This document shows, piece after piece, positions 1-64,000 of a DNA stretch of 64,000 nucleotides. How positions within the stretch are numbered: the first letter of the stretch is position 1; every line of letters starts with the position of its first letter. Origin of the DNA: Acidobacteriota bacterium (GTDB taxonomy: Bacteria > Acidobacteriota > UBA6911 > RPQK01 > JAJDTT01). Where the stretch lies: assembly GCA_028874215.1 (NCBI GenBank), contig JAPPLF010000003.1:103298-167297 (forward strand), written 5' to 3'. Both the position numbers and the translations under genes were made by a program. The notes beneath the pieces were generated by a model. That model was given only the letters and a program-made list of their open reading frames with translations, made no database searches and was not told the DNA's origin.

Positions 1-8
1 TTTTTGCC

Positions 9-605
9 TCAACTTACCCCCCCCCCCCCCCCCCCCCGGCCCCGGCCGGTCCGGGCCGGGGGGGGCCGCCGCCCCCCGGGTCCGCAGGGAGATCCCAAGA
101 GATCGTGGGGAAACTGGAGGACGGAGGGCCGCCGGCGACCGGCGGACAACGCCGCGAACGCTTCGTCCACGGCCGGCGCCAGGTCCGCCGGATCCTCCAC
201 CCGGCGGGCATGACCGGTCACCGACCGGAGCATCCGAAACTGTTTCTTGGGCTCGTGGATCAGCCCCAGACCCTGCTCCCGCTCGCCTCGCGCCACGGTG
301 GTGGTCAGATGCAGCAGGGGAGAGCTGGAATGGTAGGCCTCCCCCACCGCGTGCATGGAGTTGGCCGCGCCGGGCCCGGTGCTGGTGACCAGGACGCCGG
401 GACGGCCGCTGGAACGGGCGTATCCGTCGGCCATGAATCCGCAACCCAGCTCCGACCGTCCGCCGATGTGGCGCACCCGGTCCCGGTAGCGGTGGAGGGC
501 GTCGAAGATATCCAGGTTGTGGATGGAGATGATGCCGAAAAGGAGGTCGACCCCGTGGAGCGACAAACGCTCCACCAGTGCCTCGCCGCCGGTCCTGTTG
601 GCCAT
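9..605 (-). CDS. Truncated thiamine-diphosphate enzyme (acetolactate synthase-like), N-terminal domain
   Basis: Residues about 1-170 form the N-terminal pyrimidine-binding domain of the acetolactate synthase / benzoylformate decarboxylase family. The cofactor-activating Glu lies in RSELGCGFMADGYAR and is followed by the typical TSTGPGAANSMHAVGEA stretch. The family is normally 540-600 aa. Here translation runs into a Gly/Arg/Pro-only tail made by a C21 homopolymer and GC-only sequence, then stops, so the middle and cofactor-binding C-terminal domains are absent. It follows ilvC by 42 nt on the same strand, which fits a role in branched-chain amino acid synthesis, but other ThDP enzymes cannot be excluded. 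The truncation may be an assembly-edge artefact rather than biology. Confidence 0.7.
   Translation of the reverse strand: MANRTGGEALVERLSLHGVDLLFGIISIHNLDIFDALHRYRDRVRHIGGRSELGCGFMADGYARSSGRPGVLVTSTGPGAANSMHAVGEAYHSSSPLLHLTTTVARGEREQGLGLIHEPKKQFRMLRSVTGHARRVEDPADLAPAVDEAFAALSAGRRRPSVLQFPHDLLGSPCGPGGRRPPPARTGRGRGGGGGGVS
17..37. repeat. C21 homopolymer in GC-only tract
   Basis: There are twenty-one consecutive C residues, followed to about position 80 by sequence that is almost entirely G and C. It sits inside the reading frame of the truncated ThDP enzyme and destroys its similarity to the family. This is typical of a sequencing or assembly artefact at a contig end, though a real low-complexity tract is possible. 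Confidence 0.9.
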
Positions 606-647
606 CTCAACTGTCCGGAATCAAGGGCCGCCCCGGCGTTCCATTCG

Positions 648-1706
648 TCATTCCCCGGACTGCCGTTCCGGGCGAAGCTCCCGGACCACCTTGCCGATCC
701 GCCACATCTCCGATTGCTCGACCTCCTTCAACTCCCGGGTGAGGGCCTCCCGGTAGTCGGCGGCCCGGTTCGCAGCCAGGACCCGGCGCGTCTCTTCGCC
801 GCGCGCCACCTTGTCGTAGAGCTCCTCGAAGATGGGGACGTTGGCGTCCCGGAAGCGCTTGAACCAGTCCAGGGCGCCGCGTTGGGCCGTGGTGGAGCAG
901 TTGGCGTACATCCAATCCATCCCGTTCTCGGCGATGAGAGGGTAGAGGCTCTGGGTCGCCTCTTCGACGGTCTCGTTGAAAGCCTCCTGAGGACTGTGGC
1001 CCCGGGCCCGAAGCACCTCGTACTGGGCCAGCCAGAGTCCGTAGATGGCTCCCATCAGGACCCCCCGTTCTCCCGTCAGGTCGCTGTAGACCTCCTTTTT
1101 GAAGTTGGTCTCGAAGAGGAACCCGGACCCGATGGCGATTCCCAGCGCCAGGCAGCGCTCCCGGGCGCGGCCCGTGTAGTCCTGGTCCACCGCGTAGCTG
1201 GAATTGATCCCCCGGCCCTCGAGGAAGAGCCGCCTCACCGTCGTCCCGGATCCCTTGGGCGCCACCAGGATCACGTCGATGTCGGGCGGCGGAACCACGC
1301 CGGTCTGGTCGTTGTAGGTGAGGGCGAACCCGTGGGAAAAGCAGAGGGCGTCGCCCGGTTTGAGGTGGGGCTTGATGTTGGGCCACTGCGCGCCCTGCCC
1401 GGCGTCGCTCAACAGGTACATGACCAGCGTGGACTGCTCCACCACCTGCGTGATGTCCTCGATCAGGTTGACACCCGGGACCCAGCCGTCCTCGACCGCC
1501 TTCTTCCAGCCGTTGCCGCCGCGGCGCTGCCCGACGACCACGTCGATCCCGTTGTCCCGGCAGTTCAGGGACTGCCCGTGGCCCTGAGGGCCGTAGCCAA
1601 TGACGCCGATGCGCTCACGACCCAGAATCTCCCGGACCTTGTCCATGGGGTAGTCGCTGCGTTCGATGACGTCCTCGACATAGTCGCCGATCTGGATTCT
1701 TCTCAT
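648..1706 (-). CDS. ilvC: Ketol-acid reductoisomerase, fungal/Bacteroidetes-like form
   Basis: NADPH- and Mg-dependent isomeroreductase of valine, leucine and isoleucine synthesis. The 352 aa protein has an N-terminal Rossmann domain with the dinucleotide motif GYGPQGHGQSLNCRDNG (about residues 37-53), then DVILVAPKGSGTTVR and EGRGINSSYAV. The C-terminal knotted domain carries the metal-binding DLTGERG and ETVEEATQSLYPLI stretches. Length and the ending WRIGKVVRELRPE match the yeast Ilv5-like branch more closely than the usual enterobacterial or actinobacterial classes. The family call is certain; the branch call is from remembered sequence patterns. It is transcribed divergently from the cupin gene, with a 132 nt gap, and precedes the ThDP gene. 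Confidence 0.96.
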   Translation of the reverse strand: MRRIQIGDYVEDVIERSDYPMDKVREILGRERIGVIGYGPQGHGQSLNCRDNGIDVVVGQRRGGNGWKKAVEDGWVPGVNLIEDITQVVEQSTLVMYLLSDAGQGAQWPNIKPHLKPGDALCFSHGFALTYNDQTGVVPPPDIDVILVAPKGSGTTVRRLFLEGRGINSSYAVDQDYTGRARERCLALGIAIGSGFLFETNFKKEVYSDLTGERGVLMGAIYGLWLAQYEVLRARGHSPQEAFNETVEEATQSLYPLIAENGMDWMYANCSTTAQRGALDWFKRFRDANVPIFEELYDKVARGEETRRVLAANRAADYREALTRELKEVEQSEMWRIGKVVRELRPERQSGE

Positions 1707-1838
1707 AATTCCCTCTCTTCGGAAGATTCGATATGCTTCGCTTGTTCAGCAGGACGAAGGAGCGAGTTTATACCAAATCCTGCGAAGGCGACTCAACAAC
1801 TCCGGGACGCAGTTCCCGCGGGCCGACAAGGAGCAGTC

Positions 1839-2189
1839 ATGCAGATCAAACAGGTTTGGGACCTGACCCGGTTTCGCCCCGAGAAAATGCAAAAGGTGAA
1901 TCTCTTCGAGACCCCCCGCATGTTCTGCGACATCTACTGCTTCGAACCGGGCCAGGAACAGAAGGTTCACTCCCACCGGGGCAACGACAAGATCTACCAC
2001 GTCCTGAAGGGACGCGGCCGTTTTACGGTGGGTGAGGAAACCCACACCCTGGAAGAAGGGGAGGCCACCTGGGCCCCGGCGGGCGAACCCCACGGCGTGC
2101 TCAACCATTCCGGTGATCCTCTGATCTGCCTGGTCTTCATGGCGCCCCATCCCAGACCGGACCGATTCGCGCCGGCGGGTGAAGATTGA
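1839..2189 (+). CDS. Small cupin-domain protein
   Basis: A single-domain cupin of 116 aa. The first cupin motif is VHSHRGNDKIYHVLKGRG (about residues 43-60) and the second contains PAGEPHGVLNHSGD (about 81-94), supplying His residues for a metal site; the usual Glu of motif 1 is not evident. The ATG was chosen because AAGGAG lies a few bases upstream; a much longer frame through this region is antisense to ilvC and was discarded. Its 3' end overlaps the start region of pabB, so the two are probably co-transcribed. Substrate unknown. Confidence 0.82.
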   Translation: MQIKQVWDLTRFRPEKMQKVNLFETPRMFCDIYCFEPGQEQKVHSHRGNDKIYHVLKGRGRFTVGEETHTLEEGEATWAPAGEPHGVLNHSGDPLICLVFMAPHPRPDRFAPAGED

Positions 2190-3693
2190 AGCCATGTATT
2201 GCCGGTCCCTGCCCCTTTCCTCCGACCCGGCCGCGCTGTACGCCCGGCTGAGCCGGTCCCGGGGCCCCTGGGCGGTTCTCGACAGCGGTTGGGACCCCGG
2301 AGGCGCGCGGGGCGGTCCCCTGTCCCGGTTCTGCGTCTGCGCCGTCGACCCGTTCGCCCTCCTCACTGCCCGAGGGGACCGGGCGGTCCTGACCTGGAAA
2401 GACGGCCGTTGCGAAAGAGGATCGACGCTTCCGCTCCTCCGGGACGTACTGAAGCGCTTTCAGCTTCCGGACTCGAACTGGCCCACCCCTTTTCCGGCGG
2501 GGGCCTTGGGATATTTCGGTTACGAGCTCGGGGCTCTGATGGAGCCGGCGTTCGGTGCGCCCCCGAGAGCGGACCAGGAGACCGGCCTCCCCGACCTCTG
2601 GTTGGGTCTGTTCGATTCCGCGGTGACCATCGACCTGGAGCGCGAACGGATCGTGCTCAGCGCCACCGGCCAGCCCGATTCCGGCGGCCGGGCCCGCCAA
2701 CGGGCGGAATCCCGGATTCGGGAGCTGACCGCGGCAGTCGAATCCGCGGTAGCCGCCCCGATGCGCGGCCCCGTACCGGCACCGCCGGCATCCGCTGGCG
2801 GCGACGGCTTCGATTCCAACTTCACTCCTTCCGGGTTCGCCCGGGCCGTCGACCGGATCAAGGAATTCATCGCCGCCGGAGACATCTACCAGGCCAACCT
2901 CTCCCATCGCTTCCGGACACGCTTCAGGAAGGACCCGTTCCGGCTCTTCCTGGATCTGCGCCAGGCGGCCCCCGCCCCATTCTCCGCCTTCCTGGACGGT
3001 GGAGACTTCGCCGTGGTCAGCATGTCGCCGGAACGCTTCCTGCACCTGGACCCGGAGACGCGCCGGGTCGAAACCCGTCCCATCAAGGGCACCCGGCCGC
3101 GCGGGCGAACCGTCACGGAGGACCGCCTCTTGGCCCGGGAGCTCGTCCACAGCGGGAAGGACCGGGCCGAGCACGTCATGATCGTGGACCTGGAGCGGAA
3201 CGACCTGGGCCGGGTGGCGCAGGTGGGCACGGTCCAAGTGAGGGAATTGTCGCTGCTGGAAACCTTCCCCACGCTGTTTCACCTGACCTCGACGGTGGAG
3301 GGGATCCTGGCGCCCGGACGCGACCGCGTGGATCTTCTCAAGGCCACCTTTCCCGGAGGCTCCATCACCGGAGCGCCCAAGATCCGCGCCATGCAGGTGA
3401 TCGACGAGCTGGAGACGGTCCGGCGGGGGATCTACACCGGGTCTCTCGGGTACCTGAGCTTCACCGGCGGGATGGATCTGAACGTGGCCATTCGCACCAT
3501 CGTCGTCCGGGATGGGCGCGCCGAGTTTCACGTGGGCGCCGGAATCGTCGCCGACAGCGACCCGGAGGCGGAATACCAGGAGACGCTGGTCAAGGGACGG
3601 TCCCTGCGGGAGGCCCTGGAGGCCGCCGAAACACGGGATCGCGAGCCCTTTCGCCAAACCGCCTCAAGGTTGCTGGCGGATCGGATTTTCTAA
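2179..3693 (+). CDS. pabB: Aminodeoxychorismate synthase component I (PabB)
   Basis: Chorismate-binding enzyme that makes 4-amino-4-deoxychorismate for folate synthesis. The C-terminal half carries the family signatures IYQANLSHRF, DLERNDLGRV and FPGGSITGAPKIRAM. The decisive motif is PIKGTRPRG: PabB proteins have the active-site Lys (PIKGT), whereas anthranilate synthase TrpE has PIAGT. The protein is 504 aa from a GTG start overlapping the cupin gene; an ATG five codons later is an equally possible start. No PabA glutaminase or PabC lyase gene is in the window. Confidence 0.92.
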   Translation: MKIEAMYCRSLPLSSDPAALYARLSRSRGPWAVLDSGWDPGGARGGPLSRFCVCAVDPFALLTARGDRAVLTWKDGRCERGSTLPLLRDVLKRFQLPDSNWPTPFPAGALGYFGYELGALMEPAFGAPPRADQETGLPDLWLGLFDSAVTIDLERERIVLSATGQPDSGGRARQRAESRIRELTAAVESAVAAPMRGPVPAPPASAGGDGFDSNFTPSGFARAVDRIKEFIAAGDIYQANLSHRFRTRFRKDPFRLFLDLRQAAPAPFSAFLDGGDFAVVSMSPERFLHLDPETRRVETRPIKGTRPRGRTVTEDRLLARELVHSGKDRAEHVMIVDLERNDLGRVAQVGTVQVRELSLLETFPTLFHLTSTVEGILAPGRDRVDLLKATFPGGSITGAPKIRAMQVIDELETVRRGIYTGSLGYLSFTGGMDLNVAIRTIVVRDGRAEFHVGAGIVADSDPEAEYQETLVKGRSLREALEAAETRDREPFRQTASRLLADRIF

Positions 3694-3699
3694 TAGAAT
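3670..3699 (+). promoter_or_regulatory. Possible sigma-70 promoter for tRNA-His
   Basis: TTGCTG (4/6 to -35) and TAGAAT (5/6 to -10) are separated by 18 nt, at the very end of pabB and about 54 nt before the tRNA. Plausible by spacing only. Confidence 0.35.
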
Positions 3700-3753
3700 A
3701 GCGATCCTTCCGCCCGGAAACCTCAATTCCGGGCGTGACGTTTCGAATATGTG

Positions 3754-3830
3754 GTGGGCGTAGCTCAGTCAGGTAGAGCACAGGGTTGTGGCCCCTGTGG
3801 CCGTGGGTTCAAGTCCCATCGCCCACCCCA
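3754..3830 (+). tRNA. tRNA-His (GTG)
   Basis: Full cloverleaf. Acceptor GTGGGCG pairs with CGCCCAC, the D-arm is GCTC...GAGC, the anticodon stem CAGGG/CCCTG encloses TTGTGGC with anticodon GTG, and the T-arm is GTGGG-TTCAAGT-CCCAT. The discriminator is C and the CCA end is encoded. The base just before the acceptor is G, which supplies the G-1 that pairs with C73, a tRNA-His hallmark. Confidence 0.97.
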
Positions 3831-3900
3831 TTTCCCGGGCTTTCCAAATATTTGGTTGAAAGTAGCGTAGAGGGGGACTGCCTGGGTCGCTCCGCTCCCT

Positions 3901-3924
3901 CGGCGACAGGAAAGTCGCCGCTCC
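3901..3924 (+). repeat. Hairpin repeat unit, GGCGAC/GTCGCC variant
   Basis: One copy of the dispersed hairpin family. Stem GGCGAC pairs with GTCGCC across the loop AGGAAA, and the unit ends in GCTCC. It ends 2 nt before the stop codon of the minus-strand acetyltransferase gene. Confidence 0.85.
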
Positions 3925-3926
3925 AC

Positions 3927-5126
3927 TCAGAAATGCTCGCTGCACCAGGGGGGCGGGGTGACGCGGAACATGGCGTCGGCTTCGGCGAGTTTCCTGGGGT
4001 CGCGGGCACGGATGCGGGACGCGCGAGCCAGGGTCAGGAAGCTCACGCCGCCGAGGTAGACGGCGCCCAGCTCGTTGGCCGTGAGTTCCAGGTCGGGGCG
4101 CCGGGTGGTGGGGCGGCAGGCGGCGCCGTCGGGTCCCCCTTCCAGCTCGAAGCGGCCCCGGTTCCAGGGGCAGCTCGCATCCTCCAATTCGAGAACCAGC
4201 CGGCCCGATGAAGCGTACCGCCGGGCTGAGAGCGCCGCCGGCGCGTCGATGAGGCGCAGCCAGAGAGAATCGCAGGGGGTGCGTTTCAGGTGGCGCGGGT
4301 CGGCCAGCATCCAGAGGAGCGGGTCCTGCAAGGGTCGGTGGCCCGCCTGGACGCAGGTCATCAGGTCCACTCCGAAGCAGAACTGCCAAAGCGCTCTTTC
4401 GGCGCGCGCGTTGATGCCGCAGAGTTCGTCCACGGCGACGATCTGGTCCCGGGGGCGGATCCGGTAGAGCGCATAGCCTTCGACGCTGGACCCGTCCCGG
4501 TACACGGCACGGATCAACCGGGTCCGGTCCGGGCGATCCTGGTCCTGGGGGTCGCCCAGAGCCTGTTCCCAGCGCGCGGTTCGGCGATGGATGGCCCCGG
4601 CTCGCCCATAACAGGCCTGCTCGCGAACCTTCGGCAACAATTCCAGCGCTTCGGACCGGGAAATGTATTCCACCCGTCCTGCGCCCGAGTCGCCGGGGAT
4701 CATCTGCGTCCGCAGCCGGTCGATGGACCAGGACTCGTGGAAAGTGGCGATCCCATAACCGAAGCGGCCGTAGATGATGCTCTCGGAGGCGTAGAGGCCG
4801 GTGGCCGGTTCTCCCCGGTCATGCATGTCCCGGAGCTGGCGGTTCATCATCCGGGTCATGAGCCCCCGCCTCCGGTGCGTGGGCTGGACCGTCACTCCGG
4901 CCACCCCGGCCATGGGGAGCCAGCCTCCCGGAATCCGCAGCCGGAAGGTGTGGGAGTTGATGGTGCCCACGATCCGTCCCGAGTCGTACGCGGCCAGCGA
5001 ACGGTCTATTTCAACCGGAGTGTTCAGTAGCTGCGATTCCGGGATGCCGTACCCGAATCCGCTGTACTTGGCCCGGATCCAGGCGGGATAGTCTTCGGCG
5101 GACAGGGCCCGCAGCTCGATGCTCAT
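3927..5126 (-). CDS. Eis-like GNAT N-acetyltransferase
   Basis: A 399 aa protein with the length and layout of the Eis family: an N-terminal GNAT domain with the acetyl-CoA binding stretch VTVQPTHRRRGLMTRMM (about residues 77-93), a second degenerate GNAT part, and a C-terminal region of sterol-carrier-like fold in that family. Eis proteins acetylate amines of aminoglycosides and other small molecules; the substrate here is unknown. The ATG overlaps the stop of the preceding gene as ATGA, indicating translational coupling to the NodB-like gene and the peptide transporter operon. A longer in-frame start further upstream would lie inside that gene and is not needed. Confidence 0.85.
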   Translation of the reverse strand: MSIELRALSAEDYPAWIRAKYSGFGYGIPESQLLNTPVEIDRSLAAYDSGRIVGTINSHTFRLRIPGGWLPMAGVAGVTVQPTHRRRGLMTRMMNRQLRDMHDRGEPATGLYASESIIYGRFGYGIATFHESWSIDRLRTQMIPGDSGAGRVEYISRSEALELLPKVREQACYGRAGAIHRRTARWEQALGDPQDQDRPDRTRLIRAVYRDGSSVEGYALYRIRPRDQIVAVDELCGINARAERALWQFCFGVDLMTCVQAGHRPLQDPLLWMLADPRHLKRTPCDSLWLRLIDAPAALSARRYASSGRLVLELEDASCPWNRGRFELEGGPDGAACRPTTRRPDLELTANELGAVYLGGVSFLTLARASRIRARDPRKLAEADAMFRVTPPPWCSEHF

Positions 5127-7339
5127 TCGTCCTCCGGCACGATCTCGACTTCGACTCTGAACCGCCCGAACCGGTTCTGATCTCCCTCCAGCTCGAAAGT
5201 CAGGATCTTCTCGGGACGAGACCTGCAGACCTGGACCCGCGTCCAATCCCGGTTCCGGACGGTCACTCGATAATCCCGCTCCGGCAGGACGTCGTAAAGG
5301 CAGAGGCCGTGGCGGCGAATCAGCTTCAGATCCAGGGCAACCGCCGCGCCGGCGCTGTCGTAGACCGCGTTCAAGACCTGGAGGCCCTTGGAGTTGGCGT
5401 TCAGGAGCAGCGGACAGCCGGCGGGCGGCGGCGCCAGCCGGAGGGTCACCTGCTCCCCGGGGTCCAGGGGAGGCGCCGTGAAATAGCGTCCGTCCACGAT
5501 GTGAATGTAGTTCACTCCGTCCGCCGAGACCCCTTCCACGGGAACGTCGCTCTCCACCATGAACCCTTCCAGGCGTCGGCCGGTGGGGTTGGCCACCGTC
5601 ACGCTCCCGGGAGAGTCGGCGCGGAATCGGATGGACTCATAGTCGGTCATGGTCTCGTACAGCATCTTCTCGCTGGCCAGCCAGAAACCGAGCCGTTCGG
5701 CCCGGGTGATGGCGTAGATCAGGTAGTCCAAGGTCCCACGCCCCTGGTTGACGCTGCCGTCCGCGCTGAAGAGGGGATGGTATTGGAGCGTGTAGACTCC
5801 GTTGTCCAGCCGGTACGGGTCTTCGTTCCCCTCTCCCGAACCCAACTCGAACTCCCAGGGAGGCTTGCGCGTGGAGGCTTCCAGAGCCGGAGAAGGGGCC
5901 TTCCCATGCCGGCCCGAGTAGATCAGGTCGACCAGATTGTAATCGCAGTCGTATTCGTGGGTGCGATCCCAACCCCGCAGGGCCTTGTGCTTCTCCACTC
6001 TGGTGATGACCGGGTGGTAGGGAAACCAGAAGCCGGAACTGGCCACGGTGGTGCTGCCGTCGGTCTCGTAGGCGTGCTCGCCATATTCCCACATGTCGTA
6101 GAAGCAGAAGGTGCAGGTTCCCAACAGGTCGGGCACTTGCTCGTATGCGTAGTCCATGGCGTCCAGGGTTTCAGGGTGGGCGTGGGCGCCGCCGTGCCGG
6201 CCGCAGGTGTAGACCCGGATCCCCAGACGCTCCTCGGTGACCCGGATATGTTCGTAGAGCCCCTTTCCCACCAGGTAGGTGGGGGGACCGCCCACCAGGC
6301 TGTCGTTGTGCAGCCCCGCCTCCAGGAACTCGTACTTGGCGACCTCGCGGACCCAGAGCCGGGACTCCTCCTCGGTGGCGGAATCGTCCGCAATGACCCA
6401 GTCCAGGATGTCCCAACTGGCCGGCACCAGGTTGGCCGCCTCGTACTCCAACATGGCCAGGTCGGATGACTGGTCCACGTCGTGCCGCAGGGAGAGGACA
6501 CCCCGGTAGCTGCCGAACGCGCGCAGCCGGGTAGGGGGCAGGCCCTGGTTTTGTTCCTTCAGGAGCCGGGCCAGGAAGTAGGCCAGCGTGTCCCCCCAGT
6601 GGACCGGATTGTTCCAGTTCCGGATCTCGTCCACGTAGAGGTGGGCCTGCAGCACGCCGCCCAGGAACTCGAAGACCTGGTTGGCCACGTAGAGGGTGTT
6701 GCCGGTGAGGACGATCCCGTCGCCGAGCCGGCTCCGGGTGGCCGTCGAGGCGTTGCGGAGGTCCCCCGTAATCTCGTAGAGGCCGGCTGCAACCTCTGCG
6801 CCGGCGGCGGCCTCGACGCGGTGAACGGCCGCGCCGCGGGCGCCCGTGACGTAGAGATCCTCCCAGGTCGACGTGTCGCCGAACGGGGAACCGGCGGTCC
6901 AGCCCCATCCGCTGTAGCCCTGGGGCCGCTCCAGCCGGGATCGCTCCAGGCCCAGGAGGGAATCGGGGAGATTGGTCCGGCCGGTGACCATGAGAAAGAA
7001 ATCCGGGTCCTGTAGACGGTCCCGGATCCGCGAGAGGGTGCGCTCTTCAAGCCGGGCGGCATTGGGAATCACGAGAGTCTGGTACTCCCGGATCGATTCC
7101 CGCAACTCCTCTTCGTCGACGGTGTCGTGCTTCAGGTTCAGCCGGTTGAGAAAGGCGGAGGCGGCGTTGGGGGCCAGGTAGGCGTACTCCCCCTTGAGCC
7201 ACCGGGCCCGCTCCCCCCAGGCGTCGGTGAACTCGTAGATCTCGTCTTTCGCCCGGGCTTCCCGGACATAGAGTTGCCGCGAAGTCCCGCTCTTGAGCAG
7301 GGCGACGTTCTGGCGCAGAGTCGGTGGCATTTCGGTCAC
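5123..7339 (-). CDS. NodB-like (polysaccharide deacetylase fold) protein of unknown substrate
   Basis: A 738 aa protein, apparently cytoplasmic (no signal peptide seen). The central part has LSLRHDVDQSSDLAML (about residues 287-302), the Asp-Asp metal motif of NodB-type deacetylases, followed by GLHNDSLVGG and CGRHGGAHAHPETLDAM, which supply further His residues. The N-terminal about 120 residues look like a flavodoxin/ThuA-like domain and the C-terminal part is beta-rich. The deacetylase-fold call rests on the RHDVD motif; function is not established. It lies 33 nt after the permease dppC gene and overlaps the acetyltransferase gene, so it belongs to the transporter operon. Confidence 0.65.
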   Translation of the reverse strand: MTEMPPTLRQNVALLKSGTSRQLYVREARAKDEIYEFTDAWGERARWLKGEYAYLAPNAASAFLNRLNLKHDTVDEEELRESIREYQTLVIPNAARLEERTLSRIRDRLQDPDFFLMVTGRTNLPDSLLGLERSRLERPQGYSGWGWTAGSPFGDTSTWEDLYVTGARGAAVHRVEAAAGAEVAAGLYEITGDLRNASTATRSRLGDGIVLTGNTLYVANQVFEFLGGVLQAHLYVDEIRNWNNPVHWGDTLAYFLARLLKEQNQGLPPTRLRAFGSYRGVLSLRHDVDQSSDLAMLEYEAANLVPASWDILDWVIADDSATEEESRLWVREVAKYEFLEAGLHNDSLVGGPPTYLVGKGLYEHIRVTEERLGIRVYTCGRHGGAHAHPETLDAMDYAYEQVPDLLGTCTFCFYDMWEYGEHAYETDGSTTVASSGFWFPYHPVITRVEKHKALRGWDRTHEYDCDYNLVDLIYSGRHGKAPSPALEASTRKPPWEFELGSGEGNEDPYRLDNGVYTLQYHPLFSADGSVNQGRGTLDYLIYAITRAERLGFWLASEKMLYETMTDYESIRFRADSPGSVTVANPTGRRLEGFMVESDVPVEGVSADGVNYIHIVDGRYFTAPPLDPGEQVTLRLAPPPAGCPLLLNANSKGLQVLNAVYDSAGAAVALDLKLIRRHGLCLYDVLPERDYRVTVRNRDWTRVQVCRSRPEKILTFELEGDQNRFGRFRVEVEIVPEDE

Positions 7340-7372
7340 TCCTCATCGAATCTCCCGCCGCGGGAGGTTGCT

Positions 7373-8227
7373 TCAGATCTTCAGACGGGGGTCCAAGGCG
7401 TCCCGGAGCCCGTCCCCGAGAAAATTTACGCTCAACAGACTCACGAAAATCAAGAGACCCGGGAAGATGGCCAGCCAGGGGGCAACCTTCAAATAGTGCT
7501 GAGCGTTGAGCAGCATGTTGCCCCAACTGGGCAGGGGGGGCTGGATACCGAGCCCCAGGTAGCTGAGGCTGGACTCGGCCAGGATGGCGTAGCCCAGGTT
7601 GAGGGTGGCGTAGACGATGATGGGCGCCATGGTGTTGGGCAGTATGTGCCGCAGGATGATCCTCCAGTGGGGAATCCCCACCACCCTGGCCGAGTCCACG
7701 AACTCCATTTCACGCAGCGACAGGAAGGAGCCGCGAACGATGCGCGCCAGGCTCATCCACCCGAAGATCACCAGGATGCCGATGATCTCCCAGACGGTCC
7801 CGTTCCCCAGGCGGGAGAGGATCAGGAGCAGGGGAAGGCTGGGGATGGAGAGCATGAGGTCGGTGAAACGCATCAACAGGGTGTCGATGAAGCCTCCGAA
7901 ATATCCCGAGACGGCGCCGATGAGGATGCCGGCCAGCGCGCTCAGCAGGGCTGCCGAGAGTCCCACGAAGAGGGAGACCCGCCCCCCCTGGAGCAGCCGC
8001 GTCAGGACGTCGCGGCCCAGCTCGTCCGTTCCCAGCCAATGGGACGCGGAGGGGGGTGCGAGATGCTGCTGCAGATGGACCCGGCTGTAGCTGTGAGGCG
8101 AGAGCCAGGGTCCCAACAGCGAGACCAGGGCGATGAGTCCCAGCACGGTCAACGAGACCATGGCCAGGCGATGCCGGCGGAGCCTCTGCCAGGCGGTGAC
8201 GCCCGATCGGGTTCGAGACGGTTCCAT
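7373..8227 (-). CDS. Peptide/oligopeptide ABC transporter permease, DppC type
   Basis: Inner-membrane permease of 284 aa. It has an N-terminal membrane helix, the DppC signature HWLGTDELGRDVLTRLL (about residues 63-79), then five further hydrophobic segments and the coupling-helix EAA region (EFVDSARVVGIPHWRIILRH). Ten nt separate it from the upstream DppB-type permease gene, with which it would form the heterodimeric pore. Confidence 0.94.
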   Translation of the reverse strand: MEPSRTRSGVTAWQRLRRHRLAMVSLTVLGLIALVSLLGPWLSPHSYSRVHLQQHLAPPSASHWLGTDELGRDVLTRLLQGGRVSLFVGLSAALLSALAGILIGAVSGYFGGFIDTLLMRFTDLMLSIPSLPLLLILSRLGNGTVWEIIGILVIFGWMSLARIVRGSFLSLREMEFVDSARVVGIPHWRIILRHILPNTMAPIIVYATLNLGYAILAESSLSYLGLGIQPPLPSWGNMLLNAQHYLKVAPWLAIFPGLLIFVSLLSVNFLGDGLRDALDPRLKI

Positions 8228-8236
8228 GGTCGCCGC

Positions 8237-9193
8237 TTACTCCATTCGGATCCGGGGGTCCAGGAAGGCATAGGCCACTTCGGCCAGCAGATTGAACAGG
8301 GCCACCAAAAGTCCGAAGATGAGGAAGATGGCCATGGCCAGGTAGTAGTCGTTGTTCATCAGCGAATCGAAGATCAATCTCCCCATCCCGGGCCAGGAGA
8401 AGACGATCTCGGTCACTACGGCCCCGCCGATCAGGGCGGGAATGGTGAGGGCGATCAGGGTCACGATGGGAATCAGCGCGTTCCGGAGGGCGTGGCGCAC
8501 CCAGATCACCCTTCCCGCAAGACCCTTGGCCCGCGCCGTCAGAATGTAGTCCTGGCGGATCACTTCCAACAGGCTGGACCGCATGTAGCGCATCCAACTG
8601 GCGGTGCTGAAAAGGCTCAGCACCAGAACCGGAGCCACGTAGTACCGGGCCTGCCCCCAGAAGCCCAGACCCGGCTCGATGGAGGGATGCCCTCCGGGCG
8701 GCAACCAGCCGAGAACCACTGAGAAGAGGAGAATGACCAGAATCCCGGACCAGAACACCGGGAAGGAGATTCCCACGAAGGCCACCAGAGAGAGCAGATA
8801 GTCCGCCACGGAATACTGGCGCAGAGCGCTGTAGACCCCGATGGGTATGGCGATGAGGATGCTCACCAGCAGGCTGAGGCCGGTCAGGGCCAGGGTGTTG
8901 GCCAGGCGTTGGGGAAGGATGCTGGTGATGGGACGATGGTAGAGGCGGGAATATCCCAGGTTCCCCTGAGCGACCTGGGACAACCAGCGGAAGTATTGGA
9001 TATGGATCGGATCGTCCAGGCCGTAGACGGCCCGCAACCGCTCGACCTCCTCCGGCGTCACGTTGGGATTGGACAACACCAGCATGTCCATGGGGTCCCC
9101 GGGCGCCAGTTGCATCAGGGTGAAGACCACGACGGTGACGAAGAAGACCACGGGGATGGTCTGCAGCGAACGTCTCAACAGGTGTCGGAACAT
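8237..9193 (-). CDS. Peptide/oligopeptide ABC transporter permease, DppB type
   Basis: A 318 aa permease with the classic DppB N-terminus (MFRHLLRRSLQTIPVVFFVT), the periplasmic segment ending LAPGDPMDMLV, several transmembrane helices, and the EAA-loop DYILTARAKGLAGRVIWVRH. It ends PGMGRLIFDSLMNNDYYLAM and FLDPRIRME, as in the family. It sits between the binding-protein gene (29 nt gap) and the DppC-type permease gene. Confidence 0.95.
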   Translation of the reverse strand: MFRHLLRRSLQTIPVVFFVTVVVFTLMQLAPGDPMDMLVLSNPNVTPEEVERLRAVYGLDDPIHIQYFRWLSQVAQGNLGYSRLYHRPITSILPQRLANTLALTGLSLLVSILIAIPIGVYSALRQYSVADYLLSLVAFVGISFPVFWSGILVILLFSVVLGWLPPGGHPSIEPGLGFWGQARYYVAPVLVLSLFSTASWMRYMRSSLLEVIRQDYILTARAKGLAGRVIWVRHALRNALIPIVTLIALTIPALIGGAVVTEIVFSWPGMGRLIFDSLMNNDYYLAMAIFLIFGLLVALFNLLAEVAYAFLDPRIRME

Positions 9194-9221
9194 GGGTTGG
9201 GTGGGTCGTGGCAGTCCAAGG

Positions 9222-10991
9222 TTAGAGGGAGGGTTGGGGGTCTTCCGGTGGTGTTTTGGTGTTATGTTCGTTTGGAGGCCGGCGATTGGAAATCGCCGCT
9301 CCAGTCGCCGCTCCCAGGCGCCAGTTTTCGACTCCCCATCCCAGAAATTGATCCGGGTAGGGGACGTAGCCGGTGAGGCGCCGGTCCATGCTCACGACCC
9401 GGACGTGCCAGTACAGGGGCAGGGTGGGCAGCTCGCGAACCCAGACCTCCTGCTGGCGGCGCAGCAGGCCGTAGCGTTTTTCGTCGTCGATGGTGCCCAG
9501 CGCCTGCCGGATCAGGTCCTTGTTCTCCTGGACCGCGTTCCAGGGCGACCCTGGCGTCAACTGATCCAGGTTCGTGTCCCTGGGCCACCATAACCCATAG
9601 GCGGAGACCGTGGCCTCCGGCTGGATGACCCAGCGCCAGACGGCCACGCCTCCCGGTTGCAGATTCTGCCTCTGCAGCGTGTCGGGAAAGAGCAGCCGTG
9701 CCGACTCGGGCCGGATTTCCACCTGGATGCCCAACTCCTGCCACAGGGCCTGGAGCACCGACACCACCTGGAGCCGGGTCCTGTCCCCCGCGATGGTGAT
9801 CAGGGTCAGGCGCATGGGCTCTCCCCGGGCGTTTCGGAGCGGCCCGTCCCCTTCCCTGGACCAGCCGGCCTGCTCCAGGAGTCTCTGCGCCCGTTCCGGA
9901 TCATAGCCATACCGGGACAGTCCGGGGTTGTGAGCCGGATGGCTGGGGTGGACCCAGGAGTGGGCCGGGGGCTGCTTGCCCCGGAAGATGGCGTGGTTGA
10001 TCCCCGCCCGGTCGATGGCCAGGAGAAGCGCCCGCCGCACCCTCAGGTCGTCGAAGGGAGGGTGTTTGACCTGCAAGGTGGCATGCTCCAGCCAGGCCGA
10101 ATCGACATACCGGATTTCGATCGCGGGAGTCTCCTCCAATTCGCGGGCTTGTCCCAGAGTGAGCCAGCCGTCCGTCAGGTGGACCTGGCGGGTGGAGACG
10201 GCGATGGCCAAGGCGTTGAGATCGGGAATCACCCGCACCAGGATCCGCTCCAGGTCGGGCGGCGGGCCCAGGTTGTAGGCCGGATTGCGGACCAACAGGA
10301 TATGGCTGCCCGAGGCCCACTCCTGGACCTGGAAGGGGCCGTTGGCCTTCGGATAGACGCTGACCCTCTCATCGGCCAGGAAACGGTCCCAATAGGCCCC
10401 TCCCTCCGAGCGGTACCGCTCCCAGATGGGACGGTAGTAGCCCTCGGGGATGAGACGCAACCGGAGGTCCGCGTTCCCGAAGGGCCACAACGTCTTGTAG
10501 GACACCCGGATGGCGTGGGAGTCCAGGGCCTGGACGTCGCCGATGGGCTCCATGTAGGACGCCCCGTGTGGGTACTGCTCGTCACTCATGAGCTCCCAGG
10601 CGAAGGCGGCGTCGCGGGCGGTGATCTCGGTTCCGTCGGCCCATTGGAGACCCCGCCTCAATTGGAACGTGGCCTCCATCACCCCCTTTTCGTAGTCCAC
10701 CTTCAAGAGGCCGTTCTCCAGGCTGGGCAACTCGGTGCAGAGCACGCAGCGGGGCCGGCGCCGGGAATCGATGAGCAGCAGCGGACGCCAGATGAAGGAT
10801 CCCACGTCGCCCGAAACCATCAGGTTTCCCACGATACCGAAGAGGGCGTCCGGTTCCTGGGAAACGCCGATCACCAGGGTCTTGCCGGGCTCCGGAACGG
10901 GGAGATCCGCCTGCCCGCCACAACCGGGAGCGGCCAAACAGACGAAGGCCGCCAGGAGCGAAAGCCGAAATTCCCGCAGCGCCGTCGACAT
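9222..10991 (-). CDS. Extracellular solute-binding lipoprotein, family 5 (peptide ABC transporter)
   Basis: The 589 aa binding component of the transporter. The start MSTALREF gives a signal peptide ending in the lipobox-like LAAPGC, so the mature protein is probably a lipoprotein. Family 5 features include an early pattern VIGVSQEPDALF, the central RVSYKTLWPFGNADLRLR region, and RRALLLAIDRAGINHAIFRG. Upstream in-frame codons were rejected because they precede the signal peptide. The last roughly 30 residues after WRLG are encoded by hairpin-repeat DNA and are unlike the family, so the C-terminus has probably been extended by repeat insertion. Confidence 0.92.
   Translation of the reverse strand: MSTALREFRLSLLAAFVCLAAPGCGGQADLPVPEPGKTLVIGVSQEPDALFGIVGNLMVSGDVGSFIWRPLLLIDSRRRPRCVLCTELPSLENGLLKVDYEKGVMEATFQLRRGLQWADGTEITARDAAFAWELMSDEQYPHGASYMEPIGDVQALDSHAIRVSYKTLWPFGNADLRLRLIPEGYYRPIWERYRSEGGAYWDRFLADERVSVYPKANGPFQVQEWASGSHILLVRNPAYNLGPPPDLERILVRVIPDLNALAIAVSTRQVHLTDGWLTLGQARELEETPAIEIRYVDSAWLEHATLQVKHPPFDDLRVRRALLLAIDRAGINHAIFRGKQPPAHSWVHPSHPAHNPGLSRYGYDPERAQRLLEQAGWSREGDGPLRNARGEPMRLTLITIAGDRTRLQVVSVLQALWQELGIQVEIRPESARLLFPDTLQRQNLQPGGVAVWRWVIQPEATVSAYGLWWPRDTNLDQLTPGSPWNAVQENKDLIRQALGTIDDEKRYGLLRRQQEVWVRELPTLPLYWHVRVVSMDRRLTGYVPYPDQFLGWGVENWRLGAATGAAISNRRPPNEHNTKTPPEDPQPSL
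9280..9315 (+). repeat. Hairpin repeat unit plus half unit, GGCGAT/ATCGCC variant
   Basis: One full copy (GGCGATT-GGA-AATCGCC followed by GCTCC) and an adjoining partial copy AGTCGCCGCTCC. Both lie within the 3' end of the binding-protein gene and are translated as its tail. Confidence 0.8.
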
Positions 10992-11117
10992 CTTCAGTTC
11001 CTGACCCTCATCTTGCCCGAGCCGGGCTTGCGGCGGTATATTGGCCGCCTCCATGGGCCGGGGTCAACAGCCCCTGGTGAATGTCCCGCGCCGGGGCGCG
11101 ACAGGGGATCCGCACCT

Positions 11118-12104
11118 GTGACTCACCTGCTGGAAGTAAAACGGTTGAGCGCTCGCTACACCACTCCCGGCGGCGTGGTTCGAGCCGTCGACTCCATCTC
11201 CTACTCTCTGGATCAGGGAGAAACGCTGGGACTGGTGGGAGAGAGCGGCTGCGGCAAGAGCGCCAGCGCCCTCTGCCTGCTCCGGCTCCTGCCCGATCCT
11301 CCCGGAAAGATCGTGGGAGGCGAGATCCTCTTCGACGGCCGCGACCTGCTCCGGCTCAGCGAGCGGGAGATGCGCAAGGTCCGCTGGTCCGAGATCGCCA
11401 TGGTCTTTCAGGATCCGCTGGCTTCCCTCAACCCCGTCCTCACCATAGGCTTCCAGATCCAGGAAGTCTTGCGGCTGCATGAGGGGATGACCTACCGGCA
11501 GTCCCGCGACCGGGCCCGCGAGCTTCTGGGACTGGTGGGAATTCCCGACCCGGAGCGGCGGCTGGACCAGTACCCGCACGAATTCTCCGGAGGCATGCGG
11601 CAGCGGGCCATGATCTCCATGGCCCTGGCGTGCAATCCACGCCTGCTGATTGCGGATGAACCGACGACGGCGTTGGACGTGACCCTGCAGGCCCAGATCG
11701 TGGATCTGGTCAAGGAGTTGCAACAGAAGCTGGGGATGGCGGTGATCTGGATCAGCCACGACCTGGGAGTGATCGCCCGGCTGGCCCAGCGGGTGATGGT
11801 CATGTACGCCGGCGCCATCGTGGAGGAGGCCGACGTCCGGGCTCTCTACAATACCCCCGGCCATCCCTACACCAGGGGTCTGCTGCGGGCCACGCCCCAC
11901 GCGGTGGCCGGGACGAAGCGTCTGGCCTCCATTCCAGGGCAGCCGCCCGACCTGATCGAGGAGCTCCCTGGCTGTCCCTTCGCGCCGCGGTGCGGCCACA
12001 CCGTCCAGCGGTGCCGGCAGGAGGTCCCGTATCTGGAGGCGGTGGGAGCCGCTCACCGGGTGTCCTGTTGGCAGAAGGACGAGCTGGCGGGAGGTGCCCG
12101 GTGA
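11118..12104 (+). CDS. Peptide ABC transporter ATPase, DppD type
   Basis: A 328 aa ATPase with Walker [11 protein letters not shown] (about residues 43-52), Q-loop [11 protein letters not shown], signature [11 protein letters not shown], Walker [13 protein letters not shown] and H-loop WISHDL. The C-terminal oligopeptide-transporter extension [14 protein letters not shown] has the Cys pattern often linked to an Fe-S or structural site. GTG was chosen as start because AGGGGA precedes it and homologous proteins begin just before LLEVKRLS; the frame is open far upstream only because it is antisense to the binding-protein gene. Divergent (126 nt) from the binding-protein/permease operon. Confidence 0.95.
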
Positions 12105-13087
12105 CTGTCCGGGACACTCCGGAACTGGTGCGGGTGGAGGGACTCAAGCAATACTATCCGGTGAACCGGGGCGTCCTGTTCCGGCGCCAGGTGGGTGCGG
12201 TGCGCGCCGTCGACGGCATCTCCTTCCTCATTCGGAGAGGAGAGACGCTGGGGCTGGTGGGAGAGAGCGGCTGCGGCAAGTCCAGCACCGGGAGGGCCAT
12301 CCTGCAGTTGCAGCGTCCCACCGCGGGCCGGGTCTTCCTGGACGGAGTGGAACTGACGGAACTCAAGGGCGGGGCTCTGAGGCGCATGCGCCGCCGGATG
12401 CAGATGATTTTTCAGGATCCGTACGCTTCCCTGAACCCCCGGATGACGGCGGGACAGATCCTGTCCGAACCCTTGGAAATCCATCAACTGGCCCGGGGGC
12501 GCCGGCAGGAGAGGGTGCGGGAGCTCATGGAATTGGTGGGTCTCAACCCCGGCTACGCAGACCGCTATCCTCACGAGTTCTCCGGCGGCCAGCGCCAGCG
12601 GATCGGCATCGCCCGGGCCCTGGCCCTGCAGCCCGACTTCATCATCTGCGACGAGCCGGTTTCGGCTCTGGACGTCTCGATTCAGGCGCAGGTCATCAAT
12701 CTTCTGGAGGATCTCCAGGAGCAGTTCGGTCTGACCTACCTTTTCATCGCCCACGACCTGAGCATGGTCCGGCACATCAGCGACCGGGTCGCGGTCATGT
12801 ACCTGGGCCGGATCGTCGAGCTCGCCAGCCGGGACGACCTCTACGAGAGCCCCTTGCACCCGTATACGCAGGCGCTCATCTCGGCCGTTCCCCTGCCCGA
12901 TCCCGACCTGGAGACCCACCGCAGCAGGATCGTTCTGAAGGGCGATCCTCCCGACCCGGCGGACCCGCCCGCCGGCTGCAACTTCTGCACCCGCTGCCCG
13001 GTTGCCGTCGATCGGTGTCACCGGGAGGATCCCCCGCTTCAGGAAGTTCGACCGGGCCACTGGGCGGCCTGTCATCTGGTTGCATGA
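12101..13087 (+). CDS. Peptide ABC transporter ATPase, DppF type
   Basis: The second ATPase, 328 aa. It has the DppF-type N-terminus [18 protein letters not shown], Walker [13 protein letters not shown]-loop [13 protein letters not shown], signature [11 protein letters not shown], Walker [14 protein letters not shown]-loop IAHDLSMV and the C-terminal [14 protein letters not shown] cluster. The GTG start overlaps the DppD stop as GTGA. Together with the divergent operon it completes a five-component importer. Confidence 0.95.
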
Positions 13088-13112
13088 ACCTTTCATGAGG
13101 GAGACACACGTC

Positions 13113-13715
13113 ATGAAGAAACCGTTCGGTCTTGCAATTGTTCTGCTTTCGGCATCCATTTCCGCGCTCGGGGAGACCGAAAGATCACAGGCGGAGACGG
13201 AAGCCATCGCCGGCATCCAGGAGAAAGGAGGGCTGGTGCTGGAAGTCGCCCAAAACGACCCCAGCCTCGACGTCGCCTTCCATCTGGTCTCGAAACCGGC
13301 GGAGGACGGAGACCTGGCGCCCTTGGAGCAGCTCACGAACGTGGTCAACCTGAACCTTCGCAAGGCGGCCATCACCGATGCCGGCCTGGTCCACTTGAAG
13401 GGCCTCAAGACCCTCCAGCGCCTCCACCTGGAAAAGACCGCCGTTACCGACGCCGGCCTGGAGAATCTCAAGGATCTGACCAATCTCGTCTACCTGAACC
13501 TGTACGAGACCGCGGTCAGCGACGCCGGCCTCCAGCACCTGAAAGGACTGTCCAAACTCCGGAAGTTGTTCGTCTGGAAGACCCAGGTGACCCCGGCCGG
13601 CGTGGACGCCCTGCGCCAGTCGCTGCCCGAGCTGGAAGTGGTTTCAGGCCAGGAACTCGCTCCCGATCCTCCCGAGGAGAAGACCGGCGAGGACGAGGAG
13701 AAGAAGGCGGACTGA
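13113..13715 (+). CDS. Exported leucine-rich-repeat protein
   Basis: A 200 aa protein with a signal peptide (MKKPFGLAIVLLSASISALG) and three to four LRR units of about 24 residues of the type TDAGLxxLKxLxxLxxLxLxxTAV (about residues 90-175), followed by an acidic Lys/Glu-rich tail. Such short exported LRR proteins are common in Planctomycetota and Acidobacteriota; the binding partner is unknown. It begins 25 nt after the ATPase gene with GAGGGAGA upstream; an alternative start six codons earlier is possible. Confidence 0.82.
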   Translation: MKKPFGLAIVLLSASISALGETERSQAETEAIAGIQEKGGLVLEVAQNDPSLDVAFHLVSKPAEDGDLAPLEQLTNVVNLNLRKAAITDAGLVHLKGLKTLQRLHLEKTAVTDAGLENLKDLTNLVYLNLYETAVSDAGLQHLKGLSKLRKLFVWKTQVTPAGVDALRQSLPELEVVSGQELAPDPPEEKTGEDEEKKAD

Positions 13716-13720
13716 ACAGC

Positions 13721-13741
13721 CCGTGGCAAGAGTCGCCACGG
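13721..13741. terminator. Hairpin between convergent genes
   Basis: A perfect 7 bp stem, CCGTGGC/GCCACGG, with a 7 nt loop, between the ends of the LRR gene and the dioxygenase gene. There is no T tract, so it is only a candidate bidirectional terminator. Confidence 0.5.
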
Positions 13742-13750
13742 ACGGTCAGG

Positions 13751-14515
13751 TCAGACGCAGCCGGGATACTCCCGCCCCCTCAGAAGCCGATAGCTCGGCA
13801 TGGGCAGCGAAGGGTTCGTCCACCGGGAGCGGGCAGTCATGTAGTGCACGGCGAAACCGCGCCGGGAATGGTTCGTCCGGTTGGGGCGTGAGCTGTGCAG
13901 CAGCAGGCTGTGATGAAATGAGCAGCTCCCCGCCGGCATGACCACGGGCGCCTCGGACGCCAGGTCCATGGCGCTGGCCGGAACCTGCTTGTCGACGCGG
14001 TCCCCGATCTGCCAGGGCTCGCCGTGGTCCACGACTCCGCCCAGGTGGCTGCCCGGAATCACCCACATGCTCCCGTTGGCCACGGTGACGTCATCCAGCG
14101 CCGACCAACAGGTGACCAGAGCCATGGGCTCGATGAAGAAATAAGCCGAATCCTGGTGGTACGGCTTCTCGACGCCCCCGGGCGGCTTCATGAAGAGCTG
14201 GCTTTCGAAGAGCTTCACGTCGGGACCGATCAGGTCCTCCACCATGTCCAGAATACGACCGTTTTTGGCGTGGCGGAGAAACACGGGATCGTTCTCGGCG
14301 CAATGGTCCAGCTTGCGAATCGTCTCGACGGACCGGCGGCCGTTGGCCGTGGGTTCCAGCTCCAGGTTCGCCTCGGGAAAAGGGACGCGTCCCTCGGCGA
14401 TGTCCTCCGTCCGCCGCTTCAGCGCCTCCACCTGGTCCGGGGGGATGACGTTCTCCACGATCAGGTAGCCCTGATCTCGATATTGCGCGACTTGAGCTTC
14501 GGTCAGTCTCTTCAT
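13751..14515 (-). CDS. Phytanoyl-CoA dioxygenase (PhyH) family protein
   Basis: A 254 aa Fe(II)/2-oxoglutarate-dependent oxygenase of the PhyH family. It opens with LTEAQVAQYRDQGYLIVENV. The iron-binding HxD is in KPYHQDSAYF (about residues 118-127) and the distal His plus the 2-oxoglutarate Arg lie in HHSLLLHSSRPNRTNHSRRG (about 200-219). Substrate unknown. The start MKRL was chosen over an upstream in-frame start because it matches family length. It is convergent with the LRR gene. Confidence 0.9.
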   Translation of the reverse strand: MKRLTEAQVAQYRDQGYLIVENVIPPDQVEALKRRTEDIAEGRVPFPEANLELEPTANGRRSVETIRKLDHCAENDPVFLRHAKNGRILDMVEDLIGPDVKLFESQLFMKPPGGVEKPYHQDSAYFFIEPMALVTCWSALDDVTVANGSMWVIPGSHLGGVVDHGEPWQIGDRVDKQVPASAMDLASEAPVVMPAGSCSFHHSLLLHSSRPNRTNHSRRGFAVHYMTARSRWTNPSLPMPSYRLLRGREYPGCV

Positions 14516-14565
14516 GCTGGGAAGTATAGCAATTGAAAGGAAAGAGAAAAGCTCCCCCACCGGCC

Positions 14566-14616
14566 GGAGCGGCGGTTTTCCTACCGCCGGAGGAGCGGCG
14601 GTTTCCTAACCGCCGA
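14566..14616 (-). repeat. Two tandem hairpin repeat units
   Basis: Two adjacent copies in the opposite orientation to most others, each starting GGAGC on the plus strand. The stems are GCGGT/ACCGC and GCGGTT/AACCGC with TTCC-type loops. They lie between the dioxygenase start and the rhomboid stop; the rest of this about 180 nt gap shows nothing recognisable. Confidence 0.85.
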
Positions 14617-14693
14617 TTCTTGAATTTCAGGCGGACGCGAACGGGACCGGGCGATTGGGAAGCCGCCTCCTCGTTCAATGAAAAGCGAAAAGG

Positions 14694-15548
14694 CTACAGA
14701 AAGGGGTAGCCGTGGATCACCGACACGACGATGGAGAGGATCGTCAGGACGATGCAGACGGCGGCGGCGGCCAGGTGGTTCAGGCGCTCGGGTTGCATGG
14801 GGTCCAGCCAGCGAGCCAACAGGTAGCCTCCCAGAAATCCCCCCAGATGAGCCCAGTTGTCGATTCTCGGGAAGATGAATCCGAAGATCCCCAGGATAAT
14901 GGCGTACCCTCGGGCCTGCCGGCTGATGTTGCTGCCGATGCCGCGGCGGCCGGCGTAGACCAGCGCCCCCAGAAGGCCGAATATGGCCGCGGAGGAGCCG
15001 ACCGAGAACATGGCTCCCCGGAGCGGTCCGGGCAGGAAGGGAAGAAACATCCCGGTCACGGTGCTCAATCCGAACCCGGCCGCGGTGGCCACGGTGTAGA
15101 TGAGGATCATGCGGCCGGGGCCGTAGATCTCGGCGGTGACCGGCGCCAGTTGGCGGACCCACATCAGGTTGAAACCGATGTGGAGCAACCCGCCGTGGAG
15201 CCAACCGGCACTGAGCAGGGTCCACCAGCGATCGTAACGGAACACGGGAATGGCGCCGCTCGCGCCGAACAGGAACAGGCCGTGCTGGCTGGGAGACAAC
15301 AGCGAGAACATGCCTCCACCCCGGGACTCTCCGGAACCCACGACCAGGGTCGCGACGTACAGGAAGATGCAGCCCACCGTCACCAGCCGGAGAAATCCGA
15401 AGTCGTCGCCCAGAATCCGCACCAGGGGCGCAAAACCCCAGAGACCCGGGTTCTTGCAGCCGCACTCATAGCATTCGGAGTCGTTGACTCCCACCAACAG
15501 GCCGCAGGATCGGCACACCACCGAACCGGTCGTCTGTCGTCTGAACAC
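14694..15548 (-). CDS. Rhomboid-family intramembrane serine protease with N-terminal zinc ribbon
   Basis: A 284 aa membrane protein. The N-terminus has CRSCG...CYECGC, a two-CxxC zinc ribbon (about residues 12-30). Several transmembrane helices follow. Rhomboid features are WWTLLSAGWLHGGLLHIGFN (the L1/TM2 region), the catalytic Ser in GSSAAIFGLLGA (usual form GASGAIFGL) and the catalytic His in NWAHLGGFLGGY. Substrates are unknown. It is not obviously in an operon. Confidence 0.92.
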   Translation of the reverse strand: MFRRQTTGSVVCRSCGLLVGVNDSECYECGCKNPGLWGFAPLVRILGDDFGFLRLVTVGCIFLYVATLVVGSGESRGGGMFSLLSPSQHGLFLFGASGAIPVFRYDRWWTLLSAGWLHGGLLHIGFNLMWVRQLAPVTAEIYGPGRMILIYTVATAAGFGLSTVTGMFLPFLPGPLRGAMFSVGSSAAIFGLLGALVYAGRRGIGSNISRQARGYAIILGIFGFIFPRIDNWAHLGGFLGGYLLARWLDPMQPERLNHLAAAAVCIVLTILSIVVSVIHGYPFL

Positions 15549-15627
15549 CGTCGATCTTCCTCTCCGGACCTCAGCGGGAGGTTCCGTGCCTAGTGTACCA
15601 GCAAGACGGCGCCCGCAAGGGGTGGCC

Positions 15628-16707
15628 CTACGGCCGGAGAGCGAATTGGAACCGGTCCGGGTCGAAGGAATCGGAATGCGCGCGGTCCAGGAATTTCCCG
15701 GCGGCGCGGCGGCCGACTTCCCAACTGACTCCCATGCCGTGCCCTCCCAGGGCGGCGACCCAGAACAGATTCTCCAGTTCCGGATCCCAACCGATGACGA
15801 AGGAGGTGTCGGACGCCTTGGTGCGAAAGCAGGACCAGACTTGCTCCTGGACCGCGTCTCTGAGGTGGGGCAGCTTGGACCAGCAGAGCTGGGCCAGCGC
15901 CTCGGTCATGTCCGCGTCCACCGTCGGTTCCAGGCTCTCGGTCTCGCCCTCGTCGCAGACGCTGATGAGTAGTCCGTCGGACTCGGGCCTGAAATAGAAA
16001 TTGTCCTCCAGGTTCCAGACGATGGGCCAATGGGGATTCACTCCGGGGACTCGCCCCAGGACAAAGAGGTGGCGCTTCAACGGACGCATGGGAACCGGCG
16101 CGGCGCCCGCGAGTCGGCCGACCAGCGGCGCCCAGGCGCCGGTGGCGTTGACCAGGCGGCGGGCCGTGATTTCGCCCTGGGTGGTGTCGATTCGGAACGG
16201 CCCCGTCCCCCGGCAGCCTCGCAGTTGGCAGTCGAACAGGAAGGAGACCCCCCGCTCCCGGCTGCCGGCGAGGTAGAGCTGCAGCAGAGCGGAAATGTCC
16301 ATGATGCCGTCGGCGGGAGTCCAGAGGGCGGCGCCGAATTCGTGGCGGTCCAGCAACGGGACTCTCCGGCGGGCTTCCGGCGGGCTCAGGAGATACGATT
16401 CGATCCGGTCGGGTTCCCGCATCGCCTCCAACCGGTTCGCCGGTCCCAGGAGCAACGACCCGACCTGGCGAAAGCCCAGCTCCGACTCGTACTCGCCGTA
16501 TGCCCGGCGACTGGCGGCGGCGGCCCGCCGGATGTCCTCCCGCTCCTCGTGCTGCCTCACCATGGCCGCATTCCGGCCCGAGGCGTGGAAGCCGGGCACC
16601 GATTCCTGATCGATCACCAGGATCGATCCCGGGAATGACCGGCTCAGGTGAAATGCGGTGGAGGCGCCGGCAAAACCCGCGCCCACGATGAGGACGTCGA
16701 CCTTCAT
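15628..16707 (-). CDS. FAD-dependent oxidoreductase (DAO / glycine-D-amino acid oxidase family)
   Basis: A 359 aa flavoprotein with the N-terminal FAD motif VDVLIVGAGFAGASTAFHL and an adjacent acidic residue (LVIDQES). The middle contains RRLVNATGAWAPLVG and the C-terminus IGWDPELENLFWVAALGGHGMG, both typical of the DAO fold. It probably oxidises an amine or amino acid; the substrate cannot be told. Monocistronic by layout. Confidence 0.88.
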   Translation of the reverse strand: MKVDVLIVGAGFAGASTAFHLSRSFPGSILVIDQESVPGFHASGRNAAMVRQHEEREDIRRAAAASRRAYGEYESELGFRQVGSLLLGPANRLEAMREPDRIESYLLSPPEARRRVPLLDRHEFGAALWTPADGIMDISALLQLYLAGSRERGVSFLFDCQLRGCRGTGPFRIDTTQGEITARRLVNATGAWAPLVGRLAGAAPVPMRPLKRHLFVLGRVPGVNPHWPIVWNLEDNFYFRPESDGLLISVCDEGETESLEPTVDADMTEALAQLCWSKLPHLRDAVQEQVWSCFRTKASDTSFVIGWDPELENLFWVAALGGHGMGVSWEVGRRAAGKFLDRAHSDSFDPDRFQFALRP

Positions 16708-16747
16708 CCCGAAAACCGTATCGGTTCGCGTGGGGAGAATTCAACAG

Positions 16748-16770
16748 GAGCGGCGATTTCCAATTGCCCT
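16748..16770 (-). repeat. Decayed hairpin repeat unit
   Basis: Minus-oriented copy, GGAGCGGCGATTTCCAATTG and following bases. The inner ATT/AAT pairs are kept but the outer GGC/GCC pairing has one mismatch. It lies just upstream of the cysH promoter. Confidence 0.6.
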
Positions 16771-16783
16771 CCCAATTTCTTTC

Positions 16784-16813
16784 TTGACAACTCCGATCGG
16801 AATACTAGATAAT
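16784..16813 (+). promoter_or_regulatory. Sigma-70-type promoter for cysH-sat/cysC
   Basis: A perfect -35 TTGACA and -10 GATAAT (5/6) with an 18 nt spacer, predicting a start about 20 nt before the cysH ATG. This is the best promoter match seen in the window. Confidence 0.75.
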
Positions 16814-16839
16814 GCGCCGCGTCGTCGGAAGACACGGTC

Positions 16840-17568
16840 ATGGAGACTCAAATTCAACCCAATGTCACACCCCTGCTGGCGCCGGCGGAAATGATGCCGG
16901 CCGAGGATCTGGTGGCTTGGGCGCTGGATCAGTGGCATCCCCGCATCGCCGTCTGCACCAGTTTTCAGGCCGAGGGAATGGTCATCCTGGATCTTTGCTG
17001 GCGCTACCGCAAGGATGTCCGGGTCATGACCATCGACACGGGACGGCTTCCGGCCGAAACCTACGAAATGATGGACCGCGTCCGGGACCACTATGGAATC
17101 CGCCCGGAGGTCTTCTTTCCTCACGCCGCAAGCGTGGAGACCATGGTGGGAGAATCCGGGATGAACCTCTTCTACCGATCCCGGGAAGAGCGAGAGCGTT
17201 GCTGCCACGTCCGCAAGGTAGAGCCTTTGACACGGATGCTCCAACCCCTGGACGCCTGGATGGTCGGCCTGAGGAGGGAACAGTCTTCCAGCCGAGTCGG
17301 CGTCTGCAAGCTGGAAACCGATTGGGAGCACGGTTCCAAGATCAAACTGAGTCCGCTGGCGGATTGGACCCACGATCAGGTCTGGGACTACATCCGGCGC
17401 AACCGGGTCCCCTGTCATCCCTTGTACGACCAGGGTTACGGCAGCATCGGCTGCGCCCCCTGCACTCGGGCTCTTCGTCCCGGCGAGCACCCACGCGCCG
17501 GACGCTGGTGGTGGGAGCAGGGAAACCACCGGGAATGCGGGATCCACTGCCTCCGGAAAGCCGATTGA
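16840..17568 (+). CDS. cysH: Phosphoadenylyl/adenylyl-sulfate reductase (APS-reductase type)
   Basis: Thioredoxin-dependent reduction of activated sulfate to sulfite. The 242 aa protein has the adenylyl-sulfate reductase pattern: SFQAEGMVILDL, TIDTGRLPAETYEMMD, a Cys pair at about 121-122 (ERCCHVRK) and another at about 205/208 (GCAPC). These four Cys bind a [4Fe-4S] cluster in APS reductases. The catalytic Cys is in ECGIH (about 232-236). Thirty-eight nt upstream of the sat-cysC fusion and led by a strong promoter, it forms the sulfate-assimilation operon. Confidence 0.93.
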   Translation: METQIQPNVTPLLAPAEMMPAEDLVAWALDQWHPRIAVCTSFQAEGMVILDLCWRYRKDVRVMTIDTGRLPAETYEMMDRVRDHYGIRPEVFFPHAASVETMVGESGMNLFYRSREERERCCHVRKVEPLTRMLQPLDAWMVGLRREQSSSRVGVCKLETDWEHGSKIKLSPLADWTHDQVWDYIRRNRVPCHPLYDQGYGSIGCAPCTRALRPGEHPRAGRWWWEQGNHRECGIHCLRKAD

Positions 17569-17606
17569 TTCGGTAGCCCTTCGTTTCGCAACTCTTCTTG
17601 AACACA

Positions 17607-19361
17607 ATGCAGCCTTCCGAGGCGCAGGCACGCGATTCCAGTGATCCGAAGACCAAACTGATCTGCCCCTGGGGAGGCCGGCTCGTGGATCTCGTGGCGA
17701 GCCCGGAAGAGTCCGCGGATCTCCGGGCGCGAGCTTCCTATCTCCCTTCGCTTCAAATTTCCCGGCGGAGTGCGCTGGACCTGGAACTCATGGCGTCCGG
17801 GGCCTTCTCCCCGCTGACCCGCTTCATGAGCCGAGCCGACCACGAGCGGGTGGTGGGGGAGATGCGGCTGGAGACGGACGCCCTCTTTCCCGTTCCCGTC
17901 GGTCTCCCCGCTGCGCCCTCCGAGGCGTTCCGATTGGACGCGGAGATCGCCCTCCGGGACTCCAGGAACGACCTGCTGGCGATCATGACGTTGGAGGAGA
18001 TCTACGAATGGGACTTCCGGGAGACGGCCCACGCCGTCCTCGGCACCCTGGACATTCGCCATCCCCTGATCACCGAAATGCACGGCTGGGGCAAGGTCAA
18101 CCTGTCCGGAAGGCTCCGGGTGCTGCATCCGCCCCGCCGGCCCGACTTCGCCGAGCTGCGCCTGGGCCCGAGTGAAACCCGTTCCCGCCTGGCGAAAATG
18201 AGCTTCGCCAACGTGGTCGCCTTTCAAACCCGGAACCCGCTGCACCGGGCCCACGAGGAGCTGACCCGCCGGGCCATGGACGAAACCGGCGGCGCCTTGC
18301 TGCTGCACCCCGTCGTAGGCATGACCCGCCCCGGCGACGTGGACCAATTCACGCGGGTCCGCACCTACAAGGTCCTGGCCCGCAACTACTACGACTCCCG
18401 CCGCGTGCTCTTGAGCCTGCTCCCCTTGGCCATGCGGATGGCCGGTCCCCGGGAGGCCCTCTGGCACACCCTGATTCGAAGAAACTACGGCGCCAACGCC
18501 CTGATCGTCGGCCGGGACCACGCCAGTCCGGGCACCGGACGGGGCGGCCTTCCGTTTTACGAACCCTACGAGGCGCAGGAACTGGTGCGGCGCTTCAGCG
18601 GCGAGACGGGAGTGAAGATGATTCCCTTCCGGCAACTGGTCTATCTGCCGGACGAGGACCGGTACGAGGAGGTCGGGCACGGGCGGACCGCGGCCCGGAC
18701 CGCTTCCATCTCAGGATCCCAGGTGCGGGACGACTATCTGCGCAAAGGAAGGGACCTGCCGCGCTGGTTCACGCGGCCCGAAGTGGCGGACATTCTGGCG
18801 GAGGCCTACCCGCCGCGCCACCACCAGGGAATCTGTATCTGGCTGACCGGCCTGAGCGGCTCCGGAAAGTCCACGACGGCCCAGGTCCTCACCGTGCTCC
18901 TGCAGGAGCAGGGGAGGAAGATCACGGTTCTGGACGGCGACGTGGTCCGGACCCATCTCTCCAAGGGGCTCGGCTTCAGCAAGGAGGATCGGGACACCAA
19001 CGTCCTCCGCATCGGCTTCGTCGCGTCCCAGATCGTCCGGCATGGAGGCACGGTGATCTGCGCCGCGGTGAGCCCGTACCGGGAGACCCGGAACCAGGTC
19101 CGATCCATGGTGGGAAGCGGCCACTTCGTGGAAGTGTTCGTGGACACTCCCCTCGAGGTCTGCGAGGAGCGGGACGCCAAGGGCATGTACGCCAAGGCCC
19201 GGCGCGGGGAAATTCGCGGATTCACCGGCATCGACGACCCCTACGAGTCTCCCCGGGACCCGGAGATCATCCTGGACACGGTGAGCCACTCTCCGCAGGA
19301 AAACGCTCAGGAAATCGTGGACCACCTGTTGAGGCGGGGCTTCGTCCGGCCGGCGGAGTGA
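17607..19361 (+). CDS. Bifunctional sulfate adenylyltransferase / adenylyl-sulfate kinase
   Basis: A fusion of ATP sulfurylase and APS kinase, 584 aa. The N-terminal part (about residues 1-385) has the sulfurylase motifs QTRNPLHRAHEE and VGRDHASPGTGR; the C-terminal part (about 395-584) is a CysC kinase with P-loop GLSGSGKSTT, LDGDVVRTHLSKGLGFSKEDR and AKARRGEIRGFTGIDDPYE. ATG was preferred over a TTG three codons upstream. With cysH it converts sulfate to APS, PAPS and sulfite. No cysDN genes are present. Confidence 0.95.
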   Translation: MQPSEAQARDSSDPKTKLICPWGGRLVDLVASPEESADLRARASYLPSLQISRRSALDLELMASGAFSPLTRFMSRADHERVVGEMRLETDALFPVPVGLPAAPSEAFRLDAEIALRDSRNDLLAIMTLEEIYEWDFRETAHAVLGTLDIRHPLITEMHGWGKVNLSGRLRVLHPPRRPDFAELRLGPSETRSRLAKMSFANVVAFQTRNPLHRAHEELTRRAMDETGGALLLHPVVGMTRPGDVDQFTRVRTYKVLARNYYDSRRVLLSLLPLAMRMAGPREALWHTLIRRNYGANALIVGRDHASPGTGRGGLPFYEPYEAQELVRRFSGETGVKMIPFRQLVYLPDEDRYEEVGHGRTAARTASISGSQVRDDYLRKGRDLPRWFTRPEVADILAEAYPPRHHQGICIWLTGLSGSGKSTTAQVLTVLLQEQGRKITVLDGDVVRTHLSKGLGFSKEDRDTNVLRIGFVASQIVRHGGTVICAAVSPYRETRNQVRSMVGSGHFVEVFVDTPLEVCEERDAKGMYAKARRGEIRGFTGIDDPYESPRDPEIILDTVSHSPQENAQEIVDHLLRRGFVRPAE

Positions 19362-19376
19362 GCCGGTCGTCTTCAT

Positions 19377-19949
19377 TCAACAAGATTGAATCGCAGATTC
19401 GAGTCGCCGGTAGAGACAATCGAAGTCCTCGGCACATTTCAGGCGGATTTTGGAAATGTGAGAGGCGGCCTCTTCCCCCAACAATTTGCGACCACCGCCA
19501 GGACCGTCGGCGACGCCACGCGCTTTGGCCAATTGTTCGAAATAGTTCTCCTTGACGTGGACATCGGCTCGCACTTCGGCCCAGCGCCATCCGGCAGGCA
19601 GATCCAGACCGGCAAGGACCCAGGTTTCGATCTCCTCCCATGCGTTCTCCGCAAGGAAGGTTCGCATGCATCCGAACTCTTCTTCGATCTGGTCGAGTCT
19701 CTTCCGCCGACCCTTCTCGCCATCGCGATCAACGCACAACACGAATATTTGGGCCATTCCACGATGCCGTTGGATGATTTCCGCGATTCGGTGCGACTTC
19801 AAGGCTTCTCGGACGCCACCGAGCACAGGATCTTCGCAGACCCGGACACGCGTGCGTGGTCTACCCATGGAGCCAAAGAGAGATTCGAACAGAGGTTTTA
19901 ATACAGACTTGTCTTTACGGGAATCTTCGGGTATGACGAGGACTCTCAC
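19377..19949 (-). CDS. TOPRIM-like (DUF4276-type) protein, partner of the AAA ATPase
   Basis: A 190 aa protein. It has an early strand with a conserved-looking Glu (VLVIPEDSRKD, about residues 3-13) and a second strand ending in DxD (IFVLCVDRDGEKG, about 68-80): the E...DxD layout of TOPRIM-fold nucleases and DUF4276. A later EEIETWVLAG segment adds acidic residues. The GTG start overlaps the ATPase stop as GTGA, so the two are coupled. In PARIS and OLD-like systems an ATPase works with a TOPRIM effector; this pairing suggests defence. G+C is visibly lower than in flanking genes. The family assignment is by motif only. Confidence 0.6.
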   Translation of the reverse strand: MRVLVIPEDSRKDKSVLKPLFESLFGSMGRPRTRVRVCEDPVLGGVREALKSHRIAEIIQRHRGMAQIFVLCVDRDGEKGRRKRLDQIEEEFGCMRTFLAENAWEEIETWVLAGLDLPAGWRWAEVRADVHVKENYFEQLAKARGVADGPGGGRKLLGEEAASHISKIRLKCAEDFDCLYRRLESAIQSC

Positions 19950-21172
19950 GAGCCGTCCTTCGCTTCGCCGTAGTCTTCGGTGAAATAGAGCGCATCCTCC
20001 ATCCAGCCGGATTCATGGAGCCGGCCAAGGCCTTGATCTCTCCGCAGTTCCTGCACGTTGGGCAGCTCGGCAACTCGGCGGATGATTGCATCAGATTTGT
20101 TTTCCAAGCGGCACACTACGGATGTGCTCTTAAACGTATCGTCGTTGATAGCGGTCAACAGTGTCGGTGCATGAGTCGTCGTGACCACCTGAATACAGTG
20201 CTTCGCGGTTTGTCGTTCGATCAGATCCGCCAGCAAATGCAGCCTGACCGGATGGATTCCGTTGTCCAAATCTTCAAAGAAATACAGGCCCTTGGAGTTT
20301 GAGCCAAGCAGCGCTGCCAGTATGACGAGAAAGCGCAAAGTTCCATCCGAAGCACTGTAGGCCGACACCTTCCTGCCATTGGCTTCACAGACCATGAGAT
20401 GGACGCGGCCACTCGGACCACGCGGAAACTCGAAGCCACACACATCCATTGGCGTGAGTTCGCGTAACCAGCTCGCTAGAATGGCTCGACGCTCGGCATC
20501 GGCGCAGATTTCCTCCAACACCGTCGGCAAATTGTCGCCGGAATCCCCCAACACATTGGCTCCAGGAAACGTTGGGTCGCGCATCCGATCCAGTGACGGT
20601 TCCAGAAAACGCATACTCTTCAGGGCATTGAGGACCTGTCTCGTGAGATCCCTATACCGAATCCCTGCTTGTCGGCTTTCACAAACCTGCGTCACCGCCG
20701 GCCGATCCCGTTTGATGTTGATTCGGCGACCGTTGTCCAGATCAATGTATACGTCTGGGTATGGGGTCCTGGGTTTCTCAAAGACATCTTTCTGACCAAC
20801 GCGGAGGCGCTCATATGTGATTCTGAATCCGCTGGTTCGAGATATTTCAGGGCTGACCTCAATCGAATACGTGGCCTCCCCATTCTCCAACGTCAAACCA
20901 ATCTCAAATGCGAACGCAACTTGGCCAAAGCGGATGATTTCATTTGCTGCGCCTCGGATCGGTCGCCACTCAACGCGCCCGTCAGCGCCATATCTGCCGC
21001 CGATGATCTCTGCCAGCGTATAACCGCGGCCGACACCTTGGAGAAAACGGAACGCGTCCCGGATGTTGCTCTTGCCGCTGGCGTTGGCGCCGACAACCAC
21101 GGTAAATGGACCGACACGCAGTGTCTCGTCAGCGAAGTTCTTGAAATCGACGAGTCGAAGTGAAGTGATCAC
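19946..21172 (-). CDS. AAA/ABC-type ATPase of putative two-gene defence module
   Basis: A 408 aa ATPase of the OLD/AAA_21/AAA_15 type. It begins ITSLRLVDFKNFADETL, has Walker A VVGANASGKSN (about residues 21-31), a signature-like SAYSASDGTLRFLVILAAL, Walker B GLYFFEDLDNGIHP and the switch His in TTTHAPTLL. The GTG start is set by the family N-terminus; the frame stays open into the adjacent tRNA-Ala, giving a spurious extension. It lies 46 nt from the 3' end of tRNA-Ala, a common integration site for mobile islands. Lower G+C than neighbours supports acquisition. Confidence 0.75.
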   Translation of the reverse strand: MITSLRLVDFKNFADETLRVGPFTVVVGANASGKSNIRDAFRFLQGVGRGYTLAEIIGGRYGADGRVEWRPIRGAANEIIRFGQVAFAFEIGLTLENGEATYSIEVSPEISRTSGFRITYERLRVGQKDVFEKPRTPYPDVYIDLDNGRRINIKRDRPAVTQVCESRQAGIRYRDLTRQVLNALKSMRFLEPSLDRMRDPTFPGANVLGDSGDNLPTVLEEICADAERRAILASWLRELTPMDVCGFEFPRGPSGRVHLMVCEANGRKVSAYSASDGTLRFLVILAALLGSNSKGLYFFEDLDNGIHPVRLHLLADLIERQTAKHCIQVVTTTHAPTLLTAINDDTFKSTSVVCRLENKSDAIIRRVAELPNVQELRRDQGLGRLHESGWMEDALYFTEDYGEAKDGS

Positions 21173-21218
21173 GCCGGTGACACCGATGGGGCTGCTGGGG
21201 CGATGTCGCAAGTTAAGT

Positions 21219-21294
21219 TGGTGGAGGTAATCGGATTCGAACCGACGACCCCCTGCTTGCAAAGCAGGTGCTCTTCCAACTGAGCTATACCCCC
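21219..21294 (-). tRNA. tRNA-Ala (TGC)
   Basis: Read on the minus strand: acceptor GGGGGTA pairs with TACCTCC (one G-U), D-arm GCTC...GAGC, anticodon loop TTTGCAA with anticodon TGC, T-loop TTCGAAT, discriminator A and encoded CCA. The 3' end faces the ATPase/TOPRIM module. Confidence 0.97.
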
Positions 21295-21430
21295 ACCCTG
21301 GGTCGAGAAACTACAGCGGCAATCACCGAAGCCGATGGGGTGCGCCCCAGGAGATTCCCGCTATGGGCGTTTAGTTTAGCAGCCTCGGAGAATGCGCGTC
21401 GCGATTCGGAGCTGGGACTCTTGAAGCGTA

Positions 21431-21454
21431 AAGGGGGGACTGATGTCCCCCCTT
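21431..21454 (-). terminator. Intrinsic-terminator-like hairpin
   Basis: A 10 bp stem (AAGGGGGGAC paired with GTCCCCCCTT) around a 4 nt loop. Read on the minus strand it is followed by a short T run and lies downstream of the lpxB/M1-like operon, before tRNA-Ala. Confidence 0.6.
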
Positions 21455-21463
21455 ACCCCCCAA

Positions 21464-21539
21464 CCGGCGGTAGGAAAACCGCCGCTCCAGCCGGCGACAA
21501 GAAAGTCGCCGCTCCTGGCGGTAGGAAAACCGCCGCTCC
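21464..21539 (+). repeat. Three tandem hairpin repeat units
   Basis: Three units in a row with stems GGCGGT/ACCGCC, GGCGAC/GTCGCC and GGCGGT/ACCGCC, each with a GGAAA- or AGAAA-type loop and ending GCTCC. The last ends 2 nt before the stop codon of the M1-like gene. The change from GGCGGT/ACCGCC to GGCGAC/GTCGCC is compensatory. Confidence 0.9.
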
Positions 21540-21541
21540 TC

Positions 21542-23524
21542 TCAGCCGGAGACGGTGCGGGGGCGGGTGAAGGGCTCCTCCAGGTATTTCTTGGCCTCGG
21601 CCTGGGCTCCGTTGTAGTCGATCTTGCTGTTGGCGGCCTTGCGGTATTCCGACTTGGCCCGCTCCCGCTGGCCCAGGATGTCGTAGATCTTTCCCAGGTA
21701 GATATGGATCCAGGTCTCGATCCAGGGTGGGTTCAGGTTCCCGTTGAGCGACTCCCGGAAGGCGTTGGCCGAATTGGAGAAGCTGTGCTGCTGGAAGAAC
21801 ACCTCGCCCAGCCGATAGCTGGCCATGGAGCTTCTGGGGTCCATCTCCTTGGCCTTCTCGAATTCCTGAATCGCCGCCACGAACTCCGCCTTCCGCTGGT
21901 AGTCCTCTCCCAGCGCGATGTGGACCAGGACCCGCATCCGATCCGAATCGTTCAGGATCTTTCCGTTGGGATCCACCACCACCCGGAGGGGCCGGTCCTT
22001 CATGTCGAGCTTGAACGACGTGGAGCGGCCTCCGATGACCAGTTTGTCGTCGTTGGCGTCACCCTTGGTCTCGATTCGCAGGTCGGCCGGCATGCGGAAG
22101 AGGTCGATGTCCTGCTTCACCTGGCCGCGGATCTGGAATGTCCCGTCTCTCAGCTTGTAGATGTTGTAGTCGACCTTGAACTCGGGGACTCCGACCGACT
22201 CCACCCACTGGACGAAGAACCAGCCGTAGTCTTCGCCGCTCTTCCGCTGGACGAAGTCGACGAAATCCTGGATGCCCGACTCCTGGTCCTTCCGCTCCTG
22301 GTACCACTCCTTGAAATACCCGTCGAAGCCCTCCCGGCCGATGAGCTGACCCAGCATGTAGAGCACCCAGGCCCCCTTGCTGCCGACGATGGACTCGTAC
22401 TGGGAAGAACCGGGCTTGAAGGTGAGGCCCTCGGTGATGGGGGCCAGTTTCTGGTGCTTCATGGCATCCACCGCCTCGCGGGCCAGCACGCCGCGAAAAT
22501 CGTCGGCGTGACTCGACTCCATGTAACGGAGTGCCGCGTAGGTGCAGAAACCTTCGCGGAGGAAGACGTCGCGGTCCCCCTTCGGTCGCACCGAGTACCC
22601 CCACCAATGACGGGCCAGCCGTTTGGCCAACTCCACCACCGGCATCCGCTTGGCTTCGAGCAGTCCGGATTCCAGAAATATGAGGCCGAACGACCCGGCG
22701 GTCTCCAACTCCACCTTGCCCACCGCAACCAGGTCCAGTTTGGACAGCGGGCTGGGACCGTACTCCTGGTTGTAGAATTCCAGGATCTTTTCGATCTCCT
22801 GAGCCCAGGGAGTCAAGTCGCCCTTGAAGTCCTCCCTCACGTGGAAGCTGATGGGAACCGGACCCTCCTTGAAATCCTGCCGGAGGTATTGGGAGACCAC
22901 CACGGGGATTTCGGTCAGGGGATAGTCGCTCGACCAATTGAAGACTTCGGTGACGCCCTCGGTCCGGATCGACTCCAGGCGGCCGGGCGCCACGGCCGAG
23001 AATCCAAGGGGAACCCGCACCCGTACCTTGGCCGTCGCCGAGTCGAACGGAAGCAGGTGCTGAGGAAACCAGCGGCCCTCGGACAGGAGCAGTGCTCCGT
23101 CGGGGGAAATCACGGCCTTCTCGGTGCGGGCGACGTTCAGGAAGGCGAATTCATCCCCTTCCAGATTCCCCTCGAACCGGAAAGTGAGCGTCACCTCGGT
23201 CCCCGGGTTGAGGGACTTGGGGCCCTGAACCCTCATGTTCTTCTGGCTCAGGTCGTCGAATCGTGTCGAGTACCGGTTCCCGTCCTGGTCCATGGTCGAC
23301 AGAATGCTGAGCTGATTGTTGAAGTCGAAGGGGATGCTGAGGATGTTCTCCAGGACCTTGAAGGTGACCCGGGCCGATCCCTCCAGGAAACGCTCCTGGG
23401 GGTCCACCTCCACCTCGATGTCGTAATGGCTCACATCCAGCAGGCGCGGTCCGGCGGGCGCCGTCTCCGCCCATGCCGGAGCATTCCCCAGTACCAGAAG
23501 AGAAATCGCAATCAGCACTTTCAT
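21542..23524 (-). CDS. Exported M1-peptidase-like protein with degenerate active site and C-terminal TPR-like region
   Basis: A 660 aa protein with a signal peptide (MKVLIAISLLVLGNAPAWAE). The N-terminal beta domain and the following domain follow the M1 aminopeptidase plan, but the zinc motif HExxH is replaced by KRLARHWWG (about residues 298-306): the first His and the catalytic Glu are missing, while the trailing WWG and the third-ligand helix REGFCTYAA remain. The GAMEN exopeptidase motif is also not recognisable. The last about 130 residues resemble TPR helices (ALGEDYQRKAEFVAAIQEFE). Probably a pseudoenzyme with a binding role. Four nt after lpxB on the same strand. Confidence 0.75.
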   Translation of the reverse strand: MKVLIAISLLVLGNAPAWAETAPAGPRLLDVSHYDIEVEVDPQERFLEGSARVTFKVLENILSIPFDFNNQLSILSTMDQDGNRYSTRFDDLSQKNMRVQGPKSLNPGTEVTLTFRFEGNLEGDEFAFLNVARTEKAVISPDGALLLSEGRWFPQHLLPFDSATAKVRVRVPLGFSAVAPGRLESIRTEGVTEVFNWSSDYPLTEIPVVVSQYLRQDFKEGPVPISFHVREDFKGDLTPWAQEIEKILEFYNQEYGPSPLSKLDLVAVGKVELETAGSFGLIFLESGLLEAKRMPVVELAKRLARHWWGYSVRPKGDRDVFLREGFCTYAALRYMESSHADDFRGVLAREAVDAMKHQKLAPITEGLTFKPGSSQYESIVGSKGAWVLYMLGQLIGREGFDGYFKEWYQERKDQESGIQDFVDFVQRKSGEDYGWFFVQWVESVGVPEFKVDYNIYKLRDGTFQIRGQVKQDIDLFRMPADLRIETKGDANDDKLVIGGRSTSFKLDMKDRPLRVVVDPNGKILNDSDRMRVLVHIALGEDYQRKAEFVAAIQEFEKAKEMDPRSSMASYRLGEVFFQQHSFSNSANAFRESLNGNLNPPWIETWIHIYLGKIYDILGQRERAKSEYRKAANSKIDYNGAQAEAKKYLEEPFTRPRTVSG

Positions 23525-23528
23525 GACA

Positions 23529-24683
23529 TCACTCCTGCAGATAACTTCGGACCTGCACCGCAGCTTCACGATACGCGTTCTGCCGGCCCAGGCGGCCGGC
23601 GGCCTGTCCCAATTTCTCCCTGACGCTCGCCCTCTCCCCTTCCTGAGTGAGGAGCCGCACCAGGTAGCGGCCGATGGTCCGTCCCCGCGCTTGCCATTGA
23701 ATGAACTCGGGCACGATGCGTTCGCCCATAACCAGATTGGTCAGAGAGTAGGTCCGGGTCCGGACCAGAAGACGGGCGAATATCCATGTCGGCCACGACA
23801 TCCGGTAGACCATGGCGAACGGAACGCGCAGCAACGTGGCTTCCAATGTAGAGGTCCCACTTTTGATTATGGCACAGTCGGTCCGGGGAAGGACTTGGGC
23901 CGTTTCCTCCTCCCGGAACTCCAGCGGCAAGGGCTTGCCCCGCCTCCCCAACCAGCTTCGATAGACTTCTTTTAGTTCCTCCAGCGGCAGGTCCGGAGCC
24001 TTGACCACCCAGTATCGTGCCTGGCAGCGGCGGGCAGCGTAGCGGGCGGCGTCCAGCATGCGTGGGAAGATTCGCCGCACCTCCTGGATCCGGCTGCCCG
24101 GCAGCAGAGCCACCAGGGGTTCCTCCTGCGGGCCGGACCCGGCTCCGGGCTCCACCTCTCGAAGCCGCTCCAGAGACGGATTCCCCACGTAGAGAGCGTT
24201 GACGCCCCGGCTCCGAAAGTACTCCTGCTCGAAGGGAAAGACGGCCAGAACCAGATCCACGTCCCTTCGAATCTGGCGGACGCGCGAAGAGCGCCATGCC
24301 CACACCTGGGGTGCAATGAAGTATACGACCGTCACGCCCGCCTGTTTCAAACGGCGGGCCAGCCTGAGATTGAAATCGGGAAAGTCGACCAGGATGGCGA
24401 GCCGGGTCCGGCGCAACCGGACCTCCCGGAGAATGCTCTGATACAGGTTCCAATAGCTGGACAGATTTCCAGCCGCCTCCCAGGGACCGATGGCGGCCAG
24501 CCTGGAGACGTCCTCCAGCAGGTCAACGCCCGCCTGGGACATCTTTTGGCTGCCGCTCCCGAACCACTGGATCCGGATGCCGGAGCTGAGCCGGTCGATT
24601 TCCCGGACCAGCGCCGCGGCATGCTGCTCGCCGGAGGTTTCTCCGGCCACCACCAGAACTGAGACTTTTGGAATCACACCCAT
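23529..24683 (-). CDS. lpxB: Lipid-A-disaccharide synthase
   Basis: A glycosyltransferase (GT19) that joins UDP-diacylglucosamine and lipid X in lipid A synthesis at the inner membrane. It is 384 aa from MGVIPKVSVLVVAGETSGEQHAAAL, the family N-terminus. Further marks are AAIGPWEAAGN, DFPDFNLRLARRLKQAGV, FIAPQVWAWRSSRVRQI, FPFEQEYF, VGNPSLE and ALLPGSRIQEV, then AIIKSGTSTLEATL. A longer frame upstream runs through repeat DNA and was rejected. It implies an LPS-containing outer membrane. Confidence 0.96.
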   Translation of the reverse strand: MGVIPKVSVLVVAGETSGEQHAAALVREIDRLSSGIRIQWFGSGSQKMSQAGVDLLEDVSRLAAIGPWEAAGNLSSYWNLYQSILREVRLRRTRLAILVDFPDFNLRLARRLKQAGVTVVYFIAPQVWAWRSSRVRQIRRDVDLVLAVFPFEQEYFRSRGVNALYVGNPSLERLREVEPGAGSGPQEEPLVALLPGSRIQEVRRIFPRMLDAARYAARRCQARYWVVKAPDLPLEELKEVYRSWLGRRGKPLPLEFREEETAQVLPRTDCAIIKSGTSTLEATLLRVPFAMVYRMSWPTWIFARLLVRTRTYSLTNLVMGERIVPEFIQWQARGRTIGRYLVRLLTQEGERASVREKLGQAAGRLGRQNAYREAAVQVRSYLQE

Positions 24684-24743
24684 TGGACTGGACGGGGCGC
24701 CGGAAGTTTCACGCGGCCGTGAGATTTCGCGGGAGGTCACGCA

Positions 24744-24832
24744 CCGGCGGTTGGAAACCGCCGCCCCCGTTGGAAACTGACTTTTTTGTTCGGCGGTTGG
24801 AAACCGCCGCCCCCACTGGAAACCGCCGCTCC
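24744..24832 (+). repeat. Cluster of hairpin repeat units (two full, one partial)
   Basis: Two full units with stem GGCGGTT-GGA-AACCGCC, ending GCCCC instead of GCTCC, and a 3' half unit TGGAAACCGCCGCTCC that ends 3 nt before the mnmA stop codon. They fill most of the lpxB-mnmA gap (about 150 nt). Confidence 0.88.
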
Positions 24833-24835
24833 TCC

Positions 24836-25975
24836 TTACTGGATGCGCTCGCGGATCCAGCCTCCGCCCAGGACCCGGTCACCCTGGTAGAAGACCGCCG
24901 CCTGACCGGGCGAGACCGACATCTGAGGACGATCGAAGACGACACGCGCCATTCCTCCCCCGTTCTCCGCTGCCGCCGCCGGGCAGTCGATCTCCGCGGC
25001 GGCCTCGGCGTGCCGGGAACGGATCTTGACCGAGGCCCGGACCGGGCCCCGCGGCGTCCGTCCCGAGATCCAATGGACACGCTCGGCCACCAGCCCCGTG
25101 CTGAACAGCTCCTCCTTGTAACCGACGATCACGGCGTTCTTCCGCCGCTCCAGACGCAGAACGTACAGAGGCCGTGGATGCGAGATGCCCAGGCCCCGCC
25201 TCTGTCCCACCGTGAAACGGAACAGTCCCCGGTGAGTCCCCACCCGCGAGCCGTCCGCCATGAGCACCGGCCCGGGACGCTCCTGCTCCTGGAGGACCGG
25301 CAGAAAGTCGTGATCCACCCCTCCGGCCTGCCGGCGAATGAAGTCCGCGTAGTTGCCCCCGGAAACGAAACAGATTTCCTGGCTCTCCGGTTTGTCGGCG
25401 GTGACAAGCCCGTTGGCGCGGGCGATGTCCCGAACCGCGGCCTTGGGATACTCGCCCACGGGAAACAGCGTCCGGGCCAACTGATCCTGGTTGAGCTCGA
25501 ACAGGAAATAGGACTGGTCCTTGTCCGTGTCCAGGGCCTTCAGGAGCACGTGGCCGTCTTCTTCGTCGCGGCCCACCCGAACGTAGTGACCGGTGGCCAC
25601 CCGCTGGAGACCGATCTGACGAGCGAAATCCATCAACCGGTCGAACTTGACGAAGGTATTGCAGAGCACGCAGGGAGACGGAGTCCTGCCCTCCAGGTAC
25701 TCTCCGATAAAGGTCCTGATGACCTTTTCCCGAAAGACCTTCTCCATGTTGACGACGTAAAACGGGACCGCCAACCTTTCCGCCACCCGGCGCGCGTCGT
25801 AAGTGTCGTCCAGCGAGCAGCAACGCCCGGACCGGACCGCCGTACCCTGGGGGTCCTTGCGGTGGTCCCACAACCGCATGGTGCATCCCACGATGTCGTA
25901 GCCCGCGTCCTTGAGCAGGACTGCGGCGGCAGAGCTGTCCACGCCGCCACTCATGGCCAGAAGGATCCGCTCCAT
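24836..25975 (-). CDS. mnmA: tRNA-specific 2-thiouridylase
   Basis: ATP-dependent thiolation of the wobble uridine (s2U34) of tRNA Lys, Glu and Gln. The 379 aa protein has the N-terminal PP-loop LLAMSGGVDSSAAA, the catalytic Cys in SPCVLCNTFVKFD (about residues 102-114) and the second Cys in SQEICFVSGGNY. RHEAEAAAEI-like C-terminal barrel sequence is present, and the end is complete. Confidence 0.96.
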   Translation of the reverse strand: MERILLAMSGGVDSSAAAVLLKDAGYDIVGCTMRLWDHRKDPQGTAVRSGRCCSLDDTYDARRVAERLAVPFYVVNMEKVFREKVIRTFIGEYLEGRTPSPCVLCNTFVKFDRLMDFARQIGLQRVATGHYVRVGRDEEDGHVLLKALDTDKDQSYFLFELNQDQLARTLFPVGEYPKAAVRDIARANGLVTADKPESQEICFVSGGNYADFIRRQAGGVDHDFLPVLQEQERPGPVLMADGSRVGTHRGLFRFTVGQRRGLGISHPRPLYVLRLERRKNAVIVGYKEELFSTGLVAERVHWISGRTPRGPVRASVKIRSRHAEAAAEIDCPAAAAENGGGMARVVFDRPQMSVSPGQAAVFYQGDRVLGGGWIRERIQ

Positions 25976-26131
25976 GGTTGCCGGTCACTCCTCTTCCTGG
26001 TTCCGATCCAAAAACTGGGACAAGAACGGGCGACCGCAGAGGCCGCCTTTGCCGCTGCCACGGTTCGTCAGGTCCCGGCCCGCAGTTTCGATTTTACTAA
26101 CAGTCCGTGGTGAAAGTCCCGCGAGCACCGA

Positions 26132-26228
26132 GACCGTTCCTGCGCCCGCCGGACAAGGCGCGATTCGGGTGCATACCGGGAGTATGTGCCCGAATCGCAA
26201 CGCAGTCCGCCGGGATGCAGGGACGGTC
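26132..26228. other. 97-nt near-perfect long hairpin element
   Basis: Outer stem GACCGTTCCTGC pairs with GCAGGGACGGTC (11 Watson-Crick pairs plus one G-U). A second 9 bp stretch CCGCCGGAC/GTCCGCCGG has a central mismatch, followed by an inner stem GCGATTCGGG/CCCGAATCGC (perfect 10 bp) continued by TGCATAC/GTATGTG, closing on loop CGGGA. It lies in the 284 nt gap between the DUF1501 gene and mnmA. It could be a MITE-like palindrome, an RNA element or a terminator. Confidence 0.75.
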
Positions 26229-26259
26229 GAATGCCGGGGCGACTTTCGCCGCGGGCGGT

Positions 26260-27621
26260 TCAGATCAGCTCGTGAACCGGCTGGCCCGTGGTGTCGTCGA
26301 TGGAATTGGCGATCTTGACGGGGCGGCCGATGGGGCTCATGTACTCCTTGGTCCAGTCGATCCCGAAGGCCTTGTAGACGGTGGCGTGCACGTCTCCCAT
26401 GGTCACCATTCGTTCGGCCACGAAGGCGCCCCGCTCGTCGCTGGCGCCCACCACCTTGCCCCCCTCGATACCGCCTCCGCCCAGGATCATGGACCAGCAA
26501 TGGGGCCAGTGGTCCCGTCCCCCCTTGGAGTTGAAGCGAGGCGTCCGTCCGAACTCGCCCATGACCAGAACGAGAGTCGACTCCAGCAGGCCCCGTTCTT
26601 CCAGGTCGTCCAGTAGCACGGGAAGGGATCGCTCCAGGCCGGGGACCAGGTTGTCCCGGTGTTTCTTGTCGTTGTCGGCGTGCGTGTCCCAGCCGTTGAG
26701 ATCGTGGCCGGCCGCGGTGACGAATCGGCTTCCCGCCTCCACCAGCCGGCGCGACAGCAGCAGACTCTGTCCGAATCCGGTGCGGCCGTAGGCGTCGCGG
26801 GTCTTCTCCGGCTCCTTGGAGAGGTCGAACGCCTCCCGCACTTCGGAGGAGAGGACCATGTTCACGGCCTGCTCGGTGAAGCTGTCCATCTTGAACGCTT
26901 CAGCCCTCTCCATCTTCCGGCGGTAGGTGTCGTCCATCAGGGTCAGGAGCGAACGGCGGTCCTCCAGCCGTTTCGGCGAAATGGCCTTGGGCAGGCTCAG
27001 ATCCTGCACCTGAAAGCCTTCGCTGTTGGGATCGGTGCCCACCACCATGGGATCGTACTTGGCGTCCAGAAACGCCCCCTTGAGGTAGGTTCCCTTGGCC
27101 CCCTGCGTGTAACCAGGGACCGCAATATGTGCCGGTACGTAATTTCTGGGGCCCCGTTCCCGCGTGACGATGGAACCGAAGGAGGGGAACTGCATGGCCG
27201 CCGTGGGCCGGTGTCCGGTGAGGGCGTAGTAGGTCCCCTGTCCGTGGTTGTTCTCCTCGGTGTGCATGGACCGGATGATGGAGACCTTGTCCATGCGCTT
27301 GGCCATGCGGGGAAGGAGCTCGGAGATCTGGATTCCGGGAACGTTGGTGGAGATGGGGTTGAAGCTGCTGCCGGCCTTGGGGTCCCACATGTCGACGTGG
27401 CTCGGTCCCCCGTCCAGCCAGACCAGGATGCACGACTTGGCGGTAGCGTTCGCTTCCACGTCGATGCCGGCTTCCGCAAAGACGCTCTTGGCCTGGAGAT
27501 AGCGGCCGAGGCTGATGCCGAACAGGCTGAGGGCCCCGGTCCGGATGAACTCGCGCCGCTGCAGCAGCGACTCGGTGCAGGTCAGACAGCCGATCTTTTG
27601 GCCGGGCTTGGGTACGCTCAT
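26260..27621 (-). CDS. DUF1501 domain protein, Tat-exported
   Basis: A 453 aa protein with a twin-arginine signal near the N-terminus (RREFIRTGALSLFGI, about residues 22-36) preceded by a Cys-containing LTCTES segment, typical of DUF1501. Other family marks are LVWLDGGPSHVDMWDPK, FPSFGSIV and VMGEFGRTPRFNSKGGRDHW, which resemble the metal-binding fold of sulfatases/alkaline phosphatases. Its activity is not known. It is the last gene of a three-gene operon with the DUF1549/DUF1553 and PPC-domain genes. Confidence 0.92.
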   Translation of the reverse strand: MSVPKPGQKIGCLTCTESLLQRREFIRTGALSLFGISLGRYLQAKSVFAEAGIDVEANATAKSCILVWLDGGPSHVDMWDPKAGSSFNPISTNVPGIQISELLPRMAKRMDKVSIIRSMHTEENNHGQGTYYALTGHRPTAAMQFPSFGSIVTRERGPRNYVPAHIAVPGYTQGAKGTYLKGAFLDAKYDPMVVGTDPNSEGFQVQDLSLPKAISPKRLEDRRSLLTLMDDTYRRKMERAEAFKMDSFTEQAVNMVLSSEVREAFDLSKEPEKTRDAYGRTGFGQSLLLSRRLVEAGSRFVTAAGHDLNGWDTHADNDKKHRDNLVPGLERSLPVLLDDLEERGLLESTLVLVMGEFGRTPRFNSKGGRDHWPHCWSMILGGGGIEGGKVVGASDERGAFVAERMVTMGDVHATVYKAFGIDWTKEYMSPIGRPVKIANSIDDTTGQPVHELI

Positions 27622-27671
27622 GAACGGATTTCCTTTTCAGATCAATACCAGATTTACCCGTCCTTCGGCCA

Positions 27672-30233
27672 TCAATTCGAAGCGAACTCCCGGGACGTGA
27701 TCATGGCCCACATGATGTCCTGCAAGGCCTCTTTCCGTGACTCACCGGAAGCAACCACGCGCTCCAGCCGGGATTGCTCCGTCTCGCTGGGCAATCGGCT
27801 GAACGCCCTCAGGTACAGTTCTTCGATGATCTCCCCATCCGTCCTGCCAACCTTTACGAGTTGATCGAGCCGGTTGCCGGGATGCGTGATCTTCTCCTGA
27901 TAGGTCGAGCCGACCATGATGTGGAGCGCCTTCTTCAGGCTGGCGTCGTTCTTGCGCTCGGGGATGCTGGCGCGGTTGGGACGGTCGTGGATCTCCAGGA
28001 ACGTGGACGAGTAGAGGTCGGGGACCCGGAGGTGAATGGCGCGGGTCCCGGCGGGAGCGACGCCCATCCAATTGTTCTTGAAGGTCTCGGGGACGCCCGT
28101 GACGTTGGAGATGGAGTCCAGGAGAATCTCGGCATCCATGTCCCGGCGCACCCGGCGGGAGTAATTGGCCACATCGTTCCGGTTGGTGGCGTTGGGAATG
28201 GCCGAGAGCTGATAGGTGCGGGACTTGGCGATGAGCCGCAGCAGGCGCTTGAGGTCGTAGCCGTTTTCGGCGAAATCCCGGGCCAGCTCGTCCAGCAACT
28301 CGGGATGCGTCGGAGGATTGGTGGAACGGAAGTCGTCCACCGGGTCGACGATCCCCCTGCCGAACATGTGTCCCCACATCCGGTTCACGATGGTCCGGGA
28401 GAAGTTGGGATGGTCCGTGATCCACTCGGCCAGGGCCAGTCGTGGATCGAATGACTTCTCCTCGGACAACGGCGTCCCGTCGGGAAACACCGGGGAGGCT
28501 TCCTGGCCGGTCCGGGGATGGAGGACCTTGACCGTGTCCTCCGACTCCTCGTAGTCGGGGACGCGGCCGGCCGGGTCCTCGAAGACCACGATGGCGCCCT
28601 CCGAGGTCCACTCGGTCCGGCTCAGCCGCCCGAAGAAGGCCGCCAGACCCCAGAACTGGTCCTGAGACCATTCTTCGAAGGGATGATGGTGGCACTGGGC
28701 GCAGTCCAGCCGGTAGCCCAGGAAGACCCGCATCTCCTCGGGCATGCCGTCCTCGGGTTTTGTAACCTCTCCGTTCTGCAGGAAGTGCCGGGAGGGTCCG
28801 TCGTTGCCCTGTGCCGAGATCCGCTCGAAGGCCATCTGGTCGTAGGGCTTGTTCTCGGTCAGGCTGTTTCGGATCCAGGCCCAGTAGACCAGGGAATGGG
28901 CCGGTGTCCCCGTGGAGGAGTAGGAAACCCGGTAAAGATCGCTGAAGCGGAAGGTCCAATAGTCGATGTACTCGGGCGTCTCCAGCAAGGTGTCGATGAG
29001 ACGGTCCCGTTTCGCGGGATCGGTGCTGCTCAGAAACTCACGAGCTCGATCCGGCGGCGGAAGGGTGCCGGTCAGGTCCAGGCAGACCCGCCGCAGGAAC
29101 TCTTCGTCGGAAGAGAGGCTCGAGGGGGCGATCCGCAGCTTCCGCAGTTTGGCGAACACGTGGCGGTCGATGAGGTTGTTGTCGGCCACCTGCGGGACCA
29201 TGTGCACTGCATCGGCGATGACGCCGATCCGGGAGTTGGCCACCCTGCCCGGCGCCCGCACCAGCAGGGCCGTTTCTCCCGTGGCGACGGCCTCTACCCG
29301 GCCGGTGGGGGAGATCCGAACCAGTTCGGGGTTGACCGTCTCATAGCGCACCTGGTCCGTCAGGTCCTCGGTTCTTCCATTCCCCAAATGTCCGGTGACC
29401 AGCAACTGCCGGTGCTGGCCCTTCTCCAGGACCAGATAGGAGGGAAAGATCTCGATTCTCTCGATCCGGAGCTGTTCTTCTTCCCGAACCGGGGCGCCTT
29501 CCCGGACCCAGTCTCGAAGCGCCGCGTAATCGGCGGACTCAGCCGAGAAGCGGCTGCCTCCGCCATGGGGAATCTGGAACGTCGGCTTCTGCAGCAGCAG
29601 GCTCTCTTCCGGTTTTTTCGGATCCACTCGCGGCCGGATCGGTTCGGCGCTCTCGGGCGACAGGACCTGGTAGGTGCCGCCCTCCACGATCCAGCGGTGG
29701 TCTTCCTGGGGATGCCTGGCATCCAGCGAGAGCTTGAAGCCGCCGCGCCCCTTGACTCCGCCGTGACAGGCCGAATCGTTGCAGCCCCGCCGGGTGAGTA
29801 TGCCGCCGATTTCTCTGGAGAAACTGAACGGTCTTGATGCCTGGCTCTCACGCACCTGGATCGAGGCCTGGGAAACCTGACCCTGAAATTCCGCCCTGAT
29901 CGCCGTACCCCCGTTGTTGCGGGGGACGAGCTTCCCTTCGGCGCTCAAATCGGCGACGTCGCGGTCTTTCACCTCCAGGCGGGTGTCGGCGGTGACGTCC
30001 CGCTCCGTTCCGTCGGCGAATGCCGCCACCACCACCAGCCGCTGAGAGGCGCCGGCGCCCCACATTCGGATCTCCTGGGGCATCATGCGCAACGACAGAG
30101 CTTGAGGCGAGTGAGAAGGTGAGGGAGCAGGCGTTCCCGAAAAAAGCAGCGAACCGGTAAGAACCAGGACGATGGCCATCGATGCCCCGGCCGGAGCCCG
30201 GGTCCAGGGTTTCCGCTCGGTCGGCTCCGTCAT
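27672..30233 (-). CDS. DUF1549/DUF1553 cytochrome-like exported protein with Ig-like N-terminus
   Basis: An 853 aa protein. An N-terminal membrane anchor (about residues 18-34) is followed by a BIG2-type bacterial Ig-like region, then a Cys motif CNDSACHGG, a second Ig-like region, the DUF1549 domain with YRLDCAQCHHHPFEEWSQD (CxxCH, possible haem site) and the C-terminal DUF1553 domain (NRMWGHMFGRGIVDPVDDFR). The start codon region overlaps the upstream gene as ATGA. These genes nearly always sit beside DUF1501 genes, and a joint role in extracellular polymer breakdown has been proposed but not shown. Confidence 0.92.
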   Translation of the reverse strand: MTEPTERKPWTRAPAGASMAIVLVLTGSLLFSGTPAPSPSHSPQALSLRMMPQEIRMWGAGASQRLVVVAAFADGTERDVTADTRLEVKDRDVADLSAEGKLVPRNNGGTAIRAEFQGQVSQASIQVRESQASRPFSFSREIGGILTRRGCNDSACHGGVKGRGGFKLSLDARHPQEDHRWIVEGGTYQVLSPESAEPIRPRVDPKKPEESLLLQKPTFQIPHGGGSRFSAESADYAALRDWVREGAPVREEEQLRIERIEIFPSYLVLEKGQHRQLLVTGHLGNGRTEDLTDQVRYETVNPELVRISPTGRVEAVATGETALLVRAPGRVANSRIGVIADAVHMVPQVADNNLIDRHVFAKLRKLRIAPSSLSSDEEFLRRVCLDLTGTLPPPDRAREFLSSTDPAKRDRLIDTLLETPEYIDYWTFRFSDLYRVSYSSTGTPAHSLVYWAWIRNSLTENKPYDQMAFERISAQGNDGPSRHFLQNGEVTKPEDGMPEEMRVFLGYRLDCAQCHHHPFEEWSQDQFWGLAAFFGRLSRTEWTSEGAIVVFEDPAGRVPDYEESEDTVKVLHPRTGQEASPVFPDGTPLSEEKSFDPRLALAEWITDHPNFSRTIVNRMWGHMFGRGIVDPVDDFRSTNPPTHPELLDELARDFAENGYDLKRLLRLIAKSRTYQLSAIPNATNRNDVANYSRRVRRDMDAEILLDSISNVTGVPETFKNNWMGVAPAGTRAIHLRVPDLYSSTFLEIHDRPNRASIPERKNDASLKKALHIMVGSTYQEKITHPGNRLDQLVKVGRTDGEIIEELYLRAFSRLPSETEQSRLERVVASGESRKEALQDIMWAMITSREFASN

Positions 30234-32212
30234 TGCTCGTACTCCTTCTTGCCTTCGGCCGCCGCCGCACTCTGACCCGTGGCCAGCGTCATGATGGGGA
30301 CCTGTCCCAGCGGAAGCCGGGCGCCGGTCCGGTCGCCCGACGTGGGTTGGGCCCAGAGACGAACGAGCTGAGGCATTTCGGTGGCCGTGGCGCCCGCGTC
30401 CGCCACGAAGGCCATCGTCACTCCCTTTCGAACCGGACGGAATCGAGTGATGTCGCCGATATTGCCGCTTTCCAGGCCCATGGGGAAATAATAGGCGCCC
30501 AGGAGCAGAGAGTCGGTGTAAGGGGCCGGGGTGGCCGGCAGGACCCGGACGCCGCTGGGGAGGTTTTCCGCCGAAACGGCGACGCCACCCTCGAAGCCTT
30601 CCTCCATGTCGCAGACCACGGTGAAGGTCTTGCTCTGTCCCGGCTCCAGGTTCACCCGGTCGGTGGTGGGTCCCAACCTTCGCCCCTTGACTCCCAGGAC
30701 GTATTCCACCCGTCCCACGTGGGGGATCATGGGACGAATCATCAACCGGTAGGCCAGATCGGATCCTCCCCTTCGGGAGGTCAGGTCCCGGATCTGAAGC
30801 CGGTAGATCCCGTCTTGCTGAAATGTGAAGACCGTCTTTCGCTCCGTCGATTTGCTGACGTCGTCGCCGTCCCCGCCATATTCGAAGTGGATATTGTTGA
30901 AGACTTCCTCACCCTCCGGGTTCCAGACCCGGATCCAGGGATTGAATTGGGGAGGCGCGGCCTGTGGAGTTTCGACCTCGAAGACCAGGCCCTCTCCGGC
31001 CTTCGCCCGGAATCGATAGCTGTCCACGTCTCCCGGCGGGTCGATGGTCCCCTCCAGGAGCACGGCGGTGGGGACTTCCGGACCCTTCGAGTCGTTGGGT
31101 TCCTGCTCCTGCAATTGGGAGACGACCCGGTCCTGGGCCGCTTCTCGCCGGGACTCCGGCGCCGCCCCGGCGGTTCCTGTCCCAGAGGCAGGCTCGACAC
31201 TTCGAGCCGCCAGCACCTTCAGCCGGTCGGGCTCCAGGGGCTTATGGAACGCACCATGTTGAGCGTACGCCCCCGAGTCCCGCTCCAGCCAGTCGGCCGG
31301 ATCGGGATGGGCCGGCTTGCCCATGATCGTGGAAGAGTCGGGAGGTTCGGTGGCGATCCGGAGCAGGTAGACGAAGTCGGGATTTCCCTCACCCAGAAAG
31401 GAACCCATGGAGACCACATAGCGGCCGGCCTCTCGGAAGCGGTGCGTCGGCATGGGAAAGACGGCGAACTGAGCGCCCCACCCCTGCCGGCGCGACTGGA
31501 GCACCGGAACCCATGAGAGCGGCCTGGATTCCCAGGGCAGCCTGAGGAGTCGGTCCGGGTCGAACCAGCTTCCGGTGGGAGCGTAGAGATTCAACTCCGC
31601 CTCCGCGCTGTAGGGGATATAGATGGGAAAGGAGGTGAAGGTCTGGAAGTAAAACTGTTCGCCCTCTTCCGCTTGGAACGAGTACAGGTCGAGCTCCCCG
31701 TTGGCCTTGGTGGTGCCGGCGATGACGACCGGTGGCTGAATCGCCTGCTGATCCTCCGCGTCCCGTTCCAGCACCACGGGTTCGCGGACGACCTGGAAGT
31801 TCAAGGCATTGGACATGCCGCGGGGAGTGACGATCCGAAACCGGTGAAGCCCGACTGCGGCGTCCTCGCTGATCCGGAATTGCAGCCGGGCCCGATGTCC
31901 GGCCAACTCGGTCTGCTTGGCCTGTGCGTCGCGTTCCACCAATTCGTCGGGCGCCGCTTCCTGGATCTCCTCCAGCTTCAGAAACCGGACTTCCACGTCG
32001 TCGCACTCGCACTCGAACCAGGCGGCGTAGGTTCCCTCCATGTGCTGGCCCCGGACCGACACCTCCATCGTGGTGCCCCGTTCTCCCCCCAGCGGGAAGA
32101 CGGAAAGGGTCTTGGGCTCCTTGGGCGCGGCCTTCCCGGAGTCGTCCGCGGCCCGGGAATCAGCCAGGAAAAGCAGCAAACTTGAGGCGATCAGAAGTCG
32201 GATCTTGATCAT
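30230..32212 (-). CDS. Exported PPC-domain protein
   Basis: A 660 aa protein with a signal peptide (MIKIRLLIASSLLLFLADSRA). It is beta-rich throughout. A pre-peptidase C-terminal (PPC) domain is seen in EQEPNDSKGPEVPTAVLLEG...DSYRFRAKAGEGLVFEV (about residues 375-425), preceded by a similar module. No catalytic motif is recognisable. The start was placed at the signal peptide rather than 41 codons upstream. First gene of the DUF1549/DUF1501 operon. Confidence 0.8.
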   Translation of the reverse strand: MIKIRLLIASSLLLFLADSRAADDSGKAAPKEPKTLSVFPLGGERGTTMEVSVRGQHMEGTYAAWFECECDDVEVRFLKLEEIQEAAPDELVERDAQAKQTELAGHRARLQFRISEDAAVGLHRFRIVTPRGMSNALNFQVVREPVVLERDAEDQQAIQPPVVIAGTTKANGELDLYSFQAEEGEQFYFQTFTSFPIYIPYSAEAELNLYAPTGSWFDPDRLLRLPWESRPLSWVPVLQSRRQGWGAQFAVFPMPTHRFREAGRYVVSMGSFLGEGNPDFVYLLRIATEPPDSSTIMGKPAHPDPADWLERDSGAYAQHGAFHKPLEPDRLKVLAARSVEPASGTGTAGAAPESRREAAQDRVVSQLQEQEPNDSKGPEVPTAVLLEGTIDPPGDVDSYRFRAKAGEGLVFEVETPQAAPPQFNPWIRVWNPEGEEVFNNIHFEYGGDGDDVSKSTERKTVFTFQQDGIYRLQIRDLTSRRGGSDLAYRLMIRPMIPHVGRVEYVLGVKGRRLGPTTDRVNLEPGQSKTFTVVCDMEEGFEGGVAVSAENLPSGVRVLPATPAPYTDSLLLGAYYFPMGLESGNIGDITRFRPVRKGVTMAFVADAGATATEMPQLVRLWAQPTSGDRTGARLPLGQVPIMTLATGQSAAAAEGKKEYEQ

Positions 32213-32371
32213 GGCTTCGGGTCTGCAATCGCCAGTCATGCTACCACACGGCACGGCCAGTTTCCGGCGTCCCGCGCCCGGTTTCTGCCGACAGCAAGTC
32301 TCGTAGTAGACTGACGGGGCGGCGCAGGCCGGCAATGCCGAACCCTGGCGCCGCTCGGTTGGAAAGATCCG

Positions 32372-33595
32372 GTGTCCGCATCAGCAGACGGGAGGAATAA
32401 GGCATTGAATTGTCCATCAAGTCCAAGGTTCGCATCTCGATTTCGGTTCGTCCGGATATCGCTACTCGCACTGTTTCCACTCTGGCTCCAGTTCTCCTGC
32501 AGTGAATCGGTCCCGCCCCAAGAGGACACGAAGCGGAGCCTGGTGGTTCCGCCGCCCGATTTCAAGGTGGCCTTCGTCGGAGACTCGGGCTACGGTCCGC
32601 GGACCGACCGGGTATTGGAGCTGATCCGGCAGGAAGGGGCGCATTTGGTTCTCCACCAGGGAGACCTCGGTTACGACGAGGGCAACCTGGAGGCGCCGGT
32701 CAACTGGCACTCGGGGGTCGAGCGGATTCTGGACGCGGCCGTCGAGGGAGGCCGGTTTCCCTATCTCTACAGCGTCGGCAACCACGACGTGCGGCACTGG
32801 CGCCAGCGGACCCCTCCGGGGTACAGCCGCATTCTCCAGGAACGGGTCGAGGGAACTCCCGGCCTGGAGTGCACGGGGGATCTGGGGGTGAAGTCCACCT
32901 GTACCTACCAGGGACTCTTCCTGGTGCTCTCGGGAGTGGGCTCCATGGGTCAGGGGCACCGGCAGTACCTGTCCGAGGCTCTGGAAGAGGGAGAGGACTT
33001 CCTCTGGAAAATCGCCTCCTGGCACAAAAACCAGCAGGACATGCAGGCGGGCGGAAAACGGGACGACACCGGCTGGGGGGTCTACCGGGACTGCCAGGAA
33101 GCCGGAGCCATCATCGCCACCGGTCACGAGCACTCCTATTCCCGGAGTTACACGCTGACCGATCTGGGCAACGAGGCGGCGGGCCACGGCGCCACCGGTT
33201 CCCCCGAGCGGATGGTTCTGGGAATGGGGAAGACCTTCGTTCTGGTCAGCGGGCTCGGGGGCAAGAGCGGACGGGACTACCACTGCGAACAGCACGAGGA
33301 CGACACCTGGTGGGCCTCCATCTTCACCCGGAACTACTGGCTCAGAAACGGTGAAGTCAAGGAGAAGAACTGCTCGACCATGGACCCCGAGAGCAAGCAA
33401 TACGCCCGGACGGTCCAGGAGTACGCAGACGGCGCCCTGTTCATCACCTTCAACCCGGGCGGCCAGACTCATCTGGCCCGCGGCGAGTTCCTGACGGTGG
33501 AGGGAGACCGGATCGACGAGTTCGAGATCGTGAATGAACTGGGTGCGGAGGAGGCTGCAGTCAGCGCGGCCGGCGGCGCCGGAGAGGGCGGATGA
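32372..33595 (+). CDS. Metallophosphoesterase, probable lipoprotein
   Basis: A 407 aa calcineurin-like phosphoesterase. The motif series is complete: VGDSGYG, HQGDLGYDEGN, GNHD, ASWHKNQ and GHEHSYSR, giving a two-metal site. The N-terminus has a hydrophobic stretch ending LQFSC, a likely lipobox, so it probably acts outside the inner membrane. The GTG start was kept because no better start precedes the signal. The stop overlaps the next gene's ATG. Confidence 0.85.
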   Translation: MSASADGRNKALNCPSSPRFASRFRFVRISLLALFPLWLQFSCSESVPPQEDTKRSLVVPPPDFKVAFVGDSGYGPRTDRVLELIRQEGAHLVLHQGDLGYDEGNLEAPVNWHSGVERILDAAVEGGRFPYLYSVGNHDVRHWRQRTPPGYSRILQERVEGTPGLECTGDLGVKSTCTYQGLFLVLSGVGSMGQGHRQYLSEALEEGEDFLWKIASWHKNQQDMQAGGKRDDTGWGVYRDCQEAGAIIATGHEHSYSRSYTLTDLGNEAAGHGATGSPERMVLGMGKTFVLVSGLGGKSGRDYHCEQHEDDTWWASIFTRNYWLRNGEVKEKNCSTMDPESKQYARTVQEYADGALFITFNPGGQTHLARGEFLTVEGDRIDEFEIVNELGAEEAAVSAAGGAGEGG

Positions 33596-34521
33596 GAAGG
33601 CGCGACGCCCTGAAAGTGATGGCGGGTGGCCTGATGGCCGGGGACCTCTGGGCCCGGTCCGGAAGCGGGCGGCTTCAGGCCGCTCCGGACTTCCGACTCC
33701 GTTACATCCTGGCGTCCAGCCTCTATGGAACCCTGAAGCTGAAGGAGATCCTTCCCGAGGTGGCGCGGACCGGCACCCACTTCATCGACATCTGGCCCCG
33801 CGGCCATGCCGATCAGCGGGAGCAGATCGAGGAGATGGGTCATGAAGCCTTCGGCCGGCTCCTGCGGAAGCACGGCGTCCAGGTGGGGATCCTGACCCAC
33901 TACGACTTGGGACCGTTCGGGCTTCAGGAGGAAATGAAGGTCGGCCGCCAGTGGGGGACCCGCATCCTGATCTGCGGCAGCGTCAAGCGGACCGGCGAGG
34001 GTCCGGAATCGCTCGAAGCCGAAATCGACGCGTTCATCGAAAAGATGAAGCCCCACGTGGCCGCCGCCGAGGAGGCCGGGGTGACCATCGGCATCGAGAA
34101 TCACGGCTCGGCCCTGATCCGGAGCCCGGAATCCATTCGCTATCTGGCCGAAAAGTCTCCTTCACCCCGTCTGGGGATCGCTCTCGCTCCGTACCACCTG
34201 CCCCAGGACCCGGAACTCATCGCCGGGCTCATCCGGGATCTGGGCCCGAAGATGGTCCACTTCTACGCCTGGGAACATGGCAAGGGCGCCATGAAGAAGC
34301 TCCCCAAGGCAGAGGAAATGGAGCAGTTGCCCGGATTCGGCAGTCTCGACTTCGTCCCCGTCGTCCGGGCCCTCCAGGAGACCCGTTATGAGGGTTGGAC
34401 CTCCATCTTCATGCACCCGGTCCCCCGGGGGATTCCCATCCTGCCCACCGCCCGGGAGGTCACGGAAGCCGTGAACCGGTCACGCCGCTATCTGGAGGAG
34501 TGCCTGAAGGCGGTCTCGTAA
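33592..34521 (+). CDS. Sugar phosphate isomerase/epimerase-like TIM-barrel protein, Tat signal
   Basis: A 309 aa protein with a short twin-arginine leader (MRRRDALKVMAGGLMAG) and an AP-endonuclease-2-type TIM barrel. Recognisable elements are GTHFIDIWPRGHADQ, GVTIGIENHGSALI (barrel Glu and His ligands) and MVHFYAWEHGKG. It likely acts on a sugar in the periplasm; substrate unknown. The ATGA overlap couples it to the metallophosphoesterase. Confidence 0.82.
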   Translation: MRRRDALKVMAGGLMAGDLWARSGSGRLQAAPDFRLRYILASSLYGTLKLKEILPEVARTGTHFIDIWPRGHADQREQIEEMGHEAFGRLLRKHGVQVGILTHYDLGPFGLQEEMKVGRQWGTRILICGSVKRTGEGPESLEAEIDAFIEKMKPHVAAAEEAGVTIGIENHGSALIRSPESIRYLAEKSPSPRLGIALAPYHLPQDPELIAGLIRDLGPKMVHFYAWEHGKGAMKKLPKAEEMEQLPGFGSLDFVPVVRALQETRYEGWTSIFMHPVPRGIPILPTAREVTEAVNRSRRYLEECLKAVS

Positions 34522-34568
34522 CCCTGGTAAACCGTGCATTCCCCGGACCAGGAATCACGAGACTCGAA

Positions 34569-35783
34569 TCACGCTAGCCGGGTGGAATTCACTTTGCCTG
34601 CGACCGCCCGGACTGCCGACTCGTCGACTTCGACGCCCAGGCCCGGTCCCTCGGGCACGATGTACTCGGCGCCGTCGACCTCGAGGGGCCGATGGAGATA
34701 GCGGTTGGCAACCGAGAAGACGGCCGGGTTGTACTCGGCGAGTCCGACATTGCTCGATGCAGCAGCGAACTGCAGGGCCGCGGCGATCTGGGGTCCCATG
34801 GCGATGCTGATGTGGGGGACGATCCGGGCGCTGGCGCCGACGTCCCGTGCAAGGCCGGCCGCTTCGGTGATGCCGCAACGGCCGATGTCAGGCTGCAACC
34901 ACTGGGCGCAGCCGGATGCCAGGAACGGCGCCAGTTCGTACCGCGTACGATAGCACTCGCCCAATGCGATCGGGGTGCGGATTTCAGCCGCCAGATCGGC
35001 GTGGTCCTCCGGGAATTCCGGAGCCAGCGGGCACTCGAGCCACAGGGCTCCACGATCGTCAAGCTTTCTGCAAAAGCTGCCCGCCGAGTCCCCGTCAAGC
35101 CGCCAGAGAGCGTCCACCGCAATGGAAACCTCCGGTCCCAAAGCTGCGCGCAGGCGGTCGATGAGATCGAAGAGTTCTTCTTCCGTACGGTCGTAGAACA
35201 GTTTGAAGATTCGAAATCCCGCGTCCCAGGCTTCCCGGGCCCGCTCGACTCGATCCGCGTTCGTTGCGCCCGGGAGCCCCGAGAGGTAGCACGGAATCCT
35301 GCTCTTGGGGGCGGAAGACGACAGCAGGTCCGCGACCGAAGTCCCACGAGCCTTGCCGGCCAGGTCCCACAGGGCGATGTCGACTCCGGCAATCGCATCG
35401 ACCATGAAGCCGCCCGTCTGACCGCGAACGCGCATGGTCGAGTACATCCGATTTCGCAACGATCTCACCGTATCGGGAGAACCGTCGAAATCCTGGTCCT
35501 CGACGGCCGGGCGCAGCAATTGATCCATGATCAGGCACACTACATCCGGAGCGAGCGGGGCCTGGGCGTCTCCCCATCCGGCCAGGCCCGACTCCAGGGT
35601 CACCTTGACCAGGGCGGCTTCGAAATTCACCGAATAGAGCGTGCTGCTGGTTTCCGACCAGCGGTAGTCAAAGCCGCTGGCAGCCAGCGCGGCCGGGCTG
35701 CCGGCGGTTCCTGTCACCTCTGCGGCGTCACGCGGCAGCCTGACCGAAAACGCCTCGATTGAAGCGATTCGATCTACCGGCAT
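34569..35783 (-). CDS. Enolase-superfamily enzyme (mandelate racemase/muconate lactonizing family)
   Basis: A 404 aa protein with an N-terminal capping domain and C-terminal barrel. Likely metal ligands are the Asp of VDALWRLDG, the Glu of LWLECPLAPE and the Glu of ALGECYRTR. The mandelate-racemase-type acid/base pair is suggested by QPDIGRCGI and VPHISIAMGP. A single Lys in RIFKLFYD may be the second base. Probably an acid-sugar dehydratase. Its start overlaps the aldolase gene by 10 nt, so it is the third gene of an acid-sugar operon. Confidence 0.87.
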   Translation of the reverse strand: MPVDRIASIEAFSVRLPRDAAEVTGTAGSPAALAASGFDYRWSETSSTLYSVNFEAALVKVTLESGLAGWGDAQAPLAPDVVCLIMDQLLRPAVEDQDFDGSPDTVRSLRNRMYSTMRVRGQTGGFMVDAIAGVDIALWDLAGKARGTSVADLLSSSAPKSRIPCYLSGLPGATNADRVERAREAWDAGFRIFKLFYDRTEEELFDLIDRLRAALGPEVSIAVDALWRLDGDSAGSFCRKLDDRGALWLECPLAPEFPEDHADLAAEIRTPIALGECYRTRYELAPFLASGCAQWLQPDIGRCGITEAAGLARDVGASARIVPHISIAMGPQIAAALQFAAASSNVGLAEYNPAVFSVANRYLHRPLEVDGAEYIVPEGPGLGVEVDESAVRAVAGKVNSTRLA

Positions 35784-36685
35784 GGCTGACTGTTCGTCCC
35801 AACCAATTTTCGCAGAGCCTCAAGCTCGCTCAACCCGTGTTCATCGAGCGAGCGGGTTGGATGGCGAACCATGGCGTTCTCGACAACACCCGCATGCACG
35901 AGATTGTGCTTCATTGCCGAAATGCCCAGTCCGGGCTGCAGTTCATACCGGATCAAGGGCAGCGCCCGCTGGAACGCTCTCCATGCCGATTCGAGCTCAC
36001 CGTTCTCAAGCGCGCTCCAGATCGAGCAGAAGACCGAAATCAGGTCGCTGCCCGGCATGGTTCCCTGGGATCCCCGCTGCCACTCCTCGATCATGAACTG
36101 CCCGTTCAGTCCTCCCAACAACCTCAGCGTGTCACCGGCGGCTTCGAGCGTCATGGTGATCTTGGGGGCGGTCGGCGGAGCTTCGATCTTCGCGTAGTCC
36201 ACATGCTCGATTTCGCGCGCCAGGCGTGCGAGCAGCGCCGGAGGCATAACGACCTGCGTGAGCAGGGGCGCATCCTGCACCATGATGGGAATCCCCACCG
36301 CGTCGCTGATCGCTGCATAGAAGAACATCAGGCCGTCGGCATCCGGGCGCAAGTAGTACGGCGGCAAGACCATCAAGCCGGCCGCACCGAGCCCCTCCGC
36401 TTCTTTGCAGGTTTCCACGGCGGCTTCCGTGCCGGTGGCTCCGACGCCGGCGATCACCGGGGCCCTGCCGTCCAAATGACGCACCAACGCATCGAGCACC
36501 AGCCGCTTCTCTGAAGGGAGGAGAGCGTAGCCCTCGCCGGCGTTGCCGAAGGCGCCGAAGCCGTCGCGGGCTCCGTGCGCCTGCAGATGGTCAACAAGCC
36601 GCAGCAGGCTGGCCACGTCGACCTTGCCGTCGCCCTTGAACGGCGTTACGAGGATGGGGATGACCCCTTGGAAAGCGTTCTGCAT
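35774..36685 (-). CDS. DapA-family aldolase (dihydrodipicolinate synthase superfamily)
   Basis: A 303 aa class I aldolase. It starts MQNAFQGVIPILVTPFKGDG, has GNAGEGYALLPSEKR (position of the usual GTTGE loop), the Tyr of LPPYYLRPD and the Schiff-base Lys of VDYAKIEAPP. The context between two enolase-superfamily genes points to a 2-keto-3-deoxy sugar acid aldolase or dehydratase rather than lysine synthesis. An upstream in-frame start overlaps the preceding gene and adds basic residues unlike the family. Confidence 0.88.
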   Translation of the reverse strand: MQNAFQGVIPILVTPFKGDGKVDVASLLRLVDHLQAHGARDGFGAFGNAGEGYALLPSEKRLVLDALVRHLDGRAPVIAGVGATGTEAAVETCKEAEGLGAAGLMVLPPYYLRPDADGLMFFYAAISDAVGIPIMVQDAPLLTQVVMPPALLARLAREIEHVDYAKIEAPPTAPKITMTLEAAGDTLRLLGGLNGQFMIEEWQRGSQGTMPGSDLISVFCSIWSALENGELESAWRAFQRALPLIRYELQPGLGISAMKHNLVHAGVVENAMVRHPTRSLDEHGLSELEALRKLVGTNSQPCR

Positions 36686-36722
36686 CTTCGTCTTCTTCGT
36701 AACGGAAGCGGCCGCCGCTCCC

Positions 36723-37910
36723 CTACCACATCGACTTCTTGTCCCCCCACGGGTGACGGAGAAGCTCCTCCTCAACGAGCTCGGTCCCCCATCCGGGACC
36801 GGTGGGAATCTTCATGTGGCCGTTGACGACTTCGGGCGCATGGGTGGTCACATCGTCCCTCCACGGCACGTCGTCGATATCGGCCTCCATGATGCGGACG
36901 TTGGGGAGGACTGCGCAGAGGCTGGCGCTCATGAAGGTGGCCAGGTGGCTGTAGTAGTTGTGAGGAGCGACGTTCAGTTGGTAGGTCTCCGCCAGGTCTC
37001 CGATCTTCTTGGCCTGGGAGAATCCGTTCCAGGGCACGTCTACCATGAATACGTCGGCCGCCCGCAACTCGAAATAGGGAATGAACTCCCGCATGTAGAT
37101 CAGGTTCTCCCCGGTGCAGATGGGCGTGGAGGTCGATTCCCTGATGTCCCGAATGGATTGGGGATCGTACATGTCGATCTCCAGCCAGAGCAGGTCGTAG
37201 GGCTCCAGGGCGCGGGCGATCCGGCGGCAGGCTTCCGGTTTGAAGTTGAAGTTGAGGTCCAGGTTGATGTCGATGTGGGGTCCGACGGCCTCTCGAAAAG
37301 TCGCGATGATGCTCACGATGTGATCCAGCAACTGTGGAGTGATGGCTTGGTCCGTAGTGCCGGGACCGCTCGCGAATCCGGGAAAGTAGGCGAACGGATC
37401 TTCTCCCGGAAAGATGATGTTCGTTTTCAATGCGGTGTAGCCCTTGGCCACCACCTCACGGCCCAGGACGCCCACGTCCGACAGGTTCCGGAGAGGCTCG
37501 CACCGAACGTGGCGATAGTGTGCGGTCCGGGTGGTTCCGCAATGCGACCAGTAGAGGCGGACCTCCTCCCTCAAGGGTCCGCCGAAGAGCTCCACCACTG
37601 AAATGCCCAAGGCCCGCGCCTTGATGTCCAGGAGCGCCAGCTCGATTCCGGCGATCCCCTTGGCCGCGATGCCGCCCGGACTCTGGCGGCTGCCTCGGAT
37701 CATGTCCCAGAACCGCATCTCGAAGGCCCGCGGATCCTTTCCCATGAGCACCGGCTTCAGGTCGTTGACGACACCCACCACGCCCCACGGATTCTTGCCG
37801 TCGCTGCACTCGCCGTAGCCGGTCACCCCCTCGTCGGTCTCGATCTTGACGAATACCCAGGGTCTCCAACCGGCGTCCACGACGAAGGTCTTGATCTCGG
37901 TGATTTTCAT
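36723..37910 (-). CDS. Enolase-superfamily dehydratase (galactonate dehydratase-like)
   Basis: A 395 aa mandelate racemase/muconate lactonizing family enzyme. Catalytic elements visible are ALKTNIIF (Lys), INLDLNFNF (Asp), LLWLEIDMYD (Glu), CTGENL (Glu), VDVPWNG (Asp) and NVAPHNYYSH (His of the Asp-His dyad). Likely dehydration of a sugar acid to a 2-keto-3-deoxy acid, feeding the aldolase encoded 37 nt downstream. First gene of the operon. Confidence 0.88.
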   Translation of the reverse strand: MKITEIKTFVVDAGWRPWVFVKIETDEGVTGYGECSDGKNPWGVVGVVNDLKPVLMGKDPRAFEMRFWDMIRGSRQSPGGIAAKGIAGIELALLDIKARALGISVVELFGGPLREEVRLYWSHCGTTRTAHYRHVRCEPLRNLSDVGVLGREVVAKGYTALKTNIIFPGEDPFAYFPGFASGPGTTDQAITPQLLDHIVSIIATFREAVGPHIDINLDLNFNFKPEACRRIARALEPYDLLWLEIDMYDPQSIRDIRESTSTPICTGENLIYMREFIPYFELRAADVFMVDVPWNGFSQAKKIGDLAETYQLNVAPHNYYSHLATFMSASLCAVLPNVRIMEADIDDVPWRDDVTTHAPEVVNGHMKIPTGPGWGTELVEEELLRHPWGDKKSMW

Positions 37911-38051
37911 GGCGCTGCTGCCTCGTCTCTGAAAAGGTTCCGAGAGAGTATGCCTGAGAATGCTACCCGTGCAAGCCTTACCGAATGGCCCGGCGCGGAG
38001 CTGGCACCGTCATATCGACTGCCAACGCCGTGAGTATGAGACCATGGAGTC

Positions 38052-38306
38052 ATGAAAGCGGCTGTCGAACTTGATGACGCTACCTTCCGAGAAGCCAGTA
38101 CCCTGGCCGCCGGTCGCGGGATGACGTTGGAGCAGTTTGTCGCTGACGCAGTCCAAGAGCAGCTCCGTCGGTACTCCCGTGACGCCAATATTCGAGACAA
38201 AGAGTCACCTTGGATGGCCGGTTTCGGCGGGCTGGCCGACCTCAAGAACGAAAATCGGTGTGTTCTACGTATGATCGAGGAGGAGTTCGAGGGGCCTGAC
38301 TCGTAA
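38052..38306 (+). CDS. Antitoxin-like protein (ribbon-helix-helix type), orphan
   Basis: An 84 aa protein. The N-terminal 40 residues (VELDDATFREASTLAAGRGM...TLEQFVADAVQEQL) fit an RHH DNA-binding antitoxin of the VapB/CopG type, and the acidic C-terminal tail fits a toxin-binding region. No intact toxin gene follows: a 7-codon remnant starts 8 nt after the stop. It probably represents a decayed toxin-antitoxin locus. Confidence 0.6.
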   Translation: MKAAVELDDATFREASTLAAGRGMTLEQFVADAVQEQLRRYSRDANIRDKESPWMAGFGGLADLKNENRCVLRMIEEEFEGPDS

Positions 38307-38313
38307 CGATTGC

Positions 38314-38337
38314 GTGATCCTCGATACGACTTCTTGA
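38314..38337 (+). pseudogene. Remnant of a PIN-type toxin start
   Basis: GTG followed by codons for I-L-D-T-T-S and then a stop. VapC/PIN toxins commonly begin with M/V-I-L-D-T-S or similar, the Asp being catalytic, and start right after the antitoxin gene. Only this start is left. The assignment is inference from position and seven residues. Confidence 0.35.
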
Positions 38338-38408
38338 TTGTCCCCGACGCATTTTCAGAGTCGCACCGGGCGTGCTAATCTGGTTTCCACTCATCAGGGG
38401 GAGATCAC

Positions 38409-38993
38409 ATGGATAAAGTACTCGTCATTGTTGGAGATGCGACGGAGACGGTGGATACTCTGTATCCCTATTTCCGCCTCCAGGAAGCCGGCTTCCAGCC
38501 CGTCGTCGCGGGGCCCGAGAAGCGCCGCTACAACATGGTCCTGCATGAGATCGGACCCAACTGGGACATCACCCGGGAATTCGAGGGCTACAAGATCGAC
38601 GCGGACATCGCCTTTCGCGACGTGGTGCCGGAAGAGTACCTGGGCATCTTCTTTTCCGGTGGCCGGGCCCCCGAGTACATTCGTTACGACGAGGACCTGG
38701 TGGCCATGACGCGCCACTTCTTCGACGCCAACAAGCCTGTGGGCTGCGTCTGTCACGGCGTGGAGATTCCCGCCTACGCCGGCTGCGTCAAGGGGCGGAG
38801 GATGGCCACCGTTCCCAAGTGCAAGTTCGACCTGGAGGTGTGCGGCGGCATATTCGTCGACGCCGGTTGCGTGGTGGACGGCAACCTGGTGAGCGGGCGC
38901 ACGTATCACGACCATGGCCAGTACATGGGGCACTGGATCCGGCTGCTGATCGAGGCTCGTGAGGAACAGCTTGTCCAGGCCGCGGCCGTCTGA
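38409..38993 (+). CDS. DJ-1/PfpI family protein
   Basis: A 194 aa protein of the DJ-1/PfpI superfamily. It has VLVIVGDATETVDTLYPYF at the N-terminus, GIFFSGGRAPEYIR, and the nucleophile elbow VGCVCHGVEIP (Cys about residue 118, next to His). The family includes chaperones/deglycases and amidases; the role here is undefined. It precedes the cytochrome gene and overlaps it by 35 nt if the GTG start of that gene is used. Confidence 0.88.
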   Translation: MDKVLVIVGDATETVDTLYPYFRLQEAGFQPVVAGPEKRRYNMVLHEIGPNWDITREFEGYKIDADIAFRDVVPEEYLGIFFSGGRAPEYIRYDEDLVAMTRHFFDANKPVGCVCHGVEIPAYAGCVKGRRMATVPKCKFDLEVCGGIFVDAGCVVDGNLVSGRTYHDHGQYMGHWIRLLIEAREEQLVQAAAV

Positions 38994-41223
38994 GTTGAGA
39001 TCCTCCCGGAAATCTTTCGCAACTCTGGCGGCGGGCTTCTGCGGCCTGCTGCTGGCCGTCGCTTGCTCCCCCGTTTCCGATCCCCCGAAAACGCCGTCCT
39101 ACCCTCTCGTTGTCGGATTCGAAAGATTTCACCGGAACGGGGATGCCGAAGGGCCCCACGGAGGGGAAGTCCTCCTGGGAGAGCTGGGTTGCACCCATTG
39201 CCATGTGGCCGATGAAGCAGTCGCCCAACGGGTCATTCCCCGGCAGGCTCCCATCCTGGACGGAGTTGGCGGCCGGGTCCGCCTGACTTACCTGAAGGAT
39301 TTCCTGAGTCGACCCCAGGGCGCCAAACCGGGGACGCCCATGCCCCATCCTCTGGCAGGTTGGGCGCCGGAGGAACGGGAAGCGGCGGCGGAAGCCCTGG
39401 CCCATTTTCTCGCCTCTTTGGAACAGCCGGATCCGGCAGAGTCCGCTCCGGTAGCGAGTCCGCCCGAGATCGAGCAAGGAGAGCGGCTTTACCACACGGT
39501 CGGGTGCGTCGCCTGCCACACTCCCTTCGTGCCGGCTGGAGCCATGCATCAGGCCGGCGGTGGGGGATTTTCACTGGAGCAAATCCAGATCCCGGCCCCT
39601 CAAGTCCCTTCGGTCCCCATCGCGGATCAGGTGTCAAGAACGACCCTTGAGCCGCTGGCCGGTTTTCTGTTGGATCCCCTGCGGACCCGGCCCGCCGGGA
39701 GAATGCCTCCGATGCGGCTCTCCGCTGCCGAGGCACGTGCCATCGCCGCCTATCTTCTGGCGCAGGGAGGAGTTCTCGCTGATCCCCAACGCACGTCCCC
39801 CGAGGGGGAAAAGATCGCAAGGGGCCGGGTCCTGTTCCGGGAACTGCGTTGCAACGCCTGCCATCGTCTCGAGGAAGAAAAGGCCGCCGCGGCCCCACTC
39901 CCGCGGCTTGAGGAGCTGGACCCCGAAAAACCGGGCGGCTGCCTGGATCCGTCGCCTCGCAAGGGAGTGCCCGACTACGAACTGGACCCGGTCCAGAGAG
40001 CCGCCCTGGCCGAGGCGCTGGCGGGATTGAAGGGAGAGATTGTCCGGCTGGATCCGGAGGCCCAGGTCCGCCGATACCTGGAGGTCTACAACTGTTTCGC
40101 CTGTCACCAGCGGGGAGATCAGGGCGGACCCGAAGCGGGAAGGGCGGCCTATTTCCTCCCGGTGGAGGAACTGGACATGGGGAACGAGGGCCGGCTGCCT
40201 CCCCCCTTGACCGAGGCCGGCCGCAAGTTGACCCCCGAGTGGTTGAGGAAGGTCTTGGAGGGTTCGGGCATGGTGCGTCCCTACCTGATGGTCCGGATGC
40301 CGGACTACGGGAGCGCCGCCGAAACCCTGGCGGACGCCTTGATCCGGGCCGACCAGGACCTGCAGTTGCCCGCTACGGATGTCTCCGGCACCTTGCACCA
40401 CCACCGGAACCGCTACGGGCGCCGCCTCATGGGGGCCGACGGTCTCAATTGCATCAACTGCCACGGCCTGCGGGGCCACCCATCCACCGGTATGCCGGCC
40501 CTGGATTTGGCCGACTCCCTCGAACGCCTCCAACCCGACTGGTTCAAGCGGTACGTCCTGGACCCCGACTCCAGCCGTCCCGGGACCCTGATGCCCACCT
40601 TCTTCGAAGGAGGGAAGGGAACGCTGACGGACGTATTGGGTGGAGACGCGGACAAGCAGATCGAGGCGATTCTCACCTACCTGAAGGAACTGGACCAGAC
40701 CCGCCTGCCGGTGGGCATGGAGCCGGAAGAGTTCTTCGACCTGGTCCCCGGGGACCGGCCCATCCTGTTGCGGACCTTCATGGAGGGAGTCGGCACCCAT
40801 GCCATCGCCGTGGGTTTTCCCCAGGGGATCCATTTCGCTTTCGATGCTTTGGAGGTCCGGTCCAAGCTCCTCTGGAGAGGGCGGTTCCTCAACGCCGAGT
40901 CCACTTGGTCCAATCGCTTTACGCCCTTCGTGCAGCCCTTGAGCGAGGATCGGGCCAAGCTGCCTGAAACCATGCCCCTGGCGTTTCTGGAGAGCGGCCT
41001 GAGCCCCTGGCCCGGCGGGATGGGTAAACGGGCGGGTTACCGGATGCGTGGATTCCGGGTCTCGCCTTCCGGCGAACCGACGTTCCTCTACAGTTTGCGG
41101 GGGATCGCCGTCCGGGAACGGTTGATCCCGTCCCAGGACAATGCCTGGTTCCGGAGAACTCTCGATCTCACCGGCGACGGCGAATCGGTCTGGTTCCTGG
41201 CGGCGCGGGCCCCGGAGATCTAA
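38959..41223 (+). CDS. Multihaem c-type cytochrome lipoprotein, C-terminus cut by in-frame stop
   Basis: A 754 aa protein with a signal ending LLLAVAC (lipobox). Five CxxCH haem-attachment motifs are visible: CTHCH, CVACH, CNACH, CFACH and CINCH, in cytochrome c domains that repeat along the chain. GTG is given as start; a TTG 12 codons later would avoid overlap with the DJ-1 gene. After the TAA the same frame stays open for 54 codons with normal coding bias, suggesting that the native C-terminus lies further on. A periplasmic electron carrier for the following dehydrogenase-like protein is a reasonable inference. Confidence 0.8.
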   Translation: MRNSLSRPRPSELRSSRKSFATLAAGFCGLLLAVACSPVSDPPKTPSYPLVVGFERFHRNGDAEGPHGGEVLLGELGCTHCHVADEAVAQRVIPRQAPILDGVGGRVRLTYLKDFLSRPQGAKPGTPMPHPLAGWAPEEREAAAEALAHFLASLEQPDPAESAPVASPPEIEQGERLYHTVGCVACHTPFVPAGAMHQAGGGGFSLEQIQIPAPQVPSVPIADQVSRTTLEPLAGFLLDPLRTRPAGRMPPMRLSAAEARAIAAYLLAQGGVLADPQRTSPEGEKIARGRVLFRELRCNACHRLEEEKAAAAPLPRLEELDPEKPGGCLDPSPRKGVPDYELDPVQRAALAEALAGLKGEIVRLDPEAQVRRYLEVYNCFACHQRGDQGGPEAGRAAYFLPVEELDMGNEGRLPPPLTEAGRKLTPEWLRKVLEGSGMVRPYLMVRMPDYGSAAETLADALIRADQDLQLPATDVSGTLHHHRNRYGRRLMGADGLNCINCHGLRGHPSTGMPALDLADSLERLQPDWFKRYVLDPDSSRPGTLMPTFFEGGKGTLTDVLGGDADKQIEAILTYLKELDQTRLPVGMEPEEFFDLVPGDRPILLRTFMEGVGTHAIAVGFPQGIHFAFDALEVRSKLLWRGRFLNAESTWSNRFTPFVQPLSEDRAKLPETMPLAFLESGLSPWPGGMGKRAGYRMRGFRVSPSGEPTFLYSLRGIAVRERLIPSQDNAWFRRTLDLTGDGESVWFLAARAPEI

Positions 41224-41388
41224 CCCCGGGGCGCAGCACTCTATCCCCCCGGCGGCCTCAAGACCCGGCTCGGCGAGCCGGAAGCCTCCATGCCCGTGCT
41301 CCGCCGGTCGGGCGGAGCCGGCGAGTTGCTGCTGCCGGTCCGGTTCCGGGATGGGCAGGCCCGGATCGAACAGGAAGTCTCATGGTGA
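41224..41388 (+). other. Post-stop continuation of the cytochrome reading frame
   Basis: In the same frame as the cytochrome gene, immediately after TAA, 54 sense codons follow (ending RIEQEVSW) before a TGA that overlaps the next gene's start. Third positions are mostly G/C as in neighbouring genes. It is therefore likely the true end of the cytochrome gene, separated by a nonsense mutation or a sequencing error. Confidence 0.6.
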
Positions 41389-42881
41389 AACGTATCGGCC
41401 TACTGTCGGCGTTGGTTCTGGCGTTCGCCGCGGACCTGGACGCGCAGGAAGAGGACTACTACCGCATCGTCACCCTTCCCGTCCCGGAGACCGTCCCCTT
41501 CGAGGTCAGCGGCCTGGAGCGGCTGCCCGACGGACGGATTGCCGCGGCCATCCGGCGAGGAGAGGTCTGGCTGGTGGAGGGCGCCTACAAGGAACCGGCC
41601 GAGGGGCTCCGATTTCGCAGGATCGCCCAGGCGCTCCACGAGCCGCTGGGCCTGGTTCGCCACGGCGATTCCCTCTATCTGGCCCAGAGGAGCGAGCTGA
41701 CCCGGCTCCGGGACCTCGACGGCGACGACGTGATCGACGAGTATCTCACCGTCACCGACGACTGGGGCCTCACGGGCCACTACCACGAATACGCTTACGG
41801 CCCCCGGGTCGACGGGCAAGGGGATTTCTGGATCACCCTCAACGCCGCCATCGGGAATCTGACCGCCGATGCCGATGCCTGGCGGGGCTGGGCCTTGAAG
41901 GTGACGCCGCAGGGCCGCCTGGTCCCCGTGGCGACGGGTCTGCGATCGCCTTGCGGGATCGGAATGAACGGCCGCGGCGAAGTCTTCACCACGGATCAGC
42001 AGGGAGGCTGGGTCGCCACCGGCGCTCTCCATCACGTGGAGGAGGGAGACTTCTACGGACATCCCGACGGCCTCAAGTCGTGCTCCCTGCCCGGCTCGCC
42101 CGTCGTCTGTCCGGAGCGGATCCCCACCGGCATCACCGTCGTCGAGGCGGCCGCGCAGATTCCGGGATTCAAGTTGCCGGCGGTCTGGTTCCCCTACCGG
42201 AAGATGGGCCGGAGCGCCACCGACCTGGCGTGGGACCATTCGGCAGGCCGCTTCGGTCCCTTCCAGGGACAGCTCTTCGTGGGGGATTTCACCGACGCCA
42301 TGATCTCGCGGGTGTTTCTGGAACGGGTGGGCGGACAATACCAGGGCGCCTGCTTTCGTTTCCGGGACGGATTTCAGAGCGCCGTCGTCCGCCTGGTCTT
42401 CGGAGCCGACGGCTCGCTCTTCGTGGGGGAGACCAATCGCGGCTGGAATTCCCTGGGTACCCGTTCCTACGGCTTGGAACGCCTGGTCTGGACCGGACGC
42501 ACGCCCTTCGAGGTCCGGGAGATGCGGGCCCTGCCCGACGGCTTTCGGCTCACCTTCACCGGACGCGCAGACCCGGATCGGGCCGCGCAGACCGATTCCT
42601 ACCGCATGATCAGCTATACGTATCTCTACCATCCCGACTACGGCAGTCCGGAGGTCGAGACCAGGGAACTGACCCTGAGAGAGGCTCGCGTGGCCGCCGG
42701 CGGTCGATCCGTGGACCTGATTGTCGAGGGTCTCCGGCCAGGCTACGTTCACGAGCTGCACCTGCCCGGCATCGTCTCCGCCGAGGGAGAGGGACTGCTC
42801 CACGCACGCGCCTATTACACGCTGAACCGGATTCCGGCCTCCGACCCCGGCTCGGAGCCGCATGCCCGAACTCGTCCCTGA
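41382..42881 (+). CDS. Exported beta-propeller protein, sorbosone/PQQ sugar dehydrogenase-like
   Basis: A 499 aa protein with a signal peptide (MVKRIGLLSALVLAFAADLDA). A six-bladed propeller is suggested by the repeating pattern ERLPDGRIAAAIRRGEVW, HEPLGLVRHGDSLYLAQR, ATGLRSPCGIGMNGRGEVF and GDFTDAMISRVF, as in L-sorbosone/PQQ-dependent dehydrogenases. A C-terminal beta domain is present. Cofactor residues cannot be confirmed by eye. The ATG overlaps the end of the extended cytochrome frame, consistent with an operon handing electrons to the haem protein. Confidence 0.7.
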   Translation: MVKRIGLLSALVLAFAADLDAQEEDYYRIVTLPVPETVPFEVSGLERLPDGRIAAAIRRGEVWLVEGAYKEPAEGLRFRRIAQALHEPLGLVRHGDSLYLAQRSELTRLRDLDGDDVIDEYLTVTDDWGLTGHYHEYAYGPRVDGQGDFWITLNAAIGNLTADADAWRGWALKVTPQGRLVPVATGLRSPCGIGMNGRGEVFTTDQQGGWVATGALHHVEEGDFYGHPDGLKSCSLPGSPVVCPERIPTGITVVEAAAQIPGFKLPAVWFPYRKMGRSATDLAWDHSAGRFGPFQGQLFVGDFTDAMISRVFLERVGGQYQGACFRFRDGFQSAVVRLVFGADGSLFVGETNRGWNSLGTRSYGLERLVWTGRTPFEVREMRALPDGFRLTFTGRADPDRAAQTDSYRMISYTYLYHPDYGSPEVETRELTLREARVAAGGRSVDLIVEGLRPGYVHELHLPGIVSAEGEGLLHARAYYTLNRIPASDPGSEPHARTRP

Positions 42882-42902
42882 ACCGGCTGGCCGCCCGCTT
42901 CC

Positions 42903-44195
42903 TCAGGCGCTCAGAAACCAGGACTCCGGCACCCGCACGAGCTTGAGTCTCCGGGTCCTCTTGCCCTTCTCGACAGTGTCGTACTGGTAGGTCATGAGCA
43001 CCTGGTCGCCGGAGAAGGCCAGGGAGGGATAGTGGCATCGGAAAAAGCCGCTGGGGAGTTTCCCCGCCTTCGGGTTGACCCGGATGTGGGCCACCGGCGG
43101 AGGGGAAATCCGGCCGGCCGGTTCCAGGCCGGGACTGGAGTCCACCGTCTTGAAGTTCCGCCAGGTCTGGCCCTCGTCGGCGGAGGTGGCCACGGAAAGG
43201 CGGGAACGATAATACCCGTTGCGAATCTCGTCCCCGGAGGTCTGGTTCCAGATCACCAGCAGTTGCCCCGAGTCTCGGAGCCGGTCCACGTCGCAGGGAA
43301 CGTCGCCGGTGGAGAGGGCGGTGGGGCTCGCCTCATGCCAGTTCTCGCCGCCATCTTCGGAGCGGGTCTGGAAAAAGCGACCCACCTTGGTCCTCATGAG
43401 CATGAGAACGGATCCGTCCTTGAGCTCGGTCACCACCGGCTCGGCGGTTCCGCCGAATCCCCCCAGGCTCCTCTCCCCGGGAAGGGGCCAGACCATGATG
43501 GACCCCTTGGACCGCTGCCAGGTCGCTCCGCGGTCGTCGGAGAAATAAGCGAAGCAGCCGCTCATCTGAGGCCGGTGGGCGTGTCCTTCCAGGCCGATGG
43601 AATACCCGTCCAGCATTCCCGTGGCCATGGCCTGGCGGGTTTCGGGGTGAAGCCCGTTGAACTGCCAGTAAACGGGCAGCAGCAACCGTCCCGTGGAGAG
43701 CTCCGTCAATCGTCCGAAGGGAACCTGCAAGAAGGCGCCCGAAGAACCCGATCCGGGTCCCGGCAGGTCGATGTCCGATCCCTTCGACCAGTTCCGTCCG
43801 CCGTCCCGGGAGGTTGCGAAACGCAGGACTCGATGGTCGGCGTGGCGCGCCGGCGCACCGCTCAGTTCCTCGGCGTAGACCATGCCCACGGTTCCGCCTT
43901 TGAGAGGAACGAGATGGTTCCGCGTGACGTTCATGGGTTTTCCCTGCTGCATCAGTGGGAAGGGCTTTCCCCAGGTCTCTCCCCCGTCTCGGGAGAATGA
44001 CCCGGAATTTTCGTTCATCAGGGTGAGAATATGGCCACGTTCCGACGCGGCCAGGATCCGTCCCGAGCCCGCCGGCAACAGCCCCTCGTAGGTGTGTCCG
44101 CTCGCCGAAACGGTGCCGGACGCCCTCAAAGCCGCGGCTCCCGCCATTGAGGTTGCCAGGAATTGCCGCCGGCTCAGGTTGTTTCTCTCTTGCAT
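42903..44195 (-). CDS. Tat-exported sialidase-like BNR-repeat protein
   Basis: A 430 aa protein with a Tat leader (NLSRRQFLATSMAGAAAL). Five Asp-box (SxDxGxTW) repeats are seen: SFSRDGGETW, TSRDGGRNW, SDDRGATW, RSEDGGENW and TSADEGQTW, the hallmark of six-bladed sialidase/exo-alpha-sialidase propellers. Whether it cleaves sialic acid is unknown; many such proteins act on other glycans. The start was set at the Tat leader, 43 codons inside the maximal frame. Confidence 0.88.
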   Translation of the reverse strand: MQERNNLSRRQFLATSMAGAAALRASGTVSASGHTYEGLLPAGSGRILAASERGHILTLMNENSGSFSRDGGETWGKPFPLMQQGKPMNVTRNHLVPLKGGTVGMVYAEELSGAPARHADHRVLRFATSRDGGRNWSKGSDIDLPGPGSGSSGAFLQVPFGRLTELSTGRLLLPVYWQFNGLHPETRQAMATGMLDGYSIGLEGHAHRPQMSGCFAYFSDDRGATWQRSKGSIMVWPLPGERSLGGFGGTAEPVVTELKDGSVLMLMRTKVGRFFQTRSEDGGENWHEASPTALSTGDVPCDVDRLRDSGQLLVIWNQTSGDEIRNGYYRSRLSVATSADEGQTWRNFKTVDSSPGLEPAGRISPPPVAHIRVNPKAGKLPSGFFRCHYPSLAFSGDQVLMTYQYDTVEKGKRTRRLKLVRVPESWFLSA

Positions 44196-44305
44196 GCTCA
44201 CTCTCCTTGATTCCGCGTCGAGTTCAAGTTTCAATTCCGCGCTACGGGACGCAGCCCGGGCATTGTAGAATGGGCGGCTTCCGAAAACGAGGAGAAGCGG
44301 CGGCG

Positions 44306-44827
44306 GTGAAGATTCAGCAGCCACGGGTTCCGGAGTCCAAGGTTCTCTCGCGAGACCAGATGGCCGCGGAGTGTGAACGGCTCCGGGACCAGAAACGGAC
44401 CATCGTCTTCACCAACGGCACTTTCGACCTCCTCCACGCCGGGCATACCACCTATCTGAACCAGGCCCGGGAATTGGGAGACGTGCTGATCGTGGGTCTC
44501 AACTCGGACGAGTCGATCCGCTCCATCAAGGGGGACAAACGGCCCATCATCCGGGAGCCTTACCGGTCCCGAATGCTGGCGGCCCTGGAGTGTGTGGACT
44601 ACGTGGTGCTTTTTGACGAGGATGAGCCCCGGAACCTGATCGCCGAATTGCTGCCCGATGTGCTGGTCAAGGCAGAGGACTGGGCCCACTATGTGAGCGG
44701 CCGCGATGTGGTGGAGGCCAGCGGGGGCCGGGTCGTTCTGGCGCCCCTGGTGCCGGGCCTCTCCAGCAGCGGGATCATTCGGCGGATTCGGGAAGTGTTC
44801 CAGGACCGGGAAGAGGAATCCCGCTGA
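44306..44827 (+). CDS. D-glycero-beta-D-manno-heptose 1-phosphate adenylyltransferase (HldE C-terminal type)
   Basis: A 173 aa nucleotidyltransferase with the TNGTFDLLHAGHTTYL signature (HxGH) and VKAEDWAHYVSGRDVV, VPGLSSSGIIRRI, as in the C-terminal half of E. coli HldE (RfaE). It makes ADP-heptose from heptose 1-phosphate for LPS core. The separate kinase domain is not in the window. The GTG with GAGGAG upstream was chosen over an ATG 12 codons earlier. Twenty nt before hldD. Confidence 0.93.
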   Translation: MKIQQPRVPESKVLSRDQMAAECERLRDQKRTIVFTNGTFDLLHAGHTTYLNQARELGDVLIVGLNSDESIRSIKGDKRPIIREPYRSRMLAALECVDYVVLFDEDEPRNLIAELLPDVLVKAEDWAHYVSGRDVVEASGGRVVLAPLVPGLSSSGIIRRIREVFQDREEESR

Positions 44828-44847
44828 AGAACCGAGGTTAGTGCAAC

Positions 44848-45834
44848 GTGCCCGTCCAGTACATCGTCACCGGCGGCGCCGGATTCATCGGCCGCAACCT
44901 GGTGGCGGCGCTCAATGCCCGGGGCCACGAGGACATCCTCATCGTGGACCGTCTGGGCTCCGATCAGAAGTGGAAGAACCTGCTGGGCCTTTCGTTTGTC
45001 GACCTGGTGGACCTGGGCGAGTTCCGGGACTTCATGGCAGACTCCACCATCGACGAGCTGGAGACGGTCTTTCATCTGGGGGCCTGCAGTTCCACCACGG
45101 AGCGCGACGCCGACTACCTGCTGGACAACAACTACCGTTACTCCCAGGAAGTCTGCCAATGGTGCCTTTCCAGCGACGTGCGCTTCGTCTACGCTTCCAG
45201 CGCGGCCACCTACGGGGACGGATCTCTGGGCTACTCCGATGACGAGGCCCGGATTCCCCACTACCGGCCCTTGAACATGTACGGCTACTCCAAGCAGTTG
45301 TTCGACCATTGGGCTGCCAGGGAGGGACTCTTCGACCGGATCGTGGGACTCAAGTACTTCAACGTCTTCGGCCCCTACGAGGATCACAAGGGCGAGATGA
45401 GATCCATGGTGCACAAGGCCTACGGCCAGATCGTCTCCACCGGAAGGGTCCGGCTCTTCAAGTCGCACCGGCCCGGATACGGCGACGGCGAGCAACTGCG
45501 CGACTTCGTCTACGTGAAGGACGCGGTGGACGTGACCCTCTTTTTCGACGACCATCCCCAGGTTTCGGGACTCTTCAACTGCGGCACCGGGCGGGCCCGG
45601 AGCTGGAACGACCTGATGAACGCCTTATTTGCCGCCATGGGACGCTCGCCGGAGATCGAGTACATCGACATGCCCGAGTCCCTGCGCAACCAGTACCAGT
45701 ACTTCACACAGGCGGACAGGGCCAAGCTCCGGTCCGCCGGTTACGATCGCCCCTTCACTTCCCTGGAAGAGGCGGTCCGGGACTATGTGACGACCTACCT
45801 GGATCCGGTCCTTGGAGGGGCCGACCCAGCCTAG
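44848..45834 (+). CDS. hldD: ADP-L-glycero-D-manno-heptose 6-epimerase
   Basis: A 328 aa extended SDR enzyme that epimerises ADP-heptose for LPS inner core. It has the NAD(P) motif VTGGAGFIGRNLV, HLGACSSTTERDADYLLDNN (a family hallmark), the catalytic MYGYSKQLFD and LKYFNVFGPYEDHKGEMRSM. It starts with GTG. Co-transcribed with the adenylyltransferase, this gives two consecutive steps of ADP-heptose synthesis. Confidence 0.95.
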   Translation: MPVQYIVTGGAGFIGRNLVAALNARGHEDILIVDRLGSDQKWKNLLGLSFVDLVDLGEFRDFMADSTIDELETVFHLGACSSTTERDADYLLDNNYRYSQEVCQWCLSSDVRFVYASSAATYGDGSLGYSDDEARIPHYRPLNMYGYSKQLFDHWAAREGLFDRIVGLKYFNVFGPYEDHKGEMRSMVHKAYGQIVSTGRVRLFKSHRPGYGDGEQLRDFVYVKDAVDVTLFFDDHPQVSGLFNCGTGRARSWNDLMNALFAAMGRSPEIEYIDMPESLRNQYQYFTQADRAKLRSAGYDRPFTSLEEAVRDYVTTYLDPVLGGADPA

Positions 45835-45859
45835 ATCCACCAAGTTGAAAGGAGCTCAC

Positions 45860-46723
45860 GTGGCCGAACCTCTTCGCATTCTCTCCATCGGTGCGCATCC
45901 GGCGGATATCTTCGACCAGTGCGGCGGCACCATGGCCCATCACACCGCCCGCGGCGACTGGGTGGGCTGCGTCGTGCTGACCCACGGAGCCCGGGTCCAC
46001 GACAAGGTCATCAGCGACTCCATGCACGGCCGGGAGACCATCCCTGAAGCCTCGGTCCTGGAGGGAATGATCGAGGAACGCTCAGACGTGAAGGCCCAGG
46101 AAGTCCGGCGCGCCTGCCGGCTGTTGGGAGTCGAAGACCTCTACTTCTTCGGGGCCGACGACTCCATCCTGCTGGTGACCGAGGAGGTGGTCCGGCGGCT
46201 GGCCCGGCTGCTGCGGAAGCTCCGCCCCAACGTGATCCTGACCCATTACCCCAAGGAAGGGGACGGTGTGGCCCAACCCCACGCCATCACCGGTCAGATC
46301 GTGATGCACGCCATCCATTTCGCTCATTCGGTGGACCCGGGGGACCGGAATCCGCCCACCAAAGCGGCCCAGGTCTTCTTCTTCGGGACCGGAGCCGCCG
46401 CTGTCCCCAGCGACGTCTGGGCCGCCCGGGTCGGGGTCTACAACGACGTGCTGATCGAGATCACCGACGTGGTGGACAAGAAGCTGGCTGCCCTGGACTG
46501 CCTGGAGAGCCAGGGGTACGGTGGCGCCTACGCCCGCAAGCGGATCGAAACGAGTGACGGAGCCTTCGGGGTCGGGGGCCGCGTCGCCTACGCCGAGGGT
46601 TTCATCAAGATGAACGCCGAGGTCCACACCTATCTTCCCGTGACCAGCCACGCCCTGCGGGTGGCCAAGGAGTCGGATCATGAGATGATGCGGCGCCACT
46701 CCTACCGGGTTCGGGTGGACTAA
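45860..46723 (+). CDS. PIG-L/LmbE-type deacetylase homologue with altered active site
   Basis: A 287 aa protein of the PIG-L family (zinc N-deacetylases of GlcNAc-linked substrates). The N-terminal motif, usually HPDD, reads AHPADIFDQCGGT: the first Asp, the likely catalytic base in MshB-type enzymes, is Ala, while the zinc-binding His and Asp remain. The distal His is in QPHAITGQ. Either a changed mechanism or a non-hydrolytic role is possible. GTG was chosen as start with AAAGGA upstream; 25 nt after hldD. Confidence 0.82.
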   Translation: MAEPLRILSIGAHPADIFDQCGGTMAHHTARGDWVGCVVLTHGARVHDKVISDSMHGRETIPEASVLEGMIEERSDVKAQEVRRACRLLGVEDLYFFGADDSILLVTEEVVRRLARLLRKLRPNVILTHYPKEGDGVAQPHAITGQIVMHAIHFAHSVDPGDRNPPTKAAQVFFFGTGAAAVPSDVWAARVGVYNDVLIEITDVVDKKLAALDCLESQGYGGAYARKRIETSDGAFGVGGRVAYAEGFIKMNAEVHTYLPVTSHALRVAKESDHEMMRRHSYRVRVD

Positions 46724-46737
46724 CGTAAGGAGTTTTT

Positions 46738-47493
46738 ATGACTTCCCTATCTTTCAAACCGCGGGTGCCCGTCTTCGACGCCAACGTCAAGGTGGGCAAT
46801 CATCACACTGAAGTCTCTCCCTGTGTCGACCGCGCCGGCCTGCTGGCGGAAATGGACACCCACGGGGTGGGCCGGGCCGTGATCTACCATGCCCTGGGCG
46901 ACCTGACCTCCCCGGTGGACGGAAACCGGGCGCTGGAGGCGTGGCTCGGCGGCGACGGCAGGCTTCATCCCCAATGGAGCGCCCATCCGCTGCCCCGTTC
47001 CCTGGATCAGTTGCAGGAACTCCATTCCCAGGGAAGGGTGAGCAGCGTTCGCCTGGCCGGCCTGGACATCGTCGATTTCCCCTTTCGTCCCTGGGGTTAC
47101 GACCCGCTCCTGAGCTGGCTGAGCCGGGAGGGGATCCCGTTGTGGGTTCCGCTTCCGGAGATGGACCCGGATGACATCGTGACCACCCTCCAGGCCTATC
47201 CGGACCTGGAGACGGTGCTGGTGGGGGCTCACTATATGCACGCCATGTGGGTTCAGCCCATGATGAAGGCGCTGCCCCGGACAAACCTGGAATTGAGCCG
47301 CTACGAGCCCATCGGCCAGATCGAGGCGCTGCTGGAGGAGTTCGGAGTGGAACGTTTCGTCTATGGATCCTGGTATTGGCGCCTCGCCATGGGTCCCATG
47401 CTCTTCTACCTGCATCACGTGGGGCTTGACGACAAGGAACTTGCCCTGGTCTGCGAAGGCAATCTGCTGAGAATCCTGGGAGTGGAATCATGA
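46738..47493 (+). CDS. Amidohydrolase-like protein lacking metal ligands
   Basis: A 251 aa protein of the amidohydrolase-2 fold, similar in length and order of elements to the protein encoded next. The usual DxHxH is replaced (VFDANVKVG), and the C-terminal GSD motif is replaced by YGSWYWR, so metal-dependent hydrolysis is unlikely. It starts 15 nt after the PIG-L-type gene (AAGGAG upstream) and overlaps the next gene as ATGA. A regulatory or structural partner of the intact paralogue is a reasonable inference. Confidence 0.68.
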   Translation: MTSLSFKPRVPVFDANVKVGNHHTEVSPCVDRAGLLAEMDTHGVGRAVIYHALGDLTSPVDGNRALEAWLGGDGRLHPQWSAHPLPRSLDQLQELHSQGRVSSVRLAGLDIVDFPFRPWGYDPLLSWLSREGIPLWVPLPEMDPDDIVTTLQAYPDLETVLVGAHYMHAMWVQPMMKALPRTNLELSRYEPIGQIEALLEEFGVERFVYGSWYWRLAMGPMLFYLHHVGLDDKELALVCEGNLLRILGVES

Positions 47494-48242
47494 TCGACGG
47501 CGTGCGAGTGATCGATTTTCATGGACATGTGGGGGCCAACGACATCATGGGGATGGTGGACGATCCCGACCTGATGCTGCACACCATGGATTCCTGCGGC
47601 ATCGACGTCTCCTGCGTGTTCAACATCTACTATCCGGACGGAACCACGGGCAACGACATGACGGCCCGGTTCGTAGCCCGCCACCCCGACCGCTTCGTGG
47701 GCTTCGCCTACGTCTGTCCACTGATGCCGGCGGACAGCATGGTGGCCGAGCTGGAGCGGGCCATCGACACCCTGGGGCTCGTGGCCATCAAGCTCTATCC
47801 CCCCTTCGTTCACTGGTCCCTGGAACATCCCATCTGGGATCCCATCTACGAATTCGCCAACGAGCGGGAACTGGCCCTCATCCATCACACCGGAACCGAG
47901 TGGCAGGCCTATCCCAAGTTCCTGGGTGAAGTGGCGCCCCGCTTCCCCAAGGTCAAGTTCGTCTCGGGGCACTCGGGGAACACCCCAGTGGAACGGGCGC
48001 AGGCCATCGCCGCGGCCCAGGCCAACGACAACGTCTACCTGGAGACCTGCTCCACGTTCCGCACTCCGGGAGTCGTCGAGCAACTGGTGGAGGAAGGGGG
48101 AGCCGACCGGGTTCTCTTCGGCTCGGACACGCCCCTGATGGATCCCCGCCCTCAACTGGGGAAAATCATCACGGCCCGGATCTCCGACGAGGCCAAGCGC
48201 CTGGCCCTCGGCGGAAACGCCGCCCGAATCCTGGGGATCTGA
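47490..48242 (+). CDS. Amidohydrolase family protein with intact metal site
   Basis: A 250 aa amidohydrolase-2 family TIM barrel. Ligands are present: VIDFHGHVG (HxH), AIKLYPPF (Lys), ALIHHTG, VSGHSGN and the terminal FGSDTPLMD (Asp). Members hydrolyse or decarboxylate small carboxylates; the substrate is unknown. Translationally coupled to the degenerate homologue, it is followed by an MFS transporter gene that may import its substrate. Confidence 0.85.
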   Translation: MIDGVRVIDFHGHVGANDIMGMVDDPDLMLHTMDSCGIDVSCVFNIYYPDGTTGNDMTARFVARHPDRFVGFAYVCPLMPADSMVAELERAIDTLGLVAIKLYPPFVHWSLEHPIWDPIYEFANERELALIHHTGTEWQAYPKFLGEVAPRFPKVKFVSGHSGNTPVERAQAIAAAQANDNVYLETCSTFRTPGVVEQLVEEGGADRVLFGSDTPLMDPRPQLGKIITARISDEAKRLALGGNAARILGI

Positions 48243-48308
48243 GGCCCGGCTCACCGATATCCGGCCGGCCGCGACCGACACGACCCGAAACTCGCAGGAG
48301 ACGAGCAA

Positions 48309-49589
48309 TTGGAGGAGGACCGCCAATCCTTGGAGACCGGAACCGCTAAGGCCGTCATGGCGACGCCGGCCATGGACCGGTACAACGGCCGGATCCTGAT
48401 CCTGAAGTCGTTCCTGATCTATTTCGCCGCTCCCGTCGTCTACATCGGCATCGTACAGGCGGCCCTCTGCGACCGCCTCGGCGCCAGCGCCACGGTGGCC
48501 AACCTGCCCGCCTCCACCTATCTCCTGGGTTCGTTGGCGCCCCTGGTCCTCTCATGGGTCATCCCTCACCGGTGGACCCGCACCACGCTGGTCACGGCCT
48601 ACCTGGTCACCATGTCGGCCTTCCTGATGGTTCTCGCCACCTTGATCCTGCCCGTTTCCAATACCGTGCGGCTGTGGGCCGTCGTCGGGCAGGGCCTCAT
48701 CCAGGGGGTGTCGGCGTCGGTGGCCCACGTCTACGGCTTCCAATGCCTGAAGCGCGGCACCACCCCCAAGGGGCGGGCCCGGGCGTTGAAGTGGGCCTAC
48801 GCGGTGTCGCCGATGGCCGGGGTGGCCGGTTCCCTCTGGGCTCAATTCGTGCTGGGAGGAGGCATCGAGGGACTCTCCTTTCCCTATGACTTCGGCCTCC
48901 TCTACCTGACGGGCGTGCCCTGCATGGTGGCCATTTCCATCCTCTCCAGCCGGTACCGCCTGCTGGACGTGCAGGAGGAAAAGCCGCCCAACCTGCTCCC
49001 CTACCTCTGGCGGAGCCTTCGTTCCTTCTGGACCCTCCGGGTCCTGCTTCTGGTTTGGCTCGCATACTTCTTCTGGTATCTGACCATCAACACCATGCCC
49101 AACCTGTCGCTGTTCGCCCGCGAAGCCTTGAATCGGGAGCCGCAAGAGCTTTCGGGCTGGATGATGGCCCTCCGCTTCGGATTCAAGTGCGTGGGCGGAT
49201 TCGTGCTGGGCGTGATCGCCATCCGGTGGGGATTTCGGGCGCCCCTGCTGACCTGCACCGGCCTGGTGGGCGCGGCCGTGCTCTGGGCCTGGTTCATCCC
49301 CGGACACCTCTACCTGCTGGCCTTCGGCATCATGGGCGCCGGAGAGTTGGGTGGCGTCTACTTCCCCAATTACGTCATCAGCATCTCGTCGGCCGCCGAC
49401 TCCACCCGCAACCTGGCCATCCTCGGACTGGTGACTCCGGTGAGCAGCCTGGGCCCGGCCCTGCACGGCGGGCTCGCCGACACGCTCGGCTTTCCGGCCA
49501 GCTTCCTCTTCGGAGTGACGGCGGCACTGGTATCCCTGACGCTGATCCTGCGGCTCTCGCCCCAAGCGACGCCGGTCCGGCGGGGGTAA
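48309..49589 (+). CDS. MFS transporter
   Basis: A 426 aa membrane protein with about twelve hydrophobic helices (for example ILILKSFLIYFAAPVVYIGI, STYLLGSLAPLVLSWV, LLTCTGLVGAAVLWAW) and a central hydrophilic loop containing SSRYRLLDVQEEKPPNL, the major facilitator layout. The TTG start is supported by AGGAGA 7 nt upstream; an ATG 16 codons later lacks such a site. It lies 66 nt after the amidohydrolase gene, probably in the same transcription unit. Confidence 0.85.
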   Translation: MEEDRQSLETGTAKAVMATPAMDRYNGRILILKSFLIYFAAPVVYIGIVQAALCDRLGASATVANLPASTYLLGSLAPLVLSWVIPHRWTRTTLVTAYLVTMSAFLMVLATLILPVSNTVRLWAVVGQGLIQGVSASVAHVYGFQCLKRGTTPKGRARALKWAYAVSPMAGVAGSLWAQFVLGGGIEGLSFPYDFGLLYLTGVPCMVAISILSSRYRLLDVQEEKPPNLLPYLWRSLRSFWTLRVLLLVWLAYFFWYLTINTMPNLSLFAREALNREPQELSGWMMALRFGFKCVGGFVLGVIAIRWGFRAPLLTCTGLVGAAVLWAWFIPGHLYLLAFGIMGAGELGGVYFPNYVISISSAADSTRNLAILGLVTPVSSLGPALHGGLADTLGFPASFLFGVTAALVSLTLILRLSPQATPVRRG

Positions 49590-49677
49590 CGGCGTCAGGG
49601 CGACCGGGGATCCAATTTACTTCTCCCAAGCCACGAAAACTCTCAGCTACATTGGATGAAGTACATATTGAGCGATT

Positions 49678-50907
49678 TCATTTTCCAGAGTTTTCGACCA
49701 CCAGAACCTGAATCGGGCGGCGAGACTTTTCGGCTACCAATCCCAGTTCCTTGCGCAGGGCGGCTATCAAGACATTCGGGTCGCCTGGTTGGTACGGAAG
49801 TTCCCAATCGTATTGGCCACTCAGTCCGGTCTCATCTATGACCGGCAGTCCAATCCACTCAGCCACCGCGTGGCAAAGGCTCTCCATAGTCTGCTTGGTT
49901 CCATGGAGGGTGCCTCGCATAAACCAGAAACTGCTTTTCGCCGCTTGTGAAGGTCTAAGCTCACTCTTCTCCCGAGGCAACCGTTTGAGAACGAGTACTT
50001 CCTTCTCCTGATTTTCCCAGTAGACGGACAACCCAAAACTGCTCTTCAGAGACTCTCGCAGGAGAGGTAGAAGTCGAGACTCTTGGCCCTTTGGCACGAT
50101 GGCAGAGACGCGATATTGCTGTTCTGATTGGAACAAGCGGTAATCGCAATAGGGTGGAGAGACTTCAAAAGCAAGATGAATCAAGGCCTTGAGAAATATC
50201 CCATCTGCAACGAGGCGATTGCTCCCGGGAGAATACATCGAGGCAGCCGTTCCCATTGCGGAAACAGGTTTGATAAGAACCTGCGTCAGAGGCGCTATCC
50301 CGTCTTCCCACTTGATCTCTGTCCGGTCCCATTCGAGGTTGGCCTCAATTGTCTCTTTTTGGGGCAGATTGACGGGCGTACCCTCCATGATCTTCTCCAA
50401 CACCGCGACAGTCAGATTCGAAGGAGAAGTGATTCCGGCGATTCTGCCCGCGGAATCGACGATCACAGTGTGGGGAATAGGTGTCGCCTGGTAAGCCTTG
50501 AACCATTCTTGGTCTGGATCCCAGGCTGATACGCCCCGCATGGGTGTTGTCTTAAGGAATCCACGAAGTCGATCTTCGTCTTCATCAGCCGAAATGGAGA
50601 TGAAGGATATGGGCTTCCCGGAGAGCTTTTCAACCAGCCCATTCCAGTGAGGAATGATTCGGACGCATGGGCCGCACCATGTTGCCCAAAACTCGAAGAC
50701 CACTGTTTGTCCGAGAAGAGATGAAAGTGCCAAGTCTTTTCCTTCAAGGATCTGAAGCGCACCTCCCGAATTGAACCCGGGAGCGGGGCCACCAACCATC
50801 GACTCCTTTTGTGGGTCAGACAAAGACTCCGGCGGCAGTTGACAGGCGGGTCCCAAAAGGCCCCCGCAAATGACTGCAACGAGAATGCTTGGGTATATTG
50901 TTCGCAT
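49678..50907 (-). CDS. Thioredoxin-TIGR03435 fusion lipoprotein
   Basis: A 409 aa protein with a signal ending GGLLGPAC (lipobox). Residues about 40-165 are a TlpA/ResA-like thioredoxin domain with FWATWCGPCVRI. Residues about 200-409 match the TIGR03435 family (MYSPGSNRLVADGIFLKALI, VIDETGLSGQYDWELPY, PIQVLVVENSGK), expanded in Acidobacteria such as Solibacter. Probably a periplasmic thiol-redox protein with an unknown partner domain. It lies 105 nt downstream of the secretin-like gene in a lower-GC operon headed by an ECF sigma factor. Confidence 0.88.
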   Translation of the reverse strand: MRTIYPSILVAVICGGLLGPACQLPPESLSDPQKESMVGGPAPGFNSGGALQILEGKDLALSSLLGQTVVFEFWATWCGPCVRIIPHWNGLVEKLSGKPISFISISADEDEDRLRGFLKTTPMRGVSAWDPDQEWFKAYQATPIPHTVIVDSAGRIAGITSPSNLTVAVLEKIMEGTPVNLPQKETIEANLEWDRTEIKWEDGIAPLTQVLIKPVSAMGTAASMYSPGSNRLVADGIFLKALIHLAFEVSPPYCDYRLFQSEQQYRVSAIVPKGQESRLLPLLRESLKSSFGLSVYWENQEKEVLVLKRLPREKSELRPSQAAKSSFWFMRGTLHGTKQTMESLCHAVAEWIGLPVIDETGLSGQYDWELPYQPGDPNVLIAALRKELGLVAEKSRRPIQVLVVENSGK

Positions 50908-50917
50908 GGGATTTCTC

Positions 50918-50991
50918 CATTCCACCACTATCGTCGGCTACCGCCGTGCGGCCTGTTGAAGTTCCCGTATCTGTTTCAGTGGTGTGGAATG
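50918..50991 (-). promoter_or_regulatory. Inverted repeat next to the ribosome binding site
   Basis: CATTCCACCACT pairs with AGTGGTGTGGAATG (2 nt bulge) across about 48 nt. On the minus strand the stem ends beside the GGAG that serves the thioredoxin-TIGR03435 start. It could affect translation or mark an operator; evidence is structural only. Confidence 0.35.
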
Positions 50992-51012
50992 CTGCTAGTC
51001 ACCACCGGAACG

Positions 51013-51885
51013 TCACTCCAATACCCGAGGGGTGACCACGATGATCACGGCGTCTCCAAGTTCTGACGTGTCACTCAAATGAGACGTGCCGACCACAAGC
51101 GTCTCGCCACTGATGGCGACAAATGGAGTGACGATTGAGGCCGTGCTGAATCTGGCCAGCTCCGCTAGGGAAGGCGCCCGTTGGGTCACACCGGGGAATC
51201 TAAATAGCAGTGTATTGTCGAGCCCTTCATAGCCGGCTTCGAAGCGAAACTTGTCAACGATAATGCTGGTCTTGTCTGGAGCCGGAACCACTCGAATGCC
51301 TGACACTTCCAAGATAGCCTTGCCTTTTATCGCCACGCTGTGCGGATCGCCTCCACCTTCATTGACCGTAATCACAGGGCTTCCCAAGACCTCGAATCGG
51401 CGGTACTGGGTGAGGGAGGATATGTCGTCCACAACTGCTTGTATGGAGGCGGGTAGTCCGTTCTTGGTTCCTTCGCCCTGACGTTTGGCACCGAGGACGT
51501 AGAACTGAAATAGGACTCGCTTCGGCGGCGTGTCATGTTTTCGGATGAGCTCCTGGAAGATCAGGTGTTGCTCCGGTGGCGCCGATATCGTGATCGTGTT
51601 GAAAACGTCACTTACCCCAATTATGTGTTGGCCACTGCCTGTAGCGTTCGCCATTTTGTTCGCAACGGGTTCCTCTGCTGTCAGTGATCCTCTTCCCTGC
51701 TGACGCATGACCGTTGTGTGCGGAAAGCTACCCAAAAGACTTGCCAGATCATCCGCCGTTCTCCATTTGATCTCATAGACTTTCGTGATCAGCTCGCTCG
51801 CTTGAGGCTGGCCCGGCGCGAGCTCGGTCCAGGCTGACCCGACGAGGAAAAGATTGACGATCAGGATCGCTCGTTTTCTGTTCAC
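51013..51885 (-). CDS. Secretin-like short exported protein
   Basis: A 290 aa protein with an N-terminal hydrophobic signal (KRAILIVNLFLVGSAWTELA). The first part resembles secretin N-domains (KVYEIKWRTADDLASLLGSF, ITISAPPEQHLIFQELIRKHD); the second part ends in GDAVIIVVTPRVLE, like the beta-core end of GspD/PilQ. It is much shorter than a full secretin (500-700 aa) and may be a periplasmic adaptor. The GTG start follows AGGAGG at good distance and overlaps the anti-sigma-like stop as GTGA. Confidence 0.65.
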   Translation of the reverse strand: MNRKRAILIVNLFLVGSAWTELAPGQPQASELITKVYEIKWRTADDLASLLGSFPHTTVMRQQGRGSLTAEEPVANKMANATGSGQHIIGVSDVFNTITISAPPEQHLIFQELIRKHDTPPKRVLFQFYVLGAKRQGEGTKNGLPASIQAVVDDISSLTQYRRFEVLGSPVITVNEGGGDPHSVAIKGKAILEVSGIRVVPAPDKTSIIVDKFRFEAGYEGLDNTLLFRFPGVTQRAPSLAELARFSTASIVTPFVAISGETLVVGTSHLSDTSELGDAVIIVVTPRVLE

Positions 51886-52373
51886 AGTCCCTCCTTTGTC
51901 AGGATCCACATCATCCTTGTACCGGTCTTGGGAAGCCGGAAATGTAAAACCAGTTGCCGGGCGGTTCTTTGCTTAGTTTGTGTCGAGATTCGGGCGACGG
52001 CAGTCTCTGCCCTTCGGGAGGGTGGAACCTCCTCCTTGAGTTGAATCCGGTCCGTCAGGGATTGATCCTTGTCAGCGGCTTCCGGTGCAACGGGCCACGG
52101 CTTTGGCCTTGGCATTAATGCAAGAGAGTCCATGCCTCTATCGTTCGGCAAGGGCAGGCTGGTGATCTTCTCTGATACGGGAGGAGCGTCCGGGATTTGC
52201 AGCAACAGGATGCAGGCCACAATCGCAGCCGCCGCCAGGGTGCCAAGGATCGGAATGGGACTTCGGGTCCTCTCTCCTTTTCGGATTCTCTCCCACGCGC
52301 GGTCGCGGGCCCGTCGATAGACCGCTTCCGGTACATCCGTATCTCGCCACTCTTCTCTAAGGAATCGGTTCAT
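51882..52373 (-). CDS. Putative anti-sigma factor, single-pass membrane protein
   Basis: A 163 aa protein with a basic N-terminal about 40 residues (REEWRDTDVPEAVYRRARDR), one transmembrane helix (ILGTLAAAAIVACILLLQI, about 42-60) and a periplasmic tail. The position directly after and overlapping an ECF sigma gene (ATGA) is that of anti-sigma factors. No zinc-binding ZAS motif (HxxxCxxC) is seen, so the assignment rests on context. Confidence 0.6.
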   Translation of the reverse strand: MNRFLREEWRDTDVPEAVYRRARDRAWERIRKGERTRSPIPILGTLAAAAIVACILLLQIPDAPPVSEKITSLPLPNDRGMDSLALMPRPKPWPVAPEAADKDQSLTDRIQLKEEVPPSRRAETAVARISTQTKQRTARQLVLHFRLPKTGTRMMWILTKEGL

Positions 52374-52912
52374 CGGTGTTCCCTGAAGTCACCCAATGAC
52401 TTCCGCAGCTTCTTCCTGGCGCTATGGAGATAAAAGCGAATGGTCGCCGCCTTCCTGCCCAGGATCAGAGCCACCTCGTCCGTCGGCAGTTCATGGAACT
52501 CCTTGAAGATGAAGGTGGCTCGTTCATTGAACGAAAGGCCGGAAAGCGCTTCGAGGAGCCGATTTCGGATCTCTCTTTGCAGAACAGGATCGGCGGAGGG
52601 CTCTGCTGCAAACAATTCCTTCAAGGGGCTCCATATCCGCCGCCGCCGGTGGGCGTCGCGTGCTGCATTGACGGTGACCCGGTAGATCCACCCATCCAGC
52701 TCCCGAACCGTCTTGAATTGGGGCAACCGTCGGAAGATCTTGATGTACACCTCCTGCGCCACGTCTTCTGCGTCGGCCAAGTTCCGTGTCAGATAGAGCG
52801 CTGTTTTCATCACTCTCGTCTGGTAATGACCGATAAGCAGGTCAAAGGCTTGGCGGTTTCCATCCCGCGCCTCTCGAGCGAGATCCCGAAGCCTCTTTTC
52901 AGCCTCGTCCAT
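52370..52912 (-). CDS. ECF RNA polymerase sigma factor
   Basis: A 180 aa sigma-70 family protein. Region 2 is LIGHYQTRVMKTALYLTRNLADAEDVAQEVYIKIFRRL (given here by its key stretch DAEDVAQEVYIKI), and region 4 is seen as LSFNERATFIFKEF with the helix-turn-helix ELPTDEVALILGRKAATIRF. MDEAEK was chosen as start, with GGAAGGA upstream, over a much longer frame. It probably drives its own four-gene operon and others. Confidence 0.92.
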   Translation of the reverse strand: MDEAEKRLRDLAREARDGNRQAFDLLIGHYQTRVMKTALYLTRNLADAEDVAQEVYIKIFRRLPQFKTVRELDGWIYRVTVNAARDAHRRRRIWSPLKELFAAEPSADPVLQREIRNRLLEALSGLSFNERATFIFKEFHELPTDEVALILGRKAATIRFYLHSARKKLRKSLGDFREHR

Positions 52913-53230
52913 TAACGTCCTTCCCGCCCACCCTCTTCCAATAAAGACGCGCCTGACACCGGAATCGTTGGGATGAGCGGGTTTGATCGTTTCTGTACCG
53001 GGTCCGGACAAGCCGTGACAGGCCGTTGGACCACACTGGTTTCTCGTGTCCGACATTAGTCGATCAGGGTTCGAAATATGTCCAATTGATGGGACGGAAG
53101 AAGGGAAGGCGGAAGAAGGGCGCGCGCGCGGAAGAAGGGGACAGTCTGTTCTTCCACGGAGTCGCTCCGGCTGGCGTGATGGCGCGGATGTGCCAGCCTA
53201 ATGTCGATCCGGCCAACCCGCCGGGTAAAC
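52913..53230. other. Gene-free region with GGAAGAAGGG repeats
   Basis: No supported gene was found. It carries three copies of CGGAAGAAGGG (at 53095, 53110 and 53129), a CG-alternating run and one GGGGACAGTCTGTT repeat. It marks the left border of the accessory island; the sigma-factor operon promoter is expected in its left part but no clear -35/-10 was recognised. Confidence 0.6.
53135..53150 (+). repeat. AAGGGGACAGTCTGTT repeat, copy 1
   Basis: It shares AAGGGGACAGTCTGTT with the copy near 53.7 kb. The GGGGACAG core resembles REP-type repeats that travel with IS200-like (RAYT) transposases; no such transposase is visible here. Confidence 0.6.
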
Positions 53231-53362
53231 ATGCAGATTGGCAGTTCGGTCCGGCTCGAACTCGACACGCTTGGTCAGGCTGCTACGTACGGTGAAATCC
53301 TGAACCAAGTCGGGGCCCTCCGATGTCTACCATTGGCAGTTGATATCCTTGAGAGGATTTAA
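53231..53362 (+). pseudogene. Possible middle fragment of a PIN-domain toxin
   Basis: A short frame of 43 codons containing GSSVRLELDTLG and GALRCLPLAVDILERI. The pattern resembles the central helices of VapC-type PIN domains, with neither the catalytic N-terminus nor the C-terminus present. It sits just upstream of the antitoxin-like gene. The assignment is by pattern only. Confidence 0.3.
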
Positions 53363-53403
53363 ACTCGGCGTTGCCGAACTCTCTTGAAACGGGAGGAAAG
53401 CAG

Positions 53404-53628
53404 GTGAACCAACTTCTTCAAGAGGCCTTTGAGAGAGCCGCCGAGCTCCCGCAAGTGGAGCAGGACAGGATCACGCGCTTCCTGCTGGCTGAATTGGAAT
53501 CGGAGCGGCAATGGTCTGAGCTGTTTGCCCGCCCGGAGTCGAAGGATCTGCTGGAACGCCTGGCGGACGAAGCTCTGTCCGAACACCGTGCAGGGAGAAC
53601 TCGGCCTCTGGCCATGGGCGATCTGTAG
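53404..53628 (+). CDS. Antitoxin-like small protein
   Basis: A 74 aa protein, helical and strongly charged (FERAAELPQVEQDRITRFLL, LLERLADEALSEHRAGRTRP). Its composition and the ending AGRTRPL match small proteins found directly upstream of RelE-type toxins. The GTG start follows AGGAGG. The next frame starts 3 nt after the stop and encodes a truncated toxin-like peptide, supporting an antitoxin role. Confidence 0.6.
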   Translation: MNQLLQEAFERAAELPQVEQDRITRFLLAELESERQWSELFARPESKDLLERLADEALSEHRAGRTRPLAMGDL

Positions 53629-53630
53629 AC

Positions 53631-53732
53631 GTGCGTTCGTTTACGCGACAGAGCTTATGGGATGCCTATCGCCGCCTTCAGGACCACGCGTTTACGCAAA
53701 CAAAGGGGACAGTCTGTTTCTTCACGCGCTGA
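53631..53732 (+). pseudogene. RelE-like toxin truncated by a GGGGACAG repeat
   Basis: GTG start 3 nt after the antitoxin-like gene. The first 20 residues, VRSFTRQSLWDAYRRLQDHA, look like the N-terminus of RelE/ParE toxins (strand, then helix with FWxAYRxL). The following 13 residues are encoded by the repeat and the frame stops. Intact family members are about 90-110 aa, so the toxin is inactivated. Confidence 0.5.
53702..53718 (+). repeat. AAGGGGACAGTCTGTT repeat, copy 2
   Basis: This copy lies exactly where the toxin-like reading frame loses similarity to its family, so its arrival probably truncated that gene. Confidence 0.65.
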
Positions 53733-53790
53733 GGTCCTCGTGGGTGGGCGCCATGCATCCTGAGGTCGTCGAACTCGGAGAGCCTGGGCA

Positions 53791-55653
53791 ATGAGAGTCG
53801 AGATGCCGTCAGACACCCTGGAAGACGCCCTGTCCGCACTGACGTTGCCGACCCTCCGGAGCATGATGGAACTGCTTCCCGTCCCCAAACCGCGGCCGAA
53901 GCTGAAAGCGGGGATGGTGGACGCCATCCGGCTCCGGCTGACCGGCAAGTCATTGCGTCAACTGTGGGAACGCCTTGACGAAACTCAGCGGCTGGCGGTG
54001 ACGGAAACGCTTACCGGCCTGGGAGTCCGATTCAACGCCAGCCGGTTTCGCGTCAAGTACGGCGTGCTGCCGAAGGGGTTCGACACGGAGAGTTCCGGGA
54101 AGTCTTCGCTGTTGCACTTCTTTCTCTATCCGCCGGACGGCTACCGCATGTTCTTGCCGACCACGATCCCCAGAGATCTCGAGCAAAAGCTCCTCGAGTT
54201 CCTGTCCGAGCCGGCGGCTCCGGCCCTCGTTTCGGTGGACCAGGTTCCGGAGGTCGTCGGTCGCCGCCGGCGCACCCCCGTTCCCCCGGGGCAGAAACGA
54301 AAAGTCGACAGAGTTACTGTGACTCGACGCGATATGGAGCAGGCTGCGTCGTACGACCTGCTGGCGGTGCTTCGTTTGATCGATCAGGGCGGGGTCGCCT
54401 TCGACACCTTTCATCAACGTTCATCCGCAGGGACCCTGAGACGACTCGGGGAGGTGCTTCACGACGGGGACTTTTTCGACGCCGGCAAGGAGCGGGAGTC
54501 CCAGGAGGAGGAGGCCGGACCCATTCGGGCGTTCGCCTGGCCGTGGTTGGTGCAAGCCGGCAAGCTGGCCCAACCGCGCGGGTCCAAACTGGCCTTGACC
54601 GAGGCGGGACGCATGGCCTTCACGGCTCCGCCCGCCGATACGCTCCGGCGAATCTGGCGGTCGTGGCTGAAGAATACGTTGTTGGACGAGTTCAGCCGCA
54701 TGGACGAGATCAAGGGCCAGCACTGGGTGCCGGGCAGACCGACCATGACGGCGCCGCGCAAGCGCCGGCCAGTTGTCGCCGCGGCGCTCGCGGAATGTCC
54801 CTTGGGCCGGTGGGTCCAGGTGGACGAGTTCTTTCGCTTCATGCTGGCGGCGCATCCGGATTTCGATGTGACGCGTTTTCCTTGGCGTCTCTACGTCGGC
54901 GAGATCCAGCATGGCAACTTCTCAGAGGCCGACAATCAGGAGTGGAGCCTTCTCCCGGGCCGCTATGTCCTGTGTCTGTTGTTCGAGTACGCGGCCACGC
55001 TCGGCTTAGTGGACGTCGCGTTCACGGATCCACGCGGAGCGCGGCCTGATTACTGGCACATCTGGGGCACGGAAGAAATGGAATTCCTCAGCCGTTACGA
55101 CGGGCTGGAATATTTTCGGCTCAATCCGCTTGGTGCCTACTGTCTCGGCCGGACCGACAGATATGAGCCGGCGATTCCTCCGCGTCGTACCCGCCTGACC
55201 CTCTTCAGCGACCTTCGAGTACAGTCGTCGGCTCCACTGCCGCCGCCGGAACGCGTGCTGTTGGAGATCTACGCCGAGCCGGAGTCCGACGGGAGATGGC
55301 GGCTGGATCTCTCTCGCTCTCTTTCGGCCGTCGAGCGCGGTCACGACGTGACGCAACTGGGAAAGTTTCTCGCCGCCCGCGACGATCAACCGTTGCCCGA
55401 AAGGGTCGAGGGGTTTCTCCGCACCGTCGAGCTCGGTGGGCGCGCCCTGAAGCCGGAGGGGGCGGCCGTGTTGATCAAGTGCGCGAGCAAGGAGATCGCG
55501 GACCGGATTGTCGCCGACCAACAGGCCGCCAAGTACTGCAGGCGCGCCGGTTCGCTCCGGCTCGTCGTTCCCGCAAAATCAGAAGCCAAGTTTCGCCGGG
55601 CGGCCCATGCCCTGGGATACGCTCTGTCCCTGCCCAGACGATCTCTTCGTTGA
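53791..55653 (+). CDS. Large uncharacterised protein, tandem paralogue 1 (weak helicase-associated similarity)
   Basis: A 620 aa soluble protein, not confidently recognised. It closely resembles the next gene product over its full length; shared blocks include LLHFFLYPPDG, MEQAASYDLLAVLRLID, RAFAWPWLVQAGKL, CPLGRWVQVDEFFRFM and RYDGLEYFRLNPLGAYCL. The C-terminal about 150 residues (LTLFSDLRVQSSAPLPPPER, LPERVEGFL) resemble the XPB/Ssl2-like helicase-associated (Helicase_C_3) module, but no Walker motifs are present. It may bind DNA or a helicase partner. Located between decayed toxin-antitoxin loci and an AAA/nuclease gene. Confidence 0.55.
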   Translation: MRVEMPSDTLEDALSALTLPTLRSMMELLPVPKPRPKLKAGMVDAIRLRLTGKSLRQLWERLDETQRLAVTETLTGLGVRFNASRFRVKYGVLPKGFDTESSGKSSLLHFFLYPPDGYRMFLPTTIPRDLEQKLLEFLSEPAAPALVSVDQVPEVVGRRRRTPVPPGQKRKVDRVTVTRRDMEQAASYDLLAVLRLIDQGGVAFDTFHQRSSAGTLRRLGEVLHDGDFFDAGKERESQEEEAGPIRAFAWPWLVQAGKLAQPRGSKLALTEAGRMAFTAPPADTLRRIWRSWLKNTLLDEFSRMDEIKGQHWVPGRPTMTAPRKRRPVVAAALAECPLGRWVQVDEFFRFMLAAHPDFDVTRFPWRLYVGEIQHGNFSEADNQEWSLLPGRYVLCLLFEYAATLGLVDVAFTDPRGARPDYWHIWGTEEMEFLSRYDGLEYFRLNPLGAYCLGRTDRYEPAIPPRRTRLTLFSDLRVQSSAPLPPPERVLLEIYAEPESDGRWRLDLSRSLSAVERGHDVTQLGKFLAARDDQPLPERVEGFLRTVELGGRALKPEGAAVLIKCASKEIADRIVADQQAAKYCRRAGSLRLVVPAKSEAKFRRAAHALGYALSLPRRSLR

Positions 55654-55703
55654 ACTCGATGTATCCTGCGGTCGACGACCTTCGAATTCGGAGACCCTGA
55701 GCC

Positions 55704-57551
55704 ATGAGAATCGAACTGCCGTCCGCCACCGTGGAGAAAGCTCTGTCGGCACTGATGGTCCCGACCCTCAAACCCATGATGGGGTTGCTGTCGATTCGCA
55801 AGCCGCGACCGACACGGAAGGCCGGCATGGTGGAGTCCATCTTGCCCCGGCTGACTGGCAGGTCGTTACGAGACCTGTGGAAGCGGCTCAACCGAACCCA
55901 GCAGTTGGCGGTGAAGGAGACGCTCTATGGCCTGGAGGGCCGATTCAACGCCCAACGGTTTCGCGCCAAGTACGGAGTGCTGCCGAGGGGTATCGACCGG
56001 GGCGAAACTGAGAAACCGACCCTGTTGCACTTGTTTCTCTACCCGCCGGACGGCGAACGGTATCGTCCCCCGACCACCATTCCCAGCGACCTCCGGAAGC
56101 AGCTCCGGGAGTTTGTTCCCGAGCCGGAGTTCCCGACCGTCGCCTCGGTGGAGGAAGCTCCGGATTTCGTCGATCGGCGCCGGAGCGGATTTGTTCCCAA
56201 GGGGCAGAAACCGAAGTTCGACAGAGTGTCCCTGAATTGCCGCAACATGGAGCAGGCTGCGGCGTACGACCTGCTGGCCGTGCTCCGCCTCATCGATGCC
56301 GGCAGGATCTCCATCAGCAGGAAGACCCGGCGCGCGTCCGCGGTCTCCGTGCGACGCGTCGCGGAGGTGCTTTACGACGGCGACTTTTACGACGCAACCG
56401 AGAAGAAGAAGCGGTGGACACAGTTCGTCGGCCCCATCCGGTCCTTCGCCTGGCCCTGGTTGGTGCAGGCCGGCAAGCTTTCCCAGTTGCGCGGCTCCAA
56501 GCTGGCGTTGACCAAGGCCGGACGCGCGGCCTTCACGGCGCTGCCCGCCGAGACCCTCCGGCGGACCTGGAAAGCTTGGCTGAAGAACACCCTGTTGGAC
56601 GAGTTCAGCCGGGTGGAGGAGATCAAGGGGCAGACCCGGGGCCGGGGCAAACGGACGATGACCGCGCCGCGCAACCGCCGGCCCTGGGTCGACGAGGCGC
56701 TCGCGGAATGTCCGGTCGGCCGGTGGGTTCAGGTGGACGAGTTCTTTCGGTTTATGCAGGCGGCGGAACTGGACTTCAGCGTCACGCGGTATCCCTGGCA
56801 CCTCTACCTCGGCGGGCCGGAGCACGGGAGCTTCGGGCTTGCCGGTGATCAGAGTTGGAACGCGCTGCAGGGGCGATATGTCCTGTGCCTGTTGTTCGAG
56901 TACGCGGCCACCCTGGGCATGGTGGACGTGGCGTTCACCGACCCGCGCCACGCGCGGCGCGATTACATCGGCCTGTGGGGCGCCGATGATCTGGAGTTCC
57001 TCAGCCGGTACGATGGCCTGGAGTATTTTCGACTCAATCCGCTCGGCGCCTATTGCCTCGATCAGGCCGACATTTACGAGCCGGCCGCGCCTCCGGTCCG
57101 AACGGCGCTGACCCTGTTTACCGATCTTCGCGTGCAGTCGACGGCGCCGCTGCGGCCGGAAGAACGTGTGCTGCTGGAGACCTATGCCAAGACCGTGTCG
57201 GACGGCGTCTGGCGTCTGGATCTCGCTCGAGCCATGTCGGCCGTGGAAAGCGGCCAGGATGTGGCGCAATTGAGGGAGTTTCTCACCGCGCGCAAAGATC
57301 AGCCCCTGCCGGACCGGGTGGAAGGGTTTTTCCGCCGTGTCGAGCAGGGATCGCGAGCCCTGACCGCGAAGGGACAGGCCCTGATCATCGAATGCGCGGA
57401 CAAGGAGATCGCCGACCGTATCGTGGCCGATCCGCGGGCTACCAAGCACTGCATCCGTGCCGGCCCGCGCCGGCTCGTCGTTGCCACAAGATCCGAGGCG
57501 GCGTTTCGGAAGGCGGCGCATGCCTTGGGTTACGCGTTTTCCGTGCGGTGA
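55704..57551 (+). CDS. Large uncharacterised protein, tandem paralogue 2
   Basis: A 615 aa paralogue of the preceding product: MRIELPSATVEKALSAL versus MRVEMPSDTLEDALSAL at the start, and well over half of positions identical by eye. The conserved central block CPVGRWVQVDEFFRFMQAAE and the C-terminal LTLFTDLRVQSTAPLRPEER segment are retained. It begins 50 nt after paralogue 1 without its own obvious promoter. Both copies are intact, so the duplication has been kept by selection, perhaps as two subunits or two specificities. Function unknown. Confidence 0.55.
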   Translation: MRIELPSATVEKALSALMVPTLKPMMGLLSIRKPRPTRKAGMVESILPRLTGRSLRDLWKRLNRTQQLAVKETLYGLEGRFNAQRFRAKYGVLPRGIDRGETEKPTLLHLFLYPPDGERYRPPTTIPSDLRKQLREFVPEPEFPTVASVEEAPDFVDRRRSGFVPKGQKPKFDRVSLNCRNMEQAAAYDLLAVLRLIDAGRISISRKTRRASAVSVRRVAEVLYDGDFYDATEKKKRWTQFVGPIRSFAWPWLVQAGKLSQLRGSKLALTKAGRAAFTALPAETLRRTWKAWLKNTLLDEFSRVEEIKGQTRGRGKRTMTAPRNRRPWVDEALAECPVGRWVQVDEFFRFMQAAELDFSVTRYPWHLYLGGPEHGSFGLAGDQSWNALQGRYVLCLLFEYAATLGMVDVAFTDPRHARRDYIGLWGADDLEFLSRYDGLEYFRLNPLGAYCLDQADIYEPAAPPVRTALTLFTDLRVQSTAPLRPEERVLLETYAKTVSDGVWRLDLARAMSAVESGQDVAQLREFLTARKDQPLPDRVEGFFRRVEQGSRALTAKGQALIIECADKEIADRIVADPRATKHCIRAGPRRLVVATRSEAAFRKAAHALGYAFSVR

Positions 57552-57664
57552 CGGCGGCGTAAAGAGAACCGACCCCCGAACCCGTTCCTCCGACGTTCCG
57601 AAAAATGGCTGAAGCCGGTTTTCGGGACACTGCGTGACCTAAGACAACGTGCGATACTCAAAGC

Positions 57665-59278
57665 GTGCGTTTCTTCAACACCGCCGGTCCGATCAACCCG
57701 GAGATGCACTACAGCATCCCACCCCTGGAACGCCTCGATGCCGATGATCTCCTGTTGCTCATCCGGCAATGGAAGTACTTCGTGCTGCACGCGCCGCGCC
57801 AGACGGGCAAGACCTCTGCGTTGCTGGCGTTGAGGGACCAACTCAACCTGGTTGGCGAGTTCCGTTGCGTGTACGTCAACGTCGAAGGCGGCCAAACGGC
57901 GCGGGAGGACGTGCGGGAGGGCGTGCGAGCGATTCTCAGCGCTCTGGCCAGAGCGGCGCGCCACGGGCTCGACGACTTGTTCGTAGCCGAGGTCTGGCGT
58001 GACATCCTCGAAGGATCCGGTCCCAACGATGCACTTGGGGACACACTGGCTCGCTGGTCCGAAGCCGATGCGAAACCGCTGGTGCTCCTGATCGACGAGA
58101 TCGATTCCCTGATTGGCGACACCCTGCTTGCGGTGTTGCGGCAACTCCGGGCCGGCTATCCGGACCGCCCGCGCCGGTTTCCCCAGAGCGTGATCCTGTG
58201 CGGCGTGCGCGACGTGCGCGACTATCGCATTCAGTCTGCAGCGGAGAACCAGATCATCGCCGGCGGCAGCGCCTTCAACATTCGCGCCGAATCCCTGCGG
58301 CTGGGAGACTTCTCGCGGCGTGACGTCGAGTCCCTGCTGGGGCAGCACACCGACGAGTCGGGACAGGTGTTCACGGACGAGGCACGAGGCGAGATCTGGG
58401 AGTTGACCCAGGGACAGCCGTGGTTGGTGAACGCCTTGGCCTACGAAGCGTGTTTCAGGAACAAGACCGGACGGGACCGCAGCCGGGAGATCGCCGGAGA
58501 AGCCATCCAGGACGCATGCGAACAATTGATCCTCCGACGAGAAACGCATCTGGACCAGCTCACGGACAAGCTTCAGGAAGAGCGGGTACGCCGGGTAATT
58601 GAACCGCTGTTGGAAGGCTCCGACGCCGTCGACTCGATTCCAGCCGATGATCTGGAGTATGCGCGCGACCTGGGCCTTGTGACGAGAACCCGCCCCGTCG
58701 CCATCGCCAATCCCATTTACCGGGAGGTGATCCCCCGCGATCTGACCTACACGACGCAGGAGATGTCGATCCATCAGGATCCCGCATGGTACATCGACGA
58801 TGACGGCGCCCTGCGGGTCGGAAAGTTGCTGACCGCGTTCCAGGAGTTCTTTCGGGAGCACTCGGAGCACTGGGTGGAGCGGTTCCAGTACAAGGAAGCC
58901 GGTCCGCAGTTGCTGTTGCAGGCATTCCTGCAGCGTATCGTCAACAGCGGCGGGCGGATCGAGCGCGAGTACGGATTGGGCCGGCGGCGGACCGACCTGC
59001 TGATGGTGTGGCCTGTGGGCGGACGCTCCGGCGAGACGAGAGCCGGGACGGATCGGCCGGCGCAGAAGGTGGTCGTCGAATGCAAGGTGCTGCGCCGAAG
59101 CCTCGACGAGACGCTCCGCGAGGGTCTGGCGCAGACGCGCGCCTACATGGACCGCTGCACTGCGGCGGAGGGACACTTGGTGATTTTCGACCGCACCGAG
59201 GGCAAGCCGTGGGTAGAAAAGATCTATCGCCGCAACGAGACGGAAGGCGGCGCGCCGGTGACCGTGTGGGGGATGTGA
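57665..59278 (+). CDS. AAA ATPase with C-terminal PD-(D/E)XK nuclease-like domain
   Basis: A 537 aa protein. The N-terminal ATPase has Walker A HAPRQTGKTSALL (about residues 42-54), Walker B LVLLIDEIDSLIGD (about 139-152) and sensor-like SVILCGVRDVRDY, as in archaeal-type AAA ATPases. A winged-helix-like middle follows (YARDLGLVTRTRPVAIANPI). The C-terminus has YGLGRRRTDLLMVWP and VVVECKVLRR: Asp then ExK, the PD-(D/E)XK core. Such ATPase-nuclease proteins occur in defence and mobile islands. The start is GTG. It lies 113 nt after paralogue 2. Confidence 0.78.
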   Translation: MRFFNTAGPINPEMHYSIPPLERLDADDLLLLIRQWKYFVLHAPRQTGKTSALLALRDQLNLVGEFRCVYVNVEGGQTAREDVREGVRAILSALARAARHGLDDLFVAEVWRDILEGSGPNDALGDTLARWSEADAKPLVLLIDEIDSLIGDTLLAVLRQLRAGYPDRPRRFPQSVILCGVRDVRDYRIQSAAENQIIAGGSAFNIRAESLRLGDFSRRDVESLLGQHTDESGQVFTDEARGEIWELTQGQPWLVNALAYEACFRNKTGRDRSREIAGEAIQDACEQLILRRETHLDQLTDKLQEERVRRVIEPLLEGSDAVDSIPADDLEYARDLGLVTRTRPVAIANPIYREVIPRDLTYTTQEMSIHQDPAWYIDDDGALRVGKLLTAFQEFFREHSEHWVERFQYKEAGPQLLLQAFLQRIVNSGGRIEREYGLGRRRTDLLMVWPVGGRSGETRAGTDRPAQKVVVECKVLRRSLDETLREGLAQTRAYMDRCTAAEGHLVIFDRTEGKPWVEKIYRRNETEGGAPVTVWGM

Positions 59279-59391
59279 GGGATGCTCGGCGGTCCGTGGA
59301 CATCCTGATAATCGGCGCCGGTTCGCGCCGCGAATCTGAGCTTGCTCGGTGGGCGAGTATGACCCGTGCCCGTCGTCACCGAAACACCTGT

Positions 59392-59469
59392 TTACCTGAG
59401 CACTTCAAACGCCAACCCGCGCCCACGGCCGTACCGGTAGTTCGTGAAATCGCTGTCAAGGGCGATCAT
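59392..59469 (-). pseudogene. Possible PIN-toxin remnant
   Basis: A 25-codon frame, MIALDSDFTNYRYGRG followed by LAFEVLR, downstream of the antitoxin-like gene on the same strand, where a toxin would be expected. The LDSDF...Y pattern resembles part of a PIN domain. Much too short to be functional. Tentative. Confidence 0.25.
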
Positions 59470-59496
59470 GCGTGGCCGAGCCGTTCGCGACGATAC

Positions 59497-59754
59497 TCAT
59501 GACGATTCGGAGCCTCGGCGCTTGTGGGCGCCGATCGCTACCGCAATCATTCGGGATTTTCCCGATGCGATATTCATCCGCTTGGAGGAGCCCAGATCGA
59601 AAACCAGGGATCGATCAGTGTTCCTTGGGGACCGGGACAAATCCTGGTCCACCAGTCGGCGAATGTATTCGGCGGGGGAGATGCCGAGGTCGGCTGCCCT
59701 TTGACGAACTCGCGTGTGAACTTCTGTGGTGAGGGAGATCTCGGTGCATACCAT
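59497..59754 (-). CDS. Ribbon-helix-helix antitoxin-like protein, orphan
   Basis: An 85 aa protein with an RHH-like N-terminus (EISLTTEVHTRVRQRAADLG, ISPAEYIRRLVDQDL) and a charged tail. This layout is typical of VapB/CopG-type antitoxins paired with PIN toxins. No intact toxin follows. The start MVCTEIS was preferred; an upstream ATG would place the -10 promoter box inside the gene. Confidence 0.6.
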   Translation of the reverse strand: MVCTEISLTTEVHTRVRQRAADLGISPAEYIRRLVDQDLSRSPRNTDRSLVFDLGSSKRMNIASGKSRMIAVAIGAHKRRGSESS

Positions 59755-59766
59755 CACAATATTTCC

Positions 59767-59772
59767 ATTATA
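59767..59772 (-). promoter_or_regulatory. TATAAT -10 box for the orphan antitoxin
   Basis: A perfect TATAAT on the minus strand, 12 nt before the ATG, implying a near-leaderless transcript; no good -35 was seen. Confidence 0.4.
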
Positions 59773-59843
59773 CCGTGACACCTAAACTGTATCTGAGCCA
59801 CACTCCCGAAGTGGAATGGGGGTGGCAGCGTACATTGAGATCC

Positions 59844-59855
59844 AAGGGGACAGTC
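59844..59855 (+). repeat. AAGGGGACAGTC repeat, partial copy 3
   Basis: It shares the AAGGGGACAGTC core with the two copies at 53.1 and 53.7 kb, so copies lie at both borders of the accessory island. Confidence 0.45.
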
Positions 59856-59943
59856 GTCAGGCCCGTAGGCTTGGCCAAGTGGTGATGTCGACGAGGAACT
59901 CCAGCGGTTTGTGATCCCGCATTAGTCTGAACTGAGGAATGAG

Positions 59944-61134
59944 ATGCACGGCGAACGCGACCCGAATCCCAAAATGAACCTCCACCCCGGACTGAGCTTC
60001 AGCCGGGACGAGTATTTGCGCCGGTACCGGCTGGTGATGGACGGAATCCGGAAGGCGGGCGTCGACGCCCTGCTGGTTCGGGGACCCGAGAACATCACCT
60101 ACCTCACCGGCTACGAAACCCCCGGCTACTACGGCTACCACTGCCTGATCCTGGTTCCGGGTGAGTCGCCGGTCCTGGTCGGCCGGAGGTTGGAGGTCGG
60201 GACCAACGTCCCCGAGTTCTCCTGGTTGACCGAGGTCGCTCCGGTGGAGGACGACGAGGTGCCGGTGGAGGTCACCATCCGGACTCTTTCCAGGATGGGC
60301 CTGGCGCGGAAGCGTCTGGGGATCGAATCGGAGAGCTGGTTCCTGACGGTCAACGAGCACCAGGCTCTGGCCGGCGCGCTGCCTCATGCCACGCTGGTCG
60401 ACTGCTCCAGCGTCATCGAGGAGGCGCGGATGATCAAGTCGGCCGAGGAGGTGGATGTAATTCGCCAGGCGGTGGCCATCGCCGACCGGGCGTGTCTGGC
60501 TGGGATCCGGGCGACTCGACCGGGGACCACCGAGGACCGGATCGCGGCGGCCGTCTACAAGGAATGGTGCGAGGCGGGAGCCGAGTACACCGGACTGCCC
60601 AACTTCATTGTTTCGGGGCCCCGGTCAGGCGCGTGCCATGCCACCTGGCGGGGCCGCCGGCTGGAGGACGACGACCACTGCTGCTTTGAAATCGCGGCCT
60701 CCAAGCATCGTTATTGCGGGGCCGTTTTCCGCATGGCCACGGTGGGCCGGGTGAATCCCCGGCTGCGCCAGCTTTCTGACGCCCAGAACCGGGCCATCCA
60801 GGAAGTGATCGACGCCATCCGGCCGGGGGCCGTCTCGGAAGAGGTGGACCAAGTGGGGCGGGACGTCATCGCCAAGGCGGGGTTCGGCAAGTGGCACGTG
60901 AGCCGGCTGGGCTATTCCATCGGCATCAACTATCCCCCCGACTGGGGTGAGGGCCAGATCATCAGCATCCGGCAGGGGGAGAAGCGGCGCCTCCGGGAGA
61001 ACATGACCTTCCACCTGGTGGCCGGCGTCCTCATTCCCGGCGAGTTCGGCAGCGGGTCCAGCGCCTCGGTGCGCGTCACCGCCACCGGCTGCGAGGTGAT
61101 GACCTCGCTTCCGCTCCAGCTCTACGAAAATTGA
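59944..61134 (+). CDS. Creatinase/ectoine hydrolase-like M24 family enzyme
   Basis: A 396 aa protein with the two-domain M24 plan (N-terminal creatinase domain with RGPENITYLTGYETPGYYGY; C-terminal pita-bread domain). Canonical metallopeptidase ligands are missing: FEIAASKHRYCGAVFRM lacks the two Asp and the C-terminal Glu positions are replaced. GYSIGINYPPDWGEGQIISI is close to the metal-free creatinase/DoeA branch. It probably hydrolyses a C-N bond in a small compatible solute or guanidino compound. GAGGA precedes the ATG. Confidence 0.82.
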   Translation: MHGERDPNPKMNLHPGLSFSRDEYLRRYRLVMDGIRKAGVDALLVRGPENITYLTGYETPGYYGYHCLILVPGESPVLVGRRLEVGTNVPEFSWLTEVAPVEDDEVPVEVTIRTLSRMGLARKRLGIESESWFLTVNEHQALAGALPHATLVDCSSVIEEARMIKSAEEVDVIRQAVAIADRACLAGIRATRPGTTEDRIAAAVYKEWCEAGAEYTGLPNFIVSGPRSGACHATWRGRRLEDDDHCCFEIAASKHRYCGAVFRMATVGRVNPRLRQLSDAQNRAIQEVIDAIRPGAVSEEVDQVGRDVIAKAGFGKWHVSRLGYSIGINYPPDWGEGQIISIRQGEKRRLRENMTFHLVAGVLIPGEFGSGSSASVRVTATGCEVMTSLPLQLYEN

Positions 61135-61160
61135 CCGGGGACGGAAATCTACGGCCGCCG

Positions 61161-62444
61161 TCACCGGCTACCTATGGTCTTGTCCGCGGGTTGGTACCGG
61201 TTGCCCAGGCTCCGCCATTCCAGTTGGAAGAACTTGAAGGGTTCGTCTCCCAGCACCTTGTAGCCGTGCTTGGCGTAGCGGGGGCAGAAGATCACGTCCC
61301 CGGGGCCCACCTCCCGCTCGAACTCGCCGACCTCCCAGATTGCCCGGCCCGAGACCACGATCTCCGCCTGCTCCATGTCCGGGTGGTAGTGCACCGGTGT
61401 GTAGCCGCCCGGCTCGTACTGGACCAGGGCGATGATGGCGGCCTCCGAGTTCTTACCCGGAAGCACCAGCCCCACCTGGGAGATCCCGTAGTGGCCTCCC
61501 GCCCGCTCCGGGCTCAGCTTGATCAGGGGAGTCTGCTTCTCCGAGAGGACGTAGCCCACGGTCCGGGCCAGGACCAGATCGGTTGCGCCCTTCCCGTCCA
61601 GGTCGATTCCCCCATTGGGCCTCCCCCTCCAGTTGAAGTCGACCGTTTCGAATCCGAAACGGAGCACACCGTCCGGTCCGGGTCCCGCGTTGGCTACCAG
61701 GAGTTCTCCGTCCCGGGTGAACTCCAGTCCGCGGGGAACGCGGAGGCCGGGGTGGGCCAATGTCCCGTTGGCAATCAGCGCGTCGTCCTGAAGCCGAAGC
61801 CGGTGAATCGTGGGTTGGGACTCGTCGGAGACGAAGACCTCTCCCCAGGGACTTACCGCGGCCGCCGTCAGCCGGCTGCCCGGCATGGCCAGTGCTTCCT
61901 TGGCCTCCAGGGCGCCCGCGTCGTCGCCGGAAAGCCGGTCGATCCGGTCCGCAGCCACTCCGAAAGCGGCGTCGTCCAGAACGAAGAGGTCCCGATAGCG
62001 GTCTCCGGTGGCCCCTTGCAGCCGGGCGAGATGCTGACGGTCGAGGTAATGACCCCCGCCGCTCTCGGAGTAGAGCCGGCTGCCACTACGGAAATTCTGC
62101 GCCGTATCGGTCTTCTCCAGCCGCCGGCCGGCGAGGTCGGAGGCCTGTCCCGGGTTGCCGTCGTACTTCGTCAGGCCTTGTGAACGGCGATACAGCAACC
62201 GGGCCGTGGGGCGCTTCTGCCCGTCGTAGGTGACCAGGATGTTTCCGTCCCGCATTTCCAGCGACTGCGCCGGAAAGACGCCGGGCAGGTCGCGTTCCCG
62301 GTAGGCTCGAACCTGCCGAGCGTTTCCTTCGTCGTCGATGTCGACCTCCAGGATGGCTTCCTCACCCTGGAGGACGAAGAGGCGGTTCTCGGCCCGGCCG
62401 GTCAGGGGAAAGAGCAGCAATAGGCAGACGAAGACACTTCGCAT
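61161..62444 (-). CDS. Exported beta-propeller protein fused to a C-terminal cupin
   Basis: A 427 aa protein with a signal peptide (MRSVFVCLLLLFPLTGRA). Residues about 20-290 show NHL/SMP-30-like propeller repeats (AVSPWGEVFVSDESQPTIHR, LRVPRGLEFTRDGELLVAN). Residues about 310-427 are a cupin with PVHYHPDMEQAEIVVSGRA and CPRYAKHGYKV, supplying His and Glu for a metal. A fused sensor or enzyme of unknown substrate. Convergent with the M24 gene. Confidence 0.75.
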   Translation of the reverse strand: MRSVFVCLLLLFPLTGRAENRLFVLQGEEAILEVDIDDEGNARQVRAYRERDLPGVFPAQSLEMRDGNILVTYDGQKRPTARLLYRRSQGLTKYDGNPGQASDLAGRRLEKTDTAQNFRSGSRLYSESGGGHYLDRQHLARLQGATGDRYRDLFVLDDAAFGVAADRIDRLSGDDAGALEAKEALAMPGSRLTAAAVSPWGEVFVSDESQPTIHRLRLQDDALIANGTLAHPGLRVPRGLEFTRDGELLVANAGPGPDGVLRFGFETVDFNWRGRPNGGIDLDGKGATDLVLARTVGYVLSEKQTPLIKLSPERAGGHYGISQVGLVLPGKNSEAAIIALVQYEPGGYTPVHYHPDMEQAEIVVSGRAIWEVGEFEREVGPGDVIFCPRYAKHGYKVLGDEPFKFFQLEWRSLGNRYQPADKTIGSR

Positions 62445-62477
62445 GAGTTCCTCCTGGAAATGAAGGCCGCAGGCCGG

Positions 62478-63836
62478 CTAACCCAGGACCTCGCCCACGG
62501 ACTCGGTCATGATCTCGACGACACGGTCGATTTGCGACCGGCTGATGATGACGGGCGGAGCCAGGCAGAAGACGTCCTGCCGCAGGCGGCTGAAGAGCCC
62601 CCGCTCCTGGGCCGCCTGGTGGACCCGGATCCCCACCTTCTCGGAGGCGGAAAACTCCGCCTTGGTCGCCTTGTCCTGGACCAGTTCGATTCCGGCCATG
62701 AGGCCCAGACCGCGGACCTCGCCCACGTGGGGATGGCCTCCCAGCGCCGACTGCAGGCCGTCCAGCAGATAGCGCCCCTTCTCGGCGGCCTGGGCCGGGA
62801 AGTCCTCTCCCTCGATGATGTCCAGATTGGCCAGCGCGACGGCGCAGCCGACGGGGTGGGCGCTGTAGGTGTAGGCGTGCATCCAGGTCGACTTTCCTTC
62901 GTCCATGACCTCGGCGATCCGCTCGCTGACGCCGATTCCCCCCAGAGGAAAGTATCCGGAGGTCAACGCCTTGGCGTACTGGATCATGTCCGGCTCGATG
63001 TCCCAGTGCTCCAGGCCGAACATGCGCCCGGTCCGCCCGAAACCGGTGATGACCTCGTCGGAGACTAGGAGCACGTCGTACCGGTCGCAGATTTCCCGGA
63101 TGCGCTGAAAATAGCCATCGGGCGGAACGATGACGCCGCCGGCGCCCTGGACCGGTTCGGCCAGGAACATGGCCACCGTGTCGGGACCCTCCCGCAGGAT
63201 GGCCTTCTCCAGCTCGTCGGCCGCGGCCACGGCGGGGTCGGCCCCGGCCGGGGCCTCGTAGCGGTAGGGGTAGGGAGACGGAACGTGAATGAAACCGGGC
63301 ACCCGGGGCTCGAACATGGGCCAGTAGGCGGTGATCCCGGTGGCGCTCATGGCGGCCAGTGTGACCCCGTGATACCCCCACTGCCTGGAGATCACCTTGG
63401 TCTTGTGCGGATAGCCCAGGAGCTTCCAGTAGTAACGGGCCGTCTTGACGCAGCTCTCGGTGGACTCGCCGCCGCCTGAAGTGAAGAAGAACCTGGAGAT
63501 GCTCGGGTACGTGATATCCGAAATCCGCTGGGCCAGCCGGATGGCGGGCGGGTTGGAGCTTCCGGCGTAACCGGAACAGTATCCCAGTTGCTCCATCTGT
63601 CCGGAGGCGGCCCGGGCCAGCTCCCGCCGTCCGTGGCCGGCCACCACGTTCCAGAGTCCTGCCAGACCGTCGATGTATTCCCGTCCGTCGGCGTCCGTCA
63701 GGACGGCGCCTTCCCCCTTGACCCAGACATGCCCCCGCTCCTGCAGATTGCGGTCGTGCAGGGGATGGATCAGATGGGCCCGGTCCTGGGTCAGCAGTTC
63801 GGTCTTGTTGCTGGTCATGGTCTTGGTGCTCGTCAT
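62478..63836 (-). CDS. Class III aminotransferase (omega-transaminase type)
   Basis: A 452 aa PLP enzyme. It has DADGREYIDGLAGLWNVVAGH at the N-terminus, FFFTSGGGESTESCVKTARY, the PLP-ring stacking WGYHGVT, the Asp in LLVSDEVITGFGRTG (pyridine N partner) and the Schiff-base Lys in YAKALTSGYFPLG. It fits beta-alanine/omega-amino acid:pyruvate transaminases. The start was set by GGAGG 8 nt upstream of the ATG rather than a frame opening 36 codons earlier. It follows the M20 peptidase gene by 26 nt. Confidence 0.93.
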   Translation of the reverse strand: MTSTKTMTSNKTELLTQDRAHLIHPLHDRNLQERGHVWVKGEGAVLTDADGREYIDGLAGLWNVVAGHGRRELARAASGQMEQLGYCSGYAGSSNPPAIRLAQRISDITYPSISRFFFTSGGGESTESCVKTARYYWKLLGYPHKTKVISRQWGYHGVTLAAMSATGITAYWPMFEPRVPGFIHVPSPYPYRYEAPAGADPAVAAADELEKAILREGPDTVAMFLAEPVQGAGGVIVPPDGYFQRIREICDRYDVLLVSDEVITGFGRTGRMFGLEHWDIEPDMIQYAKALTSGYFPLGGIGVSERIAEVMDEGKSTWMHAYTYSAHPVGCAVALANLDIIEGEDFPAQAAEKGRYLLDGLQSALGGHPHVGEVRGLGLMAGIELVQDKATKAEFSASEKVGIRVHQAAQERGLFSRLRQDVFCLAPPVIISRSQIDRVVEIMTESVGEVLG

Positions 63837-63862
63837 GAAAGGTCCTCCAGAATCGGTTCGCC

Positions 63863-64000
63863 TCAACCGGCGGCTCCGCACCATTGGCGGATCGTCTGTG
63901 TGAAGAGTTGGGTGCCCTTCTCGATCTGGTCCAGAAGGATCCACTCGTCGTGGGTATGGGCTTGGGCGATGTCCCCGGGTCCCAGCACCACCAACCGCTC
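63863..64000 (-). CDS. M20 peptidase / acetylornithine deacetylase-like, C-terminal fragment
   Basis: The last 45 residues of a gene that runs off the window. VVLGPGDIAQAHTHDEWI is the typical C-terminal motif of M20 enzymes (ArgE/DapE/succinyl-diaminopimelate type), with the metal-binding His. It probably shares an operon with the aminotransferase downstream. Confidence 0.82.
   Translation of the reverse strand, partial: ERLVVLGPGDIAQAHTHDEWILLDQIEKGTQLFTQTIRQWCGAAG

Follow-up and report, generated by a model that had tools for sequence, protein, structure and literature searches.

The 64,000-nucleotide stretch of DNA analysed here, which we call the window, contains two minus-strand genes, mnmA (positions 24836–25975, recognised by its tRNA_Me_trans domains) and a DUF1501 gene (26260–27621), with a conspicuous palindrome between them. 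An earlier note on this sequence had described a 97-nt palindrome at 26132–26228 with no T tract after it, and the location, the missing T tract and the palindrome itself all hold: the segment 26120–26240 folds at −80.3 kcal/mol against a mean of −49.8 kcal/mol for shuffled sequences (z −7.8; none of 200 shuffles as good), which is beyond chance. The inner stem is likewise as described, with 17-nt arms (26160–26176 and 26182–26198; 88% complementary without G-U pairs) around a 5-nt loop, and the plus-strand hairpin that they form (26160–26198) varies among subfamilies of the element. The limits had been drawn too narrowly. Pairing runs on outward to 26101–26258, and this longer segment forms one end-to-end hairpin (−114.9 kcal/mol, z −11.0, with none of 200 shuffles folding as well) whose fold is highly stable on both strands.

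We interpret 26101–26258 (plus strand) as a 158-bp MITE in the form of a single long imperfect palindrome, its extent given by limits common to its copies, by 4-bp duplications and by the fold. The end pattern and the duplications place its left terminal inverted repeat, CAGTCCGTGGTGAAAGTC, at 26101–26118 on the plus strand; the right repeat of this copy, at 26241–26258 on the minus strand, departs from the degenerate end pattern at two positions. Flanking these are the 4-bp target copies, CTAA on the left (26097–26100) and TTCA on the right (26259–26262), the latter containing the DUF1501 stop codon, which abuts the element.

Copies, ends and target duplications

A search of the genome from which the window comes (G000; 5.7 Mb in 113 contigs) with a 161-bp query around the palindrome returned at least 42 matches at E ≤ 10, with the best 40 of 81 candidates scored; at least 40 had E ≤ 3e-9 and were 70–100% identical to all or part of the query. 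The same kind of search gave at least 41, 43 and 40 matches in three genomes of the same genus (G001, G002 and the sister genome G003), and all such copy numbers are lower bounds, since 40 candidates were scored per genome and 22 in a class-wide survey. That survey found the family in four of 38 genomes, every one from the window's genus, and recovered no match in the other 34 genomes of the class. The check proposed in the earlier note, a genome search for further copies with flanking direct repeats, thus yielded many copies and 4-bp duplications, and the palindrome is not the unconserved single-copy sequence that would have spoken against that note's proposals: it is repeated in its own genome and in three congeners.

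An exact 36-mer of the element was present in 95 stretches of a species-level genome collection that may omit the window's own genome; among the matches listed, 80 stretches belonged to three MAGs with prefixes CATOST01, JAPOYZ01 and JAJDTT01, titled Acidobacteriota, Candidatus Aminicenantes and Acidobacteria, respectively. JAPOYZ01 carries the Candidatus Aminicenantes title yet matches a genome placed in the genus of the Acidobacteriota MAG CATOST01. Several contigs of G000 start or stop within the element. At least 14 copies in G003 (the query included, among the copies scored) are identical over 158 bp, pointing to recent spread in that genome, and the copies in G000 are more diverged than those in G003, with few retaining exact duplications. 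A limited literature search found no published name for this 158-bp MITE family, which is apparently new, although the kind of element is already known.

Aligned copies share sharp outer limits. The typical copy starts with CAGTCCGTGGTGAAAGTC and finishes with the reverse complement of CAGCCCGTGGCAAAAGTC, and most full copies are 158 bp long, below the size needed to encode a transposase, as expected of a MITE. The 18-bp terminal inverted repeats recur well beyond background: the end pattern gave 95 matches in G000 against 1 for a control, and 280 in G003 against 0. Target duplication was scored in all four genomes on element rows with both ends at four mismatches or fewer, 30 bp of flank and a length of 120–200 bp, those from G001–G003 being drawn from the best-listed family matches and first-listed end matches, which favours complete copies. 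Of 99 rows, 57 had an exact 4-bp duplication, whereas 2000 shuffles gave a permutation mean of 7.9 and at most 21; one of the 99 is a second pairing of one copy (L127), the alignment having used 98. By genome, the exact fraction was 34/41 in G003, 12/19 in G002, 9/22 in G001 and 2/17 in G000, and a second, partly overlapping sample gave 45 of 60. No row was exact at 3 bp or at 5 bp (0/99 each). We dropped a 2-bp TA duplication, suggested by a first alignment, as just 6 of 99 rows were exact at that length.

Length variants occur at both extremes. Six copies in G001 (L135–L140) measure 170 bp and have a different apical hairpin, beginning GTAGGGGCGACC. Two 29-bp elements (L054:1490–1518 and L055:1490–1518) consist solely of two joined ends, and a similar one, with two family ends head to head, lies in the window at 13717–13745 (plus strand); loss of the palindrome by deletion may have produced them. 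At 11068–11085, beside a short G+C-rich hairpin, the window has one more end-like sequence, with two mismatches.

Insertion sites and a candidate transposase

The 57 exact duplications comprise TTAA (16), TCAA (9), CTAG (5), GTAA (4), CTAA, TTGA and CTAC (3 each) and ten rarer 4-mers. Fifty-one of them read as one base plus a stop codon on one strand, compared with 3.4% of 4-mers in the window, and 42 have a central TA, compared with 1.4%. A plain sequence preference may therefore explain most of the stop-codon signal. TCGA does not occur among the 57, though its frequency in the window equals that of TCAA and TTGA combined; a flexible YR step may be all that the target amounts to.

In many cases the duplication re-creates a stop codon, an observation from which any mechanism is putative. 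Measured on stop-to-stop frames, some of them spurious, a stop fell within 3 bp of 56 of 97 insertions, as against 217 of 855 matched 4-mer sites and 67 of 1500 random sites. A rough gene caller was applied to 60 copies with 600 bp of flank, from the 80 listed of the 95 stretches above: 13 of 60 insertions lay exactly on a stop codon, compared with 4.4% of the 270 matched sites overall and 11.7% of the subset of 103 outside genes. Insertions were also less common in gene interiors (14/60 within a called gene versus 62% of matched sites). Strict targeting of stop codons was rejected; 37 of 60 insertions lie more than 60 bp from the nearest called gene end, and the TA preference may be the alternative.

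A candidate source of mobility is present in the sister genome, where MITE-type ends are found in facing orientation at a distance of about 1.48 kb. Six insertion sequences of 1474–1483 bp in G003 carry both ends, which are identical to the right end of the MITE or differ from it by at most two mismatches, and three of the six are flanked by exact 4-bp duplications. Their reading frames are 428–455 aa long; the three that were scanned contain DUF772 (PF05598) and a DDE transposase domain, and their best NCBIfam model is IS1182 (NF033551) at 170.5–177.9 bits. Since these scores fall below the cut-off of 270, we call the enzyme IS1182-like and do not file it as a member of IS1182. An IS701 partner, which the YTAR-like duplication had brought to mind, was discarded: DDE_5 (PF13546) exceeded its cut-off in none of the four genomes and gave a single weak match, in G003 (E 1.7e-4).

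Relatives of the transposase occur in G003, with partial matches in G001; none was found at E ≤ 1e-10 in the draft genome G000 or in G002, and the other 34 class members searched gave none at E ≤ 1e-60. The copies in G000 consequently look stranded. G002 presents a tension, as no such transposase was found there and it nonetheless has exact duplications at 12 of the 19 copies scored. Beyond their ends the MITE and the insertion sequence have no evident sequence in common, and so the link between them rests on 18 bp.

Among the readings offered in the earlier note (a MITE, a structured RNA or a recombination site), the first is the one that these data bear out, by virtue of multiple copies, inverted repeats, 4-bp duplications, the empty sites described below and an insertion sequence sharing the ends of the element. 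We are highly confident that the element is a 158-bp MITE, so far found in one Acidobacteriota genus and probably mobilised through common 18-bp ends by the DUF772/DDE transposase of G003. The proposed course of events is that the 1.47–1.48-kb insertion sequences of G003 would supply a DDE transposase (DUF772, nearest IS1182); that this enzyme would recognise the 18-bp ends common to MITE and insertion sequence; that insertion would duplicate a target of 4 bp, in most cases NTAN, TCAA or TTGA; and, as the junctions strongly suggest, that exchange between two copies produced the copy in the window. Judging from the shared ends, a transposase of the G003 type probably moves the MITE in trans.

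The inner stem and a possible RNA role

An alternative is that selection maintains an RNA fold, as in a small RNA, a regulatory leader or a terminator-like element. We consider this very improbable, although the evidence is not all on one side. The fold is very stable on either strand, subfamilies have inner stems that differ in sequence yet remain self-complementary, and RNAalifold predicts 42 pairs across 98 copies, 10 of which show at least one double change. These double changes would be unneeded if the interior were pure baggage, and they count against that view. The strongest, at alignment columns 38–142 and 39–141, both track one subfamily, and we read the covariation, short of proof, as lineage history rather than selection.

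Against an RNA role, the target duplications require transposition, and the orientation and neighbours of the element vary from copy to copy. Rfam returned three matches at E up to 5, every one under its gathering score (the best at 16.3 bits versus 38.3). Many copies also pair badly in the inner arms. Scored by strict complementarity, with a threshold of our own choosing, the inner arms of 158-bp copies fell short of 14 matches in 18 positions in 8/13 copies in G000, 7/7 in G001, 15/18 in G002 and 6/35 in G003; several of these poorly paired copies are chimeras of two subfamilies. Exact duplications nonetheless flank 9 of the 15 in G002 and 5 of the 6 in G003, so good inner pairing is not required for transposition. 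The structured RNA suggested in the earlier note accordingly finds no support in the Rfam scores or in copies that combine poor inner arms with intact duplications. We infer instead that the palindromic interior is tolerated by the MITE or aids recognition as a hairpin.

Exchange between copies and integrase islands

Comparison with relatives locates the empty sites. The DUF1501 gene end lacks an element in G002 and G003, and G001 has one at the same base as the window copy. Upstream of mnmA, all three congeners run into sequence beginning AAGACCAGAGG, with the element absent. In G000, that AAGACCAGAGG-type sequence and the gene that neighbours DUF1501 in the relatives flank a different copy, L009 on contig C21. 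The left CTAA of the window copy equals the right CTAA of L009, with which it pairs, and the right TTCA of the window copy is one base apart from the left TTTA of L009. The window copy and L009 thus appear, from their junctions, to be the two products of an exchange between copies; L009 shares its type of inner stem with the G001 copy, and the exchange is therefore placed to the right of the inner hairpin. Misassembly is possible, but it would need to create both junctions. The gene convergent with DUF1501 ends in ...FGFQMSS in G003 and in ...YSPW in G001 and at L009, where the element end supplies the stop codon.

Some other copies in G000 are split, with the break in the right arm close to CCGCCGG. 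At two of them a tyrosine integrase (L041:1968–3254 on C80 and L042:3973–5286 on C74), with Arm-DNA-bind_3, Phage_int_M and Phage_integrase domains, starts the DNA that adjoins the right arm, the islands lying on opposite sides of the element. The segment shared by both sides of these junctions corresponds to 26198–26220 (plus strand) in the window and would include a presumed attachment core around CCGCCGG. Beside another split copy, L044, are an N6_N4 methylase and a protein with a NO VEIN C-terminal domain (1525–3042 and 4204–5580), and a DUF4145 protein (3108–4007) adjoins L043; these genes may be cargo for restriction or defence. Further integrases of this family lie downstream of different short G+C-rich hairpins at L303, L304, L306 and L307, as seen by eye in 230 bp upstream of the integrase.

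These islands speak for an origin as a site of integrase attachment or of cassette recombination, spread together with islands, as do related junctions at other split copies, though the integrase fragments near those are short (30 and 48 aa, at L046 and L043). We judge such an origin very improbable, more so than an RNA role: complete copies stand alone with target duplications, and of 17 integrase matches in G000, just two of the 12 loci fetched touch an element. Recombination, the remaining proposal of the earlier note, hence stands as a secondary property, seen in the window-copy exchange and in the islands at two copies, and falls as the primary identity of the element. An origin as a repeat of the REP/BIME or REPIN type that a Y1 (RAYT) transposase moves, which would suit many-copy intergenic palindromes and the presence of Y1_Tnp (PF01797) above cut-off in all four genomes (two each), is every bit as improbable, given a 158-bp length with 18-bp inverted ends, a DDE insertion sequence bearing those ends, and 4-bp duplications that Y1 leaves unexplained and that, to our knowledge, have no precedent in single-strand Y1 transposition.

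Returning to the MITE, a more ambitious and doubtful version of its biology, which we advance as speculation, is that the transposase favours a base plus TAA, TAG or TGA and lands at gene ends, that the duplication restores the stop, and that integrase islands then use the hairpin as a landing pad while copies exchange through it. If this were true, the element would be a harmless harbour shaping the genomes of this genus.

Relation to known elements and significance

Correia and RUP elements depend on IS630-type enzymes, and we know of no target duplication made by REP/BIME. As far as the account in PMC2229807 extends, the family resembles Correia/NEMIS, RUP and ERIC in being under 200 bp, with terminal inverted repeats, target duplications, predicted long stem-loop transcripts and a transposase encoded elsewhere; those elements are A+T-rich with TA at their termini, unlike the Acidobacteriota MITE, which is G+C-rich and has a 4-bp duplication and an IS1182-like partner. 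IS1182 supplies the nearest profile of that partner, but IS1272, an IS1182-family member, is described in PMC5678879 as replacing stem-loops without a target duplication, whereas the present family makes 4-bp duplications at simple sites. MITEAba12 of the Moraxellaceae, a bacterial MITE reported as insertion-sequence derived (PMC6382973), is comparable by description only and comes from a different phylum. Closer in form are the many-copy, hairpin-forming MITEs of Thiomargarita, which PMC4853749 compares with Correia elements; that source, in the portion relevant here, records no parental insertion sequence, whereas a congener here has one with matching ends. REP/BIME palindromes, given as 20–40 bp in the description in PMC3733652, differ from a 158-bp element with 4-bp duplications, which does not qualify as one of them.

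Three cautions follow for genome annotation: such palindromes need not be RNA genes, draft contigs here terminate inside them, and gene order can shift through them. For the organisms themselves, the family accounts for a striking group of long palindromes between genes in uncultured Acidobacteriota of this genus, and provides a MITE for which related genomes supply target duplications, empty sites and a candidate transposase.

Follow-up and report, generated by a model that had tools for sequence, protein, structure and literature searches.

Two tandem genes in the window analysed here, a 64,000-nucleotide stretch of an Acidobacteriota genome, probably encode orphan, duplicated p52-like adaptors that are kin to a bacterial XPB-p52 pair and serve a motor other than XPB in DNA processing or defence. 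p52 (Tfb2 in yeast) is a subunit of TFIIH, the eukaryotic transcription and DNA-repair machine; it holds the XPB translocase and tunes the XPB ATPase. XPB itself is found in all domains of life. The clutch domain of p52 and the N-terminal domain of XPB share a fold and pair with each other (PMC6422496). Homologues of other TFIIH subunits were not identified in bacteria in a 2012 study (PMC3353954), and the function of XPB in bacteria and archaea is still elusive according to a 2026 review (PMC13024598). Among open-licence papers no bacterial p52 homologue was found; most subscription papers lay outside this scope, so that priority is not proven.

Table 1. Features of the locus, in window coordinates.
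Feature	Position	Strand	Evidence
Paralogue A, p52/Tfb2-like protein, 620 aa	53791..55653	+	ORF; 66% identity to B; own AlphaFold model
A, predicted winged-helix array, residues 142-455 (p52 about 121-319)	54214..55155	+	VIA-align to 6tru_B
A, predicted clutch domain, residues 464-556, of the type seen in p52 and in the N-terminal domain of XPB	55180..55458	+	PF13625 and structure alignment
Paralogue B, p52/Tfb2-like protein, 615 aa	55704..57551	+	ORF; AlphaFold model
B, predicted winged-helix array, residues 142-456	56127..57068	+	VIA-align to 6tru_C, N-terminal half of p52
B, predicted clutch domain, residues 464-556	57093..57371	+	Gapless alignment to A; PF13625
AAA ATPase, 537 aa, with a PD-(D/E)XK-type nuclease motif at the C-terminus	57665..59278	+	PF13401, E 3.8e-10
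Antitoxin-like ORF, 85 aa	53371..53628	+	ORF call, without Pfam match
Remnant overlapping the end of a PIN-toxin gene	59362..59468	-	blastn, 77% to L020:13796-13902
Ribbon-helix-helix (RHH) antitoxin-like ORF, 94 aa	59497..59781	-	Weak NikA-like/FitA-like RHH matches, under curated cut-offs

The paralogues A and B and the AAA ATPase gene are three open reading frames on one strand, as the first-pass annotation of this DNA had described (Table 1). They are separated by 50 nt (A-B) and 113 nt (B-ATPase). The earlier account of two intact paralogues alike throughout is borne out by 66% identity over 614 aligned residues with zero gaps. Orthologues of A and B are present in three congeneric genomes and omega is 0.28-0.38 inside each paralogue line, indicating that both are real genes; this purifying selection rules out pseudogenes. 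The genus of the window carries two to three tandem copies of the p52-like gene under such selection. Remnants of a third paralogue (alpha) were sought in the window and none was found.

The family assignment begins with PF13625 (Helicase_C_3), which covers residues 473-582 in A and in B, without helicase motifs, and was found in 17 of 18 family members. The protein-scan matches (E 2e-5 for A and 2.4e-7 for B) both fall under the 34.2-bit cut-off, and B passes it in the genome scan. The C-termini had earlier been noticed to recall weakly XPB/Ssl2-like helicase-associated domains, and this proved the key clue; the accompanying statement that the paralogues have no clear family is superseded by their p52-like character and PF13625 end. 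By profile-profile comparison, the family matches the XPB N-terminal domain at E 4e-5 and XPB-associated proteins at E 7e-12 and 3e-13; the negative control gave 0.18. The Pfam Tfb2 profile (PF03849) gave zero matches to A/B family members up to E 10. Searching PDB sequences with the family profile returned no p52 sequence and only a chance stretch of FtsY, and nothing was found for A, B or the ATPase-nuclease in PADLOC (up to E 1) or NCBIfam.

Structure prediction of the paralogues, which the first pass had proposed, places p52/Tfb2 at the top of the PDB matches for both. AlphaFold models of B (pLDDT 66) and of residues 139-620 of A (pLDDT 71) were run separately; both are of moderate quality, were built on 9-10 sequences in nearly the same rows, and are for that reason not fully independent. 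With the B model, Foldseek ranks 1-8 (best E 1.5e-3) and VIA ranks 1-20 were all p52/Tfb2, the best VIA alignment being to 6tru_C (Z 9.5, 157 residues, rmsd 3.9). For the A model, Foldseek ranks 1-33 were all p52 or XPB/Ssl2 chains (best E 4.8e-6, against E 1.2 for the first unrelated chain), as were VIA ranks 1-29 (p52 or XPB, Z 11.6 to 6.8; first unrelated chain, Z 6.3). The winged-helix half of A aligned to 6tru_B, the N-terminal half of p52 in which the clutch is absent, with Z 10.1 over 164 residues (rmsd 4.1), and the A clutch aligned to the XPB N-terminal domain at rmsd 2.0-2.6 A over 85-90 residues. This clutch is collinear with that of p52, where the alignment runs to residue 403; towards the C-terminal, p8-binding end of p52, the A model was aligned only to 403 and the B model to 459-461 with very high rmsd. 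The N-terminal 140 residues of A and B had no p52 counterpart in the structure alignments. Over the whole chain TM-scores stay low, at about 0.2, since the angles between domains differ.

The modelled fold match to p52 is strong, and A and B may be described as p52-like in predicted fold and, probably, in manner of working, outside the Tfb2 family (PF03849). Individual winged-helix domains of A and B also match MarR/PadR regulators (Z 5-6) and most of their relatives are orphans, as would be expected of stand-alone winged-helix DNA-binding proteins, transcriptional or plasmid/defence-island regulators whose resemblance to p52 is one of shared fold only. This reading is improbable, however: p52 outranks all regulators by far, over several domains in conserved order with the clutch last, PF13625 is diagnostic by sequence, and some members stand in operon-like order with XPB. 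A point against kinship with p52 is that a winged-helix array and a clutch may have come together on more than one occasion.

The linkage to XPB is genomic. A gene of the A/B family lies 3 nt upstream of the XPB gene in two Acidobacteriota (G014 and G015) and 1 nt upstream of it on a cyanobacterial plasmid of Gloeocapsopsis. All XPB-bearing Acidobacteriota genomes (55/55) hold a second clutch-domain (PF13625) protein, against 9/341 genomes. These XPB-associated proteins match Pfam Tfb2 weakly, below the curated threshold, and in the clutch only (E 7.8e-5 to 0.13). Across the whole phylum six Tfb2 matches reach E 0.05 or better; four of them, the two best among these, fall in XPB-associated ORFs. 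The p52-like protein of this general type is most likely the bacterial partner of XPB, since in bacteria that keep XPB its gene adjoins or accompanies that of XPB; its representatives (A3 and A4) are tied to the A/B family by profile comparison only. XPB was sought in the genus of the window (G000-G003) and in G203, G319 and G341, and was absent from them.

The third gene matches AAA_22 (PF13401), and its Walker A (APRQTGKT), Walker B (LLIDE) and putative nuclease residues D444, E472 and K474 are invariant in six aligned sequences with 61-84% identity to that of the window, in agreement with the ATPase and C-terminal D...ExK core first proposed; the nuclease end is assigned from this conserved motif. 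A PDB sequence search returned only weak matches to proteasomal ATPases. The first pass had joined the three genes into a possible module, which as a dedicated defence or DNA-processing system would have A and B recognise or open DNA for cleavage by the AAA-nuclease. The ATPase-nuclease does lie downstream of the paralogue array in three genomes of the genus (with a paralogue as its immediate upstream neighbour in G000 and G001), it is itself under strong purifying selection (omega 0.14-0.20), and another relative, L018, follows a helicase of 1401 aa whose PD-(D/E)XK match is weak. Such a system is nevertheless unlikely, as the adjacency is conserved inside the genus only, and even there 1.35 kb with an unrelated segment part the array from the ATPase gene in G002. 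The ATPase-nuclease is dispersed and multi-copy: further copies occur at unrelated sites (G000:C49 and G001:C274), G011 has six matches (>=60% of length) and one fragment with paralogues absent, and relatives on cyanobacterial plasmids stand without paralogues. Conversely, paralogues occur without it everywhere outside the genus, and none was found near their relatives in G014, G015, G034 or on plasmids. The co-occurrence survey that had been suggested does not support a module outside the genus, and the ATPase-nuclease is probably a neighbour, at most a facultative partner, and not a dedicated subunit.

The A/B family is patchy and partly plasmid-borne. Its presence in only 10/396 Acidobacteriota genomes rules out a housekeeping gene, and a phage gene family is ruled out by a search that gave one fragment in viral contigs and none in phages. 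Orphan p52-like genes adjoin Wadjet jetABCD on Cupriavidus plasmids and Hachiman hamAB in Polaromonas, type I restriction genes neighbour the p52-like gene of G341, and a DNA-methyltransferase-type gene lies near the p52-like/XPB pair of G014. Together with the patchy distribution and the fairly fast evolution of A and B, these neighbours make it possible, if doubtful, that the p52-like orphan is by itself a defence gene for an anti-phage or anti-plasmid factor, borne by defence islands and amplified here. Yet the Cupriavidus cases represent one lineage, no recognised defence neighbour was found at the window, Shewanella, G034, G203 or L019 loci, and neither A nor B has a PADLOC match. This reading overlaps that of orphan p52-like adaptors and specifies their role. 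The multi-subunit defence or DNA-processing system suggested earlier remains conceivable in view of relatives beside Wadjet, Hachiman, type I restriction and XPB, but the surroundings in the window itself are not a defence island.

Toxin-antitoxin remains do border the genes, as first noticed. The remnant downstream of the ATPase gene derives from a region with an intact PIN toxin in G002 and G001 and is followed by the RHH ORF; upstream, segment 53219-53688, which holds the 85-aa antitoxin-like ORF, is 90% identical to the G002 segment between B and the ATPase gene. The GGGGACAG repeats reported at the island borders are present but not island-specific, as 38 copies are dispersed through the genome, and for the same reason they are ruled out as a component of the system.

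With fold and family computed, a function for A and B may be inferred. Each would consist of a winged-helix array ending in a clutch domain, most likely as a DNA-binding adaptor. In a genus where XPB is absent, the p52-like gene appears to have been retained and amplified to two to three tandem, diverging, selectively maintained copies. Their clutch domains would bind some other motor or nuclease, or one another, in an accessory role in DNA processing or possibly defence. Bacteria may thus own a small XPB-p52 machine, the p52 part of which has been duplicated and set loose in the genome of the window. It is a more tentative idea that the bacterial pair is a stable two-gene unit, the translocase core of TFIIH, that p52 is also a free, mobile, duplicating family serving other motors in defence islands, and that pairing of the A and B clutches replaces XPB in this genus. 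A p52-like protein encoded with XPB offers a directly testable handle on the role and partners of bacterial XPB and bears on the origin of TFIIH, and the existence of orphan tandem copies suggests a scaffold able to persist without its motor. The p52-like identity also gives a name to many proteins now called "hypothetical" or "helicase-associated domain".

Compared with known systems, TFIIH p52/Tfb2 (GTF2H4) is the best structural match of both models and has the winged-helix array and then the clutch in identical order, with a sequence identity of about 10-15% in structural alignments. Unlike A and B, it begins with about 120 residues, the p34-binding part, for which no counterpart was found in the paralogues; A and B, for their part, are bacterial, occur as tandem copies in a genus without XPB, and were seen with no other TFIIH subunit. 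The bacterial XPB-associated PF13625 proteins (for example those beside XPB in G008, G011 and G019) share the C-terminal PF13625 clutch with A and B; they are 390-860 aa long and occur about 1:1 with XPB, whereas the A/B family is a distinct, mostly orphan branch of 590-640 aa. The third gene belongs to the AAA ATPase/PD-(D/E)XK "ATP-binding protein" family, whose Acidobacteriota members are about 60-80% and whose full-length plasmid members (Brasilonema, Pseudanabaena) 39-43% identical to it, and which outside the genus of the window has no link to p52-like genes.

The genes encoding paralogues A (620 aa) and B (615 aa) are followed by one for an AAA-nuclease (537 aa) in the window, which is contained in a 5.7-Mb Acidobacteriota metagenome-assembled genome (G000). 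A and B share 66% identity in an alignment without gaps. The surroundings are ordinary: genes for a sigma factor and a secretin-like protein lie upstream of the locus, those for an M24 peptidase and a cupin protein lie downstream, and toxin-antitoxin remnants are found in between. The REP-like sequence AAGGGGACAGTC is dispersed through the genome in 38 copies (53135, 53703, 59844 and 35 further positions; control pattern, 0).

Coordinates of the genes at the locus
Feature	Position	Strand	Description
Paralogue A	53791-55653	+	ORF
Paralogue B	55704-57551	+	ORF
AAA-nuclease	57665-59278	+	ORF; AAA motifs, invariant D...ExK end

Pfam matched A and B only to Helicase_C_3 (PF13625; residues 473-582, sub-threshold), a domain found at the N-terminus of the helicase XPB. 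Relatives outside the genus were drawn from Acidobacteriota, one Planctomycetota contig and plasmids of Cupriavidus, Polaromonas, Gloeocapsopsis, Shewanella and Rhodococcus. An AlphaFold model of B (9 sequences, pLDDT 66) retrieved the TFIIH subunit p52/Tfb2 at Foldseek ranks 1-8 and VIA ranks 1-20. A second model, covering A residues 139-620 (pLDDT 71), placed p52 or XPB at Foldseek ranks 1-33 (E 4.8e-6 to 1.1; first unrelated chain, E 1.2) and VIA ranks 1-29; it is a replicate and not a fully independent test, because most alignment rows are common to both models. The winged-helix half and the clutch contribute to the match separately: the former aligned with the crystal structure of the clutch-less N-terminal half of p52 (Z 10.1, 164 residues, 4.1 Å), the latter with the XPB N-terminal domain (85-90 residues, 2.0-2.6 Å). 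In p52, the clutch (306-399) shares its fold with the XPB N-terminal domain and pairs with it in a pseudo-symmetric dimer, by which XPB is recruited (PMC6422496). For the other p52 domains no significant structural relatives were reported in the crystal-structure paper (PMC7708078), and therefore the match of A and B to p52 is not a common one. Judging from the models, A and B very probably adopt a p52-like fold. No description of bacterial p52 relatives was found in the open-licence literature, the part searched.

A link to XPB is visible in gene order. An XPB helicase gene begins 3 nt after the p52-like relative in two Acidobacteriota genomes, G014 and G015 (PF16203, E 3e-46; PF13625 at the XPB N-terminus), and 1 nt after it in Gloeocapsopsis; these relatives form one branch with moderate support (93/91). 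Strong XPB-type PF13625 matches occurred in 55 of 396 Acidobacteriota genomes, and at least one further PF13625 protein in 55/55 of these vs a PF13625 protein in 9/341 of the remainder, genomes in this count not being independent (the 55 represent 21 genera). Among the nine, four belong to the window's genus, one is the G341 orphan, and in G084 and G339 an XPB-like gene is present, at least in part. The XPB-associated proteins tested matched A/B in profile comparison (E 7e-12 and 3e-13; control, 0.18), and four of them show weak Tfb2 matches. In a phylum-wide Tfb2 scan, 4/6 matches, including the two best, fall in XPB-associated ORFs. XPB was not found in the window's genus, G203, G319 or G341, all of which carry a p52-like gene; its absence is firm in G203, since that genome is a single contig.

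The second PF13625 proteins of the XPB-bearing genomes (390-860 aa, in 55/55; some with weak Pfam Tfb2 matches; for example G008:C112 (L081), G011:C832 (L084), G019:C73 (L082) and G282:C11 (L087)) are candidate general bacterial p52 counterparts, apart from the window's branch. Two different PF13625 proteins, one of at least 434 aa and one of 781 aa, are encoded in tandem at locus L083 (G006:C318, 3-3654), which is thus another case of adjacent XPB-associated genes.

Within the window's genus the array is dynamic, comprising A-B in G000, alpha-B in G002 (alpha being a third paralogue), alpha-A-B in G003, where B is cut by the contig end, and B and alpha at two contig ends in G001. Alpha, A and B group together in the tree (94/95; A+B, 99/98) next to single-copy relatives in G203 and G341, and represent a genus-specific expansion. 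Omega was 0.28-0.38 among orthologues within each paralogue line, 0.35-0.40 between paralogues and 0.14-0.20 for the AAA-nuclease, indicating that all copies are maintained as proteins, the p52-like ones under looser constraint than the ATPase.

The first-pass annotation had proposed that the paralogues and the AAA/PD-(D/E)XK nuclease may form a three-gene module. Three genomes of the genus have the nuclease gene as a conserved neighbour of paralogues; two of them have it directly adjacent, and in G002 it lies 1.35 kb off. Outside the genus the three genes are not neighbours, an outcome that the annotation itself had named as refuting its proposal, and a dedicated module of this kind is unsupported. 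Further nuclease copies lie at unrelated positions in G000 and G001, several are present in G011, which lacks a paralogue, and cyanobacterial plasmids carry relatives that occur on their own; the family is multi-copy and could represent a dispersed or selfish element. A second, orthologous copy occurs among housekeeping-type genes (G000:C49:43441-45036, L070; G001:C274, L071).

The neighbourhoods of orphan relatives suggest a possible defence link. Wadjet genes lie downstream on Cupriavidus plasmids (jetABCD annotated in one, a JetA-type ORF in two others), Hachiman hamAB lies 0.6 kb from the Polaromonas gene, and type I restriction subunits lie near that of G341. Upstream of the p52-like gene in L018, and stopping some 20 nt short of it, is a gene (1670-5875) for a 1401-aa protein with an AAA_11/AAA_12 helicase and a weak PD-(D/E)XK match, which resembles the DpdJ/Mko defence helicases. 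The remaining orphan loci had no recognisable defence genes nearby.

In the models, A and B share the fold and domain order of p52, whose clutch, according to the p52 literature, holds the XPB N-terminal domain and which regulates the XPB ATPase. Bacterial members in an operon with XPB may likewise hold it and regulate its ATPase, and on balance these operon-linked members seem to be XPB partners. In XPB-less genomes the winged helices might still bind nucleic acid or protein, and the clutch might engage a second clutch, as A with B, or a different motor; any one particular role in the window's genus is a tentative assignment and less likely than not. More interesting than a three-gene module, the pair appears to be a bacterial form of a TFIIH subunit that occurs in tandem and has no motor.
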